From Catenulispora acidiphila DSM 44928 (GTDB lineage: Bacteria; Actinomycetota; Actinomycetes; Streptomycetales; Catenulisporaceae), in contig NC_013131.1 in NCBI RefSeq assembly GCF_000024025.1, positions 8,970,229 to 9,034,228 of the forward strand: a DNA stretch of 64,000 bases. Reading direction: 5' to 3'. Below, piece by piece: positions 1 through 64,000 of this stretch (position 1 is the stretch's first letter; the number at the start of each line of letters is the position of its first letter). Position numbers and translations under genes: made by a program. The notes under the pieces were generated by a model, which was not told the DNA's origin, ran no database searches, and saw only the letters and a program-made list of their open reading frames with translations.

Positions 1-50
1 GGGACAGTCACGGGCTGAGGACGGCTCTGAAGACAGCTCCGAGAACGGCT

Positions 51-88
51 GAAGCGCGCCGCCGGGTCCTTCCGGTGTGGCGCGCTTC
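51..88 (-). terminator. Hairpin after the biotinyl carrier gene
   Basis: Ten-base arms GAAGCGCGCC (51-60) and GGCGCGCTTC (79-88) pair perfectly. The intervening bases can form a short inner CCGG/CCGG helix. It lies 35 nt past the stop of the carrier gene, so it is a likely terminator, although there is no U-tract. Confidence 0.55.
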
Positions 89-122
89 TCCCTGTCAGGC
101 CTCGGGCACGCGGCCCGGTGCC

Positions 123-338
123 TCAGCCGATCACGGCGATGAGGTCGCCCTCCTGCACCACGTCGCCCTCGGCGACGGCCAGGCGCGAGACCTTGCCCGA
201 GACCTCGGCCAGGACCGGGATCTCCATCTTCATCGACTCGAGGATCACGAGGGTGTCGCCGTCCTCGACCTCGTCGCCCTCGGCCGCCACGATCTTCCAC
301 ACGTTGGCCACCATCTCGGCGCGGACTTCCTCGGCCAC
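123..338 (-). CDS. Stand-alone biotin/lipoyl carrier protein (BCCP-like)
   Basis: A 71-residue protein that is essentially one biotinyl domain. The biotinylation motif ESMKMEIPV has its acceptor lysine near residue 37, between the two predicted beta-hammerhead halves (VWKIVAAEGD and VSRLAVAEGD). The family is the short actinobacterial carrier of acyl-CoA carboxylase type. It would accept biotin from a ligase and carry carboxyl groups for a carboxylase in the cytoplasm, but no carboxylase subunit is nearby to name the partner. The GTG start at 338 was chosen because GAGGGAG lies 8 nt upstream and the N-terminus VAEEVRAEM matches the family. It is 89 nt downstream of the HD-domain gene and may share its transcript. 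Confidence 0.85.
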   Translation of the reverse strand: MAEEVRAEMVANVWKIVAAEGDEVEDGDTLVILESMKMEIPVLAEVSGKVSRLAVAEGDVVQEGDLIAVIG

Positions 339-427
339 GTTCGATGCTCCCTCGCAGTCACAAGCTAAAGGTGTACCTGCGCATCCAATCACGCCGCACC
401 GGTGAACCGCCCGCGCAGGGGGGCGAG

Positions 428-1765
428 TTACTCTCCGACCATCCGGCTGAGCGACTCCACGACCGCCGGATCGTAGTGGACTGCCAGCCCGAGCCGGATG
501 TGGCGCAGCGCCTCGGTGCGCTCGGCCGACTCCGGCTGCGCGCCGGCGAGGTCGTCGTAGTCGTTGGCGACCCGCAGTATGCGGCTGGGCAGGGGACCCG
601 CGGCGCCGAACGGGTCGGGGTGGTGCTCCACGATGTCCGCGGCGTTGCCCAGCGCCCCGGCGCGCCGGATCACCTCGGCGCCGGCCCGGGCCAGCTCGCG
701 CTGGCGCACCAGGGACAGCGGGGCGGTGCGGCCGCCGTGGACGGGCTCGGCGACCGAGAGCTGCCCGATGTCGTGCATCAGCGAGGCGTACTCCAGGTCC
801 AGCAGCTGCGCCTCGCTCAGGCCCAGCTCGCGGCCGATGCGCTGGCAGGTGCGGGCGACCCGGCGGGCGTGCCCGGGCTGGGTGAGGCCGGCCACCTCGG
901 TGATGCGCGACAGTGCCCTGATCGTTTCCAGGTGCACTTCCTTGATCCGCGCGTAGCGGCGCAGCGCGAGCTGGGTGAAGGCCAGCGGCAGGCACAGCGC
1001 CGGCAGGACCCAGATCGACATGGTCCGCGAGGCCAGGCAGACCAGCAGCGCGGTGGCGACCACGGCCAGCCCGACGCGCGTGGTGAAGGTCGCCTCGTCC
1101 CGAGCCGCGGCCAGGATCGGCCGCCGATGCTGCCCGGCCTGCAGCATCGAGCCGACAACCCCGTCGCCGACGATGGCCAGCAGCAGGAAGCCGGCCGTCG
1201 CCGCACCCACCGCCACACTGTGCAGGTGGCGCGTGAGGAAGTCCGGATCGGCGAGGGTGGGATGCAGGAGCGCGGGATTGTCCGGCCGCGTGCCGAGCAC
1301 CCAGCGCAGGTAGCACATCCGGAACAGCCACGCGGTCAGCGCGACCATGAGGAAGCGGCGGACGGTGTAGTCCAGGGTGCTCGGCCGCCGGACCGCCATA
1401 TGCGGCACCGACCCGACCAGGAAGCCGAACGCCGCCACCGCGACCGCCTGCGGCGCGTTGTGCAGCGCCGGCTGATGCCCGATCTCGGTGAGCACGGCGT
1501 AGGCCAGACCGGTCGCCGCCCCGAGCGGCGCCGCCTCCCGCCCGCCCGGCAGCCGCACCCGGAACGCCTCGCCCGCGGCGATGATCGCCCCGAAGGCGAC
1601 GGCGTACCCGGGCTGGCTGAAGCCGTGCACCGCGCACGAGGCGACCGCGGCGAACGCCACGAAGCACGCGAGCACCAGCAGCAGCGGATTGCTCTGCGCC
1701 CAGGCGGTCTGCGCATCACTGTCGGGCTCCAGCGCCCGATGGCTCGGCGGCTTGGCGTGGTTCAT
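428..1765 (-). CDS. Membrane protein with a degenerate HD (HD-GYP-like) domain
   Basis: 445 aa. Residues about 25-265 hold several hydrophobic segments, followed by an HD-type domain at about 280-440. A GHARR helix (H299), the HD pair at H331-D332 in HDIGQ and HH at 381-382 are visible. The HHERxDGxGYP signature is replaced by EHHPDPFGAAGPLP, so GYP is lost, and HDIGK has become HDIGQ. Phosphodiesterase activity on c-di-GMP is therefore doubtful; a sensory or partner role is an inference. Its ATG overlaps the stop of the canonical HD-GYP gene by 4 nt (ATGA), so the two are translationally coupled and may work together. Confidence 0.75.
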   Translation of the reverse strand: MNHAKPPSHRALEPDSDAQTAWAQSNPLLLVLACFVAFAAVASCAVHGFSQPGYAVAFGAIIAAGEAFRVRLPGGREAAPLGAATGLAYAVLTEIGHQPALHNAPQAVAVAAFGFLVGSVPHMAVRRPSTLDYTVRRFLMVALTAWLFRMCYLRWVLGTRPDNPALLHPTLADPDFLTRHLHSVAVGAATAGFLLLAIVGDGVVGSMLQAGQHRRPILAAARDEATFTTRVGLAVVATALLVCLASRTMSIWVLPALCLPLAFTQLALRRYARIKEVHLETIRALSRITEVAGLTQPGHARRVARTCQRIGRELGLSEAQLLDLEYASLMHDIGQLSVAEPVHGGRTAPLSLVRQRELARAGAEVIRRAGALGNAADIVEHHPDPFGAAGPLPSRILRVANDYDDLAGAQPESAERTEALRHIRLGLAVHYDPAVVESLSRMVGE

Positions 1766-4479
1766 GCCGGGGACTCCTCAGAGTCCCGCGCATCAGGATC
1801 ACGCGGCGGCCACACCGCGTCCCCGGGCCCGAAGAAGTGCAGCGACGCCCCACCCGCACCCCGCGCGAACCACGAAGGACCGGCAGACGCCCCCGGCCGA
1901 CCATCGGCCTCCCCGGACTCGGCGGAGTCCCCCGAATCACCGCCCTTCGACACCTCGCCAGAGGGCTCGGGCGCCACCCACGGCTCCGGCGAAGGGGTCC
2001 AGGCCTCGGGGTCGCCAGCCTTGGGCTGAGGCATCGGCACGGTGTCATCACCGTCCTCGGCAGGCGCGCCCACGGAGATCGCGGCACCAGGACACGGACC
2101 GGAGGGCTTGCGCAGGTCGAAATCGGCAGTCAGCGCCGGGGCACCGTCGCCAGCGCGCGACCCCCGCGGATCGGGATCAGCAGCCGGCGTCGCGGCACGG
2201 ACCCGCATCGAACCGCGAGGGTCGCCGCGCAGACCGGGGTCGACGGGCCAGCGGGTGCTGGGGGCGTCGGCGGGCTCTGGGGTGGGCTCTGGGGCGGGCT
2301 CTGATTCGGTCGCAGCGCGGTCGGCGGTCACGGAGCCGATGCCGGTCGCGGAGCCGGTCGCAGAGTGGGCAGCGCGCTCGGGTTCAGCGGCGGATTCTGC
2401 AGAGGCGCGAGCGGCGGTCACGGAGCCAGTGGCGGTCGCAGAACTGTTGCCGGTCGCGGAGCCGGTCGCGAAGTGAGCAGCGCGCTCGGAGTCGGTGGCG
2501 GATTCGGCCGAGGCGCGGGCGGCGGTCACGGAGCCGGTGGCGGTCGCGGAACCGGTCGCTGAGTGGGCAGCGGGCTCGGAGTCGGTGTCGATCGCGGCGC
2601 GGGTGGTGGTCGCACTGTCTGTATCAGCCTGCTCGAGGGCCGCGAGGACTTCGGCGCGCGGTTCGCGTGCGGCCGAGAAAGATGTGGGATTCTCAAGTTT
2701 CGGCGAGAGATCGATCTGAGGTTCGGAGGCGGCCGAAGCATCTGCTGCGGTCTGAGCGTCGGGCGCGGTCGGCGGCTCGAGGTCGGGGTGCAGCTCGAGG
2801 TCGGGATGCGATTCCGCCCCGACCGGCAACGCTTCCGTGTTCGCCGGGTCGTTCTCGTCAGCGTTCTCGTTCTCGTCCGCGTCCTCGGCCGGCTCCCCGT
2901 CCCACGACCAGCCCTCATCGGGCTCGGGCCCGGTCTCGCGGACGACGGCCGAATGCATCCGTTCCGACCAGCCGTCGTCGAAGTCCGCGGCGGGCGGGTC
3001 CGGCGCGGCGGTCGGCGGCTCCAGCTCTGGTGCGCGCTGGCCGGGGATCGCGGCGGCGTCGGGGAGGAGCCAGCTCGGGTACCAGTCCGAGAACCATTCG
3101 ACGGGGACGAAGGGGTCGTCGTGGTCGGCGAAGGAGAAGCCGGGGACGCGCTTGGGGAGCGGCCATGGGCCCGATGCGGCCGCGGCGGTGTCGTCGCCCT
3201 GGGGCGGTTCGGCGGGCGCCAGTTCGGTGGGGACCCAGGGACGGCCGGTGCGTTCGGCGAGGGCGAGGGCGTTCTCGAAGGCGTGGACCAGGTCGGGGTC
3301 GAACTGGGTGCCGGCGCCGCGGCGCAGTTCGGCCACCGCCTCCTCGACCGAGCGGGCGGCCCGGTAGGAGCGGGTGGAGGTCATGGCGTCGAAGGCGTCG
3401 GCGACGCCGATGATGCGGGCGAACTCGGGGATCTCCTCGCCGGACTTGCCCGTCGGGTAGCCGCGGCCGTCGAGGCGTTCGTGGTGGTACAGCACGCCCT
3501 CGTAGACCTCGGTCAGGAAGCGGATGTCGCGCAGCACCGCCACTCCGTGGTTGGGGTGCATGCACAGGAGCTTGAACTCCTCCTCGGTCAAGCCGCCGGT
3601 GCTGGTGAGCAGACGCGTGGGGACGCCGAGCTTGCCGATGTCGTGCAGCAGTCCGGCGAAGCGGAGCATCGCCAGGCGGTCCTGCGGCATCTTCAGCTGC
3701 TCGGCGAGCATCTCCGCGCCGCGCGCGACGCGCTCGCTGTGGCCGCGGGTATAGGAGTCCTTGATCTCCACGGCCTGGACCAGGGCGGCGATCGTCCCCT
3801 CGTGCGCCGCGCCCTCCTTCGCGTACTGCGACAGGCTCCAGTGCGCGATGTACATCGGCACGACCACCAGGGGCGCGGTGAACCAGCCGATGTCGTCCCA
3901 CAGCGACAGGAAGATCAGCGCCAGCACGCCCGAGGAGTAGTACGGCATGGTCGCCCGGCGGATGTCGCCGCGCAGCCCGTCCACGAAGCGGTTGCGCGTG
4001 GCCAGCCCCACGTAGCCGGCCAGGATCAGGGCGTTGACCACCAGGCATGTGGTGACCGCGGCGGCCGCCGGCCACAGGAACTCCGGGAAGCTCAGGAAGT
4101 GGCCCGGGTTGTGGCCGCCGACCAGGCGGCACACGGCCGACCCGCAGGCCGGCGCCAGGCTCGACAGCGCGGAGTTGACCGTCTGTTTGGTCCAGGTCCA
4201 GCTCGGCTGGCGCGGCAGCGGCACCGAGCTGATCAGGCCGACCAGCGCCGCCCCCGGCGGCGGCAGGACCAGCACGGTGATCAGGATCACGACCAGGGAG
4301 ACCGACATGGTCCAGCCCGAGGTGCCGATCTGGACGCGCGAGAGCCGCTCGGCGGCGATCACCAGCGCGCACAGCGCGAGGAGCAGAGGCAGGGGCGTTC
4401 GCGACAACGGCAACGTGGCGACGACTGTCACGGCCGCCGCCACCAAACCGAAGATGTAGCACCGCACGGAGAACGGCAT
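1762..4479 (-). CDS. Membrane HD-GYP c-di-GMP phosphodiesterase with long disordered tail
   Basis: 905 aa. Residues 1-215 contain about six hydrophobic segments. The HD-GYP domain spans about 229-410 with GHSERVA (H247), HDIGKLGVP (H279-D280) and an intact HHERLDGRGYP at 332-342. The family hydrolyses c-di-GMP to pGpG/GMP with a metal centre, so the domain would act on the cytoplasmic face. The remaining ~495 residues are low-complexity, rich in Ala/Ser/Glu/Pro/Thr, and include three imperfect copies of an ATGSVTAxRASAES / ERAAHSATGSATG unit. Typical members lack such a tail. First gene of a coupled pair with the degenerate HD protein. Confidence 0.85.
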   Translation of the reverse strand: MPFSVRCYIFGLVAAAVTVVATLPLSRTPLPLLLALCALVIAAERLSRVQIGTSGWTMSVSLVVILITVLVLPPPGAALVGLISSVPLPRQPSWTWTKQTVNSALSSLAPACGSAVCRLVGGHNPGHFLSFPEFLWPAAAAVTTCLVVNALILAGYVGLATRNRFVDGLRGDIRRATMPYYSSGVLALIFLSLWDDIGWFTAPLVVVPMYIAHWSLSQYAKEGAAHEGTIAALVQAVEIKDSYTRGHSERVARGAEMLAEQLKMPQDRLAMLRFAGLLHDIGKLGVPTRLLTSTGGLTEEEFKLLCMHPNHGVAVLRDIRFLTEVYEGVLYHHERLDGRGYPTGKSGEEIPEFARIIGVADAFDAMTSTRSYRAARSVEEAVAELRRGAGTQFDPDLVHAFENALALAERTGRPWVPTELAPAEPPQGDDTAAAASGPWPLPKRVPGFSFADHDDPFVPVEWFSDWYPSWLLPDAAAIPGQRAPELEPPTAAPDPPAADFDDGWSERMHSAVVRETGPEPDEGWSWDGEPAEDADENENADENDPANTEALPVGAESHPDLELHPDLEPPTAPDAQTAADASAASEPQIDLSPKLENPTSFSAAREPRAEVLAALEQADTDSATTTRAAIDTDSEPAAHSATGSATATGSVTAARASAESATDSERAAHFATGSATGNSSATATGSVTAARASAESAAEPERAAHSATGSATGIGSVTADRAATESEPAPEPTPEPADAPSTRWPVDPGLRGDPRGSMRVRAATPAADPDPRGSRAGDGAPALTADFDLRKPSGPCPGAAISVGAPAEDGDDTVPMPQPKAGDPEAWTPSPEPWVAPEPSGEVSKGGDSGDSAESGEADGRPGASAGPSWFARGAGGASLHFFGPGDAVWPPRDPDARDSEESPA
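2290..2600 (-). repeat. In-gene minisatellite encoding the Ala/Ser/Thr tail repeats
   Basis: Imperfect direct DNA repeats built from blocks like GGTCACGGAGCCGGT and GCGGGCGGCGGTCAC encode the ATGSVTAARASAES-type protein repeats of the HD-GYP tail. Copy number is about three, with small in-frame length changes between copies. Confidence 0.7.
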
Positions 4480-4556
4480 CGGTCATCCTCTAGTCCGCGC
4501 AGGGAGCGCGTCAGCACCGGTCAACGCAAAACCCTGTCACGAAACGCCCGGCAGGT

Positions 4557-4697
4557 CCACAGGCCGGCGCATGGGGCGGCGCCGGCCTGTGGGATGGCAG
4601 GAGTCGGGATCGCCCGACTCAGAGACCACCGCCAATGAGATGGACCATACCGAGACACCGTCTTCCATGACTCACCCGCGGCCGTCGTAGCCGCGGG
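4557..4697. repeat. Cluster of three perfect inverted repeats upstream of the HD-GYP gene
   Basis: The 352-bp gap between rsrA and the HD-GYP gene holds no credible ORF but several perfect hairpins. 4557-4570 pairs with 4579-4592 (14 bp, CCACAGGCCGGCGC). 4601-4608 pairs with 4613-4620 (8 bp, GAGTCGGG). 4675-4682 pairs with 4690-4697 (8 bp, CCCGCGGC). A fourth, 4752-4773, is listed as the rsrA terminator. Function of the first three is unknown: tandem terminators, a structured leader or protein sites are all possible. Confidence 0.7.
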
Positions 4698-4745
4698 AAT
4701 GGATCAAAGCACGTACGAGTACAGAGGAAAAACGGCCGCCAGTCA

Positions 4746-4773
4746 AGAAAAGATCCACTCTTCCGAGTGGATC
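4746..4773 (-). terminator. Intrinsic terminator of sigR-rsrA
   Basis: Nine-base arms GATCCACTC (4752-4760) and GAGTGGATC (4765-4773) with a 4-nt loop. On the minus strand the stem is followed by TTTTCTT, a good rho-independent signal 58 nt past the rsrA stop. Confidence 0.85.
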
Positions 4774-4831
4774 CGACCGGAACGCGCCACGGGCGCGCCA
4801 TAGGCACGCCCCTGGACTCACTTCTGTCCCG

Positions 4832-5113
4832 CTAGTCCCCCGCACCGCCGACGGCGACCTCGCCGCGCACCTGGCGGATCCGGGCGAGCACCTTGTCGCG
4901 CAGGTCGACGGGCGGCTCGTCGCATCCGCAGCAGCGCTGCACGAGCTTCTTCACCATCGCGTCCAGCCCGTACTTCTCCAAACAGGGCTGACACTCGTCC
5001 AGGTGGCGCTTTACCGCCGCGCAGTCCTCATCGGGCATCTCGTTGTCGATGTACTCGTAGAGGTGGTCGAGGACCTCGGTGCACGGCGTCTCGTGCGGCT
5101 GGCCGCAGCTCAT
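4832..5113 (-). CDS. rsrA: Zinc-binding redox anti-sigma factor RsrA
   Basis: 93 aa. Cysteines fall at 3, 11, 31, 41, 44, 61, 62 and 64, with H37 completing the HxxxCxxC zinc site (H37, C41, C44; C11 as further ligand). This spacing is that of S. coelicolor RsrA, in which disulphide stress oxidises the cysteines, ejects zinc and frees SigR. It would bind and inhibit the sigma factor encoded 6 nt upstream. The acidic start and CxxC core fit the ZAS family. The gene lies in the sigR operon and should be induced by SigR itself, followed by a strong terminator. Confidence 0.95.
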   Translation of the reverse strand: MSCGQPHETPCTEVLDHLYEYIDNEMPDEDCAAVKRHLDECQPCLEKYGLDAMVKKLVQRCCGCDEPPVDLRDKVLARIRQVRGEVAVGGAGD

Positions 5114-5119
5114 GGCGCT

Positions 5120-5887
5120 TCAGTTCCCTTCCGACGCGGCGGCCACCAGGCCGCGCTCCCGCGCGTAGTCCTCAAGCATCGCACGGAGTTGCCGGCGCCC
5201 GCGGTGCAACCGGGACATCACGGTGCCGATGGGCGTGCCCATGATGTCGGCGATCTCCTTGTAGGCGAAGCCTTCGACGTCGGCCAGGTAGACCGCGATG
5301 CGGAACTCCTCGCCGATGGCCTGCAGGGCTTCCTTGACGTCGGAGTCCGGCAGGTGGTCCAGCGCCACCGTCTCGGCCGAGGGCAGACCCGCCGAGCTGT
5401 GCGACTCGGCCCGGGCCAGCTGCCAGTCCTCGATCTCCTCGGTCGGGCTGACCTGGGGCTCGCGCTGCTTCTTGCGGTAGCTGTTGATGAACGTGTTGGT
5501 GAGGATCCGGTACAGCCAGGCCTTGAGGTTGGTGCCCTCGCGGAACTGGTGGAAGGAGGCGAACGCCTTGGCGAAGGTCTCCTGGATCAGGTCCTCGGCG
5601 TCGGCCGGGTTGCGGGTCATCCGCAGCGCGGCCGGGTAGAGCTGGTCCAGGTAGACGAGGGCGTCGCGCTCGAAGCGCTCGTTGCGCGCGTCCTCGGACT
5701 CCCCGGGATCCACGCGCGGGGCGTCGGTGGACACAGCCTCGGCGATGACGGCCTCGCCACGTGCGTCGTCAGCGGTCACGGCGACCGTCCTCACCTCCTC
5801 GGGCTTTCCCGAAGAGCTTATCCAAGGCTCGACCCCCGACAAATCGATCTTGACTGCCGGACGCCGATGCTTCAGTGCCAAAGTCAT
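5120..5887 (-). CDS. sigR: ECF sigma factor SigR (thiol-oxidative stress)
   Basis: 255 aa. Sigma region 2 ([19 protein letters not shown]... [27 protein letters not shown]) lies at about 85-145 and region 4 ([25 protein letters not shown]...[14 protein letters not shown]) at about 185-240. The sequence closely follows the Streptomyces SigR group, which directs thiol-redox, mycothiol and proteolysis genes. The N-terminal ~70 residues before [14 protein letters not shown] are extra, comparable with the long SigR-prime form made from the autoregulated promoter in Streptomyces. The ATG at 5887 has GGGGA just upstream and lies about 44 nt from the predicted SigR-type start site. rsrA follows after 6 nt. 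Confidence 0.95.
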
Positions 5888-5937
5888 TCCTGTCCCCTCG
5901 ACAACGTGGTCGGACCCTTGAGGGTTCGACCGCTACA

Positions 5938-5963
5938 ACCCAGCGGGGGACAGGCGTATTCCC
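5938..5963 (-). promoter_or_regulatory. SigR-type autoregulatory promoter
   Basis: On the minus strand GGGAAT (5963-5958) is followed after 17 nt by GTT (5940-5938). This fits the SigR consensus (GGAAT, about 18 nt, GTT). Expected transcription starts near 5931, giving a short leader to the sigR ATG at 5887. Confidence 0.8.
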
Positions 5964-6010
5964 GGGCTGACCACGCCGTGAGGCCGGCCGCGCCCGGTGT
6001 GGGGAACGTC

Positions 6011-6973
6011 TCAGGCGGCGTCGGTGATCTCCCGCGCCGCCTTGCAGTCGTCGGCCATCCGGTCCAGCAGCGCCTCGACCGAGTCGAACTTCAGCGTGTC
6101 GCGCAGGCGCGCGGCGAACTCCACCGCGACGTGCGTGCCGTACAGGTCCAGGTCGTCGCGGTCCAGCGCGTAGGCCTCGACGCGGCGGTCGACGCCGTCG
6201 AAGGTCGGGTTGGTCCCGATGGAGATCGCGGCGGGGTGCCGGACGGACTTCTCCGGCTTGTCCACGTCGGTGATCAGCCAGCCGGCGTAGACGCCGTCGG
6301 TCGGCACCGCGGCGAACGGCACGGTCTCGACGTTGGCGGTCGGGTAGCCCAGCTCGCGCCCGCGCTGGTCGCCGCGCACCACCACGCCCTCGACCCGGTG
6401 CGGCCGGCCCAGCAGGTCGGCCGCGGCGGCCACCTCGCCGTCGGCGATCAGCGCGCGCACCCGGGTGGAGGAGAAGCGGTTGTCGGCGCTCTCCCCCTCC
6501 GGGCCCATCAGGTGGACCGGGACGACCTCGAAGCCGAACCGGCCGCCGGCCTCCTGCAGCGCGGCGACGTCGCCGGCCGCGCGGTGGCCGAAGCGGAAGT
6601 TGGCACCGACCACGACCGCGCGCGCCCGCAGGCAGTCCACCAGCACCGCGCGCATGAACTCCTCGGGCGACCAGCGCGAGACCTCCAGGCTGAACGGCAG
6701 CACCAGCACCGCGTCCACGCCCTCGGAGGCGAGCAGCTCGGCGCGGTGGCGCTGGGTGGTCAGCAGCGGCGGGTGGCTGCCCGGCCGCACGATCTCGCTG
6801 GGGTGCGGGTCGAAGGTGAGCACCACGGTCGGCACGCCGAGCGCGCGGCCCCGGGCGACGGCGGTGCGGACGACCTCGCGGTGGCCGCGGTGGACGCCGT
6901 CGAAGACGCCGATCGTGACGACCGAGGGGCCGAAGTCCTGCGGGACCTCGGCGGTGCCGTGCCAGCGTTCCAC
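6011..6973 (-). CDS. ribF: Bifunctional riboflavin kinase / FAD synthetase
   Basis: 320 aa from the preferred GTG at 6973 (AAGGCAGG 7 nt upstream); a GTG at 7012 would add 13 residues but lacks a ribosome site. The N-terminal nucleotidyltransferase domain carries GVFDGVHRGH and TFDPHP and ends with the FSSTRVRALI motif. The C-terminal flavokinase domain has GRELGYPTANV and the catalytic-region NPTFDG. It phosphorylates riboflavin to FMN and adenylates FMN to FAD in the cytoplasm. It lies just after truB in the same direction, a common actinobacterial order, separated by a 223-bp gap. Confidence 0.95.
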   Translation of the reverse strand: MERWHGTAEVPQDFGPSVVTIGVFDGVHRGHREVVRTAVARGRALGVPTVVLTFDPHPSEIVRPGSHPPLLTTQRHRAELLASEGVDAVLVLPFSLEVSRWSPEEFMRAVLVDCLRARAVVVGANFRFGHRAAGDVAALQEAGGRFGFEVVPVHLMGPEGESADNRFSSTRVRALIADGEVAAAADLLGRPHRVEGVVVRGDQRGRELGYPTANVETVPFAAVPTDGVYAGWLITDVDKPEKSVRHPAAISIGTNPTFDGVDRRVEAYALDRDDLDLYGTHVAVEFAARLRDTLKFDSVEALLDRMADDCKAAREITDAA

Positions 6974-7196
6974 GGGGGTGCCTGCCTTGTGATTGAGAGA
7001 GTCTGCCGACACACAAGAGTGCCATCCGGGACCCGCCGGTGCGCAATCGGTCCCGGGGAGGATCTCGGACCTAGGACTTCCGGGCCTCCCGCCTCAGCGT
7101 CCGCCTCGGCCGCCGCCGGAGAGTCCCGGCGCGGTCTCGGTGCGATCCGGCGCGATCCGCCGCGATCCGGCGCGGTCCCGGCGCCGGCTGCCGCCG

Positions 7197-8114
7197 TCAG
7201 ATGAAGACCGCGGCCGGCTTCGCCTTCCTGCCGCTCGGCAGATCCTCGTACAGCGCCAGGAACCGCCCGTCCGGCCCGAAGACCGCCACCTGCTCCCCGG
7301 GACGCCCGGAGGGCTCCAGGAAGCCGCCGTGCGCCACCGCGGCGGCCTCCTCGGCGTCGAGCTCCCGCACCGGGAACGCCGCGCGCGCCGCCACGTCCAG
7401 CGGCACGACCGGCAGCTCCCCGCCGCCGTCGACCAGCTCGGTCAGCTCGGCCAGCGGGTGCGCCAGGGCCAGCCCGTAGGGACCGACCGCGGTGCGCCGC
7501 AGCATCGTGAGATGCCCGCCGACGCCGAGCGTCGCGCCGAGGTCGCGCGCCAGAGCCCGGATGTAGGTCCCGGACGAGCACTCGACTATGGCGTCCACAT
7601 CGAGCAGCGCGCCTTCGCGGCGGACGGCGAGGACGTCGAAGCGGTGGATCGTCACCGGCCGCGCGGCCAGCTCCACCGCCTCGCCCTCGCGCACCCGCTT
7701 GTAGGACCGGACGCCGTCCACCTTGATCGCCGAGACCGCCGAGGGGCGCTGCGTGATCGCGCCGACGAACGACGGAATCGCGCCACGGACCATGTCATCT
7801 GACACGTTCGAGGCGTCGGCGCGGTCGGTGGTCTCGCCCTCGGCGTCGTCGGTGATCGTGCTCTGCCCCAGGCGGATGGTGGTCTCGTAGGTCTTCCGGG
7901 TCAGGGCGAGGTGGCCCAGCAGCCGGGTGGTCTTCTCCACGCCCACCACGAGCACGCCAGTGGCCATCGGGTCCAGCGTGCCGGCGTGGCCGACCCGCCG
8001 GGTGCGCGCCAGCCGGCGCACCCGGCCCACCACGTCGTGCGAGGTCCAGCCGGCCGGCTTGTCGACGATCACCAGACCGCCGGGACCGTCGTCGGCCTTC
8101 GTCCGCTTGGCCAC
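7197..8114 (-). CDS. truB: tRNA pseudouridine-55 synthase TruB
   Basis: 305 aa. It has the family N-terminus GGLVIVDKPAGWTSHDVV and the catalytic motif GHAGTLDPMATGVL, whose aspartate is the nucleophile that isomerises U55 in the T-loop of tRNAs. SAIKVDGVRSYKR and the SSGTYIRALARDLG motif follow. The C-terminal ~70 residues form the small PUA-like part. The GTG start at 8114 lies 4 nt after the rbfA stop, so the two are co-translated. Confidence 0.95.
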   Translation of the reverse strand: MAKRTKADDGPGGLVIVDKPAGWTSHDVVGRVRRLARTRRVGHAGTLDPMATGVLVVGVEKTTRLLGHLALTRKTYETTIRLGQSTITDDAEGETTDRADASNVSDDMVRGAIPSFVGAITQRPSAVSAIKVDGVRSYKRVREGEAVELAARPVTIHRFDVLAVRREGALLDVDAIVECSSGTYIRALARDLGATLGVGGHLTMLRRTAVGPYGLALAHPLAELTELVDGGGELPVVPLDVAARAAFPVRELDAEEAAAVAHGGFLEPSGRPGEQVAVFGPDGRFLALYEDLPSGRKAKPAAVFI

Positions 8115-8118
8115 GGGC

Positions 8119-8577
8119 TCAGGCGTCCTCGTCCTCGTCGTCGAACTCGTCGTCGGCGCGCGGGGCCCGGTAGGGGTCCGGCTCGCCGGCGTAGGCGGCG
8201 GTGGCCGCCGCGTCCCGGACCGCGGCGTCGGACACCGCGGCCTTGGCCAGCAGGTCCTCGATGTTCCGGGCGCCCTCCGGGATGGCGTCGGCGATGAAGG
8301 TCAGCGACGGGGTGTGCTTCACCCCGGTCTGCCGCCCGACCTCGGTGCGCAGGACGCCCTTGGCGGACTCCAGCGCGGCCGCGGTCTCGGCGCGCTCCTC
8401 CTCGCCGCCCAGGACGGTGTAGAACACCGTCGCGTCGCGCAGGTCGCCGGTGATGCGCACGTCGGTGATGGTGACGAATCCGAGCCGGGGGTCCTTGACC
8501 CGCATCTTGAGGGTCTCGGCGACGATCACCCGGATCCGGTCGGCCAGCTTCGCGGCGCGCGTTCCGTTGTTCGCCAT
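8119..8577 (-). CDS. rbfA: Ribosome-binding factor A
   Basis: 152 aa. The KH-like fold is recognisable from RAAKLADRIRVIVAE, DPRLGFVTITDVRITGDLRDATVFYTVLG and the TPSLTFIAD segment. RbfA matures the 30S subunit by acting on the 16S rRNA 5' region. The last ~30 residues are an acidic, disordered tail (DDEFDDEDEDA). The gene sits between DUF503 and truB in a tight same-strand run downstream of infB. Confidence 0.95.
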   Translation of the reverse strand: MANNGTRAAKLADRIRVIVAETLKMRVKDPRLGFVTITDVRITGDLRDATVFYTVLGGEEERAETAAALESAKGVLRTEVGRQTGVKHTPSLTFIADAIPEGARNIEDLLAKAAVSDAAVRDAAATAAYAGEPDPYRAPRADDEFDDEDEDA

Positions 8578-8605
8578 GCGAACTCACTCCTTCTAGCTCG
8601 GATTC

Positions 8606-8902
8606 CTAATCGTCCTCATCGCTGCGCAGGCGTCGTCGGACGCTGAGCAGCTCGATCTCCGGGCGCCACGCTACGGTGCCTTCCAGATCGTCGAGGACTT
8701 CCTTCACTCGTGCGGCGGTCGCCGCGACCACCGCGACGCCGATCTCGGCGCGGCGGTGGAGGTCCAGATGGCCGGTCTCGGCGGCGCCGACACCGGCGCG
8801 CTTGTCCAACTCGGCCAGGATCGGCTTCACGATCCCGCGCTTCTCCTTCAGCGAACGCACGTCGCCCAGGAGGATGTCGAGGGTCATAGTCCCCACGAAC
8901 AC
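8606..8902 (-). CDS. DUF503 (YlxP-like) protein
   Basis: 98 aa. It starts MFVGTMTLDILLGDVRSLKEKRGIVKPIL, the conserved beginning of DUF503, and keeps VAVVAATAARVKEVLD. The biochemical role is not settled. The family nearly always lies between infB and rbfA, as here, which points to ribosome or translation-factor biology. It is 28 nt upstream of rbfA and follows the infB terminator, so it probably has its own promoter in the 100-bp gap. Confidence 0.88.
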   Translation of the reverse strand: MFVGTMTLDILLGDVRSLKEKRGIVKPILAELDKRAGVGAAETGHLDLHRRAEIGVAVVAATAARVKEVLDDLEGTVAWRPEIELLSVRRRLRSDEDD

Positions 8903-8966
8903 TGCACATCAGGGCCAACCCGGCCCAGGGGATGAGTCCCTACTTCTTCTTAAGTAGAGAGTAGTA

Positions 8967-8990
8967 GGGGCGGCCCGGATGGGCCGCCCC
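8967..8990 (-). terminator. infB terminator
   Basis: Perfect ten-base arms GGGGCGGCCC/GGGCCGCCCC with a 4-nt loop lie 15 nt past the infB stop. On the minus strand they are followed by TACTACTCTCTACTT, pyrimidine-rich but without a continuous U-tract. Confidence 0.75.
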
Positions 8991-9004
8991 ATTATCGCTA
9001 CCTA

Positions 9005-12000
9005 CTAGGCGCGCGGCTTCTCGCGCATCTCGAAGGTCTCGATGATGTCGCCTTCCTTGATGTCGTTGTACGACCCGAGGTTGATACCGCACTCGAAGCC
9101 CTCGCGGACCTCGGTGGCGTCGTCCTTCTCGCGCCGCAGCCCCACGATGGTGAGGTTGTCGGCGACCACGGACCCGCCGCGGATGAGGCGCGCCTTGGAG
9201 TTCCGCCGGATCAGACCGTCCTGGACCATGCAGCCGGCGATGTTGCCGATCTTGCTGGAGCGGAAGATGGCGCGGATCTCGGCGGTACCGAGCTGCACCT
9301 CCTCGAACTCCGGCTTGAGCATGCCCTTCAGGGCCGCCTCGATCTCCTCGATCGCCTGGTAGATGACCGAGTAGAAGCGGATCTCCACACCCTCGCGGTC
9401 GGCCTTGGTCTTCGCACGGCCGTCGGGACGGACGTTGAAGCCCAGGATGACCGCGTCGGAGGCCATCGCCAGGTCCACGTCGGACTCGGTGATGGAACCC
9501 ACGCCGCGGTGCACGACGCGCAGGTCGACCTCGGCGCCGACGTCGAGCTTGAGCAGCGAGTCCTCCAGGGCCTCGACCGAGCCAGCGCCATCACCCTTGA
9601 TGATGATGTTGAGCTGCTGGACCTCGCCGGCCTTGATGACGTTCTCCCAGTCCTCGATGGAGACGCGCTTGCGGGAGCGGGCCATGGCCGCGTTCCGCTC
9701 GCGGGTCGCGCGGCGCTCGGCGATCTGCCGGGCCACGCGGTCCTCCTCGACCACCAGGAACGTGTCGCCGGCGCCGGGGACGCTGGTCAGACCGAGCACC
9801 TGGACCGGACGCGAGGGTCCGGCCTCGGCGACGTTCTCGCCGTTCTCGTCCATCATGGCGCGCACCCGGCCGTAGGCGTCGCCGACGACCATCGAGTCGC
9901 CGACGCGCAGCGTGCCGCGCTGCACCAGGACGGTGGCCACGGCGCCGCGGCCGCGGTCGAGGTTGGCCTCGATCGCCACGCCCTGGGCGTCCATGTCCGG
10001 GTTGGCCCGCAGGTCCAGCGAGGCGTCGGCGGTCAGGATGACCGCCTCGAGCAGCTGGTCGATGTTCAGGCCCTCGCGCGCGGAGATGTCGACGAACATG
10101 GTCTCGCCGCCGTACTCCTCGGCCACCAGCCCGTACTCGGTGAGCTGGCCGCGCACCTTCGTCGGGTCGGCGCCCTCCTTGTCGATCTTGTTGACCGCGA
10201 CCACGATCGGCACATCGGCCGCCTGGGCGTGGTTCAGCGCCTCGATCGTCTGGGGCATGACGCCGTCGTCCGCCGCGACCACGAGGATCGCGATGTCCGT
10301 CGCCTTGGCACCGCGGGCACGCATGGCGGTGAACGCCTCGTGGCCCGGGGTGTCGATGAAGGTGATGGCCCGCTCGGTGCCCGCGACCTCGGCGACCACC
10401 TGGTAGGCGCCGATGTGCTGGGTGATGCCGCCGGCTTCGCCCTCGATGACGTTGGTCTTGCGGATGGCGTCCAGCAGGCGGGTCTTACCGTGGTCGACGT
10501 GACCCATGACGGTCACGACCGGCGGACGGACCCGCAGGTCCTCCTCGCCGCCCTCGTTCTCGCCGAAGTCGATGTCGAAGGACTCGAGCAGGACTCGGTC
10601 CTCCTCCTCCGGGGAGACGATCTGCACGGTGAAGCCGAGCTCCTGGCCGAGCAGTTCGAAGACGTCGTCGGAGACCGACTGCGTCGCCGTCACCATCTCG
10701 CCGAGGTGGAACATCACCTGCACCAGGGACGCCGGGTTGGCGTTGATGCGCTCGGCGAAGTCGACCAGCGAGGCGCCGCGGGGCAGCCGGATGGTCTGCC
10801 CGTTGCCGCGGGGCAGCATCGCGCCGCCGAGCGACGGCGCCTGCATGTTGTCGAACTCTTGACGCCGCTGCTTCTTGGACTTGCGGCCGCGGCCCGGACG
10901 ACCGCCGGGACGGCCGAAGGCACCCGCGGTTCCGCCGCCGCCGGCCCGGCCGCCGCGGCCGTAGCCGCCACCGCCGCCGGGACGGCCGCCGTAACCGCCG
11001 CCACCGCCGCCGGGAGCACCGCCGCCGGGACGCGGGGCACCGTAACCGCCGCCACCGCCGCCGCCACCGGGGCGTGCGCCGGGACCGCCGGCCGGAGCGC
11101 CGGGACGCGGACCGCCGGAGCGGCCGCCGGGACCGCCCGCCGGAGCACCGGGACGCGGACCGCCGGGGCGGCCCTGGCCGGCACCGGGACGCGGCGCGGC
11201 ACGGCCGGGCATCATGCCCGGGTTCGGACGCGGGGCGCCGGGGACACCGCCGCCGGGACGCGGCGGCATGCCCGGACGCGGGCCGCCTTCGCCGCCGCCG
11301 CTCTGGGCGCCGGTCGGCGGGCCCGGACGCGGCGCGGGCCGCGGGGGCTGCTGCATACCGGTCGAGCCGGAGGACGTGAACGGGTTGTTGCCGGGACGCG
11401 GACCGGCCGGACGCGGGCCCGGGGTCGGAGCGCCGCCGGGACGGCCGCCCTGTCCCTGGCCCTGGCCGGGACGCTGGGCGCCGGCCGGGCTCGGACGGGT
11501 GCCGCCGGGAGCCGGACGCTGGCCGCGCTCGCCGCGGTCGTTCCGCTCACCGCGGTCGCGCTCACCGCCGGGGCGCTGCCCCGGGGTGGCCGGACGCGGG
11601 CCGGGACGGCCCGGGATGCTGCCGCCGGCGGCCGGAGCCTGGCGCGGCGGGATGGCCCCGCCGGTGCCCTGGCCCTGGCTGGGACGGCCCTGCGAAGCCG
11701 GGCGCGCCGGAGCCGGAGCCGGCGCGGAGGGCGCCTCGGCGACCGGTGCTGCCGGTGCGGCCTGGACCTCGGGTGCGGCCGGCGCCTCGGGCGCCTCGGC
11801 GACCGGGCTGGCCGCCTCGACCGCCGCCTGGGCCTGCGCGGGAACCGCCGGACCGGGCTTGGGCGCGACCGGACCGGGACGCGGACCGGGCTTGGGGGCG
11901 CCGCCGGGACGCGGGGCGCCGGAGGACGCCGCCTTCGCGGCGGAGCCGGACTGCGCGGAGGCAGCCGACTTCGGGGCGCCGCCCTTGGCGCCGCCGGATT

Positions 12001-12160
12001 CTGCTTGTTGGATGCTGTCGATCAGTTTGCGGACGACCGGCGCCTCTACTGTGGAGGACGCCGAGCGGACGAACTCACCCAGATCCTGGAGCTTGGCCAT
12101 GACGACCTTGCTCTCGACTCCGAGTTCCTTGGCGAGTTCATAGACCCGGACCTTGGCCAC
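9005..12160 (-). CDS. infB: Translation initiation factor IF-2
   Basis: 1051 aa. The IF-2 N-terminal motif [14 protein letters not shown] is followed by about 380 residues of Gly/Pro/Arg/Ala-rich low complexity, then [22 protein letters not shown]. The GTPase domain begins near residue 545 with GHVDHGKT (G1), DTPGHEAF (G3) and NKID (G4). Beta-barrel and C-terminal fMet-tRNA-binding domains ([11 protein letters not shown]...GFNVRPD) follow. It places fMet-tRNA on the 30S subunit and drives subunit joining. The long Gly-rich region is normal for actinobacteria. It follows ylxR by 168 bp and ends at a strong hairpin. Confidence 0.97.
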
Positions 12161-12328
12161 TTCACTCCTTCTTCGGCCCGCGTCTCTCGCGAAGCCGTCT
12201 GGTTACTGCATGGGCGTACTCATCGCGTGTTGCTGCTCATCGAGTGCTCATCGCCCTACTCGACCTGCTTCCGACTAGTACTTGGGTTCTCTGCTCCACG
12301 CACCGGACGCGGACAGGGATGTCGTGCT

Positions 12329-12625
12329 TCAGCTGCTTTCCAACAACGCGCGGACCGCCGTTGTTTCCAACGGACCGTCGACCCGCAGCGCTCGCGGGAA
12401 CGCCCGCCGCTTCTCGGCGAGGGCCAGGCATCCCGGGTCCACGTGGAGGTGTGCTCCACGGCCGGGCGACCGCCCTCGCAGGTCGGGGACGACAGCGCCC
12501 TCGACCGCCACGACACGCAGCAGCTCCGTCTTCGCCGCTTTTGCCCGGCAACCCACACAAGTGCGCATCGGTACAGATCGCGCCGATGCGGGTGGGCGTG
12601 CAGAAGCATCCGTCTGGCTAGACAC
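12329..12625 (-). CDS. ylxR: YlxR/RnpM family RNA-binding protein (DUF448)
   Basis: 98 aa. The core motif MRTCVGCRAKAAKTELLRVV at about 20-39 and GRGAHLHVDPGCL define the family. Members bind RNA, and the Bacillus homologue modulates RNase P. The GTG at 12625 includes a 19-residue Ser/Ala/Pro lead. An internal ATG at MRTCVGC is an alternative but has no visible ribosome site, while GGAGG lies (rather far) upstream of the GTG. In most bacteria this gene directly follows nusA; here a 3.3-kb block separates them. Confidence 0.88.
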   Translation of the reverse strand: MSSQTDASARPPASARSVPMRTCVGCRAKAAKTELLRVVAVEGAVVPDLRGRSPGRGAHLHVDPGCLALAEKRRAFPRALRVDGPLETTAVRALLESS

Positions 12626-12669
12626 GTCTCAGTCTAGCGCCTCCGATCACATCAACGTTCGCCGGGTTG

Positions 12670-12699
12670 TTGACGGACGGTTGGCGGCGTGCCTATAGT
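12670..12699 (+). promoter_or_regulatory. Sigma70-like promoter of the ArsR operon
   Basis: TTGACG (12670-12675), an 18-nt spacer and TATAGT (12694-12699) match the housekeeping consensus well. The predicted start near 12706 leaves a leader of about 33 nt. Confidence 0.7.
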
Positions 12700-12708
12700 C
12701 AACACATC

Positions 12709-12735
12709 GGTTGATTAACGAGATGGTTGATTAAC
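12709..12735. promoter_or_regulatory. Direct-repeat operator candidate for the ArsR-type regulator
   Basis: GGTTGATTAAC occurs exactly at 12709-12719 and 12725-12735, 16 bp apart. A related GTCAAC lies before them (12698-12703) and GTTGAC after (12741-12746). The repeats cover the start site and leader of the regulator gene, so autorepression is plausible. Confidence 0.6.
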
Positions 12736-12738
12736 ATC

Positions 12739-13080
12739 ATGGTTGACGAAGAACAAGCCCTGGACCGGGCCTTCACCGCCCTGGGTGATCCGGTCCGCCG
12801 CGCCATCGTGGCGCGGTTGTCCCGCGGCGAGGCCACCGTGAACGAACTCGCGGACCTCTTCCCGATCACCAAGCAAGCGGTCTCGCGGCACATCGGGGTC
12901 CTGGAGGACGCCGGTCTGATCACCCGCAGCCGGGACGGCCAGCGGCGCCCCTGCCACCTGGACCCCTCGGCCCTGGAGGCGCTGACGAGCTGGATCGACG
13001 GCTACCGGCTCGCCGCCGAGAGCCGCTTCCGCAAGCTCGACGCGGTCCTGGAAACCCTGAAAGAGGAGGAAGAACGATGA
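12739..13080 (+). CDS. ArsR-family winged-helix transcriptional regulator
   Basis: 113 aa from the ATG at 12739. FTALGDPVRRAIVARLSRGEATVNELADLFPITKQAVSRHIGVLEDAGLI is a typical ArsR helix-turn-helix, followed by RDGQRRPCHLDPSALE (wing). No ArsR metal-binding ELCVCDL motif or cysteine cluster is present, so it belongs to the non-metal branch usually paired with SRPBCC proteins. Its stop overlaps the next ATG by 4 nt. Repeats over its own leader suggest autoregulation. Confidence 0.88.
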   Translation: MVDEEQALDRAFTALGDPVRRAIVARLSRGEATVNELADLFPITKQAVSRHIGVLEDAGLITRSRDGQRRPCHLDPSALEALTSWIDGYRLAAESRFRKLDAVLETLKEEEER

Positions 13081-13592
13081 GCACCACCCCCGACACCCCC
13101 ACCGGATCCAAGCCGAACCCCACGATCATCGAGGCGCCCGAGGGCACCCCGTTCCTCGACATCACGCGCGACTTCGACGCCGCCCCGGCGCAGGTGTTCC
13201 GCGCGTACACCGAGCCGAAGCTGGTCGCGCGGTGGCTGGGCCCGCGCGATCTGGAGATGGACATCGAGGAGTACGACGCCCGCCCCGGCGGCCGCTACCG
13301 CTACGTGCACCACGGCGGCCATCTCGGCGAGGTGCGCGCCGGGTTCCGCGGCGTGTTCCACACCGTCGAGGCGGACCGGCTGATCATCCAGACCTTCGAG
13401 TTCGAGGGCGTGCCGAACGAGGTGAAGCTCGACATCTGCCGGTTCTCCGAGGTGGACGGCAAGACCCGGGTGACGACGCGCTCGGTGTTCCCGTCCATGG
13501 AGGCGCGCGAGGGCGCCCTGGCTTCCGGGATGAAGCACGGGATCCAGGACTCGATGGAGCGGCTGACCGAACTGCTGGCAGAAGGGGTGTGA
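13077..13592 (+). CDS. SRPBCC (AHSA1/START-like) domain protein
   Basis: 171 aa. DITRDFDAAPAQVFRAYTEPKLVARWLGP is the standard opening of the AHSA1/START-like fold, with GGRYRYVHHG and the C-terminal helix SGMKHGIQDSMERLTELLAEG. These proteins form a hydrophobic cavity; ligand and role are unknown. Coupling to an ArsR regulator is a recurring actinobacterial arrangement and suggests that the pair senses or handles a small hydrophobic compound (inference). Confidence 0.85.
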   Translation: MSTTPDTPTGSKPNPTIIEAPEGTPFLDITRDFDAAPAQVFRAYTEPKLVARWLGPRDLEMDIEEYDARPGGRYRYVHHGGHLGEVRAGFRGVFHTVEADRLIIQTFEFEGVPNEVKLDICRFSEVDGKTRVTTRSVFPSMEAREGALASGMKHGIQDSMERLTELLAEGV

Positions 13593-13597
13593 CGGCG

Positions 13598-14197
13598 ATG
13601 AGCAAGGTGGTCATGGCGGACGCGGTGTCTCTCGACGGCTTCTTCGCCACCGAGGACGACCAGGTCGATCCGCTGCACGACTTCTACTTCAAGGGCGACA
13701 CCCCGATCGACGCGGGCAACCGGCACACGTCGTTCCGGGCCTCGGCCGCCTCGGCGAAGTACCTCGCCCAGGAGTGGTCGCAGATCGGCGCGATGGTCAT
13801 CGGGCGCCGGCTGTTCGACATCACCAACGGCTGGGACGGCGTCCCGGTCGCCGGGGACCGGGTCTTCGTGGTGACGCACAGCGTTCCCACGGACTGGGAG
13901 TTCATCGACACCGCCCCCTACACCTTCGTGACCGACGGCGTGGCGAGCGCGATCGCGCAGGCGAAGGAGGTCGCCGGACCGGACCGGGTCGTGTCGCTCA
14001 ACGGCGGCGACGTCGGCGGGCAGGCGTTCGAGGCCGGCCTGGTGGACGAGTTGGACGTCGCGCTGGTGCCGGTGGTGTTCGGCTCAGGGAAGCGCTTCTT
14101 CGGCGGCTTCACCGGAAAGGTGCTGCTCGACGATCCGACGGCGGTCGTCCAAGGCGACCGGGTCACGCACCTGCACTACAAAGTCCGCAAGGGCTGA
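13598..14197 (+). CDS. RibD C-terminal / dihydrofolate-reductase-fold protein
   Basis: 199 aa. MSKVVMADAVSLDGFFA, IGAMVIGRRLFDITNGW, LNGGDVGGQAFEAGLVDELDVALVPVVFGSGKRFF are the hallmarks of the RibD_C (YwjB/YyaP-like) family with a DHFR fold. A pyridine-nucleotide-dependent reductase activity is expected, but the substrate is unknown. The ATG at 13598 lies 5 nt after the SRPBCC stop with GAAGGGG upstream, so it is the third gene of the ArsR operon. Confidence 0.85.
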   Translation: MSKVVMADAVSLDGFFATEDDQVDPLHDFYFKGDTPIDAGNRHTSFRASAASAKYLAQEWSQIGAMVIGRRLFDITNGWDGVPVAGDRVFVVTHSVPTDWEFIDTAPYTFVTDGVASAIAQAKEVAGPDRVVSLNGGDVGGQAFEAGLVDELDVALVPVVFGSGKRFFGGFTGKVLLDDPTAVVQGDRVTHLHYKVRKG

Positions 14198-14263
14198 CAG
14201 GTCACGGCTTACCGAGCAGACCGCACACGGCGCACCGAGGGGGTGCCCGCCGCGCGCGGTCTG

Positions 14264-14450
14264 CTCGCGCTCGGTCCGCGATGCGAATCAGGCCGCCGAT
14301 CCAGCTCGGCCCGCGATCCAGCTCAGCCCGCGATGCGATTCGAACCGAGATACTGCGCAGCCCGCGATCCGGCTCGAACCGCATTCCCGCTCGGCCCACG
14401 ATCCAGCTTGGCCCGCGATTCCCGCTCAGCCCGCGCTCCCGCTCAGCCGG
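14264..14450. repeat. Degenerate 17-bp tandem repeat array
   Basis: Between the RibD_C gene and the XRE regulator are about eight to ten imperfect units with consensus GATCCAGCTCRGCCCGC. The first two clear copies are at 14298-14314 and 14315-14331, and some later copies are double length (34 bp). It runs into the last codons of the XRE gene. No ORF in it is credible. Confidence 0.7.
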
Positions 14451-15273
14451 CGGCCCACGAAGCGAGCATCCGCAACGAATCCGCGGTCGCGGTCCCCGGC
14501 GGCGCGGTGAACACGATCAGCGTCAGGTCCGGGTCGGCCGCGACCGTCAGCGCCTGCCAGTCCAGCAGCAGGCGGCCGACCACGGGATGGTCGAAGCTCT
14601 TGCGGAAGGAGTCGGTGGCGAGCACCTCGTGCCCGCCCCACCAGCGCCGGAAGTCGGCGTCCCGCTCCAGCAGCTCGCTGACCAGCTCGGCCATCCGCCG
14701 GTCCCCCGGCGTCAAGCCGACGCTCATCCGCATCCGCGCCACGCTGGCCGCGGCGACCTCTTCCCAGTTGCGGTGCATCCCCCGGACCCGCGGCTCCAGG
14801 AACAGCATCCGGATCATGTTCCGCTCCGCGGGCGCCATCTCCGCGAAGTCGAAGTACAGCGCGACCGCGAGGTCGTTCCAGGCCACGATGTCCCCGCGCG
14901 GATCGATGACCAGCACCGGGGTGTCCTTCATGGCGCCGAGCAGATCGCGGACCAGCGGGCTCACCGCCTCCGCGCCGGAAGGGGACTCAGCCCGGGAGCG
15001 CGCCGGCGGCTGCGCCAGAATCCGCACGTAGGAGCGCTCGGCCTCGGTCAGCCGCAGCGCGGCGGCGATCCCGTTCAGCACGCTGTCGGACGCCGTGGTG
15101 ACCCGGCCCTGCTCCAGGCGCGTGTAGTGGTCCACGCTCATCGCCGCGAGCTGCGCGACCTCCTCGCGGCGCAGACCGCTGACCCGCCGCGGATTGCCCA
15201 CAGGGGGCAGCCCGACGGACTCCGGCGCGACCGCCGACCGCTTCGACTTCAGAAAATCTCCCAGCTCGCTCAC
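14443..15273 (-). CDS. XRE-family regulator with MmyB-like ligand domain
   Basis: 276 aa from the GTG at 15273. SELGDFLKSKRSAV and GLRREEVAQLAAMSVDHYTRLEQGR form a Cro/C1-type helix-turn-helix. It is followed by the MmyB-like domain (VLVIDPRGDIVAWNDLAVALYFDFAEM, RNMIRMLFLEPRVR, HPVVGRLLLDWQAL), a PAS-like fold that often binds a lipid-like ligand. There is no clear ribosome site, but GATGCT stands 6 nt before the GTG, as in leaderless transcripts. It is divergent from the DUF336 gene across a perfect palindrome and probably regulates it and itself. Confidence 0.88.
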   Translation of the reverse strand: MSELGDFLKSKRSAVAPESVGLPPVGNPRRVSGLRREEVAQLAAMSVDHYTRLEQGRVTTASDSVLNGIAAALRLTEAERSYVRILAQPPARSRAESPSGAEAVSPLVRDLLGAMKDTPVLVIDPRGDIVAWNDLAVALYFDFAEMAPAERNMIRMLFLEPRVRGMHRNWEEVAAASVARMRMSVGLTPGDRRMAELVSELLERDADFRRWWGGHEVLATDSFRKSFDHPVVGRLLLDWQALTVAADPDLTLIVFTAPPGTATADSLRMLASWAAG

Positions 15274-15302
15274 GCGTCCAGCATCGCACTGCCGCCGGCC
15301 GC

Positions 15303-15329
15303 GTTCCTGGGGCAGCCGTCCCCAGGAAC
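15303..15329. promoter_or_regulatory. Perfect palindromic operator between XRE regulator and DUF336 gene
   Basis: GTTCCTGGGG (15303-15312), 7 nt, CCCCAGGAAC (15320-15329). It sits between divergent starts at 15273 and 15376 and is the obvious binding site for the dimeric XRE regulator. Confidence 0.7.
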
Positions 15330-15375
15330 AGCCGAGCTCTGGTTGTGCGGCGCGGCGGCGGCAAACCTGGAGCCC

Positions 15376-15777
15376 ATGAGCACACTGAACCTCGAAACCA
15401 CTGCCCGCATCGTCGCCGCCGGCCGGGAGGCCGCCACCGGGATCGGCGTCGCCATGAGCATCGCGATCGTCGACCCCGCCGGGAACCTCGTGGAGTTCCA
15501 GCGCATGGACGGCGCTTGGCTGGGCTCCGTCGACATCGCGCAGCGCAAGGCGCGCACCTCCGCCCTGTTCCCGATGCCGAGTTCCGTCCTCGGCGAGATG
15601 TCCCAGCCCGGCGGCCCTATCTACGGGATCGAAACCAGCAACGGCGGCCTGGTCTCCTTCGGCGGCGGCTTCCCGCTGGCCGCCGCCGACGGCACCGTGA
15701 TCGGCGCGGTCGGCGTCTCCGGCGGCCTGGTGGAGCAGGACGTCGCCGTCGCCGAGGCGGTCGTCAAGGCGGTCTGA
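15376..15777 (+). CDS. GlcG/HbpS-like heme-binding domain protein (DUF336)
   Basis: 133 aa. TTARIVAAGREAATGIGVAMSIAIVDPAGNLVEFQRMDGAWLGSVDIAQRKARTSALF and GGFPLAAADGTVIGAVGVSGG are typical of the DUF336/GlcG family. Streptomyces HbpS is a heme-binding member, but no signal peptide is seen, so a cytoplasmic role is expected. Some members are small enzymes or cofactor chaperones. GGAG lies just before the ATG. It faces the XRE regulator across a palindrome and ends beside a truncated gene start on the other strand. Confidence 0.85.
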   Translation: MSTLNLETTARIVAAGREAATGIGVAMSIAIVDPAGNLVEFQRMDGAWLGSVDIAQRKARTSALFPMPSSVLGEMSQPGGPIYGIETSNGGLVSFGGGFPLAAADGTVIGAVGVSGGLVEQDVAVAEAVVKAV

Positions 15778-15888
15778 GATCACCTCGTCCAGCAGCAGCG
15801 GACGCTCGCCGAACGGATAGATCTGCGGAGACAGTCCGGTCGGGTCGGGCGGCGTCACCGAATGACACTCGGGGCCGTAGTCCATCAC
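15778..15888 (-). pseudogene. Possible truncated gene start after nusA
   Basis: Reading leftwards from GTG-ATG (15888/15885), a protein-like stretch of about 37 codons begins MDYGPECHSVTPPDPTGL and continues to ERPLLLDEV with G/C-ending codons. AAGGGGG lies 10-13 nt upstream. The frame has no stop; it runs on as the antisense of the DUF336 gene, where it no longer looks like protein. It may be the 5' remnant of a gene cut when the neighbouring block arrived. I do not recognise the family. Confidence 0.3.
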
Positions 15889-15920
15889 GGGGCCATCACC
15901 CCCTTGCTGCGGCCCCGACG

Positions 15921-15944
15921 GAAAAGGGCCCCGCTGAGGGCCCT
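15921..15944 (-). terminator. Intrinsic terminator of rimP-nusA
   Basis: On the minus strand AGGGCCC, a 6-nt loop, GGGCCCT, then TTTTCC, starting 31 nt after the nusA stop. It shows that the rimP-nusA transcript can end here and need not reach ylxR-infB. Confidence 0.8.
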
Positions 15945-15975
15945 GATCCGCTGCTTCGTCTCGTGCGCTGCCGCG

Positions 15976-16950
15976 CTACTCCGAGATCGGCTCCGCGTCC
16001 GAGCGGATGTCGATACGCCAGCCGGTCAGCCGCGCGGCCAGCCGCGCGTTCTGGCCTTCCTTGCCGATGGCCAGCGACAGCTGGAAGTCCGGGACGATGA
16101 CCCGGGCGCTGCGCTGGTCCAGGTCCACGACCTGGACCTTCGACACGCGCGCCGGGGACAGCGCGTTGCCGACCATCTCGGCCGGGTCCTCGGACCAGTC
16201 GACGATGTCGATCTTCTCGCCGTGCAGTTCGGCCATCACGTTGCGGACCCGCGCGCCCATCGGGCCGATGCAGGCGCCCTTGGCGTTGACGCCGGCGCGG
16301 TGCGAGCGGACCGCGATCTTGGTGCGGTGGCCGGCCTCGCGGGCGATCGCGGTGATCTCCACCGCGCCCTCGGCGATCTCCGGGACCTCCAGCGCGAAGA
16401 GCTTGCGCACCAGGTCCGGGTGGGTGCGCGAGAGGGTCACCTGGGGACCGCGCTGGCCGCGCCGGACGTCAACGACGTAGCACTTCAGGCGCTCGCCGTG
16501 CCGGTACTCCTCGCCGGGGACCTGCTCGGCGGCCGGGAGCGTGCCCTCGATCTTGCCGATGTTCACCAGCACCGCGCGCGGGTCGCGGCCCTGCTGCACC
16601 ACGCCGGTGATCAGGTCGCCCTTGCGGCCGGAGAACTCCCCGAAGGTCTGCTCGTCCTCGTGGTCCCGCAGCCGCTGCAGGATCACTTGCTTGGCGGTGG
16701 TGGAGGCGATACGGCCGAACTCGCTCGGGGTGTCGTCGTACTCCCGGGTGCTGCCGTCCTCGATGTCCTCCACGGCCCAGACGGTGACGTGGCCGCTGCT
16801 CCGGTCGACCTGGACCCGGGCCCGGGTCTTCGCGCCGTCGGTGCGCTTGTAGGCGATCAGCAGCGCCGCCTCGATGTCCTCGACCAGCTTCTCGAAGGGG
16901 ATCCCGCGGTCCTTCTCCAGGTCGCGCAATGCACTCGTGGGGATGTCCAT
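15976..16950 (-). CDS. nusA: Transcription termination/antitermination factor NusA
   Basis: 324 aa. An N-terminal RNA-polymerase-binding domain ([30 protein letters not shown]) is followed by an S1 domain ([26 protein letters not shown]) and two KH domains ([54 protein letters not shown]). It ends just after KH2, without the acidic repeats of proteobacteria, as usual for actinobacteria. It modulates pausing, termination and rRNA antitermination. The ATG at 16950 is 5 nt after the rimP stop. Confidence 0.96.
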
Positions 16951-16955
16951 GGTCG

Positions 16956-17567
16956 TCAGCCCTCCTCGTCCTCGTCGATGTCCTCGTCTTCGAGGTCTTC
17001 GTCCTCGAGCTCTTCGAAGTCCTCGGTGTCTTCGGTGTCCTCGCCGTCCGCAGTGTCCTCGGGCTCTGCGTCCTTGCGGTTGAACTCGATCTCCACGCGC
17101 GCCTTGGCGACCTCGGAGTACTCCAGCCGGCGCTCCTCGGTCTGCCCCTTCTTCTTGCCGGGGACCTCGAGCAGCACGCCCTCGTCGTCGCTGTCCAGGA
17201 CACGGCCGGTGACGTCGCCGCCGTTGCGCAGCAGGGCGCGCACCAGCCGTCCCTTGGCGCGGCGCCAGTGCTTGGGCAGGGTCAGCGGCCGGTCGGTGCC
17301 CGGGGAGCCGACCTCCAGCACGTAGGGCTGCTCGCCCATGACCGCCACGCCCTCCGGGGCGTCGAGCACGTCGGAGACCACCCGGGTGATGTCGGAGACC
17401 GCGTCGAGCGACACGCCGTCGTCGCCGTCCACGACGACCTCGACACGGCGCCGGCGGGCCACCTGCGAGACGCGGACCGACTCCAGGTCGTAGCCGGCGG
17501 CGGCCACAACCGGCTCCAGCAGCGCTTGCAACCGGTCCGCCGGGCCTCCGGTTCGGGGGGTGCTCAT
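16956..17567 (-). CDS. rimP: Ribosome maturation factor RimP
   Basis: 203 aa. The ATG at 17567 was chosen for its AAGGAGAACG ribosome site; longer starts are unsupported. [24 protein letters not shown] and [14 protein letters not shown] (the conserved SPGxxRPL motif) identify the RimP fold, which assists 30S assembly. A C-terminal run of about 45 residues is almost entirely Glu/Asp ([19 protein letters not shown]). nusA follows after 5 nt. Confidence 0.93.
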
Positions 17568-17710
17568 CGTTCTCCTTGTGCAGTTGTCGTCCGTCGTGCT
17601 GTCGCTGTCCGTGAGCTGGCCTGGTGGCAACCCTTGGGCCAACTACGTAGCCAACACAGTATCCGTTCCGCACCGGGGCGCGCTCCCGTCGGCACGGCCG
17701 CCCCGATCGC

Positions 17711-17723
17711 TACACTTTGCCGG
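17711..17723 (+). promoter_or_regulatory. Leaderless-type -10 box at the lipoprotein gene
   Basis: TACACT (17711-17716) stands 6 nt before the GTG start at 17723, so transcription should begin at or next to the start codon. No ribosome site is visible, consistent with leaderless translation. Confidence 0.5.
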
Positions 17724-18319
17724 TGACCTGGGTGCCCGTGAAGCCGACGAGACGCACGCTGCTCGCTGTGACGGGTGTGGCGCTGTTAGGCGGATGCGCT
17801 TCCCCGGCCGGAAAAGCCAGTTCCGGGAGCTCTCCGGCCAAACCGGTCCCCGCCGGGCAGCCGGATCCGGTGCGCGATCGCGTCCTGGCCGCGGAGGCCG
17901 ACCTGCTCGCTCGCTATGACGCGACGCTGGCGCTGCCTTCCGTCACCGCCGACAGCGCACTGACTGCGAAGCTCACCGCGATCCGCGCGGAGCACGCCGC
18001 CCACGTCACCGCTATAAAGCAGGGCTATACGCCGCCGTCGACACCGACCCCTTCTTCGGGTTCGGCGACACCGGCGCCCTCCCCCTCGACACCCTCGAGC
18101 CCCCCGACCCTTTCCAGTCCCGGCGCCACCACCTGGTCGCCCTCGGCGACGACCGACGCCAAGACCGCCGTGTCCGTGCTGGCCGGCGCGGAGCAGGACG
18201 CCGCCGGCGCCCGGACCACCGACATCCTGGCCGCCGACGGCGCGACCGCCATGCTGCTGGCCTCCATCGCCGCCTCCGAGTCCGGACACGCGGCCCTGCT
18301 CCTGGGAGGCTCCGCGTGA
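17723..18319 (+). CDS. Secreted lipoprotein paired with ferritin-like protein
   Basis: 198 aa. A twin-Arg-like RRTLLAVTG signal ends in the lipobox LLGGC (Cys near residue 24), so the protein should be lipid-anchored outside. A helix (RVLAAEADLLARYDATLAL...LTAIRAEHAAHVTAIKQGY) is followed by a ~45-residue Ser/Thr/Pro linker and a second helical part (ASEQDAAGA-type, SIAASESGHAALL). EH and ESGH motifs suggest a ferritin-like four-helix fold split by the linker. The stop overlaps the GTG of the next gene. Function unknown; the pair beside rimP is conserved in actinobacteria. Confidence 0.75.
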   Translation: MTWVPVKPTRRTLLAVTGVALLGGCASPAGKASSGSSPAKPVPAGQPDPVRDRVLAAEADLLARYDATLALPSVTADSALTAKLTAIRAEHAAHVTAIKQGYTPPSTPTPSSGSATPAPSPSTPSSPPTLSSPGATTWSPSATTDAKTAVSVLAGAEQDAAGARTTDILAADGATAMLLASIAASESGHAALLLGGSA

Positions 18320-18723
18320 GCGCGCTGCAGACCGCTCTGGGCAACGAGCACGCGGCGGTGTACGGATACGGAGTCCTGGCCGTCCACCTCGTCGGCGCCC
18401 AACAGAACGCCGCGCGGAACGCCTACGACACCCATCGGGCACGCCGCGACATCCTCATAGGGCTGATCGAGGCGCAGGGCGACAAGCCGGTCGCCGCGGC
18501 GCCCGCTTATGCGATTCCGTTCCCGGTGAACTCCGCGGCGGACGCTCTGCGGTTGGCGGCGCAGTTGGAGGAACGGCTCGGCGCCTCGTATGCGGACGTC
18601 GTCCAGTCCTCGTCCGGAGACACCCGTCGCACGGGACTGGAATGGCTGACGGACGCCGCCGTCCGCGCGGTGCGGTGGCGCGGAACCTCGGTGGCGTTCC
18701 CGGGTCTGCCCGAGCGGGACTGA
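18316..18723 (+). CDS. Ferritin-like DUF4439 protein
   Basis: 135 aa. LQTALGNEHAAVYGYGVLAVHL with EH, then RARRDILIGLIEAQGDKPVAAAPAYAIPFPV and the LEERLGASYADVV helix fit the DUF4439 ferritin-like fold. No full di-iron set can be assigned by eye. It has no signal peptide, although its upstream partner is exported. The GTGA overlap shows translational coupling. It ends 19 bp from the convergent kinase gene. Confidence 0.8.
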   Translation: MSALQTALGNEHAAVYGYGVLAVHLVGAQQNAARNAYDTHRARRDILIGLIEAQGDKPVAAAPAYAIPFPVNSAADALRLAAQLEERLGASYADVVQSSSGDTRRTGLEWLTDAAVRAVRWRGTSVAFPGLPERD

Positions 18724-18742
18724 CCCCGGAGCCGAGGCCGCG

Positions 18743-20336
18743 TCAGTGGCTGCCGCCCAGCGCGTTGGAGAAGGCGTTGATCTCCCCGGCCAGCACTGAG
18801 GCGGTGACATCGTTGACGAGCTCGCCACTGTGGTCGGCGTTGAGCCTCGAGGCGAGATTGTCGGTCTTGTCCTGCAGGTCCTTCAGGGAGCGGCCCTTCA
18901 TGTCGTGCTGCTTGGCCACCGTCACCGCGTTCTCCATGTCGGCCAGCGCGTTCTGCATGTCGCGCCCGGCGTTGGGGTCCATCACGACCGGACCCTGCGC
19001 GATGTAGCCGTCGATCTGCCCGCGCATGCTCTCCAGATAGCCGATCGGGTCCTTGCGCGGGTCGGCAGTCGGCGCGTTCGTGGTCGCCGGCGCACTGGTG
19101 GACGGCGGACCGCTCGGCGTCGCCGCGCCGGAGGGCCCGGTCGCGGACCCGCTCGGCGTCGAGGTGACGGTGATCCCCGGCGGAGGCGCGGACGTGCTCT
19201 GCTTCTCAGCCCGCGAGCCCTTCATGAAGACCGCGGTGGTGGCCGCCGCGATGAAGGCGATGACCAGTGCCCCGAGCAGCATCCAGATCCAGTTCCAGCG
19301 GCGCGGCGCCGGCGGGCCCGGGAACGTGGGCTGCGCCGGGTAGGACCCGCCGTCGTCGTCCTCATGAGGGACGCTCTGCGCGGGAACGCGCGGGCCCATA
19401 TACGTGGGCTGCTCCTGCGCGGCCAGATAGGAGGGCGGCGAAGCGGCCTCGTACGGCTGCATCACCACCGTCCGGTTCGCCGGCGGCCGCGCGACGCCGG
19501 GGAGGTCGGCCGGAGCGCCGCGCAGCTCCAGGACCGCCGCCACGGTCGCCGCGGCGGGCCGCTCGGCGGGGTCCTTCGCCATGCACTGCCGGTAGATCCC
19601 GGCTATCTGCGGCGGCAGTCCGGCCGTCGGCAGCGGCGGCGGAAGCTTGTGCAGGTGGGCCTTGACCACGTCGTCGACCGTCGCGCCCTCGAACGGCGCG
19701 CGACCGGTGACACACCAGTAGAGGATGCAGCCGAGCGCGTAGACGTCGGAGGCCGGCAGCGCGCCGCGTCCGGTCAGCTGCTCCGGCGCCATGCACGCGG
19801 GCGTCCCGACCACCAGTCCGGTGCGCGCGTCGGTGTCGGAGGAGGCCTGCGCGATGCCGAAGTCCAGGAGCTTGACCCCGTCGGACATCAGCATGACGTT
19901 GCCGGGCTTCAGGTCGCGGTGGATGATCCCGACCTGGTGCACCGCTTCCAGGGCACTGGCCAGCTGCGCGCACGCCAGCCGGGCGTCGTTCTCCAGCAGC
20001 GGGCCCTGCTCCAGCCGGTCCTCCAGGTTCAGCCCGGCCAGCAGCTCGGTGACCAGCACCGGCTGGAAGTCCCCGGCGCCGTCCTGCCACTCGATGTAGT
20101 CGAAGACCGTGGTCACGCGCGGATGCGACAGCCGCGCCAGCGCCAGGGCCTCCCGCCGCAGCTGCTCACGGCCCGCCGGGTTCGCCGCCGCGCCGCCGTG
20201 CAGGAGCTTCACGGCGACGAACCGGTCCAGGCTCGAGTCCTGCGCCTCCCAGACGACCGCACTGCTGCCGGACCCCAGAGGCCTGGGTCAGACGGTAACG
20301 CTCGGCTATGACGGTGCCGGGGGTCGGTGCATCCAT
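18743..20336 (-). pseudogene. Ser/Thr protein kinase with apparent 1-nt frameshift in the P-loop region
   Basis: A start ATG at 20336 encodes MDAPTPGTVIAERYRLTQ. The next bases leave the frame by one, and the kinase continues from 20281 as PLGSGSSAVVWEAQ...FVAVKLLHGG to 18743. Removing one G (at 20282) restores about 530 residues. The kinase core has HRDLKPGNVM, DFGIAQ and the APEQL segment, so catalytic residues are intact. A single TM helix (WIWMLLGALVIAFIAAATTAVF) precedes a Thr/Pro/Ser linker and an extracellular helical domain. Without correction, translation from GTG 20212 would lack the glycine loop. It may be sequencing error, recent decay or recoding. Confidence 0.8.
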
Positions 20337-20371
20337 GGTGGTGATTATTGCGCGTCGCCAGAATCGACACG

Positions 20372-20397
20372 CCGCCGCCGGGAGGTCCCGGCGGCGG
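20372..20397 (-). terminator. Hairpin downstream of proS
   Basis: CCGCCGCCGGGA (20372-20383) pairs with TCCCGGCGGCGG (20386-20397), just past the proS stop and before the kinase start. There is no U-tract. Confidence 0.5.
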
Positions 20398-20420
20398 CGG
20401 TCCGGCGGCCGTCCGACGGC

Positions 20421-22169
20421 TCAGCCGCGCGCCAGCGCGTACACGTGCTCCACCAGGTCCGGCACCGCGACTTCGGCCTTCTCGCCGGTCTGCCGGTCGC
20501 GGACCTCCACGACGCCGTCGGCGAGGTTCCTGCCGACCACGACGATGGTCGGGACGCCGATCAGCTCGGCGTCCTTGAACTTCACGCCGGGCGAGACGCT
20601 GCCCACGCGGTCGTCGTACAGGACCCGCACGCCGCGCGCGCCGAGCTCCTCGGCGTAGCGGTTCGCGGTCTCGTAGATCGCCGGGTCCTTGCCGGCGGCC
20701 ACGATGTGCACATCGGCGGGCGCCACCTCGCGCGGCCAGACCAGGCCGAGCTCGTCGTGCAGCTGCTCGGCCAGGACCGCGACGGCGCGCGAGACGCCGA
20801 CGCCGTAGCTGCCCATGGTGACCCGGACCGGCTTGCCGTCCTTGCCCAGGACGTCGAGCTTGGCGGCGTCGGCGTACTTGCGGCCGAGCTGGAAGATGTG
20901 GCCGATCTCGATGCCGCGGTCGATGGACAGCTCGTGGGCGCAGCGCGGGCAGACGTCGCCGGCGCGCACCTCGGCGGCCTCGACGGTGCCCTCGATGTCG
21001 AAGTCCCGGCCGGCCACCGCGTAGGCGACGTGCTTGCCGGCCTCGTTGGCGCCGGTCACCCAGGCGCTGCCGACGGCCACGCGCGGGTCGACCAGGTACT
21101 CGTACCCGGCCTCCTTCAGCCCGACCGGGCCGATGTACCCGCGGACCAGCTTGGGGTGCTTGGCGAAGTCCTCCGCCTCGAACATCTCGACCTCGCCGGG
21201 CGCCACCGCGGCCTCCAGGCGCTTGAGGTCCACCTCGCGGTCGCCGGGCAGCCCGACGATCAGGACCTTGGGCTCCTTCACGCCGGGGTAGCGGACCTTG
21301 ACCACGACGTTCTTCAGCGTGTCCTTCGCCGTGATCTCGATGCCCAAGGCGCTCACCACGGTGACCAGGGAGTCGATGGTCGGGGTGTCGGGAGTGTCCA
21401 GGACGCGCAGCGCGGGCTGCGCGGCGGCGTCCTGCGGCGCGGCGACGGCGGTCTCGACGGCCTCGACGTTGGCCGCGTAGCCGCAGTTGTGGCACGCGAC
21501 GTAGGTGTCCTCGCCGGTCGGCGCGGTGGCGAGGAACTCCTCGGAGGCCGAGCCGCCCATCGCGCCGGACACCGCCGAGACGATCTTGTACTTGATGCCG
21601 AGGCGGTCGAAGATCCGGATGTAGGTGTCGCGGTGCTCGGCGTAGGAGTGCTTCAGGCCGTCGTCGTCCAGGTCGAAGGAGTACGAGTCCTTCATCAGGA
21701 ACTCCCGGCCGCGCAGGATGCCGGCGCGCGGACGCGCCTCGTCGCGGTACTTGGTCTGGATCTGGTAGAGCGTGACCGGCAGGTCCTTGTAGGACGACAC
21801 CTCGCTCTTGACCATGTCGGTGAACATCTCCTCGTGCGTCGGGCCGAGGAGGTAGTCGTTGCCGCGGCGGTCCTGGAGGCGGAAGAGGTTGTCGCCGTAC
21901 TCGGTCCAGCGGCCGGTCGCCTCGTAGTACTCGCGGGGCAGCAGCGCGGGGAACTGGACCTCCTGCCCGCCCATGCGGTCCATCTCCTCGCGGACGACGC
22001 GGGTGACGTTCTCCAGCACCTGCTTGCCCAAGGGCAGCCAGGAGTAGATGCCCGGAGCGACCCGGCGGACGTATCCACCACGGACCAAGAGCTTGTGGCT
22101 CGGGACCTCGGCGTCCGCCGGGTCCTCGCGCAGGGTTCGCAGGAACAGCGACGACATACGCCAGATCAC
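20421..22169 (-). CDS. proS: Prolyl-tRNA synthetase
   Basis: 582 aa from the GTG at 22169, supported by AAGGAG 7 nt upstream and the family-like start [28 protein letters not shown]. Class II motifs are [38 protein letters not shown] and [12 protein letters not shown]. An editing (YbaK-like INS) domain lies between motifs 2 and 3 (about 220-380). A C-terminal anticodon-binding domain ends the protein. It is the bacterial type, attaching proline to tRNA-Pro and clearing mischarged Ala. No T-box-like leader was seen. Confidence 0.96.
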
Positions 22170-22354
22170 GGGGTGCTCCTTGTGTTCGATCGGGTAATGG
22201 TGTCTCGCCGAACGAATTCCGCTGGGACGGACACTTCTGTCCTGCGAGGATATCCGGCTCGAGCGTGATCGCTCGCCGTTTGGCTCTTCGCACACGCCTT
22301 CAACAGCGCGTAAAGACTCTCCCCTATTCGCCGTGAGGGGGTTACCGTGCCGAT

Positions 22355-23347
22355 ATGGCAGCCAAGACCCGGAACGACGTCCTCCGGGTGAATATGGACC
22401 CGGCGCTGAGCGATCTGGCGCTGGCCGAGGCACGGGACGCGCTGGCGTCCGGGGATTGGGGACCGGCGCGCGACGTCCTGGCGGAGACCCGCAGAGCCCT
22501 GGAAGGACCGCAGTGGGACCGGCGCAGCCACCGGGTGCGCGTGCTCGCCGAAGCGGTGGCGAACTCCTCGTGGGTGGAACGCTGGCAGGTCCTCGAACCG
22601 GTGAATCCGGACGCCGCCCTTCTCCGGGCCCAGGTGGAGACCGTCCGCGCGCTGCGCGGGTCGCTGGCCGGCGGCACCGGGTACCACGAGACCGCCGCCG
22701 AGGCCCTGGACCTGTGCACGCACGCTGCCGAGATGGCGCCGCAGGACCCGACGCCGTGGGTGGTCATGCTGACCCTGGCGCGCGCCGCCGACCGCGGGCG
22801 CCGCACCGGCCACGACGAGTTCTGGCACCGCTGGCAGCAGATGCGCGGGCGCGACGCCTTCAACCGCGACGGCCAGCACGAGGCGCTGATGTACCTGTTC
22901 GGCGCGTGGTGCGGCTCGCACGAGGAGATGTACGACTTCGCCTATTGGCTCGCCGGGGAAGCCCCGCCGGGATCGCCCCTGGCCGCACTCCCCTTGGTGG
23001 CTCACGCGGAGGTGTACCGGACGGCGAACCTCGGAGTAACCCGGCCGCGCCAGTCTTCGCCGCAGGCACACTGGTCGCGCGACCTGGTCACCGCGGACGT
23101 GGACCGGGTCCTGCGCAGCTGGCTGGGATCGGCGATAGAGCCGCACGCCCAAGCCGACCTGGACCGGAACTACCTGCTGCACGCCATGGTGTACTCGGGC
23201 CTGGTCGACACCGACGAGACGCGGGCTTTGTTCGACGCGATCGGCTCGCACGCGATGCGCGTGCCGTGGTCGTACACCGGGGACCCGGAGTCCTCGTTCC
23301 TGTACTGGCGCGACCAGGCGTTCCACGCGACTGCGGCGCGCCGCTGA
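22355..23347 (+). CDS. Conserved actinobacterial protein of unknown function
   Basis: 330 aa, soluble, no signal peptide. It looks like an all-helical repeat protein ([58 protein letters not shown]), suggestive of TPR-like helices, with several Trp-rich loops. No catalytic motif is recognised. TACCGT stands 6 nt before the ATG, so it may be leaderless. It is divergent from proS. Function not inferred. Confidence 0.75.
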
Positions 23348-23402
23348 CGGTCTGGTCCGAATCCCGCTAGTAGCGCACAGCTGGCTGAGCGACACTCGAA
23401 CT

Positions 23403-25097
23403 ATGCCCGAGACAGCGCTTCTGGACGACTTCGATACGTACTACCGGGCGGTGGCCAGCCGTGACACGCGGTTCGACGGCCGTTTCTTCACCGGCGTGAC
23501 CACGACCGGCGTCTACTGCCGGCCGATCTGCCCGGCCCGCACGCCCAAGCCGGAGAACGTGCGCTTCTTCCGGGTCGCCGCGGCCGCCGAGGCCGCCGGC
23601 TTCCGGACCTGCCGCCGCTGCCGCCCGGACAAGGTCCCGGGCTCGCCGGACTGGAACATCCGCGCCGACCTGGCCGGGCGCGCGCTGCGCCTGATCGCCG
23701 ACGGAGCGGCCGACCAGCAGGACGGCGTCGCCGCGCTGGCCCGCACCCTGGCGGTGAGCGAACGGCACCTGCACCGGGTCCTGGTCGCCGAACTCGGCGT
23801 CGGACCGCTGACCCTGGCCCGCTCCCGCCGCGCCCAGACCGCGCGCCTGCTCCTGGAGTCGACGGCGCTGCCGGTCTCGGACGTCGCCTTCGCCGCCGGC
23901 TACGGCTCGATCCGCCAGTTCAACGACTCGGTCCGCGAAGCCTTCGGCGCCACCCCGAGCGAGATCCGCGTCCGCTTCGGCAGCGGAGCGGCAGCCGCCG
24001 AGCTCGCCGGCAGCGCGGTGGAAGGAGACGGCGCGCTGACCCTGCGGTTGACGTACCGGACCCCGTTCGACTTCGCAGCACTGCTCGGCTGGTTCGGCGA
24101 CCGCGCGATCCCCGGCGTCGACGAGGTCGTCGGCACCGGCCGCGACCTGGTCTACCGCCGCGCACTCCGCCTCCCCCACGGCACCGGCCAGGTGGAACTG
24201 CGCGACGACAAGGGCGTGGTCCACGCCCGCCTGGTGGTCGACGACCTGCGCGACGTGGCCGTAGCCGTCCGCCGCTGCCGCGACCTCCTCGACCTCGACG
24301 CCGACCCGGCGCAGGTCGACGCAGTCCTGGCCGGCGACCCGGCACTGGCGCCCCTGGTCGCCGCCCGACCCGGGCTGCGCGTGCCCGGTGCGGTGGACGG
24401 CTTCGAGATCGCGGTGCGCGCCGTGCTCGGACAGCAGATCAGCGTCGCTGCCGCACGCACCATGACCGCACGCCTGGTCCAGCGCTTCAGCGCCGTCGAG
24501 CTGGCGGCGGAAGCGGCACTGGTGCCGAACGCGGCCCTTCCAGCGGTGTCCCCTGCGGTCAGCGGCTCGCCGACAGCTACGTCGGCGCTGGCAGCAGCGT
24601 CTGGTGCGACGCGCGACCCGGATAAGGACTCGGACCCGGAAGCCGCCCCGGCAAGTCACTTTGTCGACAAGAAAGCGGACCTCCTCCCCTTCCCGCGCCC
24701 CGAGACCCTGGCCGCCGGCGACTACGAAGGACTCGGTCTCACCCGCCGCACCGTGGCGACCCTGCGCGCGCTGGCCACCGCCGTCGCGAGTGGCGACCTC
24801 GCCCTGGACCGCGGCGTCGACCGGACCGAGGCGCGGGCGAAGCTGCTGGCCGTGCCCGGTATCGGTCCGTGGACCGCCGACTATGTCGCGCTGCGCGTGT
24901 TCGGCGACCCCGATGCCTTCCCCGTCGGCGACCTGATCGTGCGCCGCCAGGCCGAACGCCTGGGGCTGCCGGGCGCCGAGAAGGCCCTGCTGGCCCACGC
25001 CGAGAGCTGGCGTCCCTGGCGCGCCTATGCCGCGCTGCACTTGTGGGCCAGTTCCGGCGACCCCGTCATCGAAGCAACCGAAGGAACCGAACAGTGA
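23403..25097 (+). CDS. Ada-type sensor / AraC HTH / AlkA DNA glycosylase fusion
   Basis: 564 aa in three parts. Residues 1-80 form the Ada zinc domain with C39, C43, C70 and C73 (TGVYCRPICPAR, FRTCRRC). About 90-185 is an AraC-type HTH (RTLAVSERHLHRVL; FAAGYGSIRQFNDSVREAFG). About 200-560 is an AlkA domain with GQQISVAAARTM, the HhH segment LLAVPGIGPWTADYVALRVFGDPDAFP and its catalytic Asp. It would sense methylphosphotriesters and excise 3-methyladenine. An insert of ~55 polar residues interrupts the AlkA part before ETLAAGDYEGLG. Coupled to ogt. Confidence 0.9.
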   Translation: MPETALLDDFDTYYRAVASRDTRFDGRFFTGVTTTGVYCRPICPARTPKPENVRFFRVAAAAEAAGFRTCRRCRPDKVPGSPDWNIRADLAGRALRLIADGAADQQDGVAALARTLAVSERHLHRVLVAELGVGPLTLARSRRAQTARLLLESTALPVSDVAFAAGYGSIRQFNDSVREAFGATPSEIRVRFGSGAAAAELAGSAVEGDGALTLRLTYRTPFDFAALLGWFGDRAIPGVDEVVGTGRDLVYRRALRLPHGTGQVELRDDKGVVHARLVVDDLRDVAVAVRRCRDLLDLDADPAQVDAVLAGDPALAPLVAARPGLRVPGAVDGFEIAVRAVLGQQISVAAARTMTARLVQRFSAVELAAEAALVPNAALPAVSPAVSGSPTATSALAAASGATRDPDKDSDPEAAPASHFVDKKADLLPFPRPETLAAGDYEGLGLTRRTVATLRALATAVASGDLALDRGVDRTEARAKLLAVPGIGPWTADYVALRVFGDPDAFPVGDLIVRRQAERLGLPGAEKALLAHAESWRPWRAYAALHLWASSGDPVIEATEGTEQ

Positions 25098-25594
25098 GCA
25101 CCCTGAGTTACACCACCATCCCGACGCCGGCCGGTCCGTTCACCGTGCTCGCCGACGCCGATGACACCGTCCACGCCGCCGGCTTCACCGACGATCCGGC
25201 CTTCCTCGCCGGCATGCTGAGCGCGCCGGTCCCCGAGGAGGGCGCGCACGAGCCGGTGGCGGAGCGGGTCGCGGCGTACTTCGGCGGCGATCTGGCCGCG
25301 CTCGACGACGTGGCCATCGCCTACCGCGCGACCGGGCCGTTCCGGACCGCGGCGTGGGACGCGATGCGCGCGGTCAAGGCCGGCGACACCATCAGCTACA
25401 CCGAGCTCGCGGCCACGGCGGGGAACCCCGCCGCGGTCCGGGCGGCGGGGTCGGCGTGCGCGTCGAACGCGATCGCGCTGTTCGTGCCCTGCCACCGCAT
25501 CGTGCGCAGCGACGGCTCCAGCAAGAACTTCCTCTACGGCCTGGAGTGCAAGGCGACGCTGCTGGCGCACGAGAGGCAGCACGCAGGAGTCTGA
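25094..25594 (+). CDS. ogt: Methylated-DNA--cysteine methyltransferase
   Basis: 166 aa from a GTG whose GTGA overlaps the AlkA-fusion stop. The C-terminal domain holds TISYTELAATAGNPAAVRAAGSACASN and VPCHRIV, with the acceptor cysteine in PCHR. It transfers O6-methyl groups from guanine to itself. The Ada sensor function is on the upstream protein, so the pair rebuilds the adaptive alkylation response as two coupled genes. Confidence 0.93.
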   Translation: MSTLSYTTIPTPAGPFTVLADADDTVHAAGFTDDPAFLAGMLSAPVPEEGAHEPVAERVAAYFGGDLAALDDVAIAYRATGPFRTAAWDAMRAVKAGDTISYTELAATAGNPAAVRAAGSACASNAIALFVPCHRIVRSDGSSKNFLYGLECKATLLAHERQHAGV

Positions 25595-25610
25595 ATTCAG
25601 GGTTCGAGAT

Positions 25611-25681
25611 CTGAGGTCTGAGTCGGGGGACCGCGCGGCAGCCTGGCGTTCCGCCGCGCGGTCCACCACCTCAGACCTCAG
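25611..25681. terminator. Nested double hairpin between convergent genes
   Basis: Outer arms CTGAGGTCTGAG (25611-25622) and CTCAGACCTCAG (25670-25681) enclose inner arms GGACCGCGCGGC (25628-25639) and GCCGCGCGGTCC (25653-25664). All are perfect 12-bp pairs. It separates ogt from the convergent membrane gene and should work in both directions; its right arm includes that gene's stop codon. Confidence 0.8.
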
Positions 25682-27008
25682 CGACCGGCAACCGCGATCC
25701 GGCCTCCGTCCCGGTCGGCCGGTCGCCGTTCTGCGCCACCTGGCTGGGAAGGAAGCCCGGCGGCATCGCGCCGACCGGCGCCACCTCGAACAGCACCTGG
25801 AAGCCGACCCCGTACTTCTCCTCCATGCGCGATCCGATCGGCCCGCACTCCACCCACGGGATCAACCGCATGGCGCGGAACTCCGCGGGCTCGTGCTTGT
25901 ACGCCGCCAACTGCAGCACCTCGCCGCCGCCGACCCGCGGCGCGACGGTCCACGCGACCGGGTTCTCCCGGGGCGTGGCCAGCCCGAGGAACACCACTCC
26001 GTCGTACTCGACCCAGGCGACGTGTTCGGTGCGCCGCCCGACGGAGAGAGTCCCGTAGAGGTACTCGACCATCTCGACCGTGTCGGTGTCCTCCCGGATG
26101 TCCCGGAAGTGGTCGTTCACGATCTTGCCCAGCTTCTCCTTCAGCGCCACGTCCACATGAGCGCCCTGCTCCGAGGCGGTCCGCAGCGAGTAGAAGGCGA
26201 TGGACGCCCTGTCGTCCACCCTGTAGTAGGCGCAGGCCGGGGTCGCGTTGTAGAGCTTCACCAACAGCTTGCTCCGCGCTCCTTCCGGCAGGTCGTTCCG
26301 GATCCGGTTCAGCAGTGCCAGATTCCGTTCGACCCCGACGGAGACGTCGATCCCCTCCCCCCGCAGGTCCGTGCTGCGCTGGCGCGCCGCGTCAGAGGTC
26401 GGATCCAGCAGCAGGATCTCGACCCGCACCTCGTTGTCCGCGGCCAGCACGTTCCGCAGCGCGGCGACGCAGCGCCGCCGCTCCTCCGCCTCGTCGGCCT
26501 CGGCGGTGGTGACGTCCAGGACGTTGCTGGAGGTGTCCATGATCCGCACCAGGTCGTCGCAGCGTTCCAGCCGCTCTATGAACTTCAGATAGGGGAAGCG
26601 TTCGTAGCCGGCCATCGGCGCGTATTCGGCGATGTTGCCGAACTTCTCGTTGGCGAAAGCGCGGATCGCCAGGAACACCGGGGACAAGAAGAACGCCACC
26701 AGCAGCGCCCCGGCCACATCGCCGGTGACCCCGCGGAAGAATTCCTTCCACTGTCCCTTGTCCGGATGCACCCAGGCCATCGTGATCGCGATCGCCACGG
26801 TCGCCAGCACCACCGACGAACTCCACGCGACCACGCCGCTCATCCGCCCCTTGCGCAGCCGGGTCAGCCAGCCGTGCCGCCCGCGCGGGGTGTCGGCGGG
26901 ATCGCGCTCCCGGTCGCGGTCGCGCTCGCCTTCCCGGTCCGCCTCACGGCGCGCCGGAGCGAAGCCGTTCTCCGGACTGGGGAACTCTTGAGGGATGTCC
27001 TTGGGCAT
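25671..27008 (-). CDS. Membrane-anchored protein with PLD/DUF5919-like domain
   Basis: 445 aa from the ATG at 27008 (AAGGGGG upstream). A ~60-residue Arg/Asp/Glu-rich cytoplasmic lead precedes two TM helices (VVAWSSSVVLATVAIAITMAWV; VAGALLVAFFLSPVFLAIRAF). The cytosolic part contains DLVRIMDTSS, VRVEILLLDPTSDAARQRSTDLRGEGIDV and LLVKLYNATPACAYYRVDDRASIAFYS. It resembles the phospholipase-D-like sensor domain found behind HTH domains in some actinobacterial regulators, but no HKD motif is present. Family placement is tentative; function unknown. Confidence 0.65.
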   Translation of the reverse strand: MPKDIPQEFPSPENGFAPARREADREGERDRDRERDPADTPRGRHGWLTRLRKGRMSGVVAWSSSVVLATVAIAITMAWVHPDKGQWKEFFRGVTGDVAGALLVAFFLSPVFLAIRAFANEKFGNIAEYAPMAGYERFPYLKFIERLERCDDLVRIMDTSSNVLDVTTAEADEAEERRRCVAALRNVLAADNEVRVEILLLDPTSDAARQRSTDLRGEGIDVSVGVERNLALLNRIRNDLPEGARSKLLVKLYNATPACAYYRVDDRASIAFYSLRTASEQGAHVDVALKEKLGKIVNDHFRDIREDTDTVEMVEYLYGTLSVGRRTEHVAWVEYDGVVFLGLATPRENPVAWTVAPRVGGGEVLQLAAYKHEPAEFRAMRLIPWVECGPIGSRMEEKYGVGFQVLFEVAPVGAMPPGFLPSQVAQNGDRPTGTEAGSRLPVAEV

Positions 27009-27086
27009 GACCACCCCCTTCGGTGTGAGGAATCGCCCATCAGAGGATTCCCAAACCGGTAGCGGGTGGAACAACTCAGAACAATG

Positions 27087-27947
27087 TCAGAACAGGATCG
27101 ACGCGAAAGCGCCGACCTCCTCGAACCCGACTTTGCGGTAGACGGCGCGCGCGGGAGCGTTGTAGTCGTTCACGTACAGGCTCACCACCGACGCGAAATC
27201 GCGCAGCGCGTACTCCACGACGGCGGCCATCCCGGCGGCGGCGATCCCCTTGCCGCGCAGCGCCGGGTGCGTCCACACCCCCTGGATCTGGCACGCGCGC
27301 TCGGTCACCGCGCCGATCTCGGCCTTGAACACCACGTGCCCGTCCTCGATCCAGGCGAAGGCCCGGCCGGCGTGCACGAGTTCGGAGACGCGCGCGCGGT
27401 AGGAGTTGCCGTTGTCGTCGCCGACCGGCGAGACCCCGACCTCCTCGGTGAACATCGCTATACAGGCCGGCAGGAGCGTGTCTATCTGGCTCGGGGTCAC
27501 CGGCTTGACGCGGAAGTCCGGCTCCACAGCCGGGGAGGAGCCGCGGATCTCCATCAGCGGCTGGCTGGCGCGCACCTCGCGCGCCGGACCCCAGGTCGGA
27601 CGCACCTGTTCCCACAACGCCATCGCGGCCTCGGCGGGCCCGACGATCGAGGAGCAGCGGCGGCCCTGGCGGCGGGCGCGCTCGGCGAACGCCCGCACGG
27701 CCTCGGGACTCGCCTCGACCGGGACCAGGTTCGCCCCGGAGTAGCACAGCGCGTCGAGCTTGCCGTTGACGATGTGGCCCCAGACCTCGCCGCCGAGGCG
27801 CCACGCGTCCAGACCGGAGGCCTCGACCCGGGAGGCGACGAAGACGTTGGCGACCGGATCGCGCGCCAGCAGCGCGCGGACGTCGGCCAGGTCGGCCACA
27901 CCCAGCAGCCTGGTGTTGGTCCCGCGGACCCTGGACAACACGCTCAT
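27087..27947 (-). CDS. GNAT acetyltransferase with DUF4081 N-domain
   Basis: 286 aa. An N-terminal DUF4081-type domain (ARDPVANVFVASRVEASGLD...GAYLLCYSGANLVPV-like) is followed by a GNAT domain with IQGVWTHPALRGKGIAAAGMAAVVEYALRD (acetyl-CoA loop) and LYVNDYNAPARAVYRKVGFEEVGAF. Substrate unknown. The gene regularly neighbours ispG in actinobacteria, as here (162 bp downstream of ispG, same strand). Confidence 0.85.
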   Translation of the reverse strand: MSVLSRVRGTNTRLLGVADLADVRALLARDPVANVFVASRVEASGLDAWRLGGEVWGHIVNGKLDALCYSGANLVPVEASPEAVRAFAERARRQGRRCSSIVGPAEAAMALWEQVRPTWGPAREVRASQPLMEIRGSSPAVEPDFRVKPVTPSQIDTLLPACIAMFTEEVGVSPVGDDNGNSYRARVSELVHAGRAFAWIEDGHVVFKAEIGAVTERACQIQGVWTHPALRGKGIAAAGMAAVVEYALRDFASVVSLYVNDYNAPARAVYRKVGFEEVGAFASILF

Positions 27948-28109
27948 CGCACGATCACCAGTTCACTGTACGTCGCGGAAACGGCCGCGCACCGACCAAG
28001 CGGCTATTCGGTGCGCAGCCGTGACCGGAAAACGCTCTACAGAGGTTCGGAAGAACGCTCTGGAGCAGTTCTCCAGGACCCCATATAGGACGGTACTGGA
28101 AGCCGGGCG

Positions 28110-29279
28110 CTAAAGCGCGGCGTTCACAGACTCCACGATCTCACCGGTCTCGGCGTCGATCTCCAGACCCATCTCCGAGGCGAGCTTGAACGCCTCCTCG
28201 ATCAAGGTCTCCACGATCTGCGCCTCCGGCACGGTCTTGATGACCTCGCCGCGCACGAAGATCTGGCCCTTGCCGTTGCCGGAGGCCACCCCGAGGTCCG
28301 CCTCGCGCGCCTCGCCCGGACCGTTCACGACGCAGCCCATGACGGCCACCCGCAGGGGTACCTTCAGCCCGTCGAGCGCGGCGCTGACCTGGTCGGCGAG
28401 CTTGTAGACGTCGACCTGCGCCCGGCCGCAGGAGGGACAGGAGACGATCTCCAGGCCGCGCTTGCGCAGGCCGAGGGACTCCAGGATCTGCGCGCCGACC
28501 TTCACCTCTTCCACCGGCGGGGCGGACAGCGAGACGCGGATGGTGTCGCCGATGCCCTCGGACAGCAGCGCGCCGAAGGCGACGGCGGACTTGATCGTGC
28601 CCTGGAACGCCGGGCCGGCCTCGGTGACGCCGAGGTGCAGCGGGTAGTCGCAGGCCTCGGCCAGCAGCCGGTAGGCGTTGATCATCACGACCGGGTCGTT
28701 GTGCTTGACCGAGATCTTGATGTCGCGGAAGTCGTGCTCCTCGAACAGCGAGCACTCCCACAGCGCGGATTCCACCAGCGCCTCGGCGGTGGCCTTGCCG
28801 TACTTCTCGTACAGCCGCTTGTCCAGGGAGCCGGCGTTCACGCCGATCCGGATCGGGACGCCGGCGGCCTTGGCCGCCTTGGCGATCTCGCCGACCTTGT
28901 CGTCGAAGGCCTTGATGTTGCCCGGGTTCACCCGCACCGCGGCGCAGCCGGCGTCGATCGCGGCGAAGACGTACTTGGGCTGGAAGTGGATGTCGGCGAT
29001 GACCGGGATCTGCGACTTGCGCGCGATCTGGGGCAGCGCGTCGGCGTCGTCCTGGGAGGGCACCGCGACCCGCACGATCTGGCAGCCGGCGGCGGTGAGC
29101 TGCGCGATCTGCTGGAGCGTGGCGTTCACGTCGGCGGTGAGGGTCGTGGTCATCGACTGCACCGAGACCGGCGCGTCCCCGCCCACCGGGACGTTCCCCA
29201 CCATGATCTGGCGGGACTTGCGGCGGACGGCAAGCGGCTTGGTCGGGAGTGCGGGCATGCCCAGCGCGATGGCGGTCAA
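28110..29279 (-). CDS. ispG: 4-hydroxy-3-methylbut-2-enyl diphosphate synthase (flavodoxin type) IspG
   Basis: 389 aa. [41 protein letters not shown] and HLGVTEAGP trace the TIM barrel. The [4Fe-4S] domain has [11 protein letters not shown] and [20 protein letters not shown]. It converts MEcPP to HMBPP, the penultimate MEP-pathway step. The TTG start at 29279 gives the family N-terminus TAIALGMP, with GGTGAG just upstream. The run dxr, protease, ispG is the usual MEP-linked order. Confidence 0.95.
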
Positions 29280-29457
29280 GGTCTCACCGTTCCGTGAATG
29301 GTTTTCTGCTCACCTCAACGCTACGGCACCGCGCGGGGGTGTCCGCACCGCCCGCGAGATTTTCACTCGGCCTTCACCGGCGCCAGGGTGGCGCAGGTCA
29401 CAGCTACCGCGCAGACGTCGGCGGGTCAATCCCCGATCAGGGCGGAGCCGGACCCGG

Positions 29458-30699
29458 TCAGCTCGGGAACTTCAGCGGGTTGGTGATGTCCGCGGCCATC
29501 AGCAGCAGCGACAGGCCGACGAACAGGACCAGGAAGGTGAACGCCGCCGGCATCAGCTTGTTCAGGTCCACGCGGCCCGGGTCCGGACGGCCGAAGGCCT
29601 TGGCGATCTTGCGGCGCCCGGCCTCGTACAGCGCGATCGCGATGTGCCCGCCGTCCAGGGGCAGCAGCGGCAGCAGGTTGAAGATGCCGATGAACATGTT
29701 GATGCTGGCGATGTAGTACAGGAAGCCGCCGTAGCCGCTGTTCTGGATCACGCCGCCGGTCAGGCTCGCCATGCCGACCACGCCCACCGGGGCGTCCGCC
29801 GAACGCGGCTTGTCGCTGGTGGTCGCCTGGAACAGCTTCGGGATCGAGGCCGGGATGTCGATCAGGCCGGTGACCGAGCCCTTGGCGAAGCTGCCGAAGG
29901 TGGTGAAGCCGTTGCCGACCTCGTTCGCGAACCCGGGGTGCGTCCAGACCAGCTGCGGCGCCTGGATGCCGATCATCAGACCGAGCTGCACCTTGCTCGG
30001 GTCGGCGGAGATGTTGCCCACCGACGGCGTGATCGTCGTCGTGTGCTGCTGGCCGTCGCGCACATAGGTGACCTCCACCGGCACCGGGGCGCTGACCGGC
30101 TTGTTGTCGGCGCCGAGCGCCGGCTGGCCCTTGTGCAGCAGCGACGTCACCGAGTCCGGGCCGTCCTGCCAGCTGGTGACGTGCGTGCCGTTCACCGTGA
30201 TGATCTTGTCGCCGTTCCGCAGCTGCGCCGCCCTGGCCGGGCTCGGGGCGTCCCCGGGGGCGCACGCGCCGGCGGTGGTCTTCAGGCACTGGGTGACGTT
30301 CCCGACCGTCCCGGACAGGTCCTGCGACCGCACACCCCAGGTCAGCGGGACCAGCAGCAGCAGGAGCAGGGCGATCATGAAGTGCACCAGCGAACCCGCC
30401 GACAGCGTCAGCAGCCGCCAGCCCAGCGGCTTGTGGTAGAACGCCCGCGGCTCGTCCTCGGGCTCGATCGGCTCCAGGTCCGTCATCCCGACGATCTTCA
30501 CGTAGCCGCCGGCCGGGATGGCCTTCACGCCGTACTCGGTCTCGCCCCGGCGGAAGGACCAGATCCGCGGCCCGAACCCGACGAAGTACTCGGTGACCTT
30601 GCCGCCGGCCTTGCGGGCGGACACCATGTGCCCGGCCTCGTGCAGCATGATCGACGCCACGAGCGCGATGACGAACAGGATGATGCCTAGCGGGCCCAC
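29458..30699 (-). CDS. Site-2 intramembrane metalloprotease (RseP/Rip1 family)
   Basis: 413 aa. HEAGH at residues 20-24 in the first TM helix and LLPLLPLDGGH near the C-terminus supply the zinc-binding His pair and Asp. A PDZ domain (RNGDKIITVNGTHVTSWQDG) lies between. Four TM segments are expected. Family members cut anti-sigma factors and other membrane proteins inside the bilayer; the mycobacterial relative is Rip1. It is coded between dxr and ispG, the conserved position. Substrate here unknown. Confidence 0.92.
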   Translation of the reverse strand: MGPLGIILFVIALVASIMLHEAGHMVSARKAGGKVTEYFVGFGPRIWSFRRGETEYGVKAIPAGGYVKIVGMTDLEPIEPEDEPRAFYHKPLGWRLLTLSAGSLVHFMIALLLLLLVPLTWGVRSQDLSGTVGNVTQCLKTTAGACAPGDAPSPARAAQLRNGDKIITVNGTHVTSWQDGPDSVTSLLHKGQPALGADNKPVSAPVPVEVTYVRDGQQHTTTITPSVGNISADPSKVQLGLMIGIQAPQLVWTHPGFANEVGNGFTTFGSFAKGSVTGLIDIPASIPKLFQATTSDKPRSADAPVGVVGMASLTGGVIQNSGYGGFLYYIASINMFIGIFNLLPLLPLDGGHIAIALYEAGRRKIAKAFGRPDPGRVDLNKLMPAAFTFLVLFVGLSLLLMAADITNPLKFPS

Positions 30700-30779
30700 T
30701 TATCCACCTATCGTCGTCGGCGCTGGCGCGGGGCCGACCCCGCCACCGATCGATACCTAGTCAGCGACAACTGTCTCTG

Positions 30780-32003
30780 TCAGCTCAATGTCTGTCCGCC
30801 GGTTGTGAGTTCCCGCGCGCGCGTACGCGCCCAGGAATCCGCCTCCAGAACGGCCTCCAGGGTAAGGTCCCCACCCTGAGAGCGCGCTGAACCGGCGTGT
30901 TCGGCGACCACCCGTTCGATGGTATCGACGATCGCCGGGAAGCGGAGGCGGCCGGCGAGGAACGCCGCCACACACTCCTCGTTGGCACCGTTGAAGACCG
31001 CCGGGGCGGTCCCACCGGTTGCGCCGACCTGCTTGGCCAGCCGGACCGAGGGGAACGCCTCGTCGTCCAGCGGGAAGAACTCCCAGGTGGAGGCCTTGGT
31101 CCAGTCTATGGCCGGGGCGGCGCCGGGGATCCGGTCGGGCCAGCCGAGCGCCAGGGCGATCGGCAGCCGCATGTCCGGCGGACTGGCCTGGGCCAGGGTC
31201 GAGCCGTCCACGAACTGCACCATGGAGTGCACGATGGACTGCGGGTGCACCACGACCTCGATGCGCTCGAAGGGGACGTCGAACAACAGATGCGCCTCGA
31301 TCACCTCCAGGCCCTTGTTCACCAGGGTCGAGGAATTGCAGGTGACCAGCGGTCCCATGGTCCAGGTCGGGTGCTTCATCGCCTGTTCGGGCGACACGTC
31401 CGCCATCTCCGCGCGGGTCCGGCCGCGGAACGGACCGCCGGAGGCCGTGACGATGAGCTTCTCAACTTCCTCCGCGCGACCGCCGCGCAGCGCCTGCGCC
31501 AGCGCGGAGTGTTCGGAGTCGACCGGGACGATCTGCCCGGGCTTGGCGCGGCGGGCGACCAGGTCGCCGCCGATGATCAGCGACTCCTTGTTCGCCAGCG
31601 CGAGGGTCCGGCCGGCGTCCAGGGCGGCCAGCGTGGCCTTCAGACCGGCGGCGCCGTCGATGGCGTTCAGGACGATGTCGCACGCGCGGGCGGCGAGTTC
31701 GGTGGCGGCGTCGGGCCCGGCGAGGATCTCAGGGATCTGGAACTCGCCGGCGGAGTAGCCGCGTTTCTTGGCCGAGGCGTAGAAGGCGAGGTTCAGGTCC
31801 TGCGCGGCACTGCCCTTGGCGACGGCCACGGTGCGCGCGCCGGTGGCCAGCGCCTGCTCGGCGAGGAGCTCCGGATTCCCGCCGCCGGCGGCCAACCCGA
31901 CGATGCGGAAGCGGTCGGGATTGCGGGCGACCAGGTCCAGGGTCTGGGTGCCGATGGAACCGGTCGAGCCGAGAAGGATGATGTCGCGCACGGTGTGGGT
32001 CAC
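30780..32003 (-). CDS. dxr: 1-deoxy-D-xylulose 5-phosphate reductoisomerase
   Basis: 407 aa from the GTG at 32003 ([22 protein letters not shown]). NADPH-binding [39 protein letters not shown] and HPTWTMG are all present. It makes MEP from DXP, the first committed isoprenoid step. A GTG at 32060 would add 19 residues; the shorter start is preferred because it fits the family and CAGAAT lies 6 nt upstream, as in leaderless genes. The protease and ispG follow on the same strand. Confidence 0.95.
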
Positions 32004-32112
32004 GTCGTCATTCTGGCTTACCCCTCGCGGGCGCCGGGCCGCCTGGCGGGCGACGGTCACACGAGTTTCACACCGTCGCGCTCATTTCCGCCGGGGACCC
32101 GCGAACAGCTCG

Positions 32113-32745
32113 CTACATCTCCATCAGGCGCAGGGACAGCCCGCCGACCGGGATCCGGTCGATCTCGCCGCCGGCGTCCCGCAGATCGGTGAGCACCAGG
32201 TCGTCGTACATCAGGTGGGCCGCGTCGTGCGGCCACAGGATGGCCCACAGCCACAGGCCGCCGGCCTCGCCGAGGAACACCGCGCGGTCACCGGTGTCCG
32301 GGACGCACCACATGGAGGTGGAGCGGCCGGCGGCGTAGAGCTTGGCGTGCGCGGCGTTCTCCTCGAAGATCTCGCCGGGGTCGAAGCCCTCGAGCCCTGC
32401 GAAACAGGCGCCGAGGCCGACACCCATCTCCTCGGCGATCAGCAAGAGTTCCCCGACGCCGCCGAACGGGTTCGGGCCGGCACAGGCCACGGCGGTCGCG
32501 CGGGCACCGGCCTCGTCGCCGGCGTAGGCGATGCCGGTGAACTCCCAGCCGGTCGGCAGCGGCCAGGGCATCCACACCGGGACCTGGCTGTTGGCGGCCG
32601 TCTCGGCCAGCTCCTTCACCGTGGGCGGCTGCACCGGCTGGAGCGGGTGGACCGTTCCGTGGAGGTCGCACTGCCAGGCCGGGGACAGCTCGCCGGGCGC
32701 GCGCACCCGGCTCCCACAGCGTGGGCAGCTGGGCTCGACCTTCAT
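32113..32745 (-). CDS. DUF6758 conserved actinobacterial protein
   Basis: 210 aa. It opens with a zinc-ribbon-like MKVEPSCPRCGSRVRAPGELSPAWQCDLHGTVHPLQP (CxxC...C...H). VPVWMPWPLPTGWEFTGIAYAGDE, GELLLIAEEMGVGLGA and MYDDLVLTDLRDAGGEIDRIP follow. The family is widespread in actinobacteria with no known function. The ATG at 32745 begins at the ribbon. 109 bp upstream of dxr on the same strand. Confidence 0.8.
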   Translation of the reverse strand: MKVEPSCPRCGSRVRAPGELSPAWQCDLHGTVHPLQPVQPPTVKELAETAANSQVPVWMPWPLPTGWEFTGIAYAGDEAGARATAVACAGPNPFGGVGELLLIAEEMGVGLGACFAGLEGFDPGEIFEENAAHAKLYAAGRSTSMWCVPDTGDRAVFLGEAGGLWLWAILWPHDAAHLMYDDLVLTDLRDAGGEIDRIPVGGLSLRLMEM

Positions 32746-32900
32746 AGAGATTGACGGTCCTCTCGTCGGCGCCGGTCCGTCAAGCCCCGTCACCCGGATG
32801 GCGGGCGGGTCGGGCCGGTGACGGGGCGCGGTTTCGGGTGCGCGCCCCTGTCTGTGTTCTCCCGCGCCCTCCCGCGCTCCAATCCCGCGAGGGCGATCGG

Positions 32901-33404
32901 CTACGCCGACGGGGTCGGACGGCCGGGCTGCTCGCCGCCGCGGGCGTCGCCGTACGAGCGCTTGGGGACCATCACCTTGCGGCGGAAGACGCAGACCACG
33001 GTGCCGTCCTGCTTGTAGCCCTTCGTCTGGACGTACACGATGCCGCGGTCGTCCTTGGACTTGGACTCGGTCTTGTCCAGGACCTCGGTCTCGCCATAGA
33101 TGGTGTCGCCGTGGAAGGTCGGCGCGATGTGCCGCAGGGACTCCACTTCCAGGTTCGCGATCGCCTTGCCGGACACGTCCGCCACCGACATGCCGAGCAG
33201 CAGGGAGTAGATGTAGTTGCCGACGACCACGTTCCGCTTGAAGTCGGTGGTCTCCTCGGCGTAGTTCGCGTCCAGGTGGAGCGGGTGGTGGTTCATGGTG
33301 ATCAGGCAGAACAGGTGGTCGTCGTACTCGGTGACCGTCTTGCCGGGCCAGTGCTTGTACACCGCGCCGACCTCGAACTCCTCGAAATACCGGCCGAACT
33401 GCAT
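32901..33404 (-). CDS. MaoC-family hot-dog dehydratase
   Basis: 167 aa. GRYFEEFEVGAVYKHWPGKTVTEYDDHLFCLITMNHHPLHLDANYAE carries the MaoC hydratase signature (Asp and His in the NxxPLHxD region), with VVVGNYIYSLLLGMSV and HGDTIYGETEVLDK. It is expected to hydrate or dehydrate a CoA ester. This subfamily usually sits beside an acyl-CoA dehydrogenase and a CitE-like lyase, both encoded 3.6 kb away on the same strand. AAGGGA precedes the ATG. Confidence 0.88.
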   Translation of the reverse strand: MQFGRYFEEFEVGAVYKHWPGKTVTEYDDHLFCLITMNHHPLHLDANYAEETTDFKRNVVVGNYIYSLLLGMSVADVSGKAIANLEVESLRHIAPTFHGDTIYGETEVLDKTESKSKDDRGIVYVQTKGYKQDGTVVCVFRRKVMVPKRSYGDARGGEQPGRPTPSA

Positions 33405-33533
33405 GGGTGGGTCCCTTCTCACCTGGTCGCCGCCGCCTCGGCGGTCGGCGCGCACGCCGTGCCTGTCTGCGGTCATCTTCGCGCAGAGGGCTACTCGCCA
33501 GTAGTACGCCGGGCGGTGAGGTCCGCCACGTTC

Positions 33534-33550
33534 TTGACGCCGCGCGTCAA
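33534..33550. promoter_or_regulatory. Palindrome upstream of the DUF4328 gene
   Basis: TTGACGC, CGC, GCGTCAA: seven-base perfect arms ending 10 nt before the ATG at 33561, in the divergent MaoC/DUF4328 spacer. It could be an operator; the left arm could also act as a -35 element. Confidence 0.4.
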
Positions 33551-33560
33551 CGCTGATGTG

Positions 33561-34664
33561 ATGCCCGGCGTGACCGGCAGCCCTATATCCCCGTACGGAT
33601 ACCCCGCGCCCTACGGCGCCAACGTGCCCCGCATCAGGACCTCCGTGCAGAGCCTGGGCACCGCCGTGACGGTGCTGCTGGCCCTGGACGCCGCGCTGGC
33701 CGTGCTCGCCGCCGGCCTCCTGGCCTGGCGCAACACCCTGATCGGCGACTTCCTGGGCGACCCGGCCTCGGTCGACCCGGACCGCATGAACACCGCCGAC
33801 CAGGCCGCCGGCAGCGCCACAGGCTGGTTCATCATCCTCACCGTGGCCACCGCCGTGGTCTTCATCTGCTGGTTCTGGGCCGCCCGCAACAACGCCGAGG
33901 TCTACGCCCCGAACCGCGGCTCCCTGCCCACCGGCTGGGCGATCGGCGGCTGGTTCATCCCGCTGGCCGGCCTGGTCATGCCCGGCATCGTCGCCCGCGA
34001 CATCCACCGCGGCACCATGGCCGGCCGCGACAACACCCGCGCCACCGGCGGCATGATCACCGGCTGGTGGTGGAGCTCCTACGTGGCCTTCTGGATCATG
34101 TGCGTGGTCGTCAGCGTCCAGAACGGCCGAGCCCGCAACGCCGCGGACCCCCTGGAGCACCTGCACGACGTCCGCTCAGCCTCCGAGGCGGGCATCATCG
34201 CCCTCTCGGTGGGAGTCGCGGCAGCCCTGCTGGCGATCACCTACGTGCAGACCATCACCAGGGCCCAGCGAGCCCGCATCCGCGAGGCCGGCTGGTACGC
34301 GCCGGGGCAGCCGTGGGCGTACGGGATGCCGTACGGGTACGGGGCGCCGATGCCCGGGTATCCGATGGGCATGCCCGTGCCGATGCCGATGCCGGGCCCG
34401 GGGCAGCCGCCGATGCCGGCGGGGCCGCCTGCTTTCGGGATGCCGGTTGCGATGCCGATGCCCGGGCAGCCGCCGATGCCGACAGGATCCGATGCTTTCG
34501 GCATGCCGGTGGCGATGCCGATGCAGGATGTGCCGGTCCAGAATCCGATACCGGCCGCTCATCCGCAGACCGCCGAGACTCAGACAGCTGAAACCCAGAC
34601 CGCCGATGTGCAGCCCACCGAACCGCCGAAGGAGCCCGGCGACTGGCCCAACCCGCCGAACTGA
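33561..34664 (+). CDS. DUF4328 membrane protein with Pro/Met-rich tail
   Basis: 367 aa. Four or five TM helices span about 30-245, including WFIILTVATAVVFICWFWAARNNAEVYAPNRGSLPTGWAIGGWFIPLAGLVMPGIVARDI, the DUF4328 core. The C-terminal ~115 residues are a cytoplasmic or surface tail of MPVPMPMPGPGQPPMP-type repeats (34350-34530) ending in TAETQTAETQTA. Function unknown; some relatives neighbour signalling genes. It has no strong ribosome site. Confidence 0.78.
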   Translation: MPGVTGSPISPYGYPAPYGANVPRIRTSVQSLGTAVTVLLALDAALAVLAAGLLAWRNTLIGDFLGDPASVDPDRMNTADQAAGSATGWFIILTVATAVVFICWFWAARNNAEVYAPNRGSLPTGWAIGGWFIPLAGLVMPGIVARDIHRGTMAGRDNTRATGGMITGWWWSSYVAFWIMCVVVSVQNGRARNAADPLEHLHDVRSASEAGIIALSVGVAAALLAITYVQTITRAQRARIREAGWYAPGQPWAYGMPYGYGAPMPGYPMGMPVPMPMPGPGQPPMPAGPPAFGMPVAMPMPGQPPMPTGSDAFGMPVAMPMQDVPVQNPIPAAHPQTAETQTAETQTADVQPTEPPKEPGDWPNPPN

Positions 34665-34713
34665 GCCGCACTCAGCGCCGCGGGCGAACCCGACCAGCCC
34701 TCGCCAGCACTCT

Positions 34714-34985
34714 GCTCGGCTTCAGCTGCGAGCGCGCTCAGCCAGCCCTGCCTGTACCGCGCCTAACCTCCACTTAGATCCGCAGCCAGCCCAGCCTGCA
34801 CCATGCTCAGCTTCAGCCGCGAGCGCGCCCAGCCAGCCCTGCCTGCATCGCGCTTAGACCCGCGGCTTGCCCAGCCTGCGCCGTGCTCGGCTTCAGCTGC
34901 GAGCGCGCTCAGCCAGTCCTGCTTCCACCGCGCTCGGCTTCAGCGTCAGCTTCGACCGCGAGCGCGCCCAGCCAGCCGACCCGGC
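34714..34985. repeat. Imperfect ~80-90 bp direct repeats in an intergenic gap
   Basis: The 344-bp gap between two convergent genes contains four copies of a block beginning GCTCGGCTTCAGC and continuing GAGCGCGCTCAGCCAG. They start at 34714, 34805, 34884 and 34932. The units are diverged and unevenly spaced. No ORF is credible here. Confidence 0.7.
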
Positions 34986-35008
34986 CCTGGGCGCGCCCCC
35001 GCCCCGTC

Positions 35009-35851
35009 TCAGTCCTCGATCTCGTCCGTCTCATCGTCATCGCCGTCGTCCTCCGCGGTCGCCCCGTAGGCCTCGGGCTCGCCGGCGGGCAGGACCTCGG
35101 AGATGTGCGGCGTCAGCTTCTTCAGGAGCAGGGCCAGTTGCTCCTCGTTGAGGACGTCGCCGACCACTGTGGCGTGGGCCAGGTCGCCGATCAGGGAGGC
35201 GGCTCGGGACAGGCCCGCGTCGCGGTCCCAGGCCCGGTAGGTCGCGGCTCGGGCGTAGCCTCGGGCCACGCGGGCGGCGCCCACGCGGTCGTGGCGGAGG
35301 AGTTCCAGGTCGGCGGCGTCGAGGACTTCGCGGCGGTCCACCTCGAAGATCACGTCGGGGCGCTCCATGCCCACCCCTATCTGGTCGACCTGCTGGCGCT
35401 CCAGGTTGGAGACCGCGGTGATCAGGCCGTTGACGTGGCGGCCGTTCGGGCCGTAGGCCCACCAGCCGGGGACCTCGGCGACCACCAGGAACTCGCGGGT
35501 GACGATGGCCTTGGCGCCGATGGCGCTGGAGGGTGTGTAGTGCTCCGGCGCGGGGACGGCCTGGAGCTGGAACAGCCGGAAGCCGCCGTCGATGCCGAGG
35601 GAGAGGGTCATGTCGTCGGCGATGCCCAGGCCCGCCTGCGCCGGGTCCGGGTAGACCAGGAGCCCCACCGGGACCTCGGTCTTCGGCGAGGCCTCGTCGT
35701 CGTCCACCGACAGCGGGTCGTGGTCCTGCCACGTCGAGGGGATGAACGTCGTCACGCCCCGCTCGAGGGCGTCGTAGAGGTCCACTTTGTGGTGGTCCGG
35801 CCCTACGAATCGTGTTCCGTCCATCCTCGCTATGACGTAGTAAGTCGCCAC
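35009..35851 (-). CDS. Conserved hypothetical protein with acidic tail
   Basis: 280 aa, soluble. TYYVIARMDGTRFVGPDHHKVDLYDALERG begins a beta-rich N-terminal half. About 185-230 is helical (RREVLDAADLELLRHDRVGAARVARGYARAATYRAW). The last ~25 residues are acidic (EDDGDDDETDEIED). I do not recognise the family. It follows the alpha/beta hydrolase on the same strand with an 89-bp gap. Confidence 0.6.
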   Translation of the reverse strand: MATYYVIARMDGTRFVGPDHHKVDLYDALERGVTTFIPSTWQDHDPLSVDDDEASPKTEVPVGLLVYPDPAQAGLGIADDMTLSLGIDGGFRLFQLQAVPAPEHYTPSSAIGAKAIVTREFLVVAEVPGWWAYGPNGRHVNGLITAVSNLERQQVDQIGVGMERPDVIFEVDRREVLDAADLELLRHDRVGAARVARGYARAATYRAWDRDAGLSRAASLIGDLAHATVVGDVLNEEQLALLLKKLTPHISEVLPAGEPEAYGATAEDDGDDDETDEIED

Positions 35852-35940
35852 TGTTTACTTCCCGCCCTATACGTTCGCGCTCTTCAACCGCCTCAAGGCA
35901 CCATCCTGCCGTAACCCGGCCCCGCAGCGGGAGCGACCAC

Positions 35941-36807
35941 TCAAAAACCCAGCGAGCGCACGGCGGTGGCGACCGCGTCCGGCCGGTCGGCGGCGATCAG
36001 GTGTTTGGCATCGGGTAACTCTACGACTTCGGCACCGGGAAACAAGCCCGCGAATTCGCGCTGACGTTCGACCCACCGCCGCGCGTGCGCGTCCTGCGCC
36101 GCACCCGCCGCCCCCACCAGCACCTGTACCAGAACCTCCGGGAACGGCCGCTCGCAGCGCAGCTCAAGCAACTCCACCGCGCTCGGCCGGTAGGACCACA
36201 GCTCGTTCACCACTGCCGCCGCGACCCGGCTGGACCGGTAGACCGCGCGCCCCAGTTCCCGGTCCGGATCCCGGTGCGTCGTGCTCGCGGCCTGATAGAC
36301 CAGCCGCCGCACCGCCGGTCCCAGCACCTGGTTCAGCCCGAGCGCCTTGGTCCCCCGAACGAACGCCTGCCCGAGCACGCGTCCGGGCCCGCCGGGCGCC
36401 GGCGTGATGTCCGGCTCGGCGCTGCCGTCGACGAAGACCACCCCGGCGATCCGCTCCGGATGCAGGCGCGCGAAGGCCTCGGCGTGGAAGGCGCCGTAGG
36501 AGTGCGCGACGACGAAGACCTTCTCCTCGGGTGCGACACCCACCGCGTCCAGCACCCGCCCCAGCCGCTCGGCCTCGCCGGCCAAGGTCTGCGGCAGCGG
36601 CCGTCCGTCGTCCCCGAACTCCTGCTGCGACCACCCCAGGCCGGGACGGTCGAAGCGCACCAGCCGGTGGTCCCCGGCCAGCAGCGGCACCACCGGGTTC
36701 CACTCGAACCAGGCGCCGGCCAGTCCCTGGACGAACAGCACCGCGGGCCCGTGCTCGCCGTCCCGGACGACGTGCAACAGCGTGCCGCGATCATCGACGA
36801 ACCTCAC
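35941..36807 (-). CDS. Alpha/beta hydrolase
   Basis: 288 aa from the GTG at 36807, chosen for a strong AGGAGG 4 nt upstream. The fold shows VLFVQGLAGAWFEWNP (oxyanion loop), RFDRPGLGWSQ, the nucleophile elbow VVAHSYGAFHAE (GxSxG-like HSYGAF) and a C-terminal DAKHLIAADRPD histidine. Substrate unknown. It is separated from the acyl-CoA dehydrogenase by a decamer repeat array. Confidence 0.85.
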   Translation of the reverse strand: MRFVDDRGTLLHVVRDGEHGPAVLFVQGLAGAWFEWNPVVPLLAGDHRLVRFDRPGLGWSQQEFGDDGRPLPQTLAGEAERLGRVLDAVGVAPEEKVFVVAHSYGAFHAEAFARLHPERIAGVVFVDGSAEPDITPAPGGPGRVLGQAFVRGTKALGLNQVLGPAVRRLVYQAASTTHRDPDRELGRAVYRSSRVAAAVVNELWSYRPSAVELLELRCERPFPEVLVQVLVGAAGAAQDAHARRWVERQREFAGLFPGAEVVELPDAKHLIAADRPDAVATAVRSLGF

Positions 36808-36910
36808 CGCGCCTCCTCCCAGCCATGATCCCACGCATACCCGCTGAAACACCGGAACACCGAAGCGCCCGGCCCTCGCCAGTGGGAAGCCGGGCGCCGC
36901 GCAAACGGAA

Positions 36911-36970
36911 CAGAAGTCGAAGCAGAGCGAACCAGGGCGAACCAGAGCGAAGCAGAACGAGACAGAGCCC
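36911..36970. repeat. Decamer tandem repeat array
   Basis: Six contiguous 10-nt units of the form ACCAGAGCGA (36911-36970), each with one to four changes, ending in the stop codon of the acyl-CoA dehydrogenase gene. The 10-nt period equals one helical turn. Confidence 0.7.
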
Positions 36971-38163
36971 TACTTCGCCTTGTAGTCCTCGAGCAGCCGC
37001 CGGCCGATGATCATCTTCTGGATCTCGGCGGTCCCCTCGCCGATGAGCAACATCGGCGCCTCGCGGTACAGGCGCTCGATCTCGTACTCCTTGGAGTACC
37101 CGTAGCCGCCGTGGATGCGGAAGGAGTCCTCGACGACCTCCTTGCAGTACTCGGCGGCCAGGTACTTGGCCATCCCGGCTTCCAGGTCGTTGCGCCGGCC
37201 GGCGTCCTTGACCTTCGCGGCGCGCACCATCATCGCGTGCGCCGCCTCGACCTTGACGCCCATCTCGGCCAGCTTGAACTGGATGGCCTGGTGCTGCGCG
37301 ATCGGCTTGCCGAAGGTGGTGCGCTGCTGGGCGTAGGCGGCGCCGAGCTCGAAGGCGCGGACCGCGATGCCGCAGGCGCGGGCGGCGACGTTGACCCGGC
37401 CGACCTCGACGCCGTCCATCATGTGCGCGAAGCCCTTGCCCGGGGCGCCGCCGAGGATCCGGTTCGCCGGGATGCGGTAGTCGGACAGCACCAGCTCGGT
37501 GGTGTCGACGCCCTTGTAGCCCATCTTGGCGATCTTGCCCGGGACGGTCAGGCCCGGCGCCACCTCGCCGAAGCCGGCGGGCTTCTCCACCAGGAAGGTG
37601 GTGAGGTTCTTGTGCGCCGCCGCCTCGCCGAGGTCGGTGCGGGCCAGCAGGGCGACCAGCGTGGAGGAACCACCGTTGGTCAGCCACATCTTCTGGCCGT
37701 TGATCACGTAATCATCGCCGTCGGGGACGCCCTTGGTCGTGATCGCCGCGACGTCCGACCCGAGCGCCGGCTCCGACATCGAGAACGCGGCGCGGACCTC
37801 GCCCTCGGCCATGCGCGGCAGGAAGTGCTGCTTCTGCTCGTCCGTGCCGTGCTGCTTGATCATGTACGCCACGATGAAGTGGGTGTTCAGAATCCCCGAC
37901 ACCGACATCCAGCCGCGCGCGATCTCCTCGACCACCAGCGCGTAGGTGAGCAGCGACTCGCCGAGGCCGCCGTACTCCTCGGGGATCATGAGCCCGAACA
38001 GGCCCATCTCCTTCATGCCCTCGACGATCTGCGTCGGGTACTCGTCGGCGTGCTCCAGGTCGTTGGCGACCGGGATGATCTCCTTGTCCACGAAGGTGCG
38101 GACCGTCGCCAGGATCTCCTCCTGGATGTCGGTCAGGCCGTCGGTCTGCGCGAGGCGCCCCAT
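36970..38163 (-). CDS. Acyl-CoA dehydrogenase
   Basis: 397 aa. FSMSEPALGSDVAAITT and MWLTNGG (FAD/substrate), VNVAARACGIAVRAFELGAAYAQQRTTFGKPIAQHQ and the C-terminal IHGGYGYSKEYEIERLYREAPMLLIGEGTAEIQKM identify the family. The catalytic Glu is in the REAPMLLIGEGT region. It oxidises a short or branched acyl-CoA. It starts 1 nt after the CitE-like lyase stop; together with MaoC the set resembles the FadE19-CitE-MaoC genes of mycobacterial leucine/branched acyl-CoA breakdown (inference). Confidence 0.92.
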   Translation of the reverse strand: MGRLAQTDGLTDIQEEILATVRTFVDKEIIPVANDLEHADEYPTQIVEGMKEMGLFGLMIPEEYGGLGESLLTYALVVEEIARGWMSVSGILNTHFIVAYMIKQHGTDEQKQHFLPRMAEGEVRAAFSMSEPALGSDVAAITTKGVPDGDDYVINGQKMWLTNGGSSTLVALLARTDLGEAAAHKNLTTFLVEKPAGFGEVAPGLTVPGKIAKMGYKGVDTTELVLSDYRIPANRILGGAPGKGFAHMMDGVEVGRVNVAARACGIAVRAFELGAAYAQQRTTFGKPIAQHQAIQFKLAEMGVKVEAAHAMMVRAAKVKDAGRRNDLEAGMAKYLAAEYCKEVVEDSFRIHGGYGYSKEYEIERLYREAPMLLIGEGTAEIQKMIIGRRLLEDYKAK

Positions 38164-38164
38164 C

Positions 38165-39130
38165 TCAGGCCTCCGGGATTTCGAAGGAGCTGGTCCGGCT
38201 CATCCCGGCAGCACGGCCCTTGCCCGCGATGACCAGGGCCATCTTGCGGGAGGCCTCGTCGATCATCTCGTCGCCGAGCATCGCCGAGCCCTTCTTCCCG
38301 CCGGCCTCGGACGTGCAGTAGTCGTAGGCGTCCAGGATCAGCTCGGCGTGGTCGTAGTCCTCCTGCGAGGGCGAGTAGATCTCGTTCGCCGCGTCGACCT
38401 GGCCGGGGTGCAGGACCCACTTGCCGTCGAAGCCCAGGGCCGCCGAGCGGACGGCGACCTCGCGGAAGGCGTCCACGTCGCGGATCTGCAGGAACGGGCC
38501 GTCGATCGCCTGCAGGTCGTGCATGCGCGCCGCCATCAGGATGCGCATGAGGATGTAGTGGTACGGGTCGGCCGGGTAGCCCGGGATCAGCGCGCCGACG
38601 ACCAGCGACCTCATGTTGATCGAGGCCATGAAGTCGGCCGGGCCGAAGATGATGGTCTCCAGCCGCGGGCTCGCGCCGGCGATCTCGTCGACGTTCACCA
38701 GCCCGGCGGCGTTCTCGATCTGCGCCTCGATGCCGATCTTGCCGACCTCGAAGCCCATCGTCTTCTCGATCTGCGTGAGCAGCAGGTCCAGCGCCTGGAC
38801 CTGGGCCGCGTTCTGCACCTTGGGCAGCATGATCGCGTCCAGGTTCTGCCCGGCGCCCTCGACCACGGTGACCACGTCGCGGTAGGTCCACTCGGTGGTC
38901 CAGTCGTTGACCCGCACCACCCGGGCCTTGCCGGTCCAGTCCCCCTCATTGAGGAACTTCACGATGGTGTGCCGGGCCTCCGGCTTGGCCAGCGGGGCGC
39001 AGGCGTCCTCCAGGTCCAGGAAGACCTGGTCGGCCGGCAGCCCCTGCGCCTTCTCCAGAAAGCGCGGGTTGGAGCCGGGGACGGCCAGACACGAACGGCG
39101 CGGGCGCTGCGGACGAGCGGACTCGGACAT
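38165..39130 (-). CDS. HpcH/HpaI-type CoA-ester lyase (CitE-like)
   Basis: 321 aa. RRSCLAVPGSNPRFLEKAQGLPADQVFLDLEDACAPLAK is the CitE N-terminal signature (Mg-binding Asp/Glu). VVRVNDW, VDEIAGASPRLETIIFGPADFMASINMRS and GFDGKWVLHPGQVDAANEIYSPS follow. Relatives cleave malyl-, citramalyl- or 3-hydroxy-3-methylglutaryl-CoA-type substrates; which one here is unknown. It is translationally linked to the acyl-CoA dehydrogenase. Confidence 0.9.
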   Translation of the reverse strand: MSESARPQRPRRSCLAVPGSNPRFLEKAQGLPADQVFLDLEDACAPLAKPEARHTIVKFLNEGDWTGKARVVRVNDWTTEWTYRDVVTVVEGAGQNLDAIMLPKVQNAAQVQALDLLLTQIEKTMGFEVGKIGIEAQIENAAGLVNVDEIAGASPRLETIIFGPADFMASINMRSLVVGALIPGYPADPYHYILMRILMAARMHDLQAIDGPFLQIRDVDAFREVAVRSAALGFDGKWVLHPGQVDAANEIYSPSQEDYDHAELILDAYDYCTSEAGGKKGSAMLGDEMIDEASRKMALVIAGKGRAAGMSRTSSFEIPEA

Positions 39131-39245
39131 GGGTGGGTTCCCTCCCGGGGTGGGTACGGACCGCTGATATAGCCGTCACGTTACTGGCGGGTCACCTAGG
39201 GCGTCATCATGACGCGCGCCACTTCCCGGGGCCGTTCTATAGCGG

Positions 39246-40199
39246 TCAGTGCCCGCTCTGCCCCCGGTTCGCCGTCACCACGAGCAGCAGCCCGCCCAGA
39301 ATCAGCACCGCCCCCGGAATCGCCCACACAGAGGGGATCTGGTGCAGGAATATGGCTGCGATCACCGCCGCCATGGGCACTTCGAGCAGGATCGATGTCG
39401 ATATGACCGTCGCGCTGGTGGTCTTCACGACCCGGTTGAAAAGGGTGTGTCCGAGGAACTGCGCCAGAAGGGTGAGCGCCCCGATCTTCACCCACGCGTT
39501 GCCGCTGAATCCGACGAGCGCGGAACCGGTGGCACCGACGGCGCCGATCAGGAACACCGACGCGGCGCCATAGCAAAGAAAGGCGTAGACCGGCAGCGAC
39601 GCGGTCTTGCGCACCTCCCCGCCGATGGTCATGTACACGGCCGCGAAGGCGGCGGCGGTCAGCGCCAGCAGATCGCCCTCGAACGCCCGGAACGAAGCGT
39701 GGAAGTCCACCCCCGACAGCACGAACACCCCGGCGAACGCCACACCGATCCCCATCCACGCGCGCCGCGGTACGTGATGCCCCAGCACCCGCGCCACGAT
39801 CGCCGCGAAGATCGGCTGCGTCGCGGCGAAGGCGGTCGCGGAGGCGACGGAGGAGAGCTTGGCGGACGGCGTCCATGTCGCGAAGTGCGCGCCGAGTATG
39901 AGACCGGAGACGACGGCCAGGACGGTGGTCCGCCGGCCAAGGCCTCGCAGCTCAGCACGCAGATTCGCGCGCAGGAGGACGTAGGGCGCGAAGACCGCGG
40001 CGGCTATCGCGTTACGCCAGAAGGCGATGGCCATCGCCGGCGCGGCGGCGGCGGCGATGAGCGGCCCGGAGGTCCCGACCGCGGTGACCGCGACCCCGAG
40101 CACCGCCATATCGGCCTTCGGCGGCCGATGCACCGCCGAGACGCGGAGCGGAACGGGCGGCACCGCCGCGGGTACGGCGGCGGCGCTGTCGGCGGTCAC
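39246..40199 (-). CDS. EamA/DMT-family transporter
   Basis: 317 aa with ten hydrophobic segments in two EamA halves (about 32-165 and 180-310). AFWRNAIAAAVFAPYVLLR and SATAFAATQPIFAAIVARVLGHHVP in the first half, and the matching LAQFLGHTLFNRVVKTTSATVISTSILLEVPMAAVIAAIFLHQ in the second, are typical. It probably exports a metabolite or drug. The substrate cannot be inferred from neighbours. Confidence 0.88.
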   Translation of the reverse strand: MTADSAAAVPAAVPPVPLRVSAVHRPPKADMAVLGVAVTAVGTSGPLIAAAAAPAMAIAFWRNAIAAAVFAPYVLLRANLRAELRGLGRRTTVLAVVSGLILGAHFATWTPSAKLSSVASATAFAATQPIFAAIVARVLGHHVPRRAWMGIGVAFAGVFVLSGVDFHASFRAFEGDLLALTAAAFAAVYMTIGGEVRKTASLPVYAFLCYGAASVFLIGAVGATGSALVGFSGNAWVKIGALTLLAQFLGHTLFNRVVKTTSATVISTSILLEVPMAAVIAAIFLHQIPSVWAIPGAVLILGGLLLVVTANRGQSGH

Positions 40200-40371
40200 C
40201 TGCGGGTCCTGGTCACGTGTAAGTCCCTGTCGCGGTTCGTGCTCCTATCGGCGGAACTCAGCGTAGCCGGGGGCGCAAGGGGGTCTGAGCGGTGCTCAGA
40301 ATGCGGGAAGGTGGAGCGGTCCGCGGCAGATGTATCGGCTTGGCGAGCACGCGGTGTGAGACGCTACGGCC

Positions 40372-40995
40372 ATGCCCGAGCAGACCACGCAGCCGACGGC
40401 CGAGGGCCGGACGAACCCGACCCCCTGGGTGCCCGAGCCCGATTTCGACGCCGCGCTGATCGAGGAGGCGGCCAAGAAGTCCGGACTGGTATGGCTGAGT
40501 CCGGCAGGCCTGTCCGCGAAGGCCGACGCCACGCGCCCGAACGGGCCGCAGGCGGTGTGGCACGTATGGCACGACGGCGCGGTGACCGTGGTCGCCGGCG
40601 GCACCGAGCAGCCGCTGCCCCTGTGGGCGGTTCCGGGGCGGGTAGTCGAGGTCGCCATGCGCAGCAAAGACCAGGGCGGCCGGCTGATCAGCTTCCTGAG
40701 CCAGGTCGAACTGATCGTGCCCGGCACCCCCGAATGGGGCGCGGCCGCCGAGGCCCTGCACGCCGAACGCCTGAACCTCGCCGAGGGCGACAAGTACCAG
40801 CAGCGCTGGGCCGCCGAGTCGGCACTCCTGCGCATGCGCCCCCTCGGCGGCGCCGTGGCACCGGACGGCGGATCCGGCGCGGCACGCCCGCTGCCGACAC
40901 CCGCCACCACCCTCGGCCGGATGCCGAAGATGATCGGCGGACTGCCGCGCGAGCAGGAGAAGACGCAGGCGCGGAAGAAGAAGAAAACGCGGTAG
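40372..40995 (+). CDS. Conserved hypothetical protein with basic tail
   Basis: 207 aa. A likely globular part (SGLVWLSPAGLSAKADATRPNGPQAVWHVWHDGAVTVVAGGTEQPLPLW...VEVAMRSKDQGGRLISF) has the alternating strands of a small beta barrel, perhaps split-barrel-like, but no family is recognised. The C-terminus ends EQEKTQARKKKKTR. It is followed immediately by a pentanucleotide repeat region. Confidence 0.65.
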   Translation: MPEQTTQPTAEGRTNPTPWVPEPDFDAALIEEAAKKSGLVWLSPAGLSAKADATRPNGPQAVWHVWHDGAVTVVAGGTEQPLPLWAVPGRVVEVAMRSKDQGGRLISFLSQVELIVPGTPEWGAAAEALHAERLNLAEGDKYQQRWAAESALLRMRPLGGAVAPDGGSGAARPLPTPATTLGRMPKMIGGLPREQEKTQARKKKKTR

Positions 40996-41009
40996 GGCGC
41001 TGGCCCGCA

Positions 41010-41330
41010 TCGCGTTGCAGCACACCGCACTGCGCCGCATCGCGGCACACCGCACCGCACGCCACACTGCATCGCATCGCATCGCATCGCATCGCGCCAC
41101 GCCGCACTGCATCGCATCGCGCCGCACCTCATCGCGCCGCACCTCATCGCGCCGCGCCTCATCGCACCACGCCACACAGCACCGCACTGCACCGCATCGC
41201 GCCACGCCGCACCGCAGCCCATCGCGCCGCACTGCACCGCAGCCCATCGCATCGCATCGCGCCGCGCCTCATCGCAGCACCGGCACCGCACCCCGCCGCA
41301 TCAGCCCGGCATCCGCTCCGCTGCGCCACC
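41010..41330. repeat. Pentanucleotide-type repeat region (CGCAT/CGCAC)n
   Basis: The 472-bp gap before the membrane gene is dominated for about 320 bp by GCATCGCATCGC, CGCACCGCAC and CTCATCGCGCCGCAC blocks. The longest pure run is CATCG x4 near 41079-41099. It reads open in several frames on both strands (His/Ala/Arg or Met/Arg/Cys strings), but composition is purely repeat-driven. Bases 41331-41467 show nothing recognisable. Confidence 0.75.
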
Positions 41331-41467
41331 CGCACAGCACCGACTACGCGCCCCGAGCACCGCCCGCAAAACCCCCGCCCGGCCACCGTCACCCCCGGCC
41401 GGTGGCCTCGGCCACCCGTTCGGCAGAATCCTGGCATTCCGGTCGGACCCCCGGGTACCCACCGGGC

Positions 41468-42502
41468 ATGAACCGTGCCGCCCTCGAAGCCGCCAACGCC
41501 GACCTCTCTGAGCGCGGGCGCAAGGGACGCATCGGTTTCTTCGTCTTCATGGCGCTGCTCATGCAGCTGGCGTTCGCCGTCTCCTACATCGGCGCCCTGC
41601 ACGCTCCGCAGCGTCCGCATCGCATGCCGGTCGGCGTGGTGGCACCGCTGCAGGTGGTGCGGCAGCTGCAGAAGACGTCGGACCAGGCCGGGCCGCTGTT
41701 CACGCTGCAGCCGGTGGCGAGTCCTGATGCCGCGGAGAGCGCGATCAAGCACCGCACCGTGCTCGGCGCCTACCTGCCGGCGGCGGTGGGCACCACCGAT
41801 CAGTTGCTGGTGACGACGGCCGTCGGCCCGTCAGCGCCGCAAGCGCTGACCGTCGCCTTCGGCCAGGCCGCGCGGGCGCAGCAGCACACGCTTCGGGTCA
41901 AGGACGTCCTGCCGCCCCACCGCGGCGACGACGAGGGCCTGGTCCCGTTCTACCTGGTGATCGCCTGGACCGTCGGCGGCTACCTGGCCTCGACCCTGGT
42001 CGGTCTGATGGGCGGTATGAACAGCGCGACGCCGCGGCTGGCGCTGGAGCGCATCGGGATGCTCGCGGTCTACAGCGTCCTCGGCGGGATCGGCGGGACG
42101 CTGATCGTGCACACCATCCTCGGGTTCCTCGGCGGCGGCTGGTGGACGCAGGCGCTGATCGGGATGCTCGTCGTGTTCTCCGTGTCGGTCTTCGCCAACG
42201 GCCTTCAGACGTTCCTCGGGCTGATCGGGACCGGGGTTGTGATCGGGCTGTTCGTGATCCTGGGCAACCCGTCCGCCGCCGGGCCGTGGCCGCGGAACAT
42301 GGTCCCGGCGTTCTGGCGGGTGATCGGTCCGTGGCTGCCGAACTTCCAGGGCACCAACGCCGTGCGCGGCGTCGCCTACTTCCACTCCCAAGGGCTGTCG
42401 ACGGCGATCTGGGTCTTCGTGATCTACGCCGCGATCGGGGTGATGCTGTCGGTCGCCGGGGCGGGGCGGGACAACGCGATTCTGCGGATGAGCGAGCATT
42501 AG
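41468..42502 (+). CDS. ABC-2/DUF3533-like membrane protein
   Basis: 344 aa. TM1 is GFFVFMALLMQLAFAVSYIGAL; a ~150-residue outside domain (PVGVVAPLQVVRQLQ...) follows; then five or six TM helices (LVIAWTVGGYLASTLVGLMGG onward). This plan, one TM, external loop, then a TM bundle, is that of YhgE/DUF3533-type and ABC-2 permease-like proteins. No ATPase is adjacent. The external loop begins like related proteins (MPVGVVAPLQ). Role unknown. Confidence 0.72.
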   Translation: MNRAALEAANADLSERGRKGRIGFFVFMALLMQLAFAVSYIGALHAPQRPHRMPVGVVAPLQVVRQLQKTSDQAGPLFTLQPVASPDAAESAIKHRTVLGAYLPAAVGTTDQLLVTTAVGPSAPQALTVAFGQAARAQQHTLRVKDVLPPHRGDDEGLVPFYLVIAWTVGGYLASTLVGLMGGMNSATPRLALERIGMLAVYSVLGGIGGTLIVHTILGFLGGGWWTQALIGMLVVFSVSVFANGLQTFLGLIGTGVVIGLFVILGNPSAAGPWPRNMVPAFWRVIGPWLPNFQGTNAVRGVAYFHSQGLSTAIWVFVIYAAIGVMLSVAGAGRDNAILRMSEH

Positions 42503-42516
42503 AGCAGAATCGCGCC

Positions 42517-43530
42517 ATGCGCGACTTCATCCAGGGCCTGCCCAAGGCCGAATTGCACGTCCACCACGTCGGATCGGCCTCGCCGCGCGTCGTCGCCGAC
42601 CTCGCGGCCCGCCACGAGGGCGCGACCGCCGTGCCGGCCGACCCGGAGCTGCTGGCCGAGTACTTCACCTTCACCGACTTCCGGCACTTCATCGAGCTGT
42701 ACCTCAGTGTCGTGGACCTGATCCGGACGCCCGAGGACATCAGGGACCTGACCTACGGCGTGGCGCGGGACATGGCCGCGCAGAACATCCGCTACGCCGA
42801 GCTGACCTGCACGCCGCGCTCCCACATGCGGCGCGGGATCGACGGCGAGGCGTACCTGGAGGCGATCGAGGACGCGCGGGTGGCCGCGCACCGGGACTTC
42901 GGGCTGGCGCTGAAGTGGGTCTTCGACATCCCCGGCGAGTCCGGCCTGGAGGCGGCCGAGGACACGGTCGCGCTGATCGAGGCGCGGCAGCCGGAGGCGC
43001 TGGTGGGATTCGGGCTCGGCGGTCCGGAGATCGGCGTGCCGCGTCCGCAGTTCGCGCCGTACTTCGAGCGCGCGCTGGCACTCGGGCTGCACAGCGTGCC
43101 GCACGCCGGGGAGTCCACCGGGCCGGAGACGGTCTGGGACGCGCTGCGGCATCTGAAGGCCGAGCGCATCGGGCACGGCACGTCGCTGGTGCAGGACCCG
43201 GAGCTGATCGACTACATCGGCGAGCACCGCATCCCGATCGAGGTGTGCCCGACCTCCAACATCGCCACCGGCGTGGTGAAGGATCTGGACGAGCACCCGA
43301 TCCGGCAGATGGTCGGCGCCGGCCTGCTGGTGACGGTGAACAGCGACGACCCGCCGATGTTCGGGACCGAGCTGAACCACGAGTACGAGGTCGCCGCCAA
43401 GCTGCTGGGTCTGGACGAGCGCGGTGTGGCCGAGATCGCCAAGAACGCCGTGGCCGCCTCGTTCCTGGACGCCGACGGCAAGCGGGCGTTGAGCGCCGAG
43501 ATCGACGCGTACACCGCCCAGCGGCGATGA
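42517..43530 (+). CDS. Adenosine-deaminase-family enzyme (possibly aminodeoxyfutalosine deaminase)
   Basis: 337 aa. The amidohydrolase barrel has LPKAELHVHHVGS (metal His pair), HAGESTGPETVWDAL, ERIGHGTSLVQDP, CPTSNIATGVV and VNSDDPPMFGTELN. The HVHHVGSASP variant replaces the classic HLHLDGSL and marks a branch in which Streptomyces homologues were reported to deaminate aminodeoxyfutalosine in menaquinone synthesis. No futalosine gene is in the window, so adenosine deaminase remains possible. CAGAAT stands 6 nt before the ATG. Confidence 0.85.
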   Translation: MRDFIQGLPKAELHVHHVGSASPRVVADLAARHEGATAVPADPELLAEYFTFTDFRHFIELYLSVVDLIRTPEDIRDLTYGVARDMAAQNIRYAELTCTPRSHMRRGIDGEAYLEAIEDARVAAHRDFGLALKWVFDIPGESGLEAAEDTVALIEARQPEALVGFGLGGPEIGVPRPQFAPYFERALALGLHSVPHAGESTGPETVWDALRHLKAERIGHGTSLVQDPELIDYIGEHRIPIEVCPTSNIATGVVKDLDEHPIRQMVGAGLLVTVNSDDPPMFGTELNHEYEVAAKLLGLDERGVAEIAKNAVAASFLDADGKRALSAEIDAYTAQRR

Positions 43531-43532
43531 TC

Positions 43533-43560
43533 GGGAATGGCAAAGCCCGCACAACGAGTT
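43533..43560 (+). promoter_or_regulatory. Possible SigR-type promoter of the PPOX gene
   Basis: GGGAAT (43533-43538), 19 nt, GTT (43558-43560), 10 nt before the ATG at 43571. The spacer is one or two bases longer than expected, so support is modest. Confidence 0.3.
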
Positions 43561-43570
43561 GGGAACACCC

Positions 43571-43960
43571 ATGACGCTTGAGATCTCCGACAAAGCCCGC
43601 GCCCTGCTGGAGAAGCCGGTGCTGGTCAACCTGGCCACGGTCCGCCCGGACGGCGCGCCCCAGGTGAACCCGATGTGGTTCAAGTGGGACGGGGAGCTGC
43701 TGTGGTTCACCCACACCAGCTACCGCCAGAAGTACAAGAACATCGCGCACGAGCCGCGGGTCTCGATCTCGATCATGGACCCGGACAGCGGCTACGACTA
43801 CCTCGAGATCCGCGGCGTGGTCGAGACGGTCGAGGCCGACCCCGAGGCGACGATGTATCAGACGCTGTCGGAGTGGTACGACGGCAAGGCGGTCGTCCCC
43901 GCCGACGCCAAGGACCGGGTGAAGATCGGCGTGCGCCCGACGAAGCTCTCCGGGATGTAG
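43571..43960 (+). CDS. PPOX-class split-barrel oxidoreductase (F420/FMN-binding)
   Basis: 129 aa. ISDKARALLEKPVLVNLATVRPDGAPQVNPMWFKWDGELLWFTHTSYRQKYKNI and RVSISIMDPDSGYDYLEIRGVVE are typical of actinobacterial PPOX-fold proteins that bind F420 or FMN. Substrate unknown. It follows the deaminase by 40 bp and converges on the peptide-transporter operon across a terminator. Confidence 0.88.
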   Translation: MTLEISDKARALLEKPVLVNLATVRPDGAPQVNPMWFKWDGELLWFTHTSYRQKYKNIAHEPRVSISIMDPDSGYDYLEIRGVVETVEADPEATMYQTLSEWYDGKAVVPADAKDRVKIGVRPTKLSGM

Positions 43961-44012
43961 CACCCGCCCCCCGGCGGCGAGGATCGCGGCCGGGGGCGAA
44001 GGGTTCGCTGAG

Positions 44013-44040
44013 GCCGGGCTGCGATTGTTCGCAGCCCGGC
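44013..44040. terminator. Bidirectional terminator
   Basis: Twelve-base arms GCCGGGCTGCGA / TCGCAGCCCGGC with a TTGT loop, in the 81-bp space between the convergent PPOX and oppF genes. Confidence 0.75.
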
Positions 44041-44041
44041 T

Positions 44042-45622
44042 TCACAGCAACCGCAGCGACTCCGCGTAGTGGCACGCCGCCTTGTGCACCGCGTCCTCGC
44101 TCGTCGCCATCCCGCCGGGACCGCGCCCGACCAGCAGCGGCTCCTCGTTGATGCACTTCTGCTGCTGCTCCGAGGTCAGCGTCAGGAACTTCGGGCAGCG
44201 CGTCCGGAAACGGCAGCCGGACGGCGGGTTCGCCGGCGAGGGCACATCACCCTGCAACAGGATCCGCTGCCGGGTCCGCTCACGGCGCGGGTCGGGGATC
44301 GGGATCGCCGAGATCAGCGCCTGCGTGTACGGATGTTGCGGATGGTCGAAGAGCTGGTCGCGCGGACCCAGCTCGACGATCTTGCCCAGGTACATGACCG
44401 CCACCCGGTCGGCGATGTGCCGCACCACCGACAGGTCGTGCGCGACGAACAGGTACGCCAGCCCCAGCTCGTCCTGCAACTCCTCCAGCAGGTTGATCAC
44501 GCCGGCCTGGATGGAGACGTCCAGCGCCGACACTGGCTCGTCCAGGACCAGCAGCTTCGGCCGCAGCGCCAGCGCCCGCGCGATACCGATGCGCTGCCGC
44601 TGCCCGCCGGAGAACTCGTGCGGATAGCGGTTGCCGTGCTCCGGCTTGAGACCGACGGTGGCCATCAAGTCGTTGACCTTCTTCCGGCCAGAGCCCTTGT
44701 CGCCGTAGAGCCCGTGAATACGCAGCGGTTCGGCGATGATCTCGTTCACCGTGATACGCGGATCCAGCGAAGCGAACGGATCCTGGAACACCAGCTGCAT
44801 GTCCCGGCGCAGACGGCGCAGGTCGTTCTTGCCGACGGTGGTGAGATCGACGCCGTCGAACACCACGGTGCCACTGGTGGCCCGCTGCAGATGCAGCACC
44901 GCACGCGACGTCGTGGACTTCCCGCACCCGGACTCCCCCACCAAGCCCAGCGTCTCGCCGGCGGAGATCTCGAAGGAGATGTCCGACACCGCCTGCACCA
45001 CACCGACCTGCTTGCGAATCAGGCCGGAGGAGCGGATCGGGAACTCCTTGACCAGGTTCTTGACGGTCAAGAGCGGCGCGCTGGAAGCGGACACCGGAGG
45101 CTTGGAGGACGAGGCGAGCGCGGCCTCGGCGGCCAGCGCAGCAGGCACGGGCTCGGCACCAGGCGTGGAAGACCCCACCTCGGCAGCAGGCTCCGCCGGC
45201 ATCGGAGGCTCCGGCTGGCCGCCAGGCGTCGAAAGCACCGGCGCGGCGACGGACTCGGTGGCCGGGCGCGCGAGGTGCTCGGGCTCGGGCGTGACAGGCA
45301 TCGAAGACCCGCGCTCGGCGCCAGGCTCGACGGCTGTCGGAGGCACTGCCGCGGGCTCGGGCGTGACACGCGTCGGAGACACCGGCTCGGCACCACGCTC
45401 GGCGCCCGGCGAAGACCCCGGCTCGGACTCGGGCGTACCAGCCCTCGGAGGCACCGGCTCGGCAGCAGACTCGCTGGTCGGACGCCCATCGCGCCCGTGC
45501 CCGCGCCCCTGCTCCGCCGTACCACTCGTCGGAGGCGCCGCATCGCGCTCGGACCCGCCGGGTGTCGGGGGCACCGGCTCGGGTTCCGGTTCGGGCGTGG
45601 CGGGCGTGGCGGGGGTGCTCAC
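44042..45622 (-). CDS. oppF: Oligopeptide ABC transporter ATPase F with long N-terminal extension
   Basis: 526 aa, against about 330 for the family. The ATPase begins near residue 183 (PLLTVKNLVKEFP). Walker A GESGCGKST is at 229-237; the signature FSGGQRQRIGIARAL, Walker B LLVLDEPVSALD and HD switch follow. The C-terminal oligopeptide domain has SGCRFRTRCP (Fe-S/zinc-like cysteines). The first ~182 residues are Pro/Glu/Ser/Thr/Ala low complexity with repeated TPEPE and GAERG motifs. The start is fixed by its ATGA overlap with oppD. Last gene of the importer operon. Confidence 0.9.
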   Translation of the reverse strand: MSTPATPATPEPEPEPVPPTPGGSERDAAPPTSGTAEQGRGHGRDGRPTSESAAEPVPPRAGTPESEPGSSPGAERGAEPVSPTRVTPEPAAVPPTAVEPGAERGSSMPVTPEPEHLARPATESVAAPVLSTPGGQPEPPMPAEPAAEVGSSTPGAEPVPAALAAEAALASSSKPPVSASSAPLLTVKNLVKEFPIRSSGLIRKQVGVVQAVSDISFEISAGETLGLVGESGCGKSTTSRAVLHLQRATSGTVVFDGVDLTTVGKNDLRRLRRDMQLVFQDPFASLDPRITVNEIIAEPLRIHGLYGDKGSGRKKVNDLMATVGLKPEHGNRYPHEFSGGQRQRIGIARALALRPKLLVLDEPVSALDVSIQAGVINLLEELQDELGLAYLFVAHDLSVVRHIADRVAVMYLGKIVELGPRDQLFDHPQHPYTQALISAIPIPDPRRERTRQRILLQGDVPSPANPPSGCRFRTRCPKFLTLTSEQQQKCINEEPLLVGRGPGGMATSEDAVHKAACHYAESLRLL

Positions 45623-46767
45623 TGCGCGGCTCCGTTCTCGCCGCCGGGGCCGGCGGGACCCGCGTCCGGGCCCTCGCCCGGCACGGCGTTGGGGTCGGTG
45701 CTGAAGATGTCCATCGCGCCCTCGTGCGTCAGCAGGTCCGAGTGGTGGCAGGCGGCCTCGTGGTCGGCGCCGAGGGCGGGGAGGAGGGCCGGTTCGGATT
45801 CCAGGCAGATGTCGGTGCGCAGCGGGCAGCGGGGGGCGAAGGGGCAGCCGGGCGGCAGGTTCACCACCGAGGGCGGGGTGCCGGGGATCGGGGTCAGCTT
45901 CTCCTGGCTGCGCTGGTCCAGGCGGGGCAGGGAGCCCAGCAGGCCCACGGTGTAGGGCATGCGCGGGTGGTAGTAGATGCCGTCGATGGGCCCGATCTCG
46001 ACCGGCTTGCCGGCGTACATCACCAGGACGCGGTCGGCCTGGCCGGCGACCACGCCGAGGTCGTGGGTGATCAGCACCATCGCGGCGCCGGTCTCCTTCT
46101 GCGCCGCGCGGAGCGCCTCGAGGACCTGGGCCTGGACCGTCACGTCCAGGGCGGTGGTCGGCTCGTCGGCGATGATCACGTCGGGGTCGTTGGCCATCGC
46201 GATGGCGATCACCACGCGCTGGCGCATGCCGCCGGAGAACTCGTGCGGATACTGGTCGATCCGCCGGTCCGGCGAGGGGATGCCGACGATCTCCAGCAGC
46301 TCCAGCGCGCGCTTGCGCGCCACCTCCTTGGAGACGTCGTTGTGCGCCAGCACCGCCTCCGAGAGCTGCCAGCCGATCTTGTAGACCGGGTTCAGCGAGG
46401 TCATCGGGTCCTGGAAGATCATCGCGATCTTCTTGCCCCGGATATCGGTCATCTCCTTCTCGGTGAGCCCGAGCAGCTCCCGGCCTCGGAAGAGCACCGA
46501 GCCCGCCGTCCGCGCGGTCTTGGGCAGCAGGCCCATGACCGCCATCGAGGTCACCGACTTGCCCGAGCCGGACTCCCCGACGATGCCCAGCACCTCGCCG
46601 GCGTGCAGGTCGTAGGACACGCCGCGGACGGCCTTCACCGGCCCGTCGTCGCTGGGGAAGGTGACGGTCAGGTCCTTGACCGACAGCACGATCTCGGCGG
46701 AGCCCCCGCCGCCGGGAGTCGGGACGCCGGGGCTCGCGGCGGAGAACGCGGAGAAGTCGGTACTCAT
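45619..46767 (-). CDS. oppD: Oligopeptide ABC transporter ATPase D
   Basis: 382 aa. Walker A GESGSGKSV, Q-loop FQDPMTSLNPVYKIG, signature EFSGGMRQRVVIAIAM, Walker B VIIADEPTTALDVT and H-switch ITHDLG are intact. The C-terminal PGCPFAPRCPLRTDIC cysteine motif marks the peptide/nickel family. It pairs with OppF to power uptake. The ATG at 46767 overlaps the permease stop by 4 nt, and its own stop overlaps oppF. Confidence 0.93.
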   Translation of the reverse strand: MSTDFSAFSAASPGVPTPGGGGSAEIVLSVKDLTVTFPSDDGPVKAVRGVSYDLHAGEVLGIVGESGSGKSVTSMAVMGLLPKTARTAGSVLFRGRELLGLTEKEMTDIRGKKIAMIFQDPMTSLNPVYKIGWQLSEAVLAHNDVSKEVARKRALELLEIVGIPSPDRRIDQYPHEFSGGMRQRVVIAIAMANDPDVIIADEPTTALDVTVQAQVLEALRAAQKETGAAMVLITHDLGVVAGQADRVLVMYAGKPVEIGPIDGIYYHPRMPYTVGLLGSLPRLDQRSQEKLTPIPGTPPSVVNLPPGCPFAPRCPLRTDICLESEPALLPALGADHEAACHHSDLLTHEGAMDIFSTDPNAVPGEGPDAGPAGPGGENGAAQ

Positions 46768-47816
46768 GCGCGGGCCTTCGTCTGCGTCGGGTCGAGGGCG
46801 TCGCGCAGGCCGTCGCCGATGAAGTTCACGGTCAGCGCGATCAGGATGATGAACAGGCCCGGGAAGTAGAACAGCCAGCCTCTGCCGCCGGTCGCCGCGG
46901 TCTCGCCGCTGGTGATCAGCGAGCCCAGGGAGATGTCCGGGAACTGCACGCCGAAGCCCAGATAGCTCAGCGCCGTCTCGGTCAGCACCGCGGCGGCCAC
47001 CAGCAGGGTGAACAGCACGATGATCGGGCCGGCCACGTTCGGCAGGATGTGCCGGAAGATGATCCGCCGGTCGGTGGCGCCCAGCGCCCGCGCCGCCTCG
47101 ATGTACTCCTTCTCGCGCACCGAGAGCACCTGCCCGCGCACCACGCGGGCCGAGCCGGTCCACAGCAGGCCGGCCAGCACCACGGCCAGCAGCACCCAGT
47201 TGTTGCCGAACTTCTTGCCCAGCAGCGCGCCGACGGCCAGCGCCGGGATGGTCAGCACCAGGTCGACCAGGCGCATCATCAGGGTGTCGGTGGCGCCGCG
47301 GTAGAAGCCGGAGATCGCGCCGTAGATCGAGCCGAAGACGGTGCCGGCGATCGCCACGGTGAAGGCGATCTTCAGCGACAGCTGGGTCCCGGCCATCACC
47401 TGCGCCATGTGGTCGGCGCCGTTGGAGTCGGTGCCGAAGGGATGGCTGAGCGAGGGCGCGACCGAGAAGTCGTTGCTGAAGTCGTTCGGGCCGTACTTCC
47501 AGATCGCCGGCCCGAGGGTGGCGAACAGGATCACCAGCAGCAGCACCACCGCCGAGGCCACCGCCAGCTTGTGCTGCCGGAAGCGGCGCAGCACCAGCTG
47601 CCACTGGTTGCGCGCGGCGATCGTGAACTCGGTGTCGGCCGGCTCGGTGCCCGACTGCAGTATGTCCTCGCCGCCCGGGGTGACGGCGTCTATCATCAGC
47701 CCGGGCTGCTGGCCCTGCTCGCCCAGGAACTCCGCGCCCCGGCCGCCCGGGGTCCCGGGGAGGTCGGACTCCCCCGGCTCGTCGTTGACGTCCCGCGGCG
47801 GGATGTCGTCAGCCAC
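46764..47816 (-). CDS. oppC: Oligopeptide ABC transporter permease C
   Basis: 350 aa. A ~70-residue cytoplasmic lead precedes six TM helices. The BPD-transport loop (ARALGATDRRIIFRHILPNVAGPIIV, the EAA motif) and DPxPFGTDxxGxD-like SHPFGTDSNGADHMAQVMAGTQLSL are present. It forms the pore with permease B. 12 nt downstream of oppB. Confidence 0.93.
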   Translation of the reverse strand: MADDIPPRDVNDEPGESDLPGTPGGRGAEFLGEQGQQPGLMIDAVTPGGEDILQSGTEPADTEFTIAARNQWQLVLRRFRQHKLAVASAVVLLLVILFATLGPAIWKYGPNDFSNDFSVAPSLSHPFGTDSNGADHMAQVMAGTQLSLKIAFTVAIAGTVFGSIYGAISGFYRGATDTLMMRLVDLVLTIPALAVGALLGKKFGNNWVLLAVVLAGLLWTGSARVVRGQVLSVREKEYIEAARALGATDRRIIFRHILPNVAGPIIVLFTLLVAAAVLTETALSYLGFGVQFPDISLGSLITSGETAATGGRGWLFYFPGLFIILIALTVNFIGDGLRDALDPTQTKARA

Positions 47817-47828
47817 GTCTCATCCCTC

Positions 47829-48797
47829 CTACGCCAGCCGGATGCGGGGGTCCAGGACCGCGTAGAGCAGGTCCGCGATCAGGTTGAAGACGATCACCAG
47901 GGTCGCCGAGATCAGCAGCCAGGCCAGCACCGTGTTGGTGTCCTGGGTCTGGATGCCGTTGATGAACATCGTGCCCAGGCCCTGCCACTGGAAGATGCGC
48001 TCGGTGATCACCGTGCCGCCCATGATCGCCGCGACGTCCAGGGTCACCTGCGTGGTCATCGGGATCAGCGCGGTGCGCAGGCCGTGGCGGACCATGACCC
48101 GCCTCGGCGTCAGGCCCTTGGCCCGGGCCAGCCGCATGTAGTCGCTGTTCAGCACGTCCAGCATCGACGCCCGCTGGAACCGGGCCCAGGTGGCGTAGGA
48201 GCTCAGCGCCAAGGTGATGGTCGGCAGCACCAGGTACCCGGCCCAGCTGCCGATCCCGCCCCACTGGCCTCCCGGCGGCCCCAGGGTCTTGATGTTCGTG
48301 CCCAGGGAGTTGTTGATGTCGGTGGCCCAGATCTTGAGCAGGATCGCGAACCAGAACACCGGCAGCGACAGGAAGAAGAAGCCGATCAGGGTCGCGACGT
48401 AGTCGGTGATGCTGTACTGCTTCATCGCCGTGATCACGCCGACCACCACGGCCAGGATCAGCGCGATGATGATGGCGCAGATCACCAGCCGGAAGGTGAC
48501 CCAGGTCCGGCGGCCGAGCTCGGCGTTGATGTCGAAGGCCGAGCCCTGCACCGAGGGCCCGAAGTCGCCGTGGAGCACCAGGTTCTTGATCCAGTTCCAG
48601 TACTGGACCAGCAGGCCGTGGTCCAGGCCGAGCGCGTGCTCGCGCGCGGCGACCTCGGCCGCGGACGGCGGCGGGTTCTTGGACTTGAAGTCGCCCAGCG
48701 GGTCCGCGCCCCAGGCCACCAGCAGGAAGACCAGGAACGTGGACAGGATCAGGATGGGGATCGACACCAGCAGGCGGCGGATCGTGAAGGCGATCAT
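47829..48797 (-). CDS. oppB: Oligopeptide ABC transporter permease B
   Basis: 322 aa with six TM helices. It starts MIAFTIRRLLVSIPILILSTFLVFLL, the usual OppB N-terminus. The EAA loop is RLARAKGLTPRRVMVRHGLRTALIPM. An insert around 190-215 (DINNSLGTNIKTLGPPGGQWGG) lies in the external loop. It is 87 bp after the substrate-binding protein gene in the same operon. Confidence 0.93.
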   Translation of the reverse strand: MIAFTIRRLLVSIPILILSTFLVFLLVAWGADPLGDFKSKNPPPSAAEVAAREHALGLDHGLLVQYWNWIKNLVLHGDFGPSVQGSAFDINAELGRRTWVTFRLVICAIIIALILAVVVGVITAMKQYSITDYVATLIGFFFLSLPVFWFAILLKIWATDINNSLGTNIKTLGPPGGQWGGIGSWAGYLVLPTITLALSSYATWARFQRASMLDVLNSDYMRLARAKGLTPRRVMVRHGLRTALIPMTTQVTLDVAAIMGGTVITERIFQWQGLGTMFINGIQTQDTNTVLAWLLISATLVIVFNLIADLLYAVLDPRIRLA

Positions 48798-48884
48798 CGC
48801 ATCGAGCCTTCTAGTCAGGGGCGGACGGGACCGGATCTGCGCCGGGCTGCCGGGCGCGCTCGGCGCGCCCGGCCGGCACCGGAC

Positions 48885-50678
48885 CTACTTCTGGCCCCAC
48901 TGCGCGATGTTGTACGTCGGGCCGATCTGCGTCGGGTTGTCCCGCACGTTGCCCAGGGTGTTCTTGTACGCGATCATCGTCGGCTTCTGGTACAGCGGCA
49001 GCGTGTACGCGTCCTTGGTGATCTGCGCGTCGGCCTGGTTCAGGTCCTTCTCCCGGGCCGTCTGGTCGGGGTTGACCGTGGCGTCGGCCAGCCACTTGTC
49101 CACGTTCGCGTTGCTGTAGTACCCGTAGTTGCTCTGCGGGTTGCCCTGCGTCGTGGTGGTGTACAGCGGCTGGTTCGCCGAGTTGGGGAACGGGGTGTCC
49201 ACCCAGGCGAAGACGATGATGTCGTACGTGTGCTGCGCGTCGGACTGGGTCAGGGTCTTGCCCAGGGCGTCGGTGGAGCTGACGTTGACCGTGATCCCCA
49301 GCTGCTTCATGGCCTGCGCGAACAGGTTGCAGGTGTCCTGGCGCAGCTGGTTGCCGACGGTGTAGCGCATGCTGAACGCCGGGACGGCCTTGCCGCTGGG
49401 GTCCACCAGCGCGGTGCCCACGCCCTTGTAGCCGGCCGTGGTGAGCAGCTGCTTGGCCTTGTTCAGGTCCCCGGACTCCGGGTACATCGCGGAGGCGTTG
49501 TCCTGGTAGCCGGGCTGGCCGGGCACCACCATGCGGTTGTTCAGCACCGCCGCGTCGCTGTCGAACTGCTTGATCGTCCGGTTCAGCAGGCCGAGCCGGT
49601 CGAAGGCGGTGAACATCGCCTGGCGCAGCGCGACCTTGGCCGGCTGGGTCTGGTCGGCGTCGGCCGGGCCGCCGAAGGCGCTGTTGCGCAGGTTCAGGTC
49701 GATGTGCTCCCAGACCAGGCCCTGGTTGATGTGGTAGTCCACGCCGGCGATGCTCTTGACCCGGTTCACCAGGTCCAGCTGCGGCTGCGGGTAGATGCCG
49801 TCCACCTCGCCGTTGGCCAGCGCGGTCGGCTCCTGCGAGGAGTCGGTGATCGCGCGGAAGTCGACCTCGTCGAGGTTGGCCGGCTTGCCGTAGTACTGCG
49901 GGTTCTTGATCGTCTTGATCAGGCTCTTGTCGGCCGAGACGCCGCCGGGGGCGATCTCGAACGGGCCGGCGGAGACCGTCGGGGGGTTGGCGTCCAGCCA
50001 GGTGAAGGAGGCCGCGACGTCGCCGTGCTGCTTGGCGACGTGCGCCGGCAGGATCGAGGTGAACAGGCTCTTCCAGTCCGAGAAGGGCTTGTCCTGCTTG
50101 AAGGCGACGGTCACGGTCTTGCCGTTGTCGCTGCCGGTCACCGAGGCCACGTCGCTGTAGCCGGTGGTGCTGGCCACGTCGACGTTCGGGTTGGTGCCGT
50201 TCTGCGCCTGCCACAGGTAGATGAAGTCGTCGGCGGTGACCGGGGTCCCGTCGGACCACTTGGCGTTCGGCTGGATCTTGTAGACGATCTTCTGCGGCTC
50301 GGTCGAGGTGGCGTTGGTGACCACCGGGTCCCCGGCCATCAGGTCGGTGTTCAGCACCAGCGAGTAGTCCGGCTGCGGGACGTAGACGTCCGGGTAGATG
50401 CCGTTCGTGGTCTGCGCGTAGTCGAACGTGTTGCCCAGAGAGGTGAGCGGGTTCCAGTCCTGGACCGTCTTCTCGATGGTCCAGGTGATCTTCCCGCCCT
50501 GCTTCACGGTCGCGGCGTTGACCGAGTTCCGGTCGGCGATGGGCGTGCCGGCGCCCGAACCGGAACCGGTGGTGGATCCTCCGCCGCTCTTGCTGCTGCC
50601 GCAGGCGGTGGCGGCCAAGGCCACCGCCGCCGCGATCGCTCCGGTCTGCAGCGCGAGTGTCCTCCTGCTGACGCCCAT
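48885..50678 (-). CDS. oppA: Oligopeptide ABC transporter solute-binding lipoprotein A
   Basis: 597 aa from the ATG at 50678, preceded by AGGAGG. The signal peptide SRRTLALQTGAIAAAVALAATACGSS ends in a lipobox (ATAC), then a Gly/Ser linker. The SBP_bac_5 fold shows WSDGTPVTADDFIYLWQAQ and GLLNRTIKQ-type cluster. It captures peptides outside and delivers them to OppBC. A longer in-frame start at 50834 is unsupported. First gene of the operon, opposite in position to the ilvC terminator. Confidence 0.93.
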   Translation of the reverse strand: MGVSRRTLALQTGAIAAAVALAATACGSSKSGGGSTTGSGSGAGTPIADRNSVNAATVKQGGKITWTIEKTVQDWNPLTSLGNTFDYAQTTNGIYPDVYVPQPDYSLVLNTDLMAGDPVVTNATSTEPQKIVYKIQPNAKWSDGTPVTADDFIYLWQAQNGTNPNVDVASTTGYSDVASVTGSDNGKTVTVAFKQDKPFSDWKSLFTSILPAHVAKQHGDVAASFTWLDANPPTVSAGPFEIAPGGVSADKSLIKTIKNPQYYGKPANLDEVDFRAITDSSQEPTALANGEVDGIYPQPQLDLVNRVKSIAGVDYHINQGLVWEHIDLNLRNSAFGGPADADQTQPAKVALRQAMFTAFDRLGLLNRTIKQFDSDAAVLNNRMVVPGQPGYQDNASAMYPESGDLNKAKQLLTTAGYKGVGTALVDPSGKAVPAFSMRYTVGNQLRQDTCNLFAQAMKQLGITVNVSSTDALGKTLTQSDAQHTYDIIVFAWVDTPFPNSANQPLYTTTTQGNPQSNYGYYSNANVDKWLADATVNPDQTAREKDLNQADAQITKDAYTLPLYQKPTMIAYKNTLGNVRDNPTQIGPTYNIAQWGQK

Positions 50679-50817
50679 CTCTCTCCTCCTGTCGGGACAC
50701 ACCTTGCGAACGCGCTGCTGGGAGCGCGTTCGCCACTCTATTCCCGACATAGCAGGGCATTCAGTGTGAGCATGCCAAAAGAGTGACGAGTGGTGATCAA
50801 GTGCTAAGCAGAACACG

Positions 50818-50855
50818 AAGGGCCGGTACCGCACCTGTGTGCGGTACCGGCCCTT
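50818..50855 (-). terminator. Terminator of ilvBNC
   Basis: Perfect 16-bp arms AAGGGCCGGTACCGCA / TGCGGTACCGGCCCTT with a 6-nt loop, 22 nt past the ilvC stop. It lies in the gap before oppA. No long U-tract. Confidence 0.8.
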
Positions 50856-50877
50856 GGCAGGCGCGGTGCGGGGCGGA

Positions 50878-52489
<1,612 letters not shown>

Positions 52490-52547
52490 AGTCTCTATTC
52501 CTCCCCGTCACCGCTGTGTTGGATGGAAGCGCGCACTTCTGCGTGGC

Positions 52548-54308
52548 TCATTCTTCGCCGTCTCCGAAGTCTGGCCGCACATCCTGCGCGGCCAGGATTT
52601 CATCATTGGACACCCCGGCGGGGACCATCGGCCACACCATCGCGTCCTGGTGCACCACGAAGTCCACGACCACCGGCGCGTCGTTGATCTCCATCGCCTT
52701 CTCGATCGTCCGGTCCAGGTCCTCCGGGGACTCGCAGCGCAGACCGACGCAGCCGTAGGCCTCGGCCAGCTTCACGAAGTCCGGGATCCGGCGGGAGTGC
52801 AGATCGGTGTTGGAGTAGCGCTTGCCGTAGAACATGGTCTGCCACTGCCGGACCATCCCCAGGGTGCCGTTGTTGATCACGGCCACCTTTATCGGGATGT
52901 CGTTGATGGCGCAGGTGGCCAGTTCCTGGTTGGTCATCTGGAAGCAGCCGTCGCCGTCGATCGCCCAGACTGTGGCGTCCGGCATGCCGACTTTGGCGCC
53001 CATCGCGGCCGGGACCGCGTAGCCCATGGTCCCGGCGCCGCCGGAGTTCAGCCAGGTGTACGGGTTCTCATAAGAGATGAACTGCGAGGCCCACATCTGG
53101 TGCTGGCCCACGCCGGCGGCGAAGATCGTCTCCGGTCCGGAGATCCGGCCCAGCCGCTCGATCACCTGCTGCGGCGCCAGCGAGCCGTCGCCGGGGCGCT
53201 CGTAGCCCAGCGGGTAGGTCTTGCGCCAGCCGTTGAGCTGCTCCCACCAGGCGGCGTAGTCCCCGCGCCGGCCGGCGGCGTGCTCGGACTGCACGGCGAC
53301 GACCAGGTCGGCGATCACCTCGCGGCAGTCCCCGACGATCGGGACGTCGGCGGTGCGGTTCTTGGAGATCTCCGCCGGGTCGATGTCGGCGTGCACGATC
53401 TTGGCGTTCGGCGCGAAGCCGGACAGCTTGCCGGTCACCCGGTCGTCGAAGCGGGTTCCCAGCGCGACGATCAGGTCGGCCTTCTGCAGCGCGGTGACCG
53501 CGGCGACCGTGCCGTGCATGCCGGGCATGCCCAGGTGCAGCGGGTGGCTGTCGGGGAAGGCGCCGCGGGCCATCAGCGTGGTGACGACCGGCGCCTCGGT
53601 CAGCTCGGCCAGGACCCGCAACTCGGTGGTGGCCCGGGCCTTCAGCACGCCGCCGCCGATGTACAGCACCGGGCGCTTGGCCTCGGTGAGCATCCGGGCG
53701 GCCTCGCGCACCTGCTTGGCGTGCGGCTTGGAGACCGGGCGGTAGCCGGGCAGGTCCATCTCGACCGGCCAGGAGAAGTCGGTCGAGGCCTGCAGCGCGT
53801 CCTTGGTGATGTCGATCAGCACCGGGCCCGGACGGCCCGTGGAGGCGATGTGGAACGCCTCGGCGACGGTACGCGCGATCTCGTCGGGGTTGCTGACCAG
53901 GAAGCTGTGCTTGGTGATCGGCAGGGTGATGCCGACGATGTCCGCCTCCTGGAAGGCGTCGGTGCCGATGTTCGGCCCGGGCACCTGGCCGGTGATCGCG
54001 ACCAGCGGGACGGAGTCCATGTGCGCGTCGGCGATCGGCGTGACCAGGTTGGTGGCGCCGGGCCCGGAGGTCGCCATGCAGACCCCGACCTTGCCGGTGG
54101 CCTGCGCGTAGCCGGTCGCCGCGTGGCCCGCGCCCTGCTCGTGGCGGACGAGGATGTGACGCAGCCGGGTGGAGTCCAACAGCGGGTCGTAGGCCGGGAG
54201 GATGGCGCCGCCGGGGATGCCGAAGACGGTGTCGACCCCGCTCTCCTCGAGCGACCGGATCAACGAGGCGGCGCCGGAGATCGCCTGCTGATCACCGCGG
54301 TCTGTCAT
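52548..54308 (-). CDS. ilvB: Acetolactate synthase catalytic subunit
   Basis: 586 aa from the ATG at 54308. ThDP enzyme: [23 protein letters not shown] with the catalytic Glu in [13 protein letters not shown], the FAD region [12 protein letters not shown], and the ThDP motif [29 protein letters not shown]. It condenses two pyruvates, or pyruvate with 2-oxobutyrate. A longer N-terminus (to 54374) would lie inside the leader terminator and is rejected. Expression is governed by the leader upstream. Confidence 0.96.
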
Positions 54309-54346
54309 GACTTTCTCTCTTCTTCCGATCACCGTACCTGGCCAAC

Positions 54347-54380
54347 AAAAAACCCTCGGAGCCGGAAGGCTCAACGAGGG
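54347..54380 (-). terminator. ilvB attenuator terminator
   Basis: On the minus strand CCCTCG-tt-GAGCC-ttcc-GGCTC-CGAGGG is followed by TTTTTT. It lies between the leader ORF and ilvB, a classic premature terminator. Confidence 0.9.
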
Positions 54381-54381
54381 G

Positions 54382-54419
54382 AGGCGCGTGGCTGCTTTTG
54401 GAGGTCAGCCCACGCGCCT
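54382..54419 (-). promoter_or_regulatory. ilvB leader pause hairpin
   Basis: AGGCGCGTGGGCTG and CAGCCACGCGCCT pair over 13 bp with one bulged G, enclosing 11 nt. The 5' arm is the end of the leader ORF, so ribosome position would control this stem. Confidence 0.8.
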
Positions 54420-54452
54420 GGCAAGTACGAGAATCGACTGTCGTGTCGTCAT
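54405..54452 (-). CDS. ilvL: ilvB leader peptide
   Basis: A 15-residue ORF, MTTRQSILVLARRVG, preceded by AGGAGGAGGG. The Ile-Leu-Val-Leu run in the middle is the expected sensor for charged Ile, Val and Leu tRNAs. The sequence strongly resembles leader peptides reported for actinobacterial ilvBNC operons. Its stop is inside the pause hairpin, with the U-tract terminator downstream and ilvB 96 nt from its end. If charged tRNA is scarce, ribosome stalling at ILVL would free the downstream arm and prevent the terminator. Confidence 0.9.
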   Translation of the reverse strand: MTTRQSILVLARRVG

Positions 54453-54485
54453 GGTCGTAACCCTCCTCCTGAGCCCTCATCTGTG

Positions 54486-56264
54486 TCAAGCATTGATCGG
54501 AGCGGTCTCGCCATGCGAAATGGCCCAGGTGGCCGCGAGCGGTTCGGCGACCACGCGGTTGCGCCCGGCGGTCTTGGCCCGGTACATCGCGGCGTCGGCG
54601 CGCCGCAGCAGGTTGGACGCCGAACCGCCGGGCTCGGAGAACGCCACGCCGATCGAGGCGCCGAGGTGGTGCGCCGGCCCTTCGATGCGGTACTCCTCAC
54701 ACAGCCGCCCGCGGATCCGCTCGGCGACCACCAGCGCGCCGCCGACGGTCGTGCCGACCTCGAGCACGATCACGAACTCGTCCCCGCCGAACCGGGCCAC
54801 GGTGTCCCCGACCCGCAGCGAGCCGGAGATCCGGCCCGCCGCCTCGACCAGGACCCGGTCGCCGGTCTCGTGGCCGACGGAGTCGTTGACCCCCTTGAAG
54901 CCGTCCAGGTCCAGGAAGATCACCGCGACCGGCTCCCATTCGGCCTGCCGCTGGGTCAGCGCGTGCTCCAGCCGGTCGGTGAGCAGCGCGCGGTTGGCCA
55001 GTCCGGTGAGCGGGTCGTGGTACGCGTGGTGCTGCAAAGTGGCGGCGGCGCGGCGCAGGTCCTCGGTCAGGCGCTGGTTCTCGAACAGCGTCAGCGCCTG
55101 CCGGGCGACCAGCGCGACCAGCACCGCGGCGCCGGCGATCAGCACCACCGGGTCCATGCGGCGCGCCGTGTCCAACCCGTCGGCCAGGACTCCGGCCAGG
55201 CAGAAGGCCGCAGCCAGATACGGCAGTATCCCCCGCACCGTCCGCAGCAACGAGCCCCAGCGGGACGGCGAGTCGATGAACCGCGTGCCGCCGGGGGCGG
55301 GGATGTCCGGCGCGGCGATGGTGAGCGCGACCTCGCGGCCGGTGGCGGCGTCGCAGTCGTGCAGCCCGATCGAGCAGCCGGCGCCGCAGGCGGAGTCCTG
55401 CCCGGCGCCGGACGCGTCGCGGCCGACGCGCTCGGGCCGCCAGCCGTCGCCGTACCAGGCGGCCACCGCGATGACCAGGTAGCCGGCGAACCAGCCGGTG
55501 TCCAACAGCCCGCCGGACCGGTAGCCGTTCCGGACCGCGGGCATGGTGAAGATGGAGTCGCAGACCACGATCATCAGGTAGCCGACCCGCACCCCGGTGC
55601 CGATCCCGCCGCGCTCCCCCGGCGTGCGGGCCCGCAGCGCCAGCAGCAGGCTGACCAGCGCCAGGTCGAAGGCCGGGTAGCCCAGGACCAGGAAGGTGCG
55701 CACCGGGGAGTCGACCCGCTCGATGGCCAGCGCCAGCGCGACCACCCAGGCCACCACGAACAGCGAGCCGGCCACCAGCGTGGTGTCCAGCAGCAGCCTG
55801 ATCCGCGCCGACAGGCTGACCTGCTCGCCGTGCGCGGTGACGAAGGCGGCCAGGGCCAGCGGCCCGAAGAACAGGAAGGACCAGTCCGCGGCCGACGGGC
55901 TCGGCGGGGCGACGTCCAGGACCAGTTCGTACCAGGCCCACACCGCGTTCCCGACGGCGGCGGCCAGGCAGGAGAGCCCGGCCAGCAGCCAGGAGTAGCA
56001 GCGGAAGCAGGCCATGCGGTAGTGGCGGACCATCAGGACCGTGCGATGCATGCACGCCGCGGACGCCAGGGCCGCCGCGGCGGCCAGACCGGCGTCGCCC
56101 ATCAGGGCCGGGACCGCGCCGGACGGGCCGACCAGGGACACCGAGGCGTGCGCGGCGATCAGCACGGCGACGGCCGTGTAGCCCGGCGGCACGCCGTGGA
56201 GGCGCGCCCCGGGCAGCCGCCGCATCTGAAGGGCCGGGATCGGCCCTCGCCTGTCCAGTCCCAT
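54486..56264 (-). CDS. Membrane diguanylate cyclase (GGDEF)
   Basis: 592 aa. Several TM helices cover about 30-260, then a ~60-residue Cys-containing loop and two more TM segments (YLAAAFCLAGVLADGL; VVLIAGAAVLVALVARQAL). The GGDEF domain at about 415-575 has DPLTGLANRALLTDRL, ARFGGDEFVIVLE and an RxxD inhibitory site (RVGD) five residues before GGDEF. It should make c-di-GMP and be product-inhibited. No EAL domain. Its stop is 33 nt from the ilvB leader start, so ilv transcription may partly read through it. Confidence 0.9.
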   Translation of the reverse strand: MGLDRRGPIPALQMRRLPGARLHGVPPGYTAVAVLIAAHASVSLVGPSGAVPALMGDAGLAAAAALASAACMHRTVLMVRHYRMACFRCYSWLLAGLSCLAAAVGNAVWAWYELVLDVAPPSPSAADWSFLFFGPLALAAFVTAHGEQVSLSARIRLLLDTTLVAGSLFVVAWVVALALAIERVDSPVRTFLVLGYPAFDLALVSLLLALRARTPGERGGIGTGVRVGYLMIVVCDSIFTMPAVRNGYRSGGLLDTGWFAGYLVIAVAAWYGDGWRPERVGRDASGAGQDSACGAGCSIGLHDCDAATGREVALTIAAPDIPAPGGTRFIDSPSRWGSLLRTVRGILPYLAAAFCLAGVLADGLDTARRMDPVVLIAGAAVLVALVARQALTLFENQRLTEDLRRAAATLQHHAYHDPLTGLANRALLTDRLEHALTQRQAEWEPVAVIFLDLDGFKGVNDSVGHETGDRVLVEAAGRISGSLRVGDTVARFGGDEFVIVLEVGTTVGGALVVAERIRGRLCEEYRIEGPAHHLGASIGVAFSEPGGSASNLLRRADAAMYRAKTAGRNRVVAEPLAATWAISHGETAPINA

Positions 56265-56426
56265 GGCAGTGCGTCACCAACCCTCGCTGACTTCGACGGA
56301 AGGCTGACTCTAGGGCACCGACCCCTTACGCACCGTCATATTAGCGGGAGATAACCGAGATGAGGGCGGGAATCATCACCGATCGGGTCAATCCCCGAGC
56401 CTTCCCGGTGAGTTCTCGGGTCCCCT

Positions 56427-58025
56427 TCAGACCACTGTCTCACCCTTGGCAAGGAGCCCGAAGGTCACGGCGTCGACCAGTGCCTGCCAGGACGCGGTGA
56501 TGACATTCTCGTCCACGCCGACCGTGGACCATTCCGCCACGCCGTCGGAGGTGGTGATCAGCACCCTGGTCCGCGAGGCGGTGCCGTGGTCGCCGGTGAG
56601 GATCCGGACCTTGTAGTCCATCAGCTCCAGCCCCGCCAGCGCCGGATAGGCGGCGGCCAGCGCGGCGCGCAGCGCGTTGTCCAGCGCGTTGACCGGGCCG
56701 TTGCCCTCGCCGGCGGCGAGCACCTCCTCGCCCTTGACCCGCAGCTTCACCGTCGCCTGGTTGACCACCAGGCCGTCGGCCAGCCGGTCGGCGAAGGTCC
56801 GCCAGGACAGCACCTCGAAGAAGCGCACCGGCGCGCCGCCGAGCTCGCCGCGCAGCAGCAGCTCGAAGCTGGCGTCGGCGGCCTCGAAGGAGTAGCCCTG
56901 GGCCTCCAGCTCCTTGACCCGGTTGGTCACCCGGGCCAGCGTGTCGGGGTCGGCGGACAGGTCGAAGCCCAGCTCCCGGCCCTTGAGCTCGATCGAGGCC
57001 CGGCCGGCCATCTCCGAGACCAGCATCCGCATGTCGTTGCCGACCAGCTGCGGGTCGATGTGCTGGTACAGGTCCGGGTCGACACGGACCGCCGAGGCGT
57101 GCAGCCCGGCCTTGTGCGCGAAGGCCGAGACCCCGACGTAGGGCGCCTGCGGGTTCGGCGCGAGGTTGGTGACCTCGGCGACGGCGTGCGCGATCCGGGT
57201 CATCTCGGCCAGCCCGGCCGGCGGGATCACCTCCCGGCCCAGCTTGAGCTGCAGGTTGGCGACCACGCTGAACAGGTTCGCGTTGCCCGAGCGCTCGCCG
57301 TAGCCGTTGGCCGTGCCCTGCACGTGGGTGGCGCCGGCGTCGACCGCGGCCAGCGCGTTGGCCACCGCGCAGGCGGCGTCGTCGTGGGTGTGGATGCCGA
57401 TCCGGGTGCCGCTCGCCTCGCGCACCTCGTGCACGATGTCCGCGAGCTGCGTGGGCAGCATGCCGCCGTTGGTGTCGCAGAGCACGGCCACGTCGGCGCC
57501 GGCCTCGGCGGCGGTGCGCAGGCACTCCAGGGCGTAGGCGGGGTCGGCCAGGTAGCCGTCGAAGAAGTGCTCGGCGTCCAGGAACACCCGGCGGCCCTCG
57601 GCGTGCAGGTGCTCCACGGTGTCCCGGATCATCGCCAGGTTCTCCTCCAAGGTGGTCCGGAGCGCCAGGTCGACATGCCGGACATGGCTTTTGGCCACCA
57701 GCGTGACGATCGGCGCCCCGGACTCCCGCAGCGCGGCCACCAGCGGGTCGTCGGCGGCCTTCACGCCGGTCCGGCGGGTTTTGCCGAACGCGGCGAGCTG
57801 CGCGTGCTTCAGGTCGAGCTCTGTTTGAGCCCGCCGGAAGAACTCTGTGTCTTTCGGGACGGCGCCCGGCCAGCCGCCCTCGATGAAGCCGACGCCCAGG
57901 GCGTCCAGGTGCCGGGCGATCGCGAGCTTGTCGGCGACAGCGAGGGACAGGCCCTCCTGCTGGCTGCCGTCGCGCAGGGTGGTGTCGTAGATGTGAAAAG
58001 ACTCGTAGACGTCTTTCGCGGACAT
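56427..58025 (-). CDS. cimA: (R)-citramalate synthase CimA
   Basis: 532 aa from the ATG at 58025 (GAGGAG upstream). DTTLRDGSQQEGLSLAVADKLAIARHLD, the family start, is followed by FIEGGWPGA, GIHTHDDAACAVANALAAVDAGATHVQGTANGYGERSGNANL (metal His pair) and AHKAGLHASAV. GGWPGA rather than isopropylmalate-type motifs favours CimA over LeuA. It condenses pyruvate with acetyl-CoA in threonine-independent isoleucine synthesis. A C-terminal LeuA-dimer domain (from ~405) binds the feedback ligand. Confidence 0.93.
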   Translation of the reverse strand: MSAKDVYESFHIYDTTLRDGSQQEGLSLAVADKLAIARHLDALGVGFIEGGWPGAVPKDTEFFRRAQTELDLKHAQLAAFGKTRRTGVKAADDPLVAALRESGAPIVTLVAKSHVRHVDLALRTTLEENLAMIRDTVEHLHAEGRRVFLDAEHFFDGYLADPAYALECLRTAAEAGADVAVLCDTNGGMLPTQLADIVHEVREASGTRIGIHTHDDAACAVANALAAVDAGATHVQGTANGYGERSGNANLFSVVANLQLKLGREVIPPAGLAEMTRIAHAVAEVTNLAPNPQAPYVGVSAFAHKAGLHASAVRVDPDLYQHIDPQLVGNDMRMLVSEMAGRASIELKGRELGFDLSADPDTLARVTNRVKELEAQGYSFEAADASFELLLRGELGGAPVRFFEVLSWRTFADRLADGLVVNQATVKLRVKGEEVLAAGEGNGPVNALDNALRAALAAAYPALAGLELMDYKVRILTGDHGTASRTRVLITTSDGVAEWSTVGVDENVITASWQALVDAVTFGLLAKGETVV

Positions 58026-58045
58026 GCCCGGGACTCCTCGGCTGT

Positions 58046-58090
58046 GCAGGCTTGGGAAAAACAAAAATCCCCCCGTGGGAATCCACGAGA
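58046..58090 (-). terminator. Weak attenuator-like terminator before cimA
   Basis: On the minus strand CGTGG-attc-CCACG is followed by a G run and then ATTTTTGTTTTT. The stem is short, but the U-rich tract is the only one in the leader region. It lies between the leader ORF and cimA. Confidence 0.45.
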
Positions 58091-58119
58091 GGTCTGCGCG
58101 CTGGCGGTGGGCAGTGTGG

Positions 58120-58176
58120 TTATCGCTGCTCCGGTGCCGGCGCGCACGCCGTAATAATCTGCGGCTGCTGCTGCAT
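58120..58176 (-). CDS. Candidate cimA leader peptide with tandem Ile codons
   Basis: An 18-residue ORF, MQQQPQIITACAPAPEQR, with GGAG just upstream. Its isoleucine codons are ATT ATT, unusual in a genome that prefers ATC. It lies 95 nt before cimA, whose product starts isoleucine synthesis, with a U-rich sequence between. Attenuation by isoleucine supply is the obvious reading, but the hairpin is weak. Confidence 0.6.
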   Translation of the reverse strand: MQQQPQIITACAPAPEQR

Positions 58177-58223
58177 GGCTCCAACCCTGCCACATCCGGA
58201 AGCCGCTGGGACAGCGTGTCTCG

Positions 58224-59486
58224 TCATCCGGGATCGGGTACATCGCGCATGCGGCGCAGCGGCGAGAAGAACACCCAGGCCACGGCCGCATAGCTGCCGG
58301 CCACGGCGATCCACAGCGTGGGCCGCAGCCCGAGCCAGGTACCCACCAGACCGCCGAGCAGCGCGCCGAGCGGCATGGTGCCCCAGACGATGAAGCGAAC
58401 GCTGGCGTTCATCCGGCCGAGCAGCGCGTGCGGGGTGATCGCCTGCCGGTAGGACACCTGCGCGACGTTGTAGACGACCGCCATCATCCCGAAGAACGTC
58501 AGGCCGGCGGGGTAGAACAGGGCGCCCCACCCCGGCGTCGCCAACGGCGCCAGGAACGTCGGGAGCCCGAGCACCAGCGGCGCCAGCCAGATGATCCGCG
58601 CGCTGCCGAAGCGCTGCGCCAGCGGCCGCGCGACCAGGCCGCCGACCATCCCGCCGACCGCGGCCAGGCTGAGCACCGCGCCGACGCCGCTCGGCGTGAG
58701 GTGCAGCGTCCGGACCATGAAGGGGATCTCCACGGCCAGCAGCATCGAGCTGAACAGGTTGCTGGTGCCGGTGCACGCCACGACCTTGCGCAGGATCGGA
58801 TGCCGCACGACGAAGTGCAGCCCTTCCTTGATGCCGTCTCGGATCCTGCGTTCCTTGTGGCTGGGATGCGGCGGCGGTTCCGGCATCCGGATCAGCAGCA
58901 GCGACACCGCCGACAGGCCGTAGCTGGCGGCGTCGACGATCAGGGCCCGCGCCGCGCCGAGCGCCCCGACCAGCACTCCGCCGAGCGAGGGCCCGGCGAA
59001 CTGCGCGAAGGCCTGCGTGGTCCCGAGCTTGCCGTTGCCGTCGACCAGCTCGCCGCGCTCCAGCAGCACCGGCAGGTAGCTCTGGTAGGCGACGTCGAAG
59101 AACACGGTCAGCACACCGGCCGCCAGCGCGACGATCAGCAGATGGAGGTAGGTCAGGTGCAGGCCGGGCAGCGTGGCCAGCGGCACCGAGGCCATCAGCA
59201 GCAGCCGGCCCACATCGCACCACATCATCAGGCGGTGCTTGGCGGCGCGGTCGACCAGCGCGCCGGCCGGCAAGGCGACGAGCAGGAACGGGACCGTGCT
59301 CATCGCGGTCAGCAGCCCGACCTGGAAGGTGCTGGCATCCAGCAGCACCACCGCGGCCAGCGGCAGCGCCAGCACGGTGATCGCGCTGCCGATCTCGCTG
59401 ACCGACTGCCCGCCCCACAGGAGCAGGAAGTCGCGATGCCGCCACAAAGAACGGCGGGGCGCGGAGTCGGTCAGAGTGTCGGTCAC
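58224..59486 (-). CDS. MFS exporter (MFS_3 type)
   Basis: 420 aa with twelve TM segments. RRSLWRHRDFLLLWGGQSVSEIGSAITVLALPLAAVVLL is the start typical of the EntS/MFS_3 group, and LPAGALVDRAAKHRLMMWCDVGR is the conserved loop 2-3 motif. A central cytosolic loop (PEPPPHPSHKERRIRDG) splits the halves. Substrate unknown; its place among branched-chain genes might indicate amino-acid or antibiotic export. Confidence 0.88.
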   Translation of the reverse strand: MTDTLTDSAPRRSLWRHRDFLLLWGGQSVSEIGSAITVLALPLAAVVLLDASTFQVGLLTAMSTVPFLLVALPAGALVDRAAKHRLMMWCDVGRLLLMASVPLATLPGLHLTYLHLLIVALAAGVLTVFFDVAYQSYLPVLLERGELVDGNGKLGTTQAFAQFAGPSLGGVLVGALGAARALIVDAASYGLSAVSLLLIRMPEPPPHPSHKERRIRDGIKEGLHFVVRHPILRKVVACTGTSNLFSSMLLAVEIPFMVRTLHLTPSGVGAVLSLAAVGGMVGGLVARPLAQRFGSARIIWLAPLVLGLPTFLAPLATPGWGALFYPAGLTFFGMMAVVYNVAQVSYRQAITPHALLGRMNASVRFIVWGTMPLGALLGGLVGTWLGLRPTLWIAVAGSYAAVAWVFFSPLRRMRDVPDPG

Positions 59487-59548
59487 TCCCTGACTTTCCC
59501 CCGCGCCCCGCCGGGTTTCAAGCTGTTAACGGATCCCCGGCCGGTCGG

Positions 59549-60646
59549 CTAGGCGATCTTGCGCAGCCAGTGGTGCAGGTCGGGCGCCTTGCCGGTCTGG
59601 ATGTCCAGCAGCGCCTCGCGGATGCGCAGCGTCACCGGGCCGGGCTCGCCGTCACCTATGGCGAACTCGCCGTCCTTGCCCTTGACCCGGCCCAGCGGCG
59701 TCACCACGGCCGCGGTCCCGCAGCCGAACACCTCGGTGATCTCCCCGGCGGCCACGCCGTCGCGCCACTGCTCGACCGAGATCGTCCCCTCCTCGGCCGG
59801 GATGCCGAGGTCGGCGGCCACCTTCAGGAGCGAGTCGCGGGTGATGCCGGGCAGCAGCGAGCCGGTCAGCGCCGGGGTCATCAGCCGCGCCTCGGCGCCG
59901 GTGCCGTAGACGAAGTAGAGGTTGTTGCTGCCCATCTCCTCGACGTACTTGTGGTCGACGCCGTCGAGCCAGACCACCTGGTCGCAGCCCTGCTCCACGG
60001 CCTGGGCCTGGGCCAGGAAGCTGGCCGCGTAGTTGCCGCCGCACTTGGCCTCGCCGGTGCCGCCCTTGACCGCGCGCACGTAGTCCTCGGACAGCCACAC
60101 CGTCACCGGCTTGACGCCGCCGGCGAAGTAGGAGCCGGCGGGACCGGCGATGAGCATGAACAGGTACTCCTTGCTCGGCGAGTTCACGCCGAGGCCCACC
60201 TGCGTGGCGAACATGAACGGCCGCAGGTACAGGCTGCGGCCCTCGCCCTCGGGCACCCACTCGCGGTCGACCGTGACCAGCGCGTCGATGGCGGCCAGGA
60301 ACAGGTCCTCGGGCAGCTCGGGCATCGCCATCCGGGCGGCGCTGCGGTTGAAGCGCGCGGCGTTGGCGTCGGGGCGGAAGGAGACGATCTGGCCGTCCGC
60401 CGTCCGGAAGGCCTTCAGGCCCTCGAAGATCTCCTGGCCGTAGTGCAGCACCGAGGCCGCCGGGTCCAGGCTCACCGGGCCGTAAGCCTCCAGGACCGCG
60501 TCGTGCCAGCCCTTGCCCTCGGTATAGCGGATCGTGACCATGTGGTCGGAGAAGATCTGGCCGAACCCTCCCACCGCCTTCAGCGCCTCGCGCTCCTCGA
60601 CGGCCTTGGGGGTGCTGCTCGGCTTCAGATCGATGGTCAGTGTCAT
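59549..60646 (-). CDS. ilvE: Branched-chain amino acid aminotransferase
   Basis: 365 aa, fold-type IV PLP enzyme. QEIFEGLKAFR, LYLRPFMFATQVGLGV, the PLP-region GGTGEAKCGGNYAASFLAQ with its lysine and CDQVVWLDGVDHKYVEEMGSNN are typical. EVFGCGTAAVVTPLG closes the site. It interconverts Val, Leu and Ile with their keto acids. AAGGAGG precedes the ATG. 226 bp after leuB. Confidence 0.96.
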   Translation of the reverse strand: MTLTIDLKPSSTPKAVEEREALKAVGGFGQIFSDHMVTIRYTEGKGWHDAVLEAYGPVSLDPAASVLHYGQEIFEGLKAFRTADGQIVSFRPDANAARFNRSAARMAMPELPEDLFLAAIDALVTVDREWVPEGEGRSLYLRPFMFATQVGLGVNSPSKEYLFMLIAGPAGSYFAGGVKPVTVWLSEDYVRAVKGGTGEAKCGGNYAASFLAQAQAVEQGCDQVVWLDGVDHKYVEEMGSNNLYFVYGTGAEARLMTPALTGSLLPGITRDSLLKVAADLGIPAEEGTISVEQWRDGVAAGEITEVFGCGTAAVVTPLGRVKGKDGEFAIGDGEPGPVTLRIREALLDIQTGKAPDLHHWLRKIA

Positions 60647-60814
60647 CTCGCGCGTCCTCCTTGACGGCCTCGACGGCCTGCTCTGGCCCGGAATGCAGCC
60701 GAGGTGCGCAGCTCGCAGCGCCCCTCCCAGGAAAATCCCATTATCTGAGACGTTACCCCAGGAGCGGGGCGAGGCATACCTCGCACTGGTGCCCTTTGGC
60801 GGGCATGACAGATA

Positions 60815-60845
60815 CCGGCCTGGCTTCGTGCTGCCGCCAGGCCGG
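60815..60845 (-). terminator. leuB terminator
   Basis: CCGGCCTGGC (60815-60824) and GCCAGGCCGG (60836-60845) pair perfectly with an 11-nt loop, 27 nt after the leuB stop. Confidence 0.7.
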
Positions 60846-60872
60846 TCCGGGTGGGATCACTACAGCGGCGTG

Positions 60873-61949
60873 TTACAGACCGGCGGCCTTGGCCGCCAGC
60901 GCGTCGCCGATCTCGGAGGTCGTCCGCGGCGCGTCGTGCGCCGCGCGCTCGGCGAGGTCGGCCTCCACGGCCGCCTCGATCTTGCGCGCGGATTCGGACA
61001 GGACCGGACTCGCCTTGGTCCGTCCGAGGTGCTCCAGGAGCAGGGCCGCGGACAGCACGGCGGCGGTCGGGTCCGCCTTGCCCTGGCCCGCGATGTCCGG
61101 CGCCGACCCGTGTACGGGTTCGAACATCGACGGGAACGTGCCGGTGACGTCCAGGTTCCCGGAGGCCGCCAGCCCGATGCCGCCGGTGACCGCGGCGGCG
61201 AGGTCGGTGATGATGTCGCCGAACAGGTTGTCGGTGACGATCACGTCGAACCGCTCCGGCTGCGTGGCCAGGAAGATGGTCGCGGCGTCGACGTGCAGGT
61301 AGTCGGTGGCCACCTCGGGGAACTCCGCGGCGACCTCGGTGAACACCCGGCTCCACAGGGAGCCGGCGAAGACCAGCACGTTGGTCTTGTGGACCAGCGT
61401 CAGCTTCTTGCGCGGCCGGGCCTGGGCCCGGGCGAAGGCGTCGCGCACCACGCGCTCGACGCCGTAGGCGGTGTTGAGGCTGACCTCGGTGGCCACCTCG
61501 TGCACCGTGCCCTTGCGGATGGTCCCGCCGTTGCCGGTGTACGGACCCTCGGTGCCCTCGCGGACCACGACGAAGTCGACCGCGCCGGGCTCCCTGAGCG
61601 GACCGGGTACGCCCGGGAACAGGCGCGAGGGCCGCAGGTTGACGTGGTGGTCGAAGGCGAAACGCAGCTTGAGCAGCAGCCCGCGCTCCAGCACCCCGGA
61701 GGGCACGCTCGGGTCGCCGATCGCGCCGAGCAGGATCGCGTCGTAGCCCTGGAGCTCGGCGAGCACCTCGTCCGGAAGCGTCTCGCCGGTGGCGTGGTAG
61801 CGGCGGGCTCCGAGGTCGTACTCGGTGCCCTCCACCTTCACGTCCTGCGGCAGCGCGGCCTGCAGGACCTTCAGGGCCTCGGCGGTGACCTCGACGCCGA
61901 TGCCGTCGCCGGGGATCACGGCCAGCCGGATGGAGGAGGGTGCTGTCAT
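60873..61949 (-). CDS. leuB: 3-isopropylmalate dehydrogenase
   Basis: 358 aa. [86 protein letters not shown] and the NAD loop [30 protein letters not shown] are intact. It oxidises 3-isopropylmalate to the keto acid for leucine, and could also serve the methylmalate step after CimA. A small ORF lies 67 bp upstream. Confidence 0.96.
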
Positions 61950-62016
61950 GGTCCTACGGTAAACCGTGTCTCGATGGGCAAGCTGCGAGTGTTCGGTATG
62001 TGGACGCTCACGCCGC

Positions 62017-62121
62017 TCAGCGGCTGCGGCGGTCCAGCGCCTGCTGCAGCGCTTCGCGGGCAGCGGCGGCGGCCTCCGCGGAGGAGGCCGGGGAGGTGCG
62101 GGGACGGCGGGTGCGGGTCAT
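62017..62121 (-). CDS. Small basic ORF upstream of leuB
   Basis: 34 aa, beginning [18 protein letters not shown] and ending [11 protein letters not shown], with GGAG six nt before the ATG. It is helical and Arg/Ala-rich, with a clean stop 67 nt before leuB. It could be a real small protein. No branched-chain run is present, so it is not an obvious attenuator. Confidence 0.5.
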
Positions 62122-62380
62122 GGCGGACTCCAGACAGGCTCGTGATAGCGGATGGTCGTCTTAAGGGGAGGACGACTCCGAAGGGTGCCGGAGTACAGCT
62201 GAGGAACTACCGCGGTAAGGGTGGCCTGCGGCGCAAGGAAAACACTAGGACATCCGACTAAATCTTGTCTGCGCCCCGGGCGGATGTTCTTACGATGTGA
62301 GACCACCGCGATGCGCCCCGCTCCGTCCCCCTTCGCCGCCGGAGTGCCGGTTCCGCCCCGGCAGCGAAGAATCAGGGGCT

Positions 62381-63211
62381 ATGAGCCAGGCTCCCGCGCA
62401 CACCCCCGACACCGCCGCGCACCAGCCCGATCCACCCCGCGAACGCTACGGCGACCGCCTGTTCCGCCCGGAGCGCCTCGACACCGAGATCCCCCGCCTG
62501 TCCGCCCGCGCGGCCATGTACGACGACCACACCTTCGGCTGCCTGAAGGCGCTCGGCGTATCCCCCGGATGGCGCTGCCTGGACGTCGGCACGGGCCCGG
62601 GCCACGTCGCCCGCTGGCTCGCCGCCGCCGTCGGCCCGCAGGGCACCGTCACAGCCCTGGACCGCAGCACCCGCATGCTGGACACCTACGCCCACCCCCC
62701 GAACCTCGACGCCCTCGAAGCCGACGCCCTGACCGCCGAACCGGGCCGCTACGACCTCGTCCACTGCCGCCTCACCCTGATGCACACCCCGCAACGCGCC
62801 GCCCTCCTGGCCCGCATGGCCTCCTGGGTCCGCCCCGGCGGCTGGCTCATCGTCGGCGACGACGTCGACTTCGCCACCCACTCCTCACCCCACCAAGCAC
62901 TCCGCCAAACCTTCGCCGCCATGCGCCGCATGCTGAACACCACCATCGGCACCGACTTCCACTTCGCCCGCGACTACCCCGGCCACCTCCGCGAACTCGG
63001 CCTGACCCCCATCGGCGAACAGGCCACCACCCCGACCCTGCGCGCCGGCACCGCCCCCAACGAATTCTGGCTCCGCACCTGGGACCAACTCTGGCCGCGC
63101 ATGGAACTCGACGAGGCGGTCTACCGGGAGGCGCGCCGCCTGTTGCAGGACCCTGAGGTCGTCGACCTGTCGCTGACGCACATCACGGCTTGGGGGCGGC
63201 GGCCCGAGTAG
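62381..63211 (+). CDS. SAM-dependent methyltransferase
   Basis: 276 aa. ALGVSPGWRCLDVGTGPGHVARWLAAAVGPQGTVTALDRSTRMLD is class I motif I-II; ADALTAEPGRYDLVHCRLTLMHTPQRAALLARMASWVRPGGWLIVGDDVDF supplies motifs III-IV. The ATG at 62381 avoids a Pro-rich upstream stretch. Substrate unknown. It is divergent from the small ORF and leuB. Confidence 0.88.
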   Translation: MSQAPAHTPDTAAHQPDPPRERYGDRLFRPERLDTEIPRLSARAAMYDDHTFGCLKALGVSPGWRCLDVGTGPGHVARWLAAAVGPQGTVTALDRSTRMLDTYAHPPNLDALEADALTAEPGRYDLVHCRLTLMHTPQRAALLARMASWVRPGGWLIVGDDVDFATHSSPHQALRQTFAAMRRMLNTTIGTDFHFARDYPGHLRELGLTPIGEQATTPTLRAGTAPNEFWLRTWDQLWPRMELDEAVYREARRLLQDPEVVDLSLTHITAWGRRPE

Positions 63212-63246
63212 CGGTCGCGACCGTCAGCGGGCGTCGGCGACCATGG

Positions 63247-63459
63247 TCACCAGAGGTCCCAGCACGCGCCGTGTCTCGGGCGGGCGTCAGGCTCGGCAAG
63301 GTGCTCGAGGTCGCCGCCGGCCCGGTACGTGCTCGCGACGAGCACGCTGTACGTCCGGAATTCCGCTCGCGCACGCCGTTCGAGCCTGTTGGCGTAGACG
63401 GCCAGGGTGCTGCGGCGCTTGCCCCGCCAATACGGCAGCAGGACAAGCCGAGGCGGCAT
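63247..63459 (-). CDS. Possible small protein between methyltransferase and serA
   Basis: The 509-bp gap after the methyltransferase gene contains one frame with biased third-position G/C and a protein-like start. From the ATG at 63459 it encodes 70 aa (MPPRLVLLPYWRGKRR...), with GGGAGGG just upstream, very close to the ATG. I do not recognise it; it may be a remnant or chance. Otherwise this gap holds only the serA terminator. Confidence 0.3.
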   Translation of the reverse strand: MPPRLVLLPYWRGKRRSTLAVYANRLERRARAEFRTYSVLVASTYRAGGDLEHLAEPDARPRHGACWDLW

Positions 63460-63650
63460 GCCCTCCCGGTATCTGACCGGGAGGTGGTGATCGGTGCGGG
63501 ACACGCTGACTCCAGCGGCTGTCCCGTCAGAGACTCTGACGGCGCCTAATGGTCGGCGCCGGTGAACCGCCCGCTCAGTCGCGTACGCATGCCCCCGATA
63601 CTGCCCGCTCGGCCGCACTCGCCGCGACCGGTTTCCCGTGCCCCGCACGC

Positions 63651-63685
63651 CGACGGGCGGCCCCGGAATCCGGGACCGCCCGTCG
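63651..63685 (-). terminator. serA terminator
   Basis: CGACGGGCGG (63651-63660) pairs with CCGCCCGTCG (63676-63685), with an inner CCCGG/CCGGG helix, 35 nt past the serA stop. Confidence 0.75.
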
Positions 63686-63720
63686 CAGTGTTCTGTCTGA
63701 CCGGCTCGGGCCGGCGGTGC

Positions 63721-64000
63721 TCAGTTCTCCAGCGAGATGCTGTGCACCGCGGTGGCGCCGATGGCGGCCTTGATCTCCTCGAGCAGGCCGGCCGGGACCA
63801 CCGAGTCGACGGTGAGGGCGACCAGGGCCTCGCCGCCCTTGGCGGCGCGGGCGACCTGCATGCCGCCGATGTTGATGCCCGCGGCGCCGAGGACGCCGCC
63901 GAGCTGGCCGACGACGCCGGGGCGGTCGGTGTAGCGCAGGAAGAGCAGGTGCTCGGCGATGGTGACGTCGAGCTGGAAGCCGTCGACCTCGACGATCTTC
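63721..64000 (-). CDS. serA: D-3-phosphoglycerate dehydrogenase, C-terminal part (cut by window end)
   Basis: The last ~92 residues are visible: IVEVDGFQLDVTIAEHLLFLRYTDRPGVVGQLGGVLGAAGINIGGMQVAR and ALVALTVDSVVPAGLLEEIKAAIG form the ACT domain of the long, serine-sensitive SerA type. The catalytic part lies beyond the window. serA near the ilv genes is usual in actinobacteria. Confidence 0.88.
   Translation of the reverse strand, partial: KIVEVDGFQLDVTIAEHLLFLRYTDRPGVVGQLGGVLGAAGINIGGMQVARAAKGGEALVALTVDSVVPAGLLEEIKAAIGATAVHSISLEN

Follow-up and report, generated by a model that had tools for sequence, protein, structure and literature searches.

A candidate isoleucine-responsive leader-peptide attenuator upstream of cimA in Catenulispora acidiphila and its relatives

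The leader of ilvB1NC in Mycobacterium tuberculosis has been tested experimentally. In the sections of that report considered here, a uORF with BCAA codons precedes a Rho-independent terminator located 5' of the gene, a ribosome at the stop codon blocks the antiterminator, stalling frees it, and terminator and antiterminator are mutually exclusive (PMC13236596). Replacement of its LVVI codons by AAAA left ilvB1 expression low and inducer-independent (PMC13236596). The ilvBNC and ilvB-II leaders of Corynebacterium combine a short uORF, a transcription start adjoining the ATG and a stem next to the terminator; according to the parts of the two papers considered, either a GCC trinucleotide belongs to both antiterminator and terminator, or it is the P1 loop that pairs with the terminator (PMC11857589, PMC10272879). 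In Streptomyces, leaders of ilvB and leuS are described (PMC1262725, PMC8079986). Seliverstov 2005 gives elements for ilvB, leuS, leuA, trp, trpS, cys and ileS (PMC1262725), and eight leader peptides are reported for S. lividans, with cimA not among them in the portion of the paper considered (PMC8079986). For S. coelicolor ilvB, changes of the leader codons are cited as having no effect (PMC1262725), a result that counts against the attenuator reading proposed here for cimA.

No report of a cimA attenuator was found in the literature searched, which did not extend to the 2010 survey by Lopatovskaya and co-workers that may list one. Neither “cimA” nor “citramalate” occurs in the main texts of PMC11109978, PMC8079986 and PMC8632094, and “cimA” is absent from those of PMC13236596 and PMC4833913.

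The window, a stretch of 64,000 nucleotides from C. acidiphila DSM 44928, carries a cimA gene whose product scores 640 bits against TIGR00977 (cut-off 450). Genes for a transporter-like protein, ilvE and leuB lie on the same strand 5' of cimA, and those for a GGDEF protein and ilvB lie 3' of it (Table 1). The original prediction, made from the letters alone, had placed an 18-residue ORF with adjacent ATT ATT codons, and a U-rich tract behind it, directly before citramalate synthase. These features are all present, and the tract forms the tail of a terminator-like hairpin with 10 pairs, 7 of them GC (CCTCTCGTGGATTCCCACGGGGGG then ATTTTTGTTTTT). The preference for ATC that makes the ATT pair conspicuous also holds, with 79 ATC, 2 ATA and 1 ATT among the Ile codons of six minus-strand genes in the window. 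A terminator scan over 501 nt at the cimA leader returned two overlapping sites, compared with a mean of 0.2 in shuffles, and the 171-nt leader (58190–58020) folds at −76.5 kcal/mol (z = −3.9), a value equalled by 1 of 200 shuffles. Upstream of the terminator-like hairpin T:T', a second helix, A:A', is predicted, with one C-A mismatch in the window leader.

Table 1. Features of the cimA and ilvB leaders and neighbouring genes, in window positions.
Feature	Position	Strand	Basis
Predicted leader promoter, −10-like hexamer CAGGGT	58184..58189	−	read from sequence
Leader ORF MQQQPQIITACAPAPEQR and stop, 18 residues, ATG 58176 to TAA 58120	58120..58176	−	sequence and relatives
Putative control codons ATT ATT, adjacent Ile, leader codons 7–8	58153..58158	−	conserved in leaders
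Stem strand A (GCGCGCCGGC)	58136..58145	−	covarying helix A:A'
Stem strand A' (GCCAGCGCGC)	58096..58105	−	covarying helix A:A'
Terminator-like hairpin T:T'	58069..58092	−	terminator scan and conserved helix
T-tract TTTTTGTTTTT	58057..58067	−	sequence; retained in alignment A1
GAGGAG, probable cimA Shine-Dalgarno, 8 nt 5' of start	58034..58039	−	sequence
cimA, citramalate synthase, putative regulated gene, start 58025	56427..58025	−	NCBIfam TIGR00977
GGDEF-domain protein gene, between cimA and ilvB	54486..56264	−	
Transporter-like gene, upstream of cimA leader	58224..59486	same as cimA	
ilvB leader ORF MTTRQSILVLARRVG and stop (known kind)	54405..54452	−	sequence
ilvB stem (54419–54410 with 54391–54382), abutting hairpin and T-tract	54347..54419	−	by eye

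Actinobacterial ileS leaders of the T-box type also sense Ile supply, via tRNA (PMC1262725). A search of the whole window against Rfam 15, T-box and riboswitch families included, gave no match at gathering score, and the cimA leader itself drew just microRNA and CRISPR-repeat matches far under the cut-offs. T-boxes bind tRNA directly and have no leader peptide, unlike the cimA leader.

The ribosome site that had been assigned to the leader ORF is doubtful. The sequence GGAG (58182–58179), on which it probably rested, lies just 2 nt from the leader ATG, the −10-like hexamer points to a probably near-leaderless mRNA, and GGAG may lie outside the transcript. Transcription of the cimA leader probably starts at or adjoining the ATG, from a promoter predicted 5' of the ORF rather than 3' of it. 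Of 44 relatives, 39 have a [TC]ANNNT element 4–10 nt 5' of the leader start (4.9 expected from shuffles; the 45th leader, L216, was left out as having no start), so most cimA-type leaders are probably near-leaderless mRNAs. Several S. lividans leader peptides are likewise reported to be near-leaderless (PMC8079986). A GAGATCNATGTGCC-like motif starting about 30–35 nt 5' of the −10 element was seen in L032–L035 and L039, and is possibly a candidate regulator site.

A search of the family (14 genomes, the window's own included) returned 14 strong cimA loci, and the leader is present at 12 of them, eight in the window's genus and four in two sister genera. All eight same-genus upstream regions that reach the leader retain the two Ile codons, and their peptides are nearly identical. 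The sister-genus leaders are short and divergent (e.g. MKTRSIITGSASA, MQTRRVITGGASA); one retains just VI, and all four conserve CAGACCTCTCG at the terminator start. The second cimA of one genome (G004, L016) has no leader within 400 nt upstream, at another locus (L009 of G010) the contig ends at the cimA gene, and G009 gave no cimA-like match better than 2.5e-9.

For alignment A1, 32 of the 45 leaders considered were used, near-duplicates and unclear ones being excluded; its rows were chosen for having Ile codons, though the alignment and the model begin 3' of these codons. Over both helices, 95.6% of the cells are paired (96.6% for A:A', 94.7% for T:T'), as compared to at most 56.7% when the partner strand is slid. 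Double-sided changes occur at 11 of 21 pairs and amount to 58 cells, against 14.7 in shuffles; stem and terminator thus both covary. The covariance model R1 comprises only the stem and terminator, with no Ile codons inside. In the window's own genome it finds the cimA leader at 2.3e-14, and the following matches come at 0.19 and 0.65.

Across the class, cimA was detected at 1e-120 in 310 of 394 genomes. R1 matches at E ≤ 1e-8 occur in 222 of the 394 genomes and 91 of 138 genera, a figure that mixes cimA, ilvB and other leaders; among the 30 best matches, cimA lies downstream in every case. A presence cut-off of E ≤ 0.01 (269/394) was rejected as inflated, because 8 of 12 non-actinobacterial genomes also match at that level (best 2.1e-5). 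For a census we took 60 cimA genes from 59 of 112 genera (one per genus and one extra) with up to 500 nt upstream (just 236 nt for L190); they were drawn from the top-scoring cimA matches, so that low-scoring cimA genes are under-represented. R1 placed stem and terminator on the correct strand before 45 of the 60 (E ≤ 3.4e-11), and 3 of the 32 rows used to train it fall inside the 60 census regions. Alignment A2 of the 72 matches supplied these 45, the first ones at full length and on the cimA strand, the other 27 being antisense.

The element was not found by R1 in 15 of the 60 upstream regions (five of family f26, six of family f19, L191, L206, L212 and L231), 13 of which were inspected by eye, L191 and L203 excepted. 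In the five f26 cases the end of ilvE reaches the start of cimA, which is thus probably part of an operon. Three f19 upstream regions (L211, L220, L222) are without a leader and have in common the stretch GGCGGYGAACCCG...CGTCGCGCG. R1 also matches at least 39 genomes of genus g4, a sister genus in the order that is presumably Streptomyces, at E ≤ 1e-8. Among five g4 cimA leaders inspected, ATTATT occurs in four and ATTATC in the fifth; the cimA of S. coelicolor is, we assume, SCO5529. A cimA of the Nitriliruptorales (L079) is preceded by a mini-ORF with Ile-Ile-Ile about 160–120 nt 5' of the gene; the terminator scan was negative there, and this leader perhaps has a different read-out.

In each of the 45 elements found by R1, one or more Ile codons of an in-frame mini-ORF stand immediately 5' of the stem. 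The run is II or III in 38 leaders and a single Ile in seven, and 5–9 nt separate the last Ile codon from A. Where the run is a single Ile, it lies 8–9 nt before A in six of the seven leaders, a position usually held by the first of two Ile codons. ATT accounts for 54% of the leader Ile codons (51 ATT, 43 ATC), as compared to 1.9% in 38 cimA genes (580 ATC, 11 ATT, 3 ATA). The leader stop codon lies 2–5 nt 5' of A in 25 leaders and 10–16 nt past the start of A in 20, with none in between; in the window leader it is placed farther 3', within the A:A' loop. Comparison of the relatives shows conservation of the ORF, of the Ile codons with their register, and of the stem and terminator-like hairpin together with the 0–1 nt spacer between them, and this supports the reading of the original prediction as an Ile-sensing leader.

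We consider it highly probable that the cimA leader is a ribosome-mediated, Ile-responsive transcription attenuator. The Ile response and the direction of the switch would be as follows. Transcription would start at or adjoining the leader ATG, and the ORF would be translated as the RNA is made. With Ile scarce, the ribosome would stall at the first Ile codon and leave the stem free, A:A' would pair and, by abutting T:T', would presumably prevent its completion inside the RNA polymerase, so that cimA is transcribed. With Ile plentiful, the ribosome would reach the stop codon and occupy A or the loop; A:A' could then not form, T:T' would form, and transcription would terminate 5' of cimA. In the window leader, a ribosome at the stop codon within the loop should likewise hold the stem open. 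On this scheme, cimA is probably switched on only when Ile is short. The step by which A:A' blocks T:T' through abutting it is put forward tentatively, as somewhat short of an even chance.

Folding of the 45 leaders with a ribosome masking 10 nt ahead of its A-site codon gave a mean A:A' pairing of 0.79 for a ribosome placed on the first Ile codon, 0.40 for one on the last Ile codon and 0.01 for one on the stop codon, compared with 0.92 in free RNA. The values of 0.79 and 0.01 indicate that a stall at the first Ile would free the stem and that a ribosome at the stop would block it. T:T' is predicted in every ribosome state (mean 0.91–0.92), the values for L207 (0.0) and L183 (0.27) reflecting a different or misaligned terminator. 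Since T:T' is unchanged by ribosome position, nested folding contains no switch, and the proposed switch rests on geometry: A' and T are separated by 0 nt in 42 of the 45 relatives and by 1 nt in three. Pairing of A' with bases 3' of the U-tract, which appeared in stalled folds, was set aside because these bases lie beyond the release point.

The leader is close to the systems described above. The M. tuberculosis ilvB1 attenuator is described with such a geometry (PMC13236596), which serves as a precedent. The cimA leader has in common with M. tuberculosis ilvB1NC the uORF with BCAA codons, the proposed roles of stalling and of the stop-codon ribosome, and the terminator 5' of the gene, but it precedes a different gene, its control codons are Ile only instead of LVVI, and it is known from sequence. 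Mutually exclusive hairpins, as presented for ilvB1NC in the sections considered (PMC13236596), are not apparent from base pairing at cimA. With the Corynebacterium leaders it has in common the short uORF, the predicted transcription start and the adjacent stem, whereas A:A' and T:T' have no bases in common and loop–terminator complementarity is found in a minority only. One observation from C. glutamicum ilvBNC counts against our reading: loss of the leader start codon lowered expression by 80% (PMC11857589), while A:A' as sole antiterminator predicts read-through of an untranslated leader.

Several other explanations have to be weighed against an Ile-responsive attenuator. The transporter-like gene runs in the direction of cimA, and its end lies 131 nt 5' of the hairpin, which could then be a mere terminator of that gene, with the mini-ORF incidental. 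This we regard as scarcely credible, given that the Ile codons of all 45 leaders keep to a narrow register, that a −10-like element lies 5' of the mini-ORF, and that in 5 of 23 cases, one of them weak, the leader element occurs although a composition heuristic puts the best-coding upstream ORF on the other strand. It is also very improbable, if slightly less so, that the leader senses not Ile but general translation stress or drugs that stall ribosomes. Actinobacterial uORFs with a stress role are known from whiB7 (mentioned in PMC13236596), but here the amino acids encoded in the run match the pathway of the gene behind it, as seen for the cimA, ilvB and leuS leaders.

The remaining alternatives concern how the leader would act on the terminator. 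In the textbook design of strand exchange, the A:A' loop (or A') would pair with T' or T upon stalling and dissolve the terminator, and a pairing of the P1 loop with the terminator's right shoulder has been proposed for ilvB-II of C. ulcerans (PMC10272879). Loop–T' helices of at least six pairs are in fact found in 14 of the 45 leaders (6.0 expected) and of at least seven pairs in six (2.3 expected). In six leaders of family f18 (L221, L196, L202, L229, L204, L228) the loop motif GGACCC[CT] is complementary to GGGGTCT in T', the 3' arm, and in Kribbella (L041) CCCGCA faces TGCGGG. On average over the 45 leaders, however, loop and A' pair with T or T' no better than in shuffles (3.5 vs 4.1 and 5.07 vs 5.13 pairs), a loop–T helix of six pairs occurs in none, and loops of 4–6 nt in nine leaders leave little room for exchange. 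Nested folds retain T:T', though such folds cannot reveal a pseudoknot. We therefore judge strand exchange unlikely as the general mechanism; in the f18 group, where the loop–T' match resembles the C. ulcerans proposal, it may act through a pseudoknot-type antiterminator. Alternatively, A:A' could mainly be a pause hairpin that synchronizes ribosome and polymerase, with direct contact between the two deciding termination. A:A' is strong in free RNA and would sit right behind the polymerase as T is made, and secondary-structure prediction finds T:T' compatible with it. This explanation leaves the 0–1 nt spacing in all 45 leaders unaccounted for, and we think it rather improbable.

If the Ile-responsive attenuator is correct, the first enzyme of the citramalate route would be under Ile-specific control across much of the class, g4 included. 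The leaders would further offer dozens of natural scaffold variants of constant spacing, including single-Ile forms and codon swaps, for testing ribosome position against termination in Actinobacteria, and they could bear on the reported null effect of the S. coelicolor ilvB codon changes.

Although built on cimA leaders, R1 also matches leaders of ilvB and leuS, if more weakly. Their codon runs are ILVL, LVVL and LVV before ilvB and LLL before leuS, the genes being recognised from translations. A phylum scan with R1 gave matches in 26 of 198 at 1e-6, and we inspected 16 regions, 15 of them outside the class (of 18 outside-class places listed). Eight precede ilvB, one leuS and one leuB (with VVII), two stand before a distant gene of the LeuA/CimA family with Leu codons, one ends before any gene, and three (L236, L238, L241) do not fit the pattern of codon run and gene. 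The scaffold therefore appears common to cimA, ilvB and leuS leaders, and probably to leuA leaders, judging from the sequences. Within the literature searched, the suggestion that the cimA leader may be new stands as regards the gene and the Ile-only codon run, neither of which was met there among actinobacterial leader-peptide attenuators; the design, in contrast, is not peculiar to cimA, being found at ilvB, leuS and probably leuA. One might go further and see in all these leaders a single modular attenuator of the Actinomycetota that works with no strand exchange, its flush stem acting as a wedge inside the RNA polymerase, gated by the ribosome at a swappable codon run. We offer this generalization as a speculative and on balance doubtful one.

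Two genomes of one genus with no cimA at 1e-120 (L232, L233) have the element before ilvB, near 270–370, with the peptide endings VVP and VIP ahead of the stop, which would represent a codon swap to Val on a cimA-type scaffold. In other classes of the phylum (L234, L243, L240, L247), the scaffold, carrying Leu or Val-Val-Ile-Ile codons, was seen before leuA-like, leuS and leuB genes. The R1 search of the window's own genome did not report the ilvB leader that lies in the window. Its peptide MTTRQSILVLARRVG resembles the known IlvL of S. lividans (MRTRILVLGKRVG), and this leader, with a stem abutted by a hairpin and T-tract, is a sister of the cimA leader.
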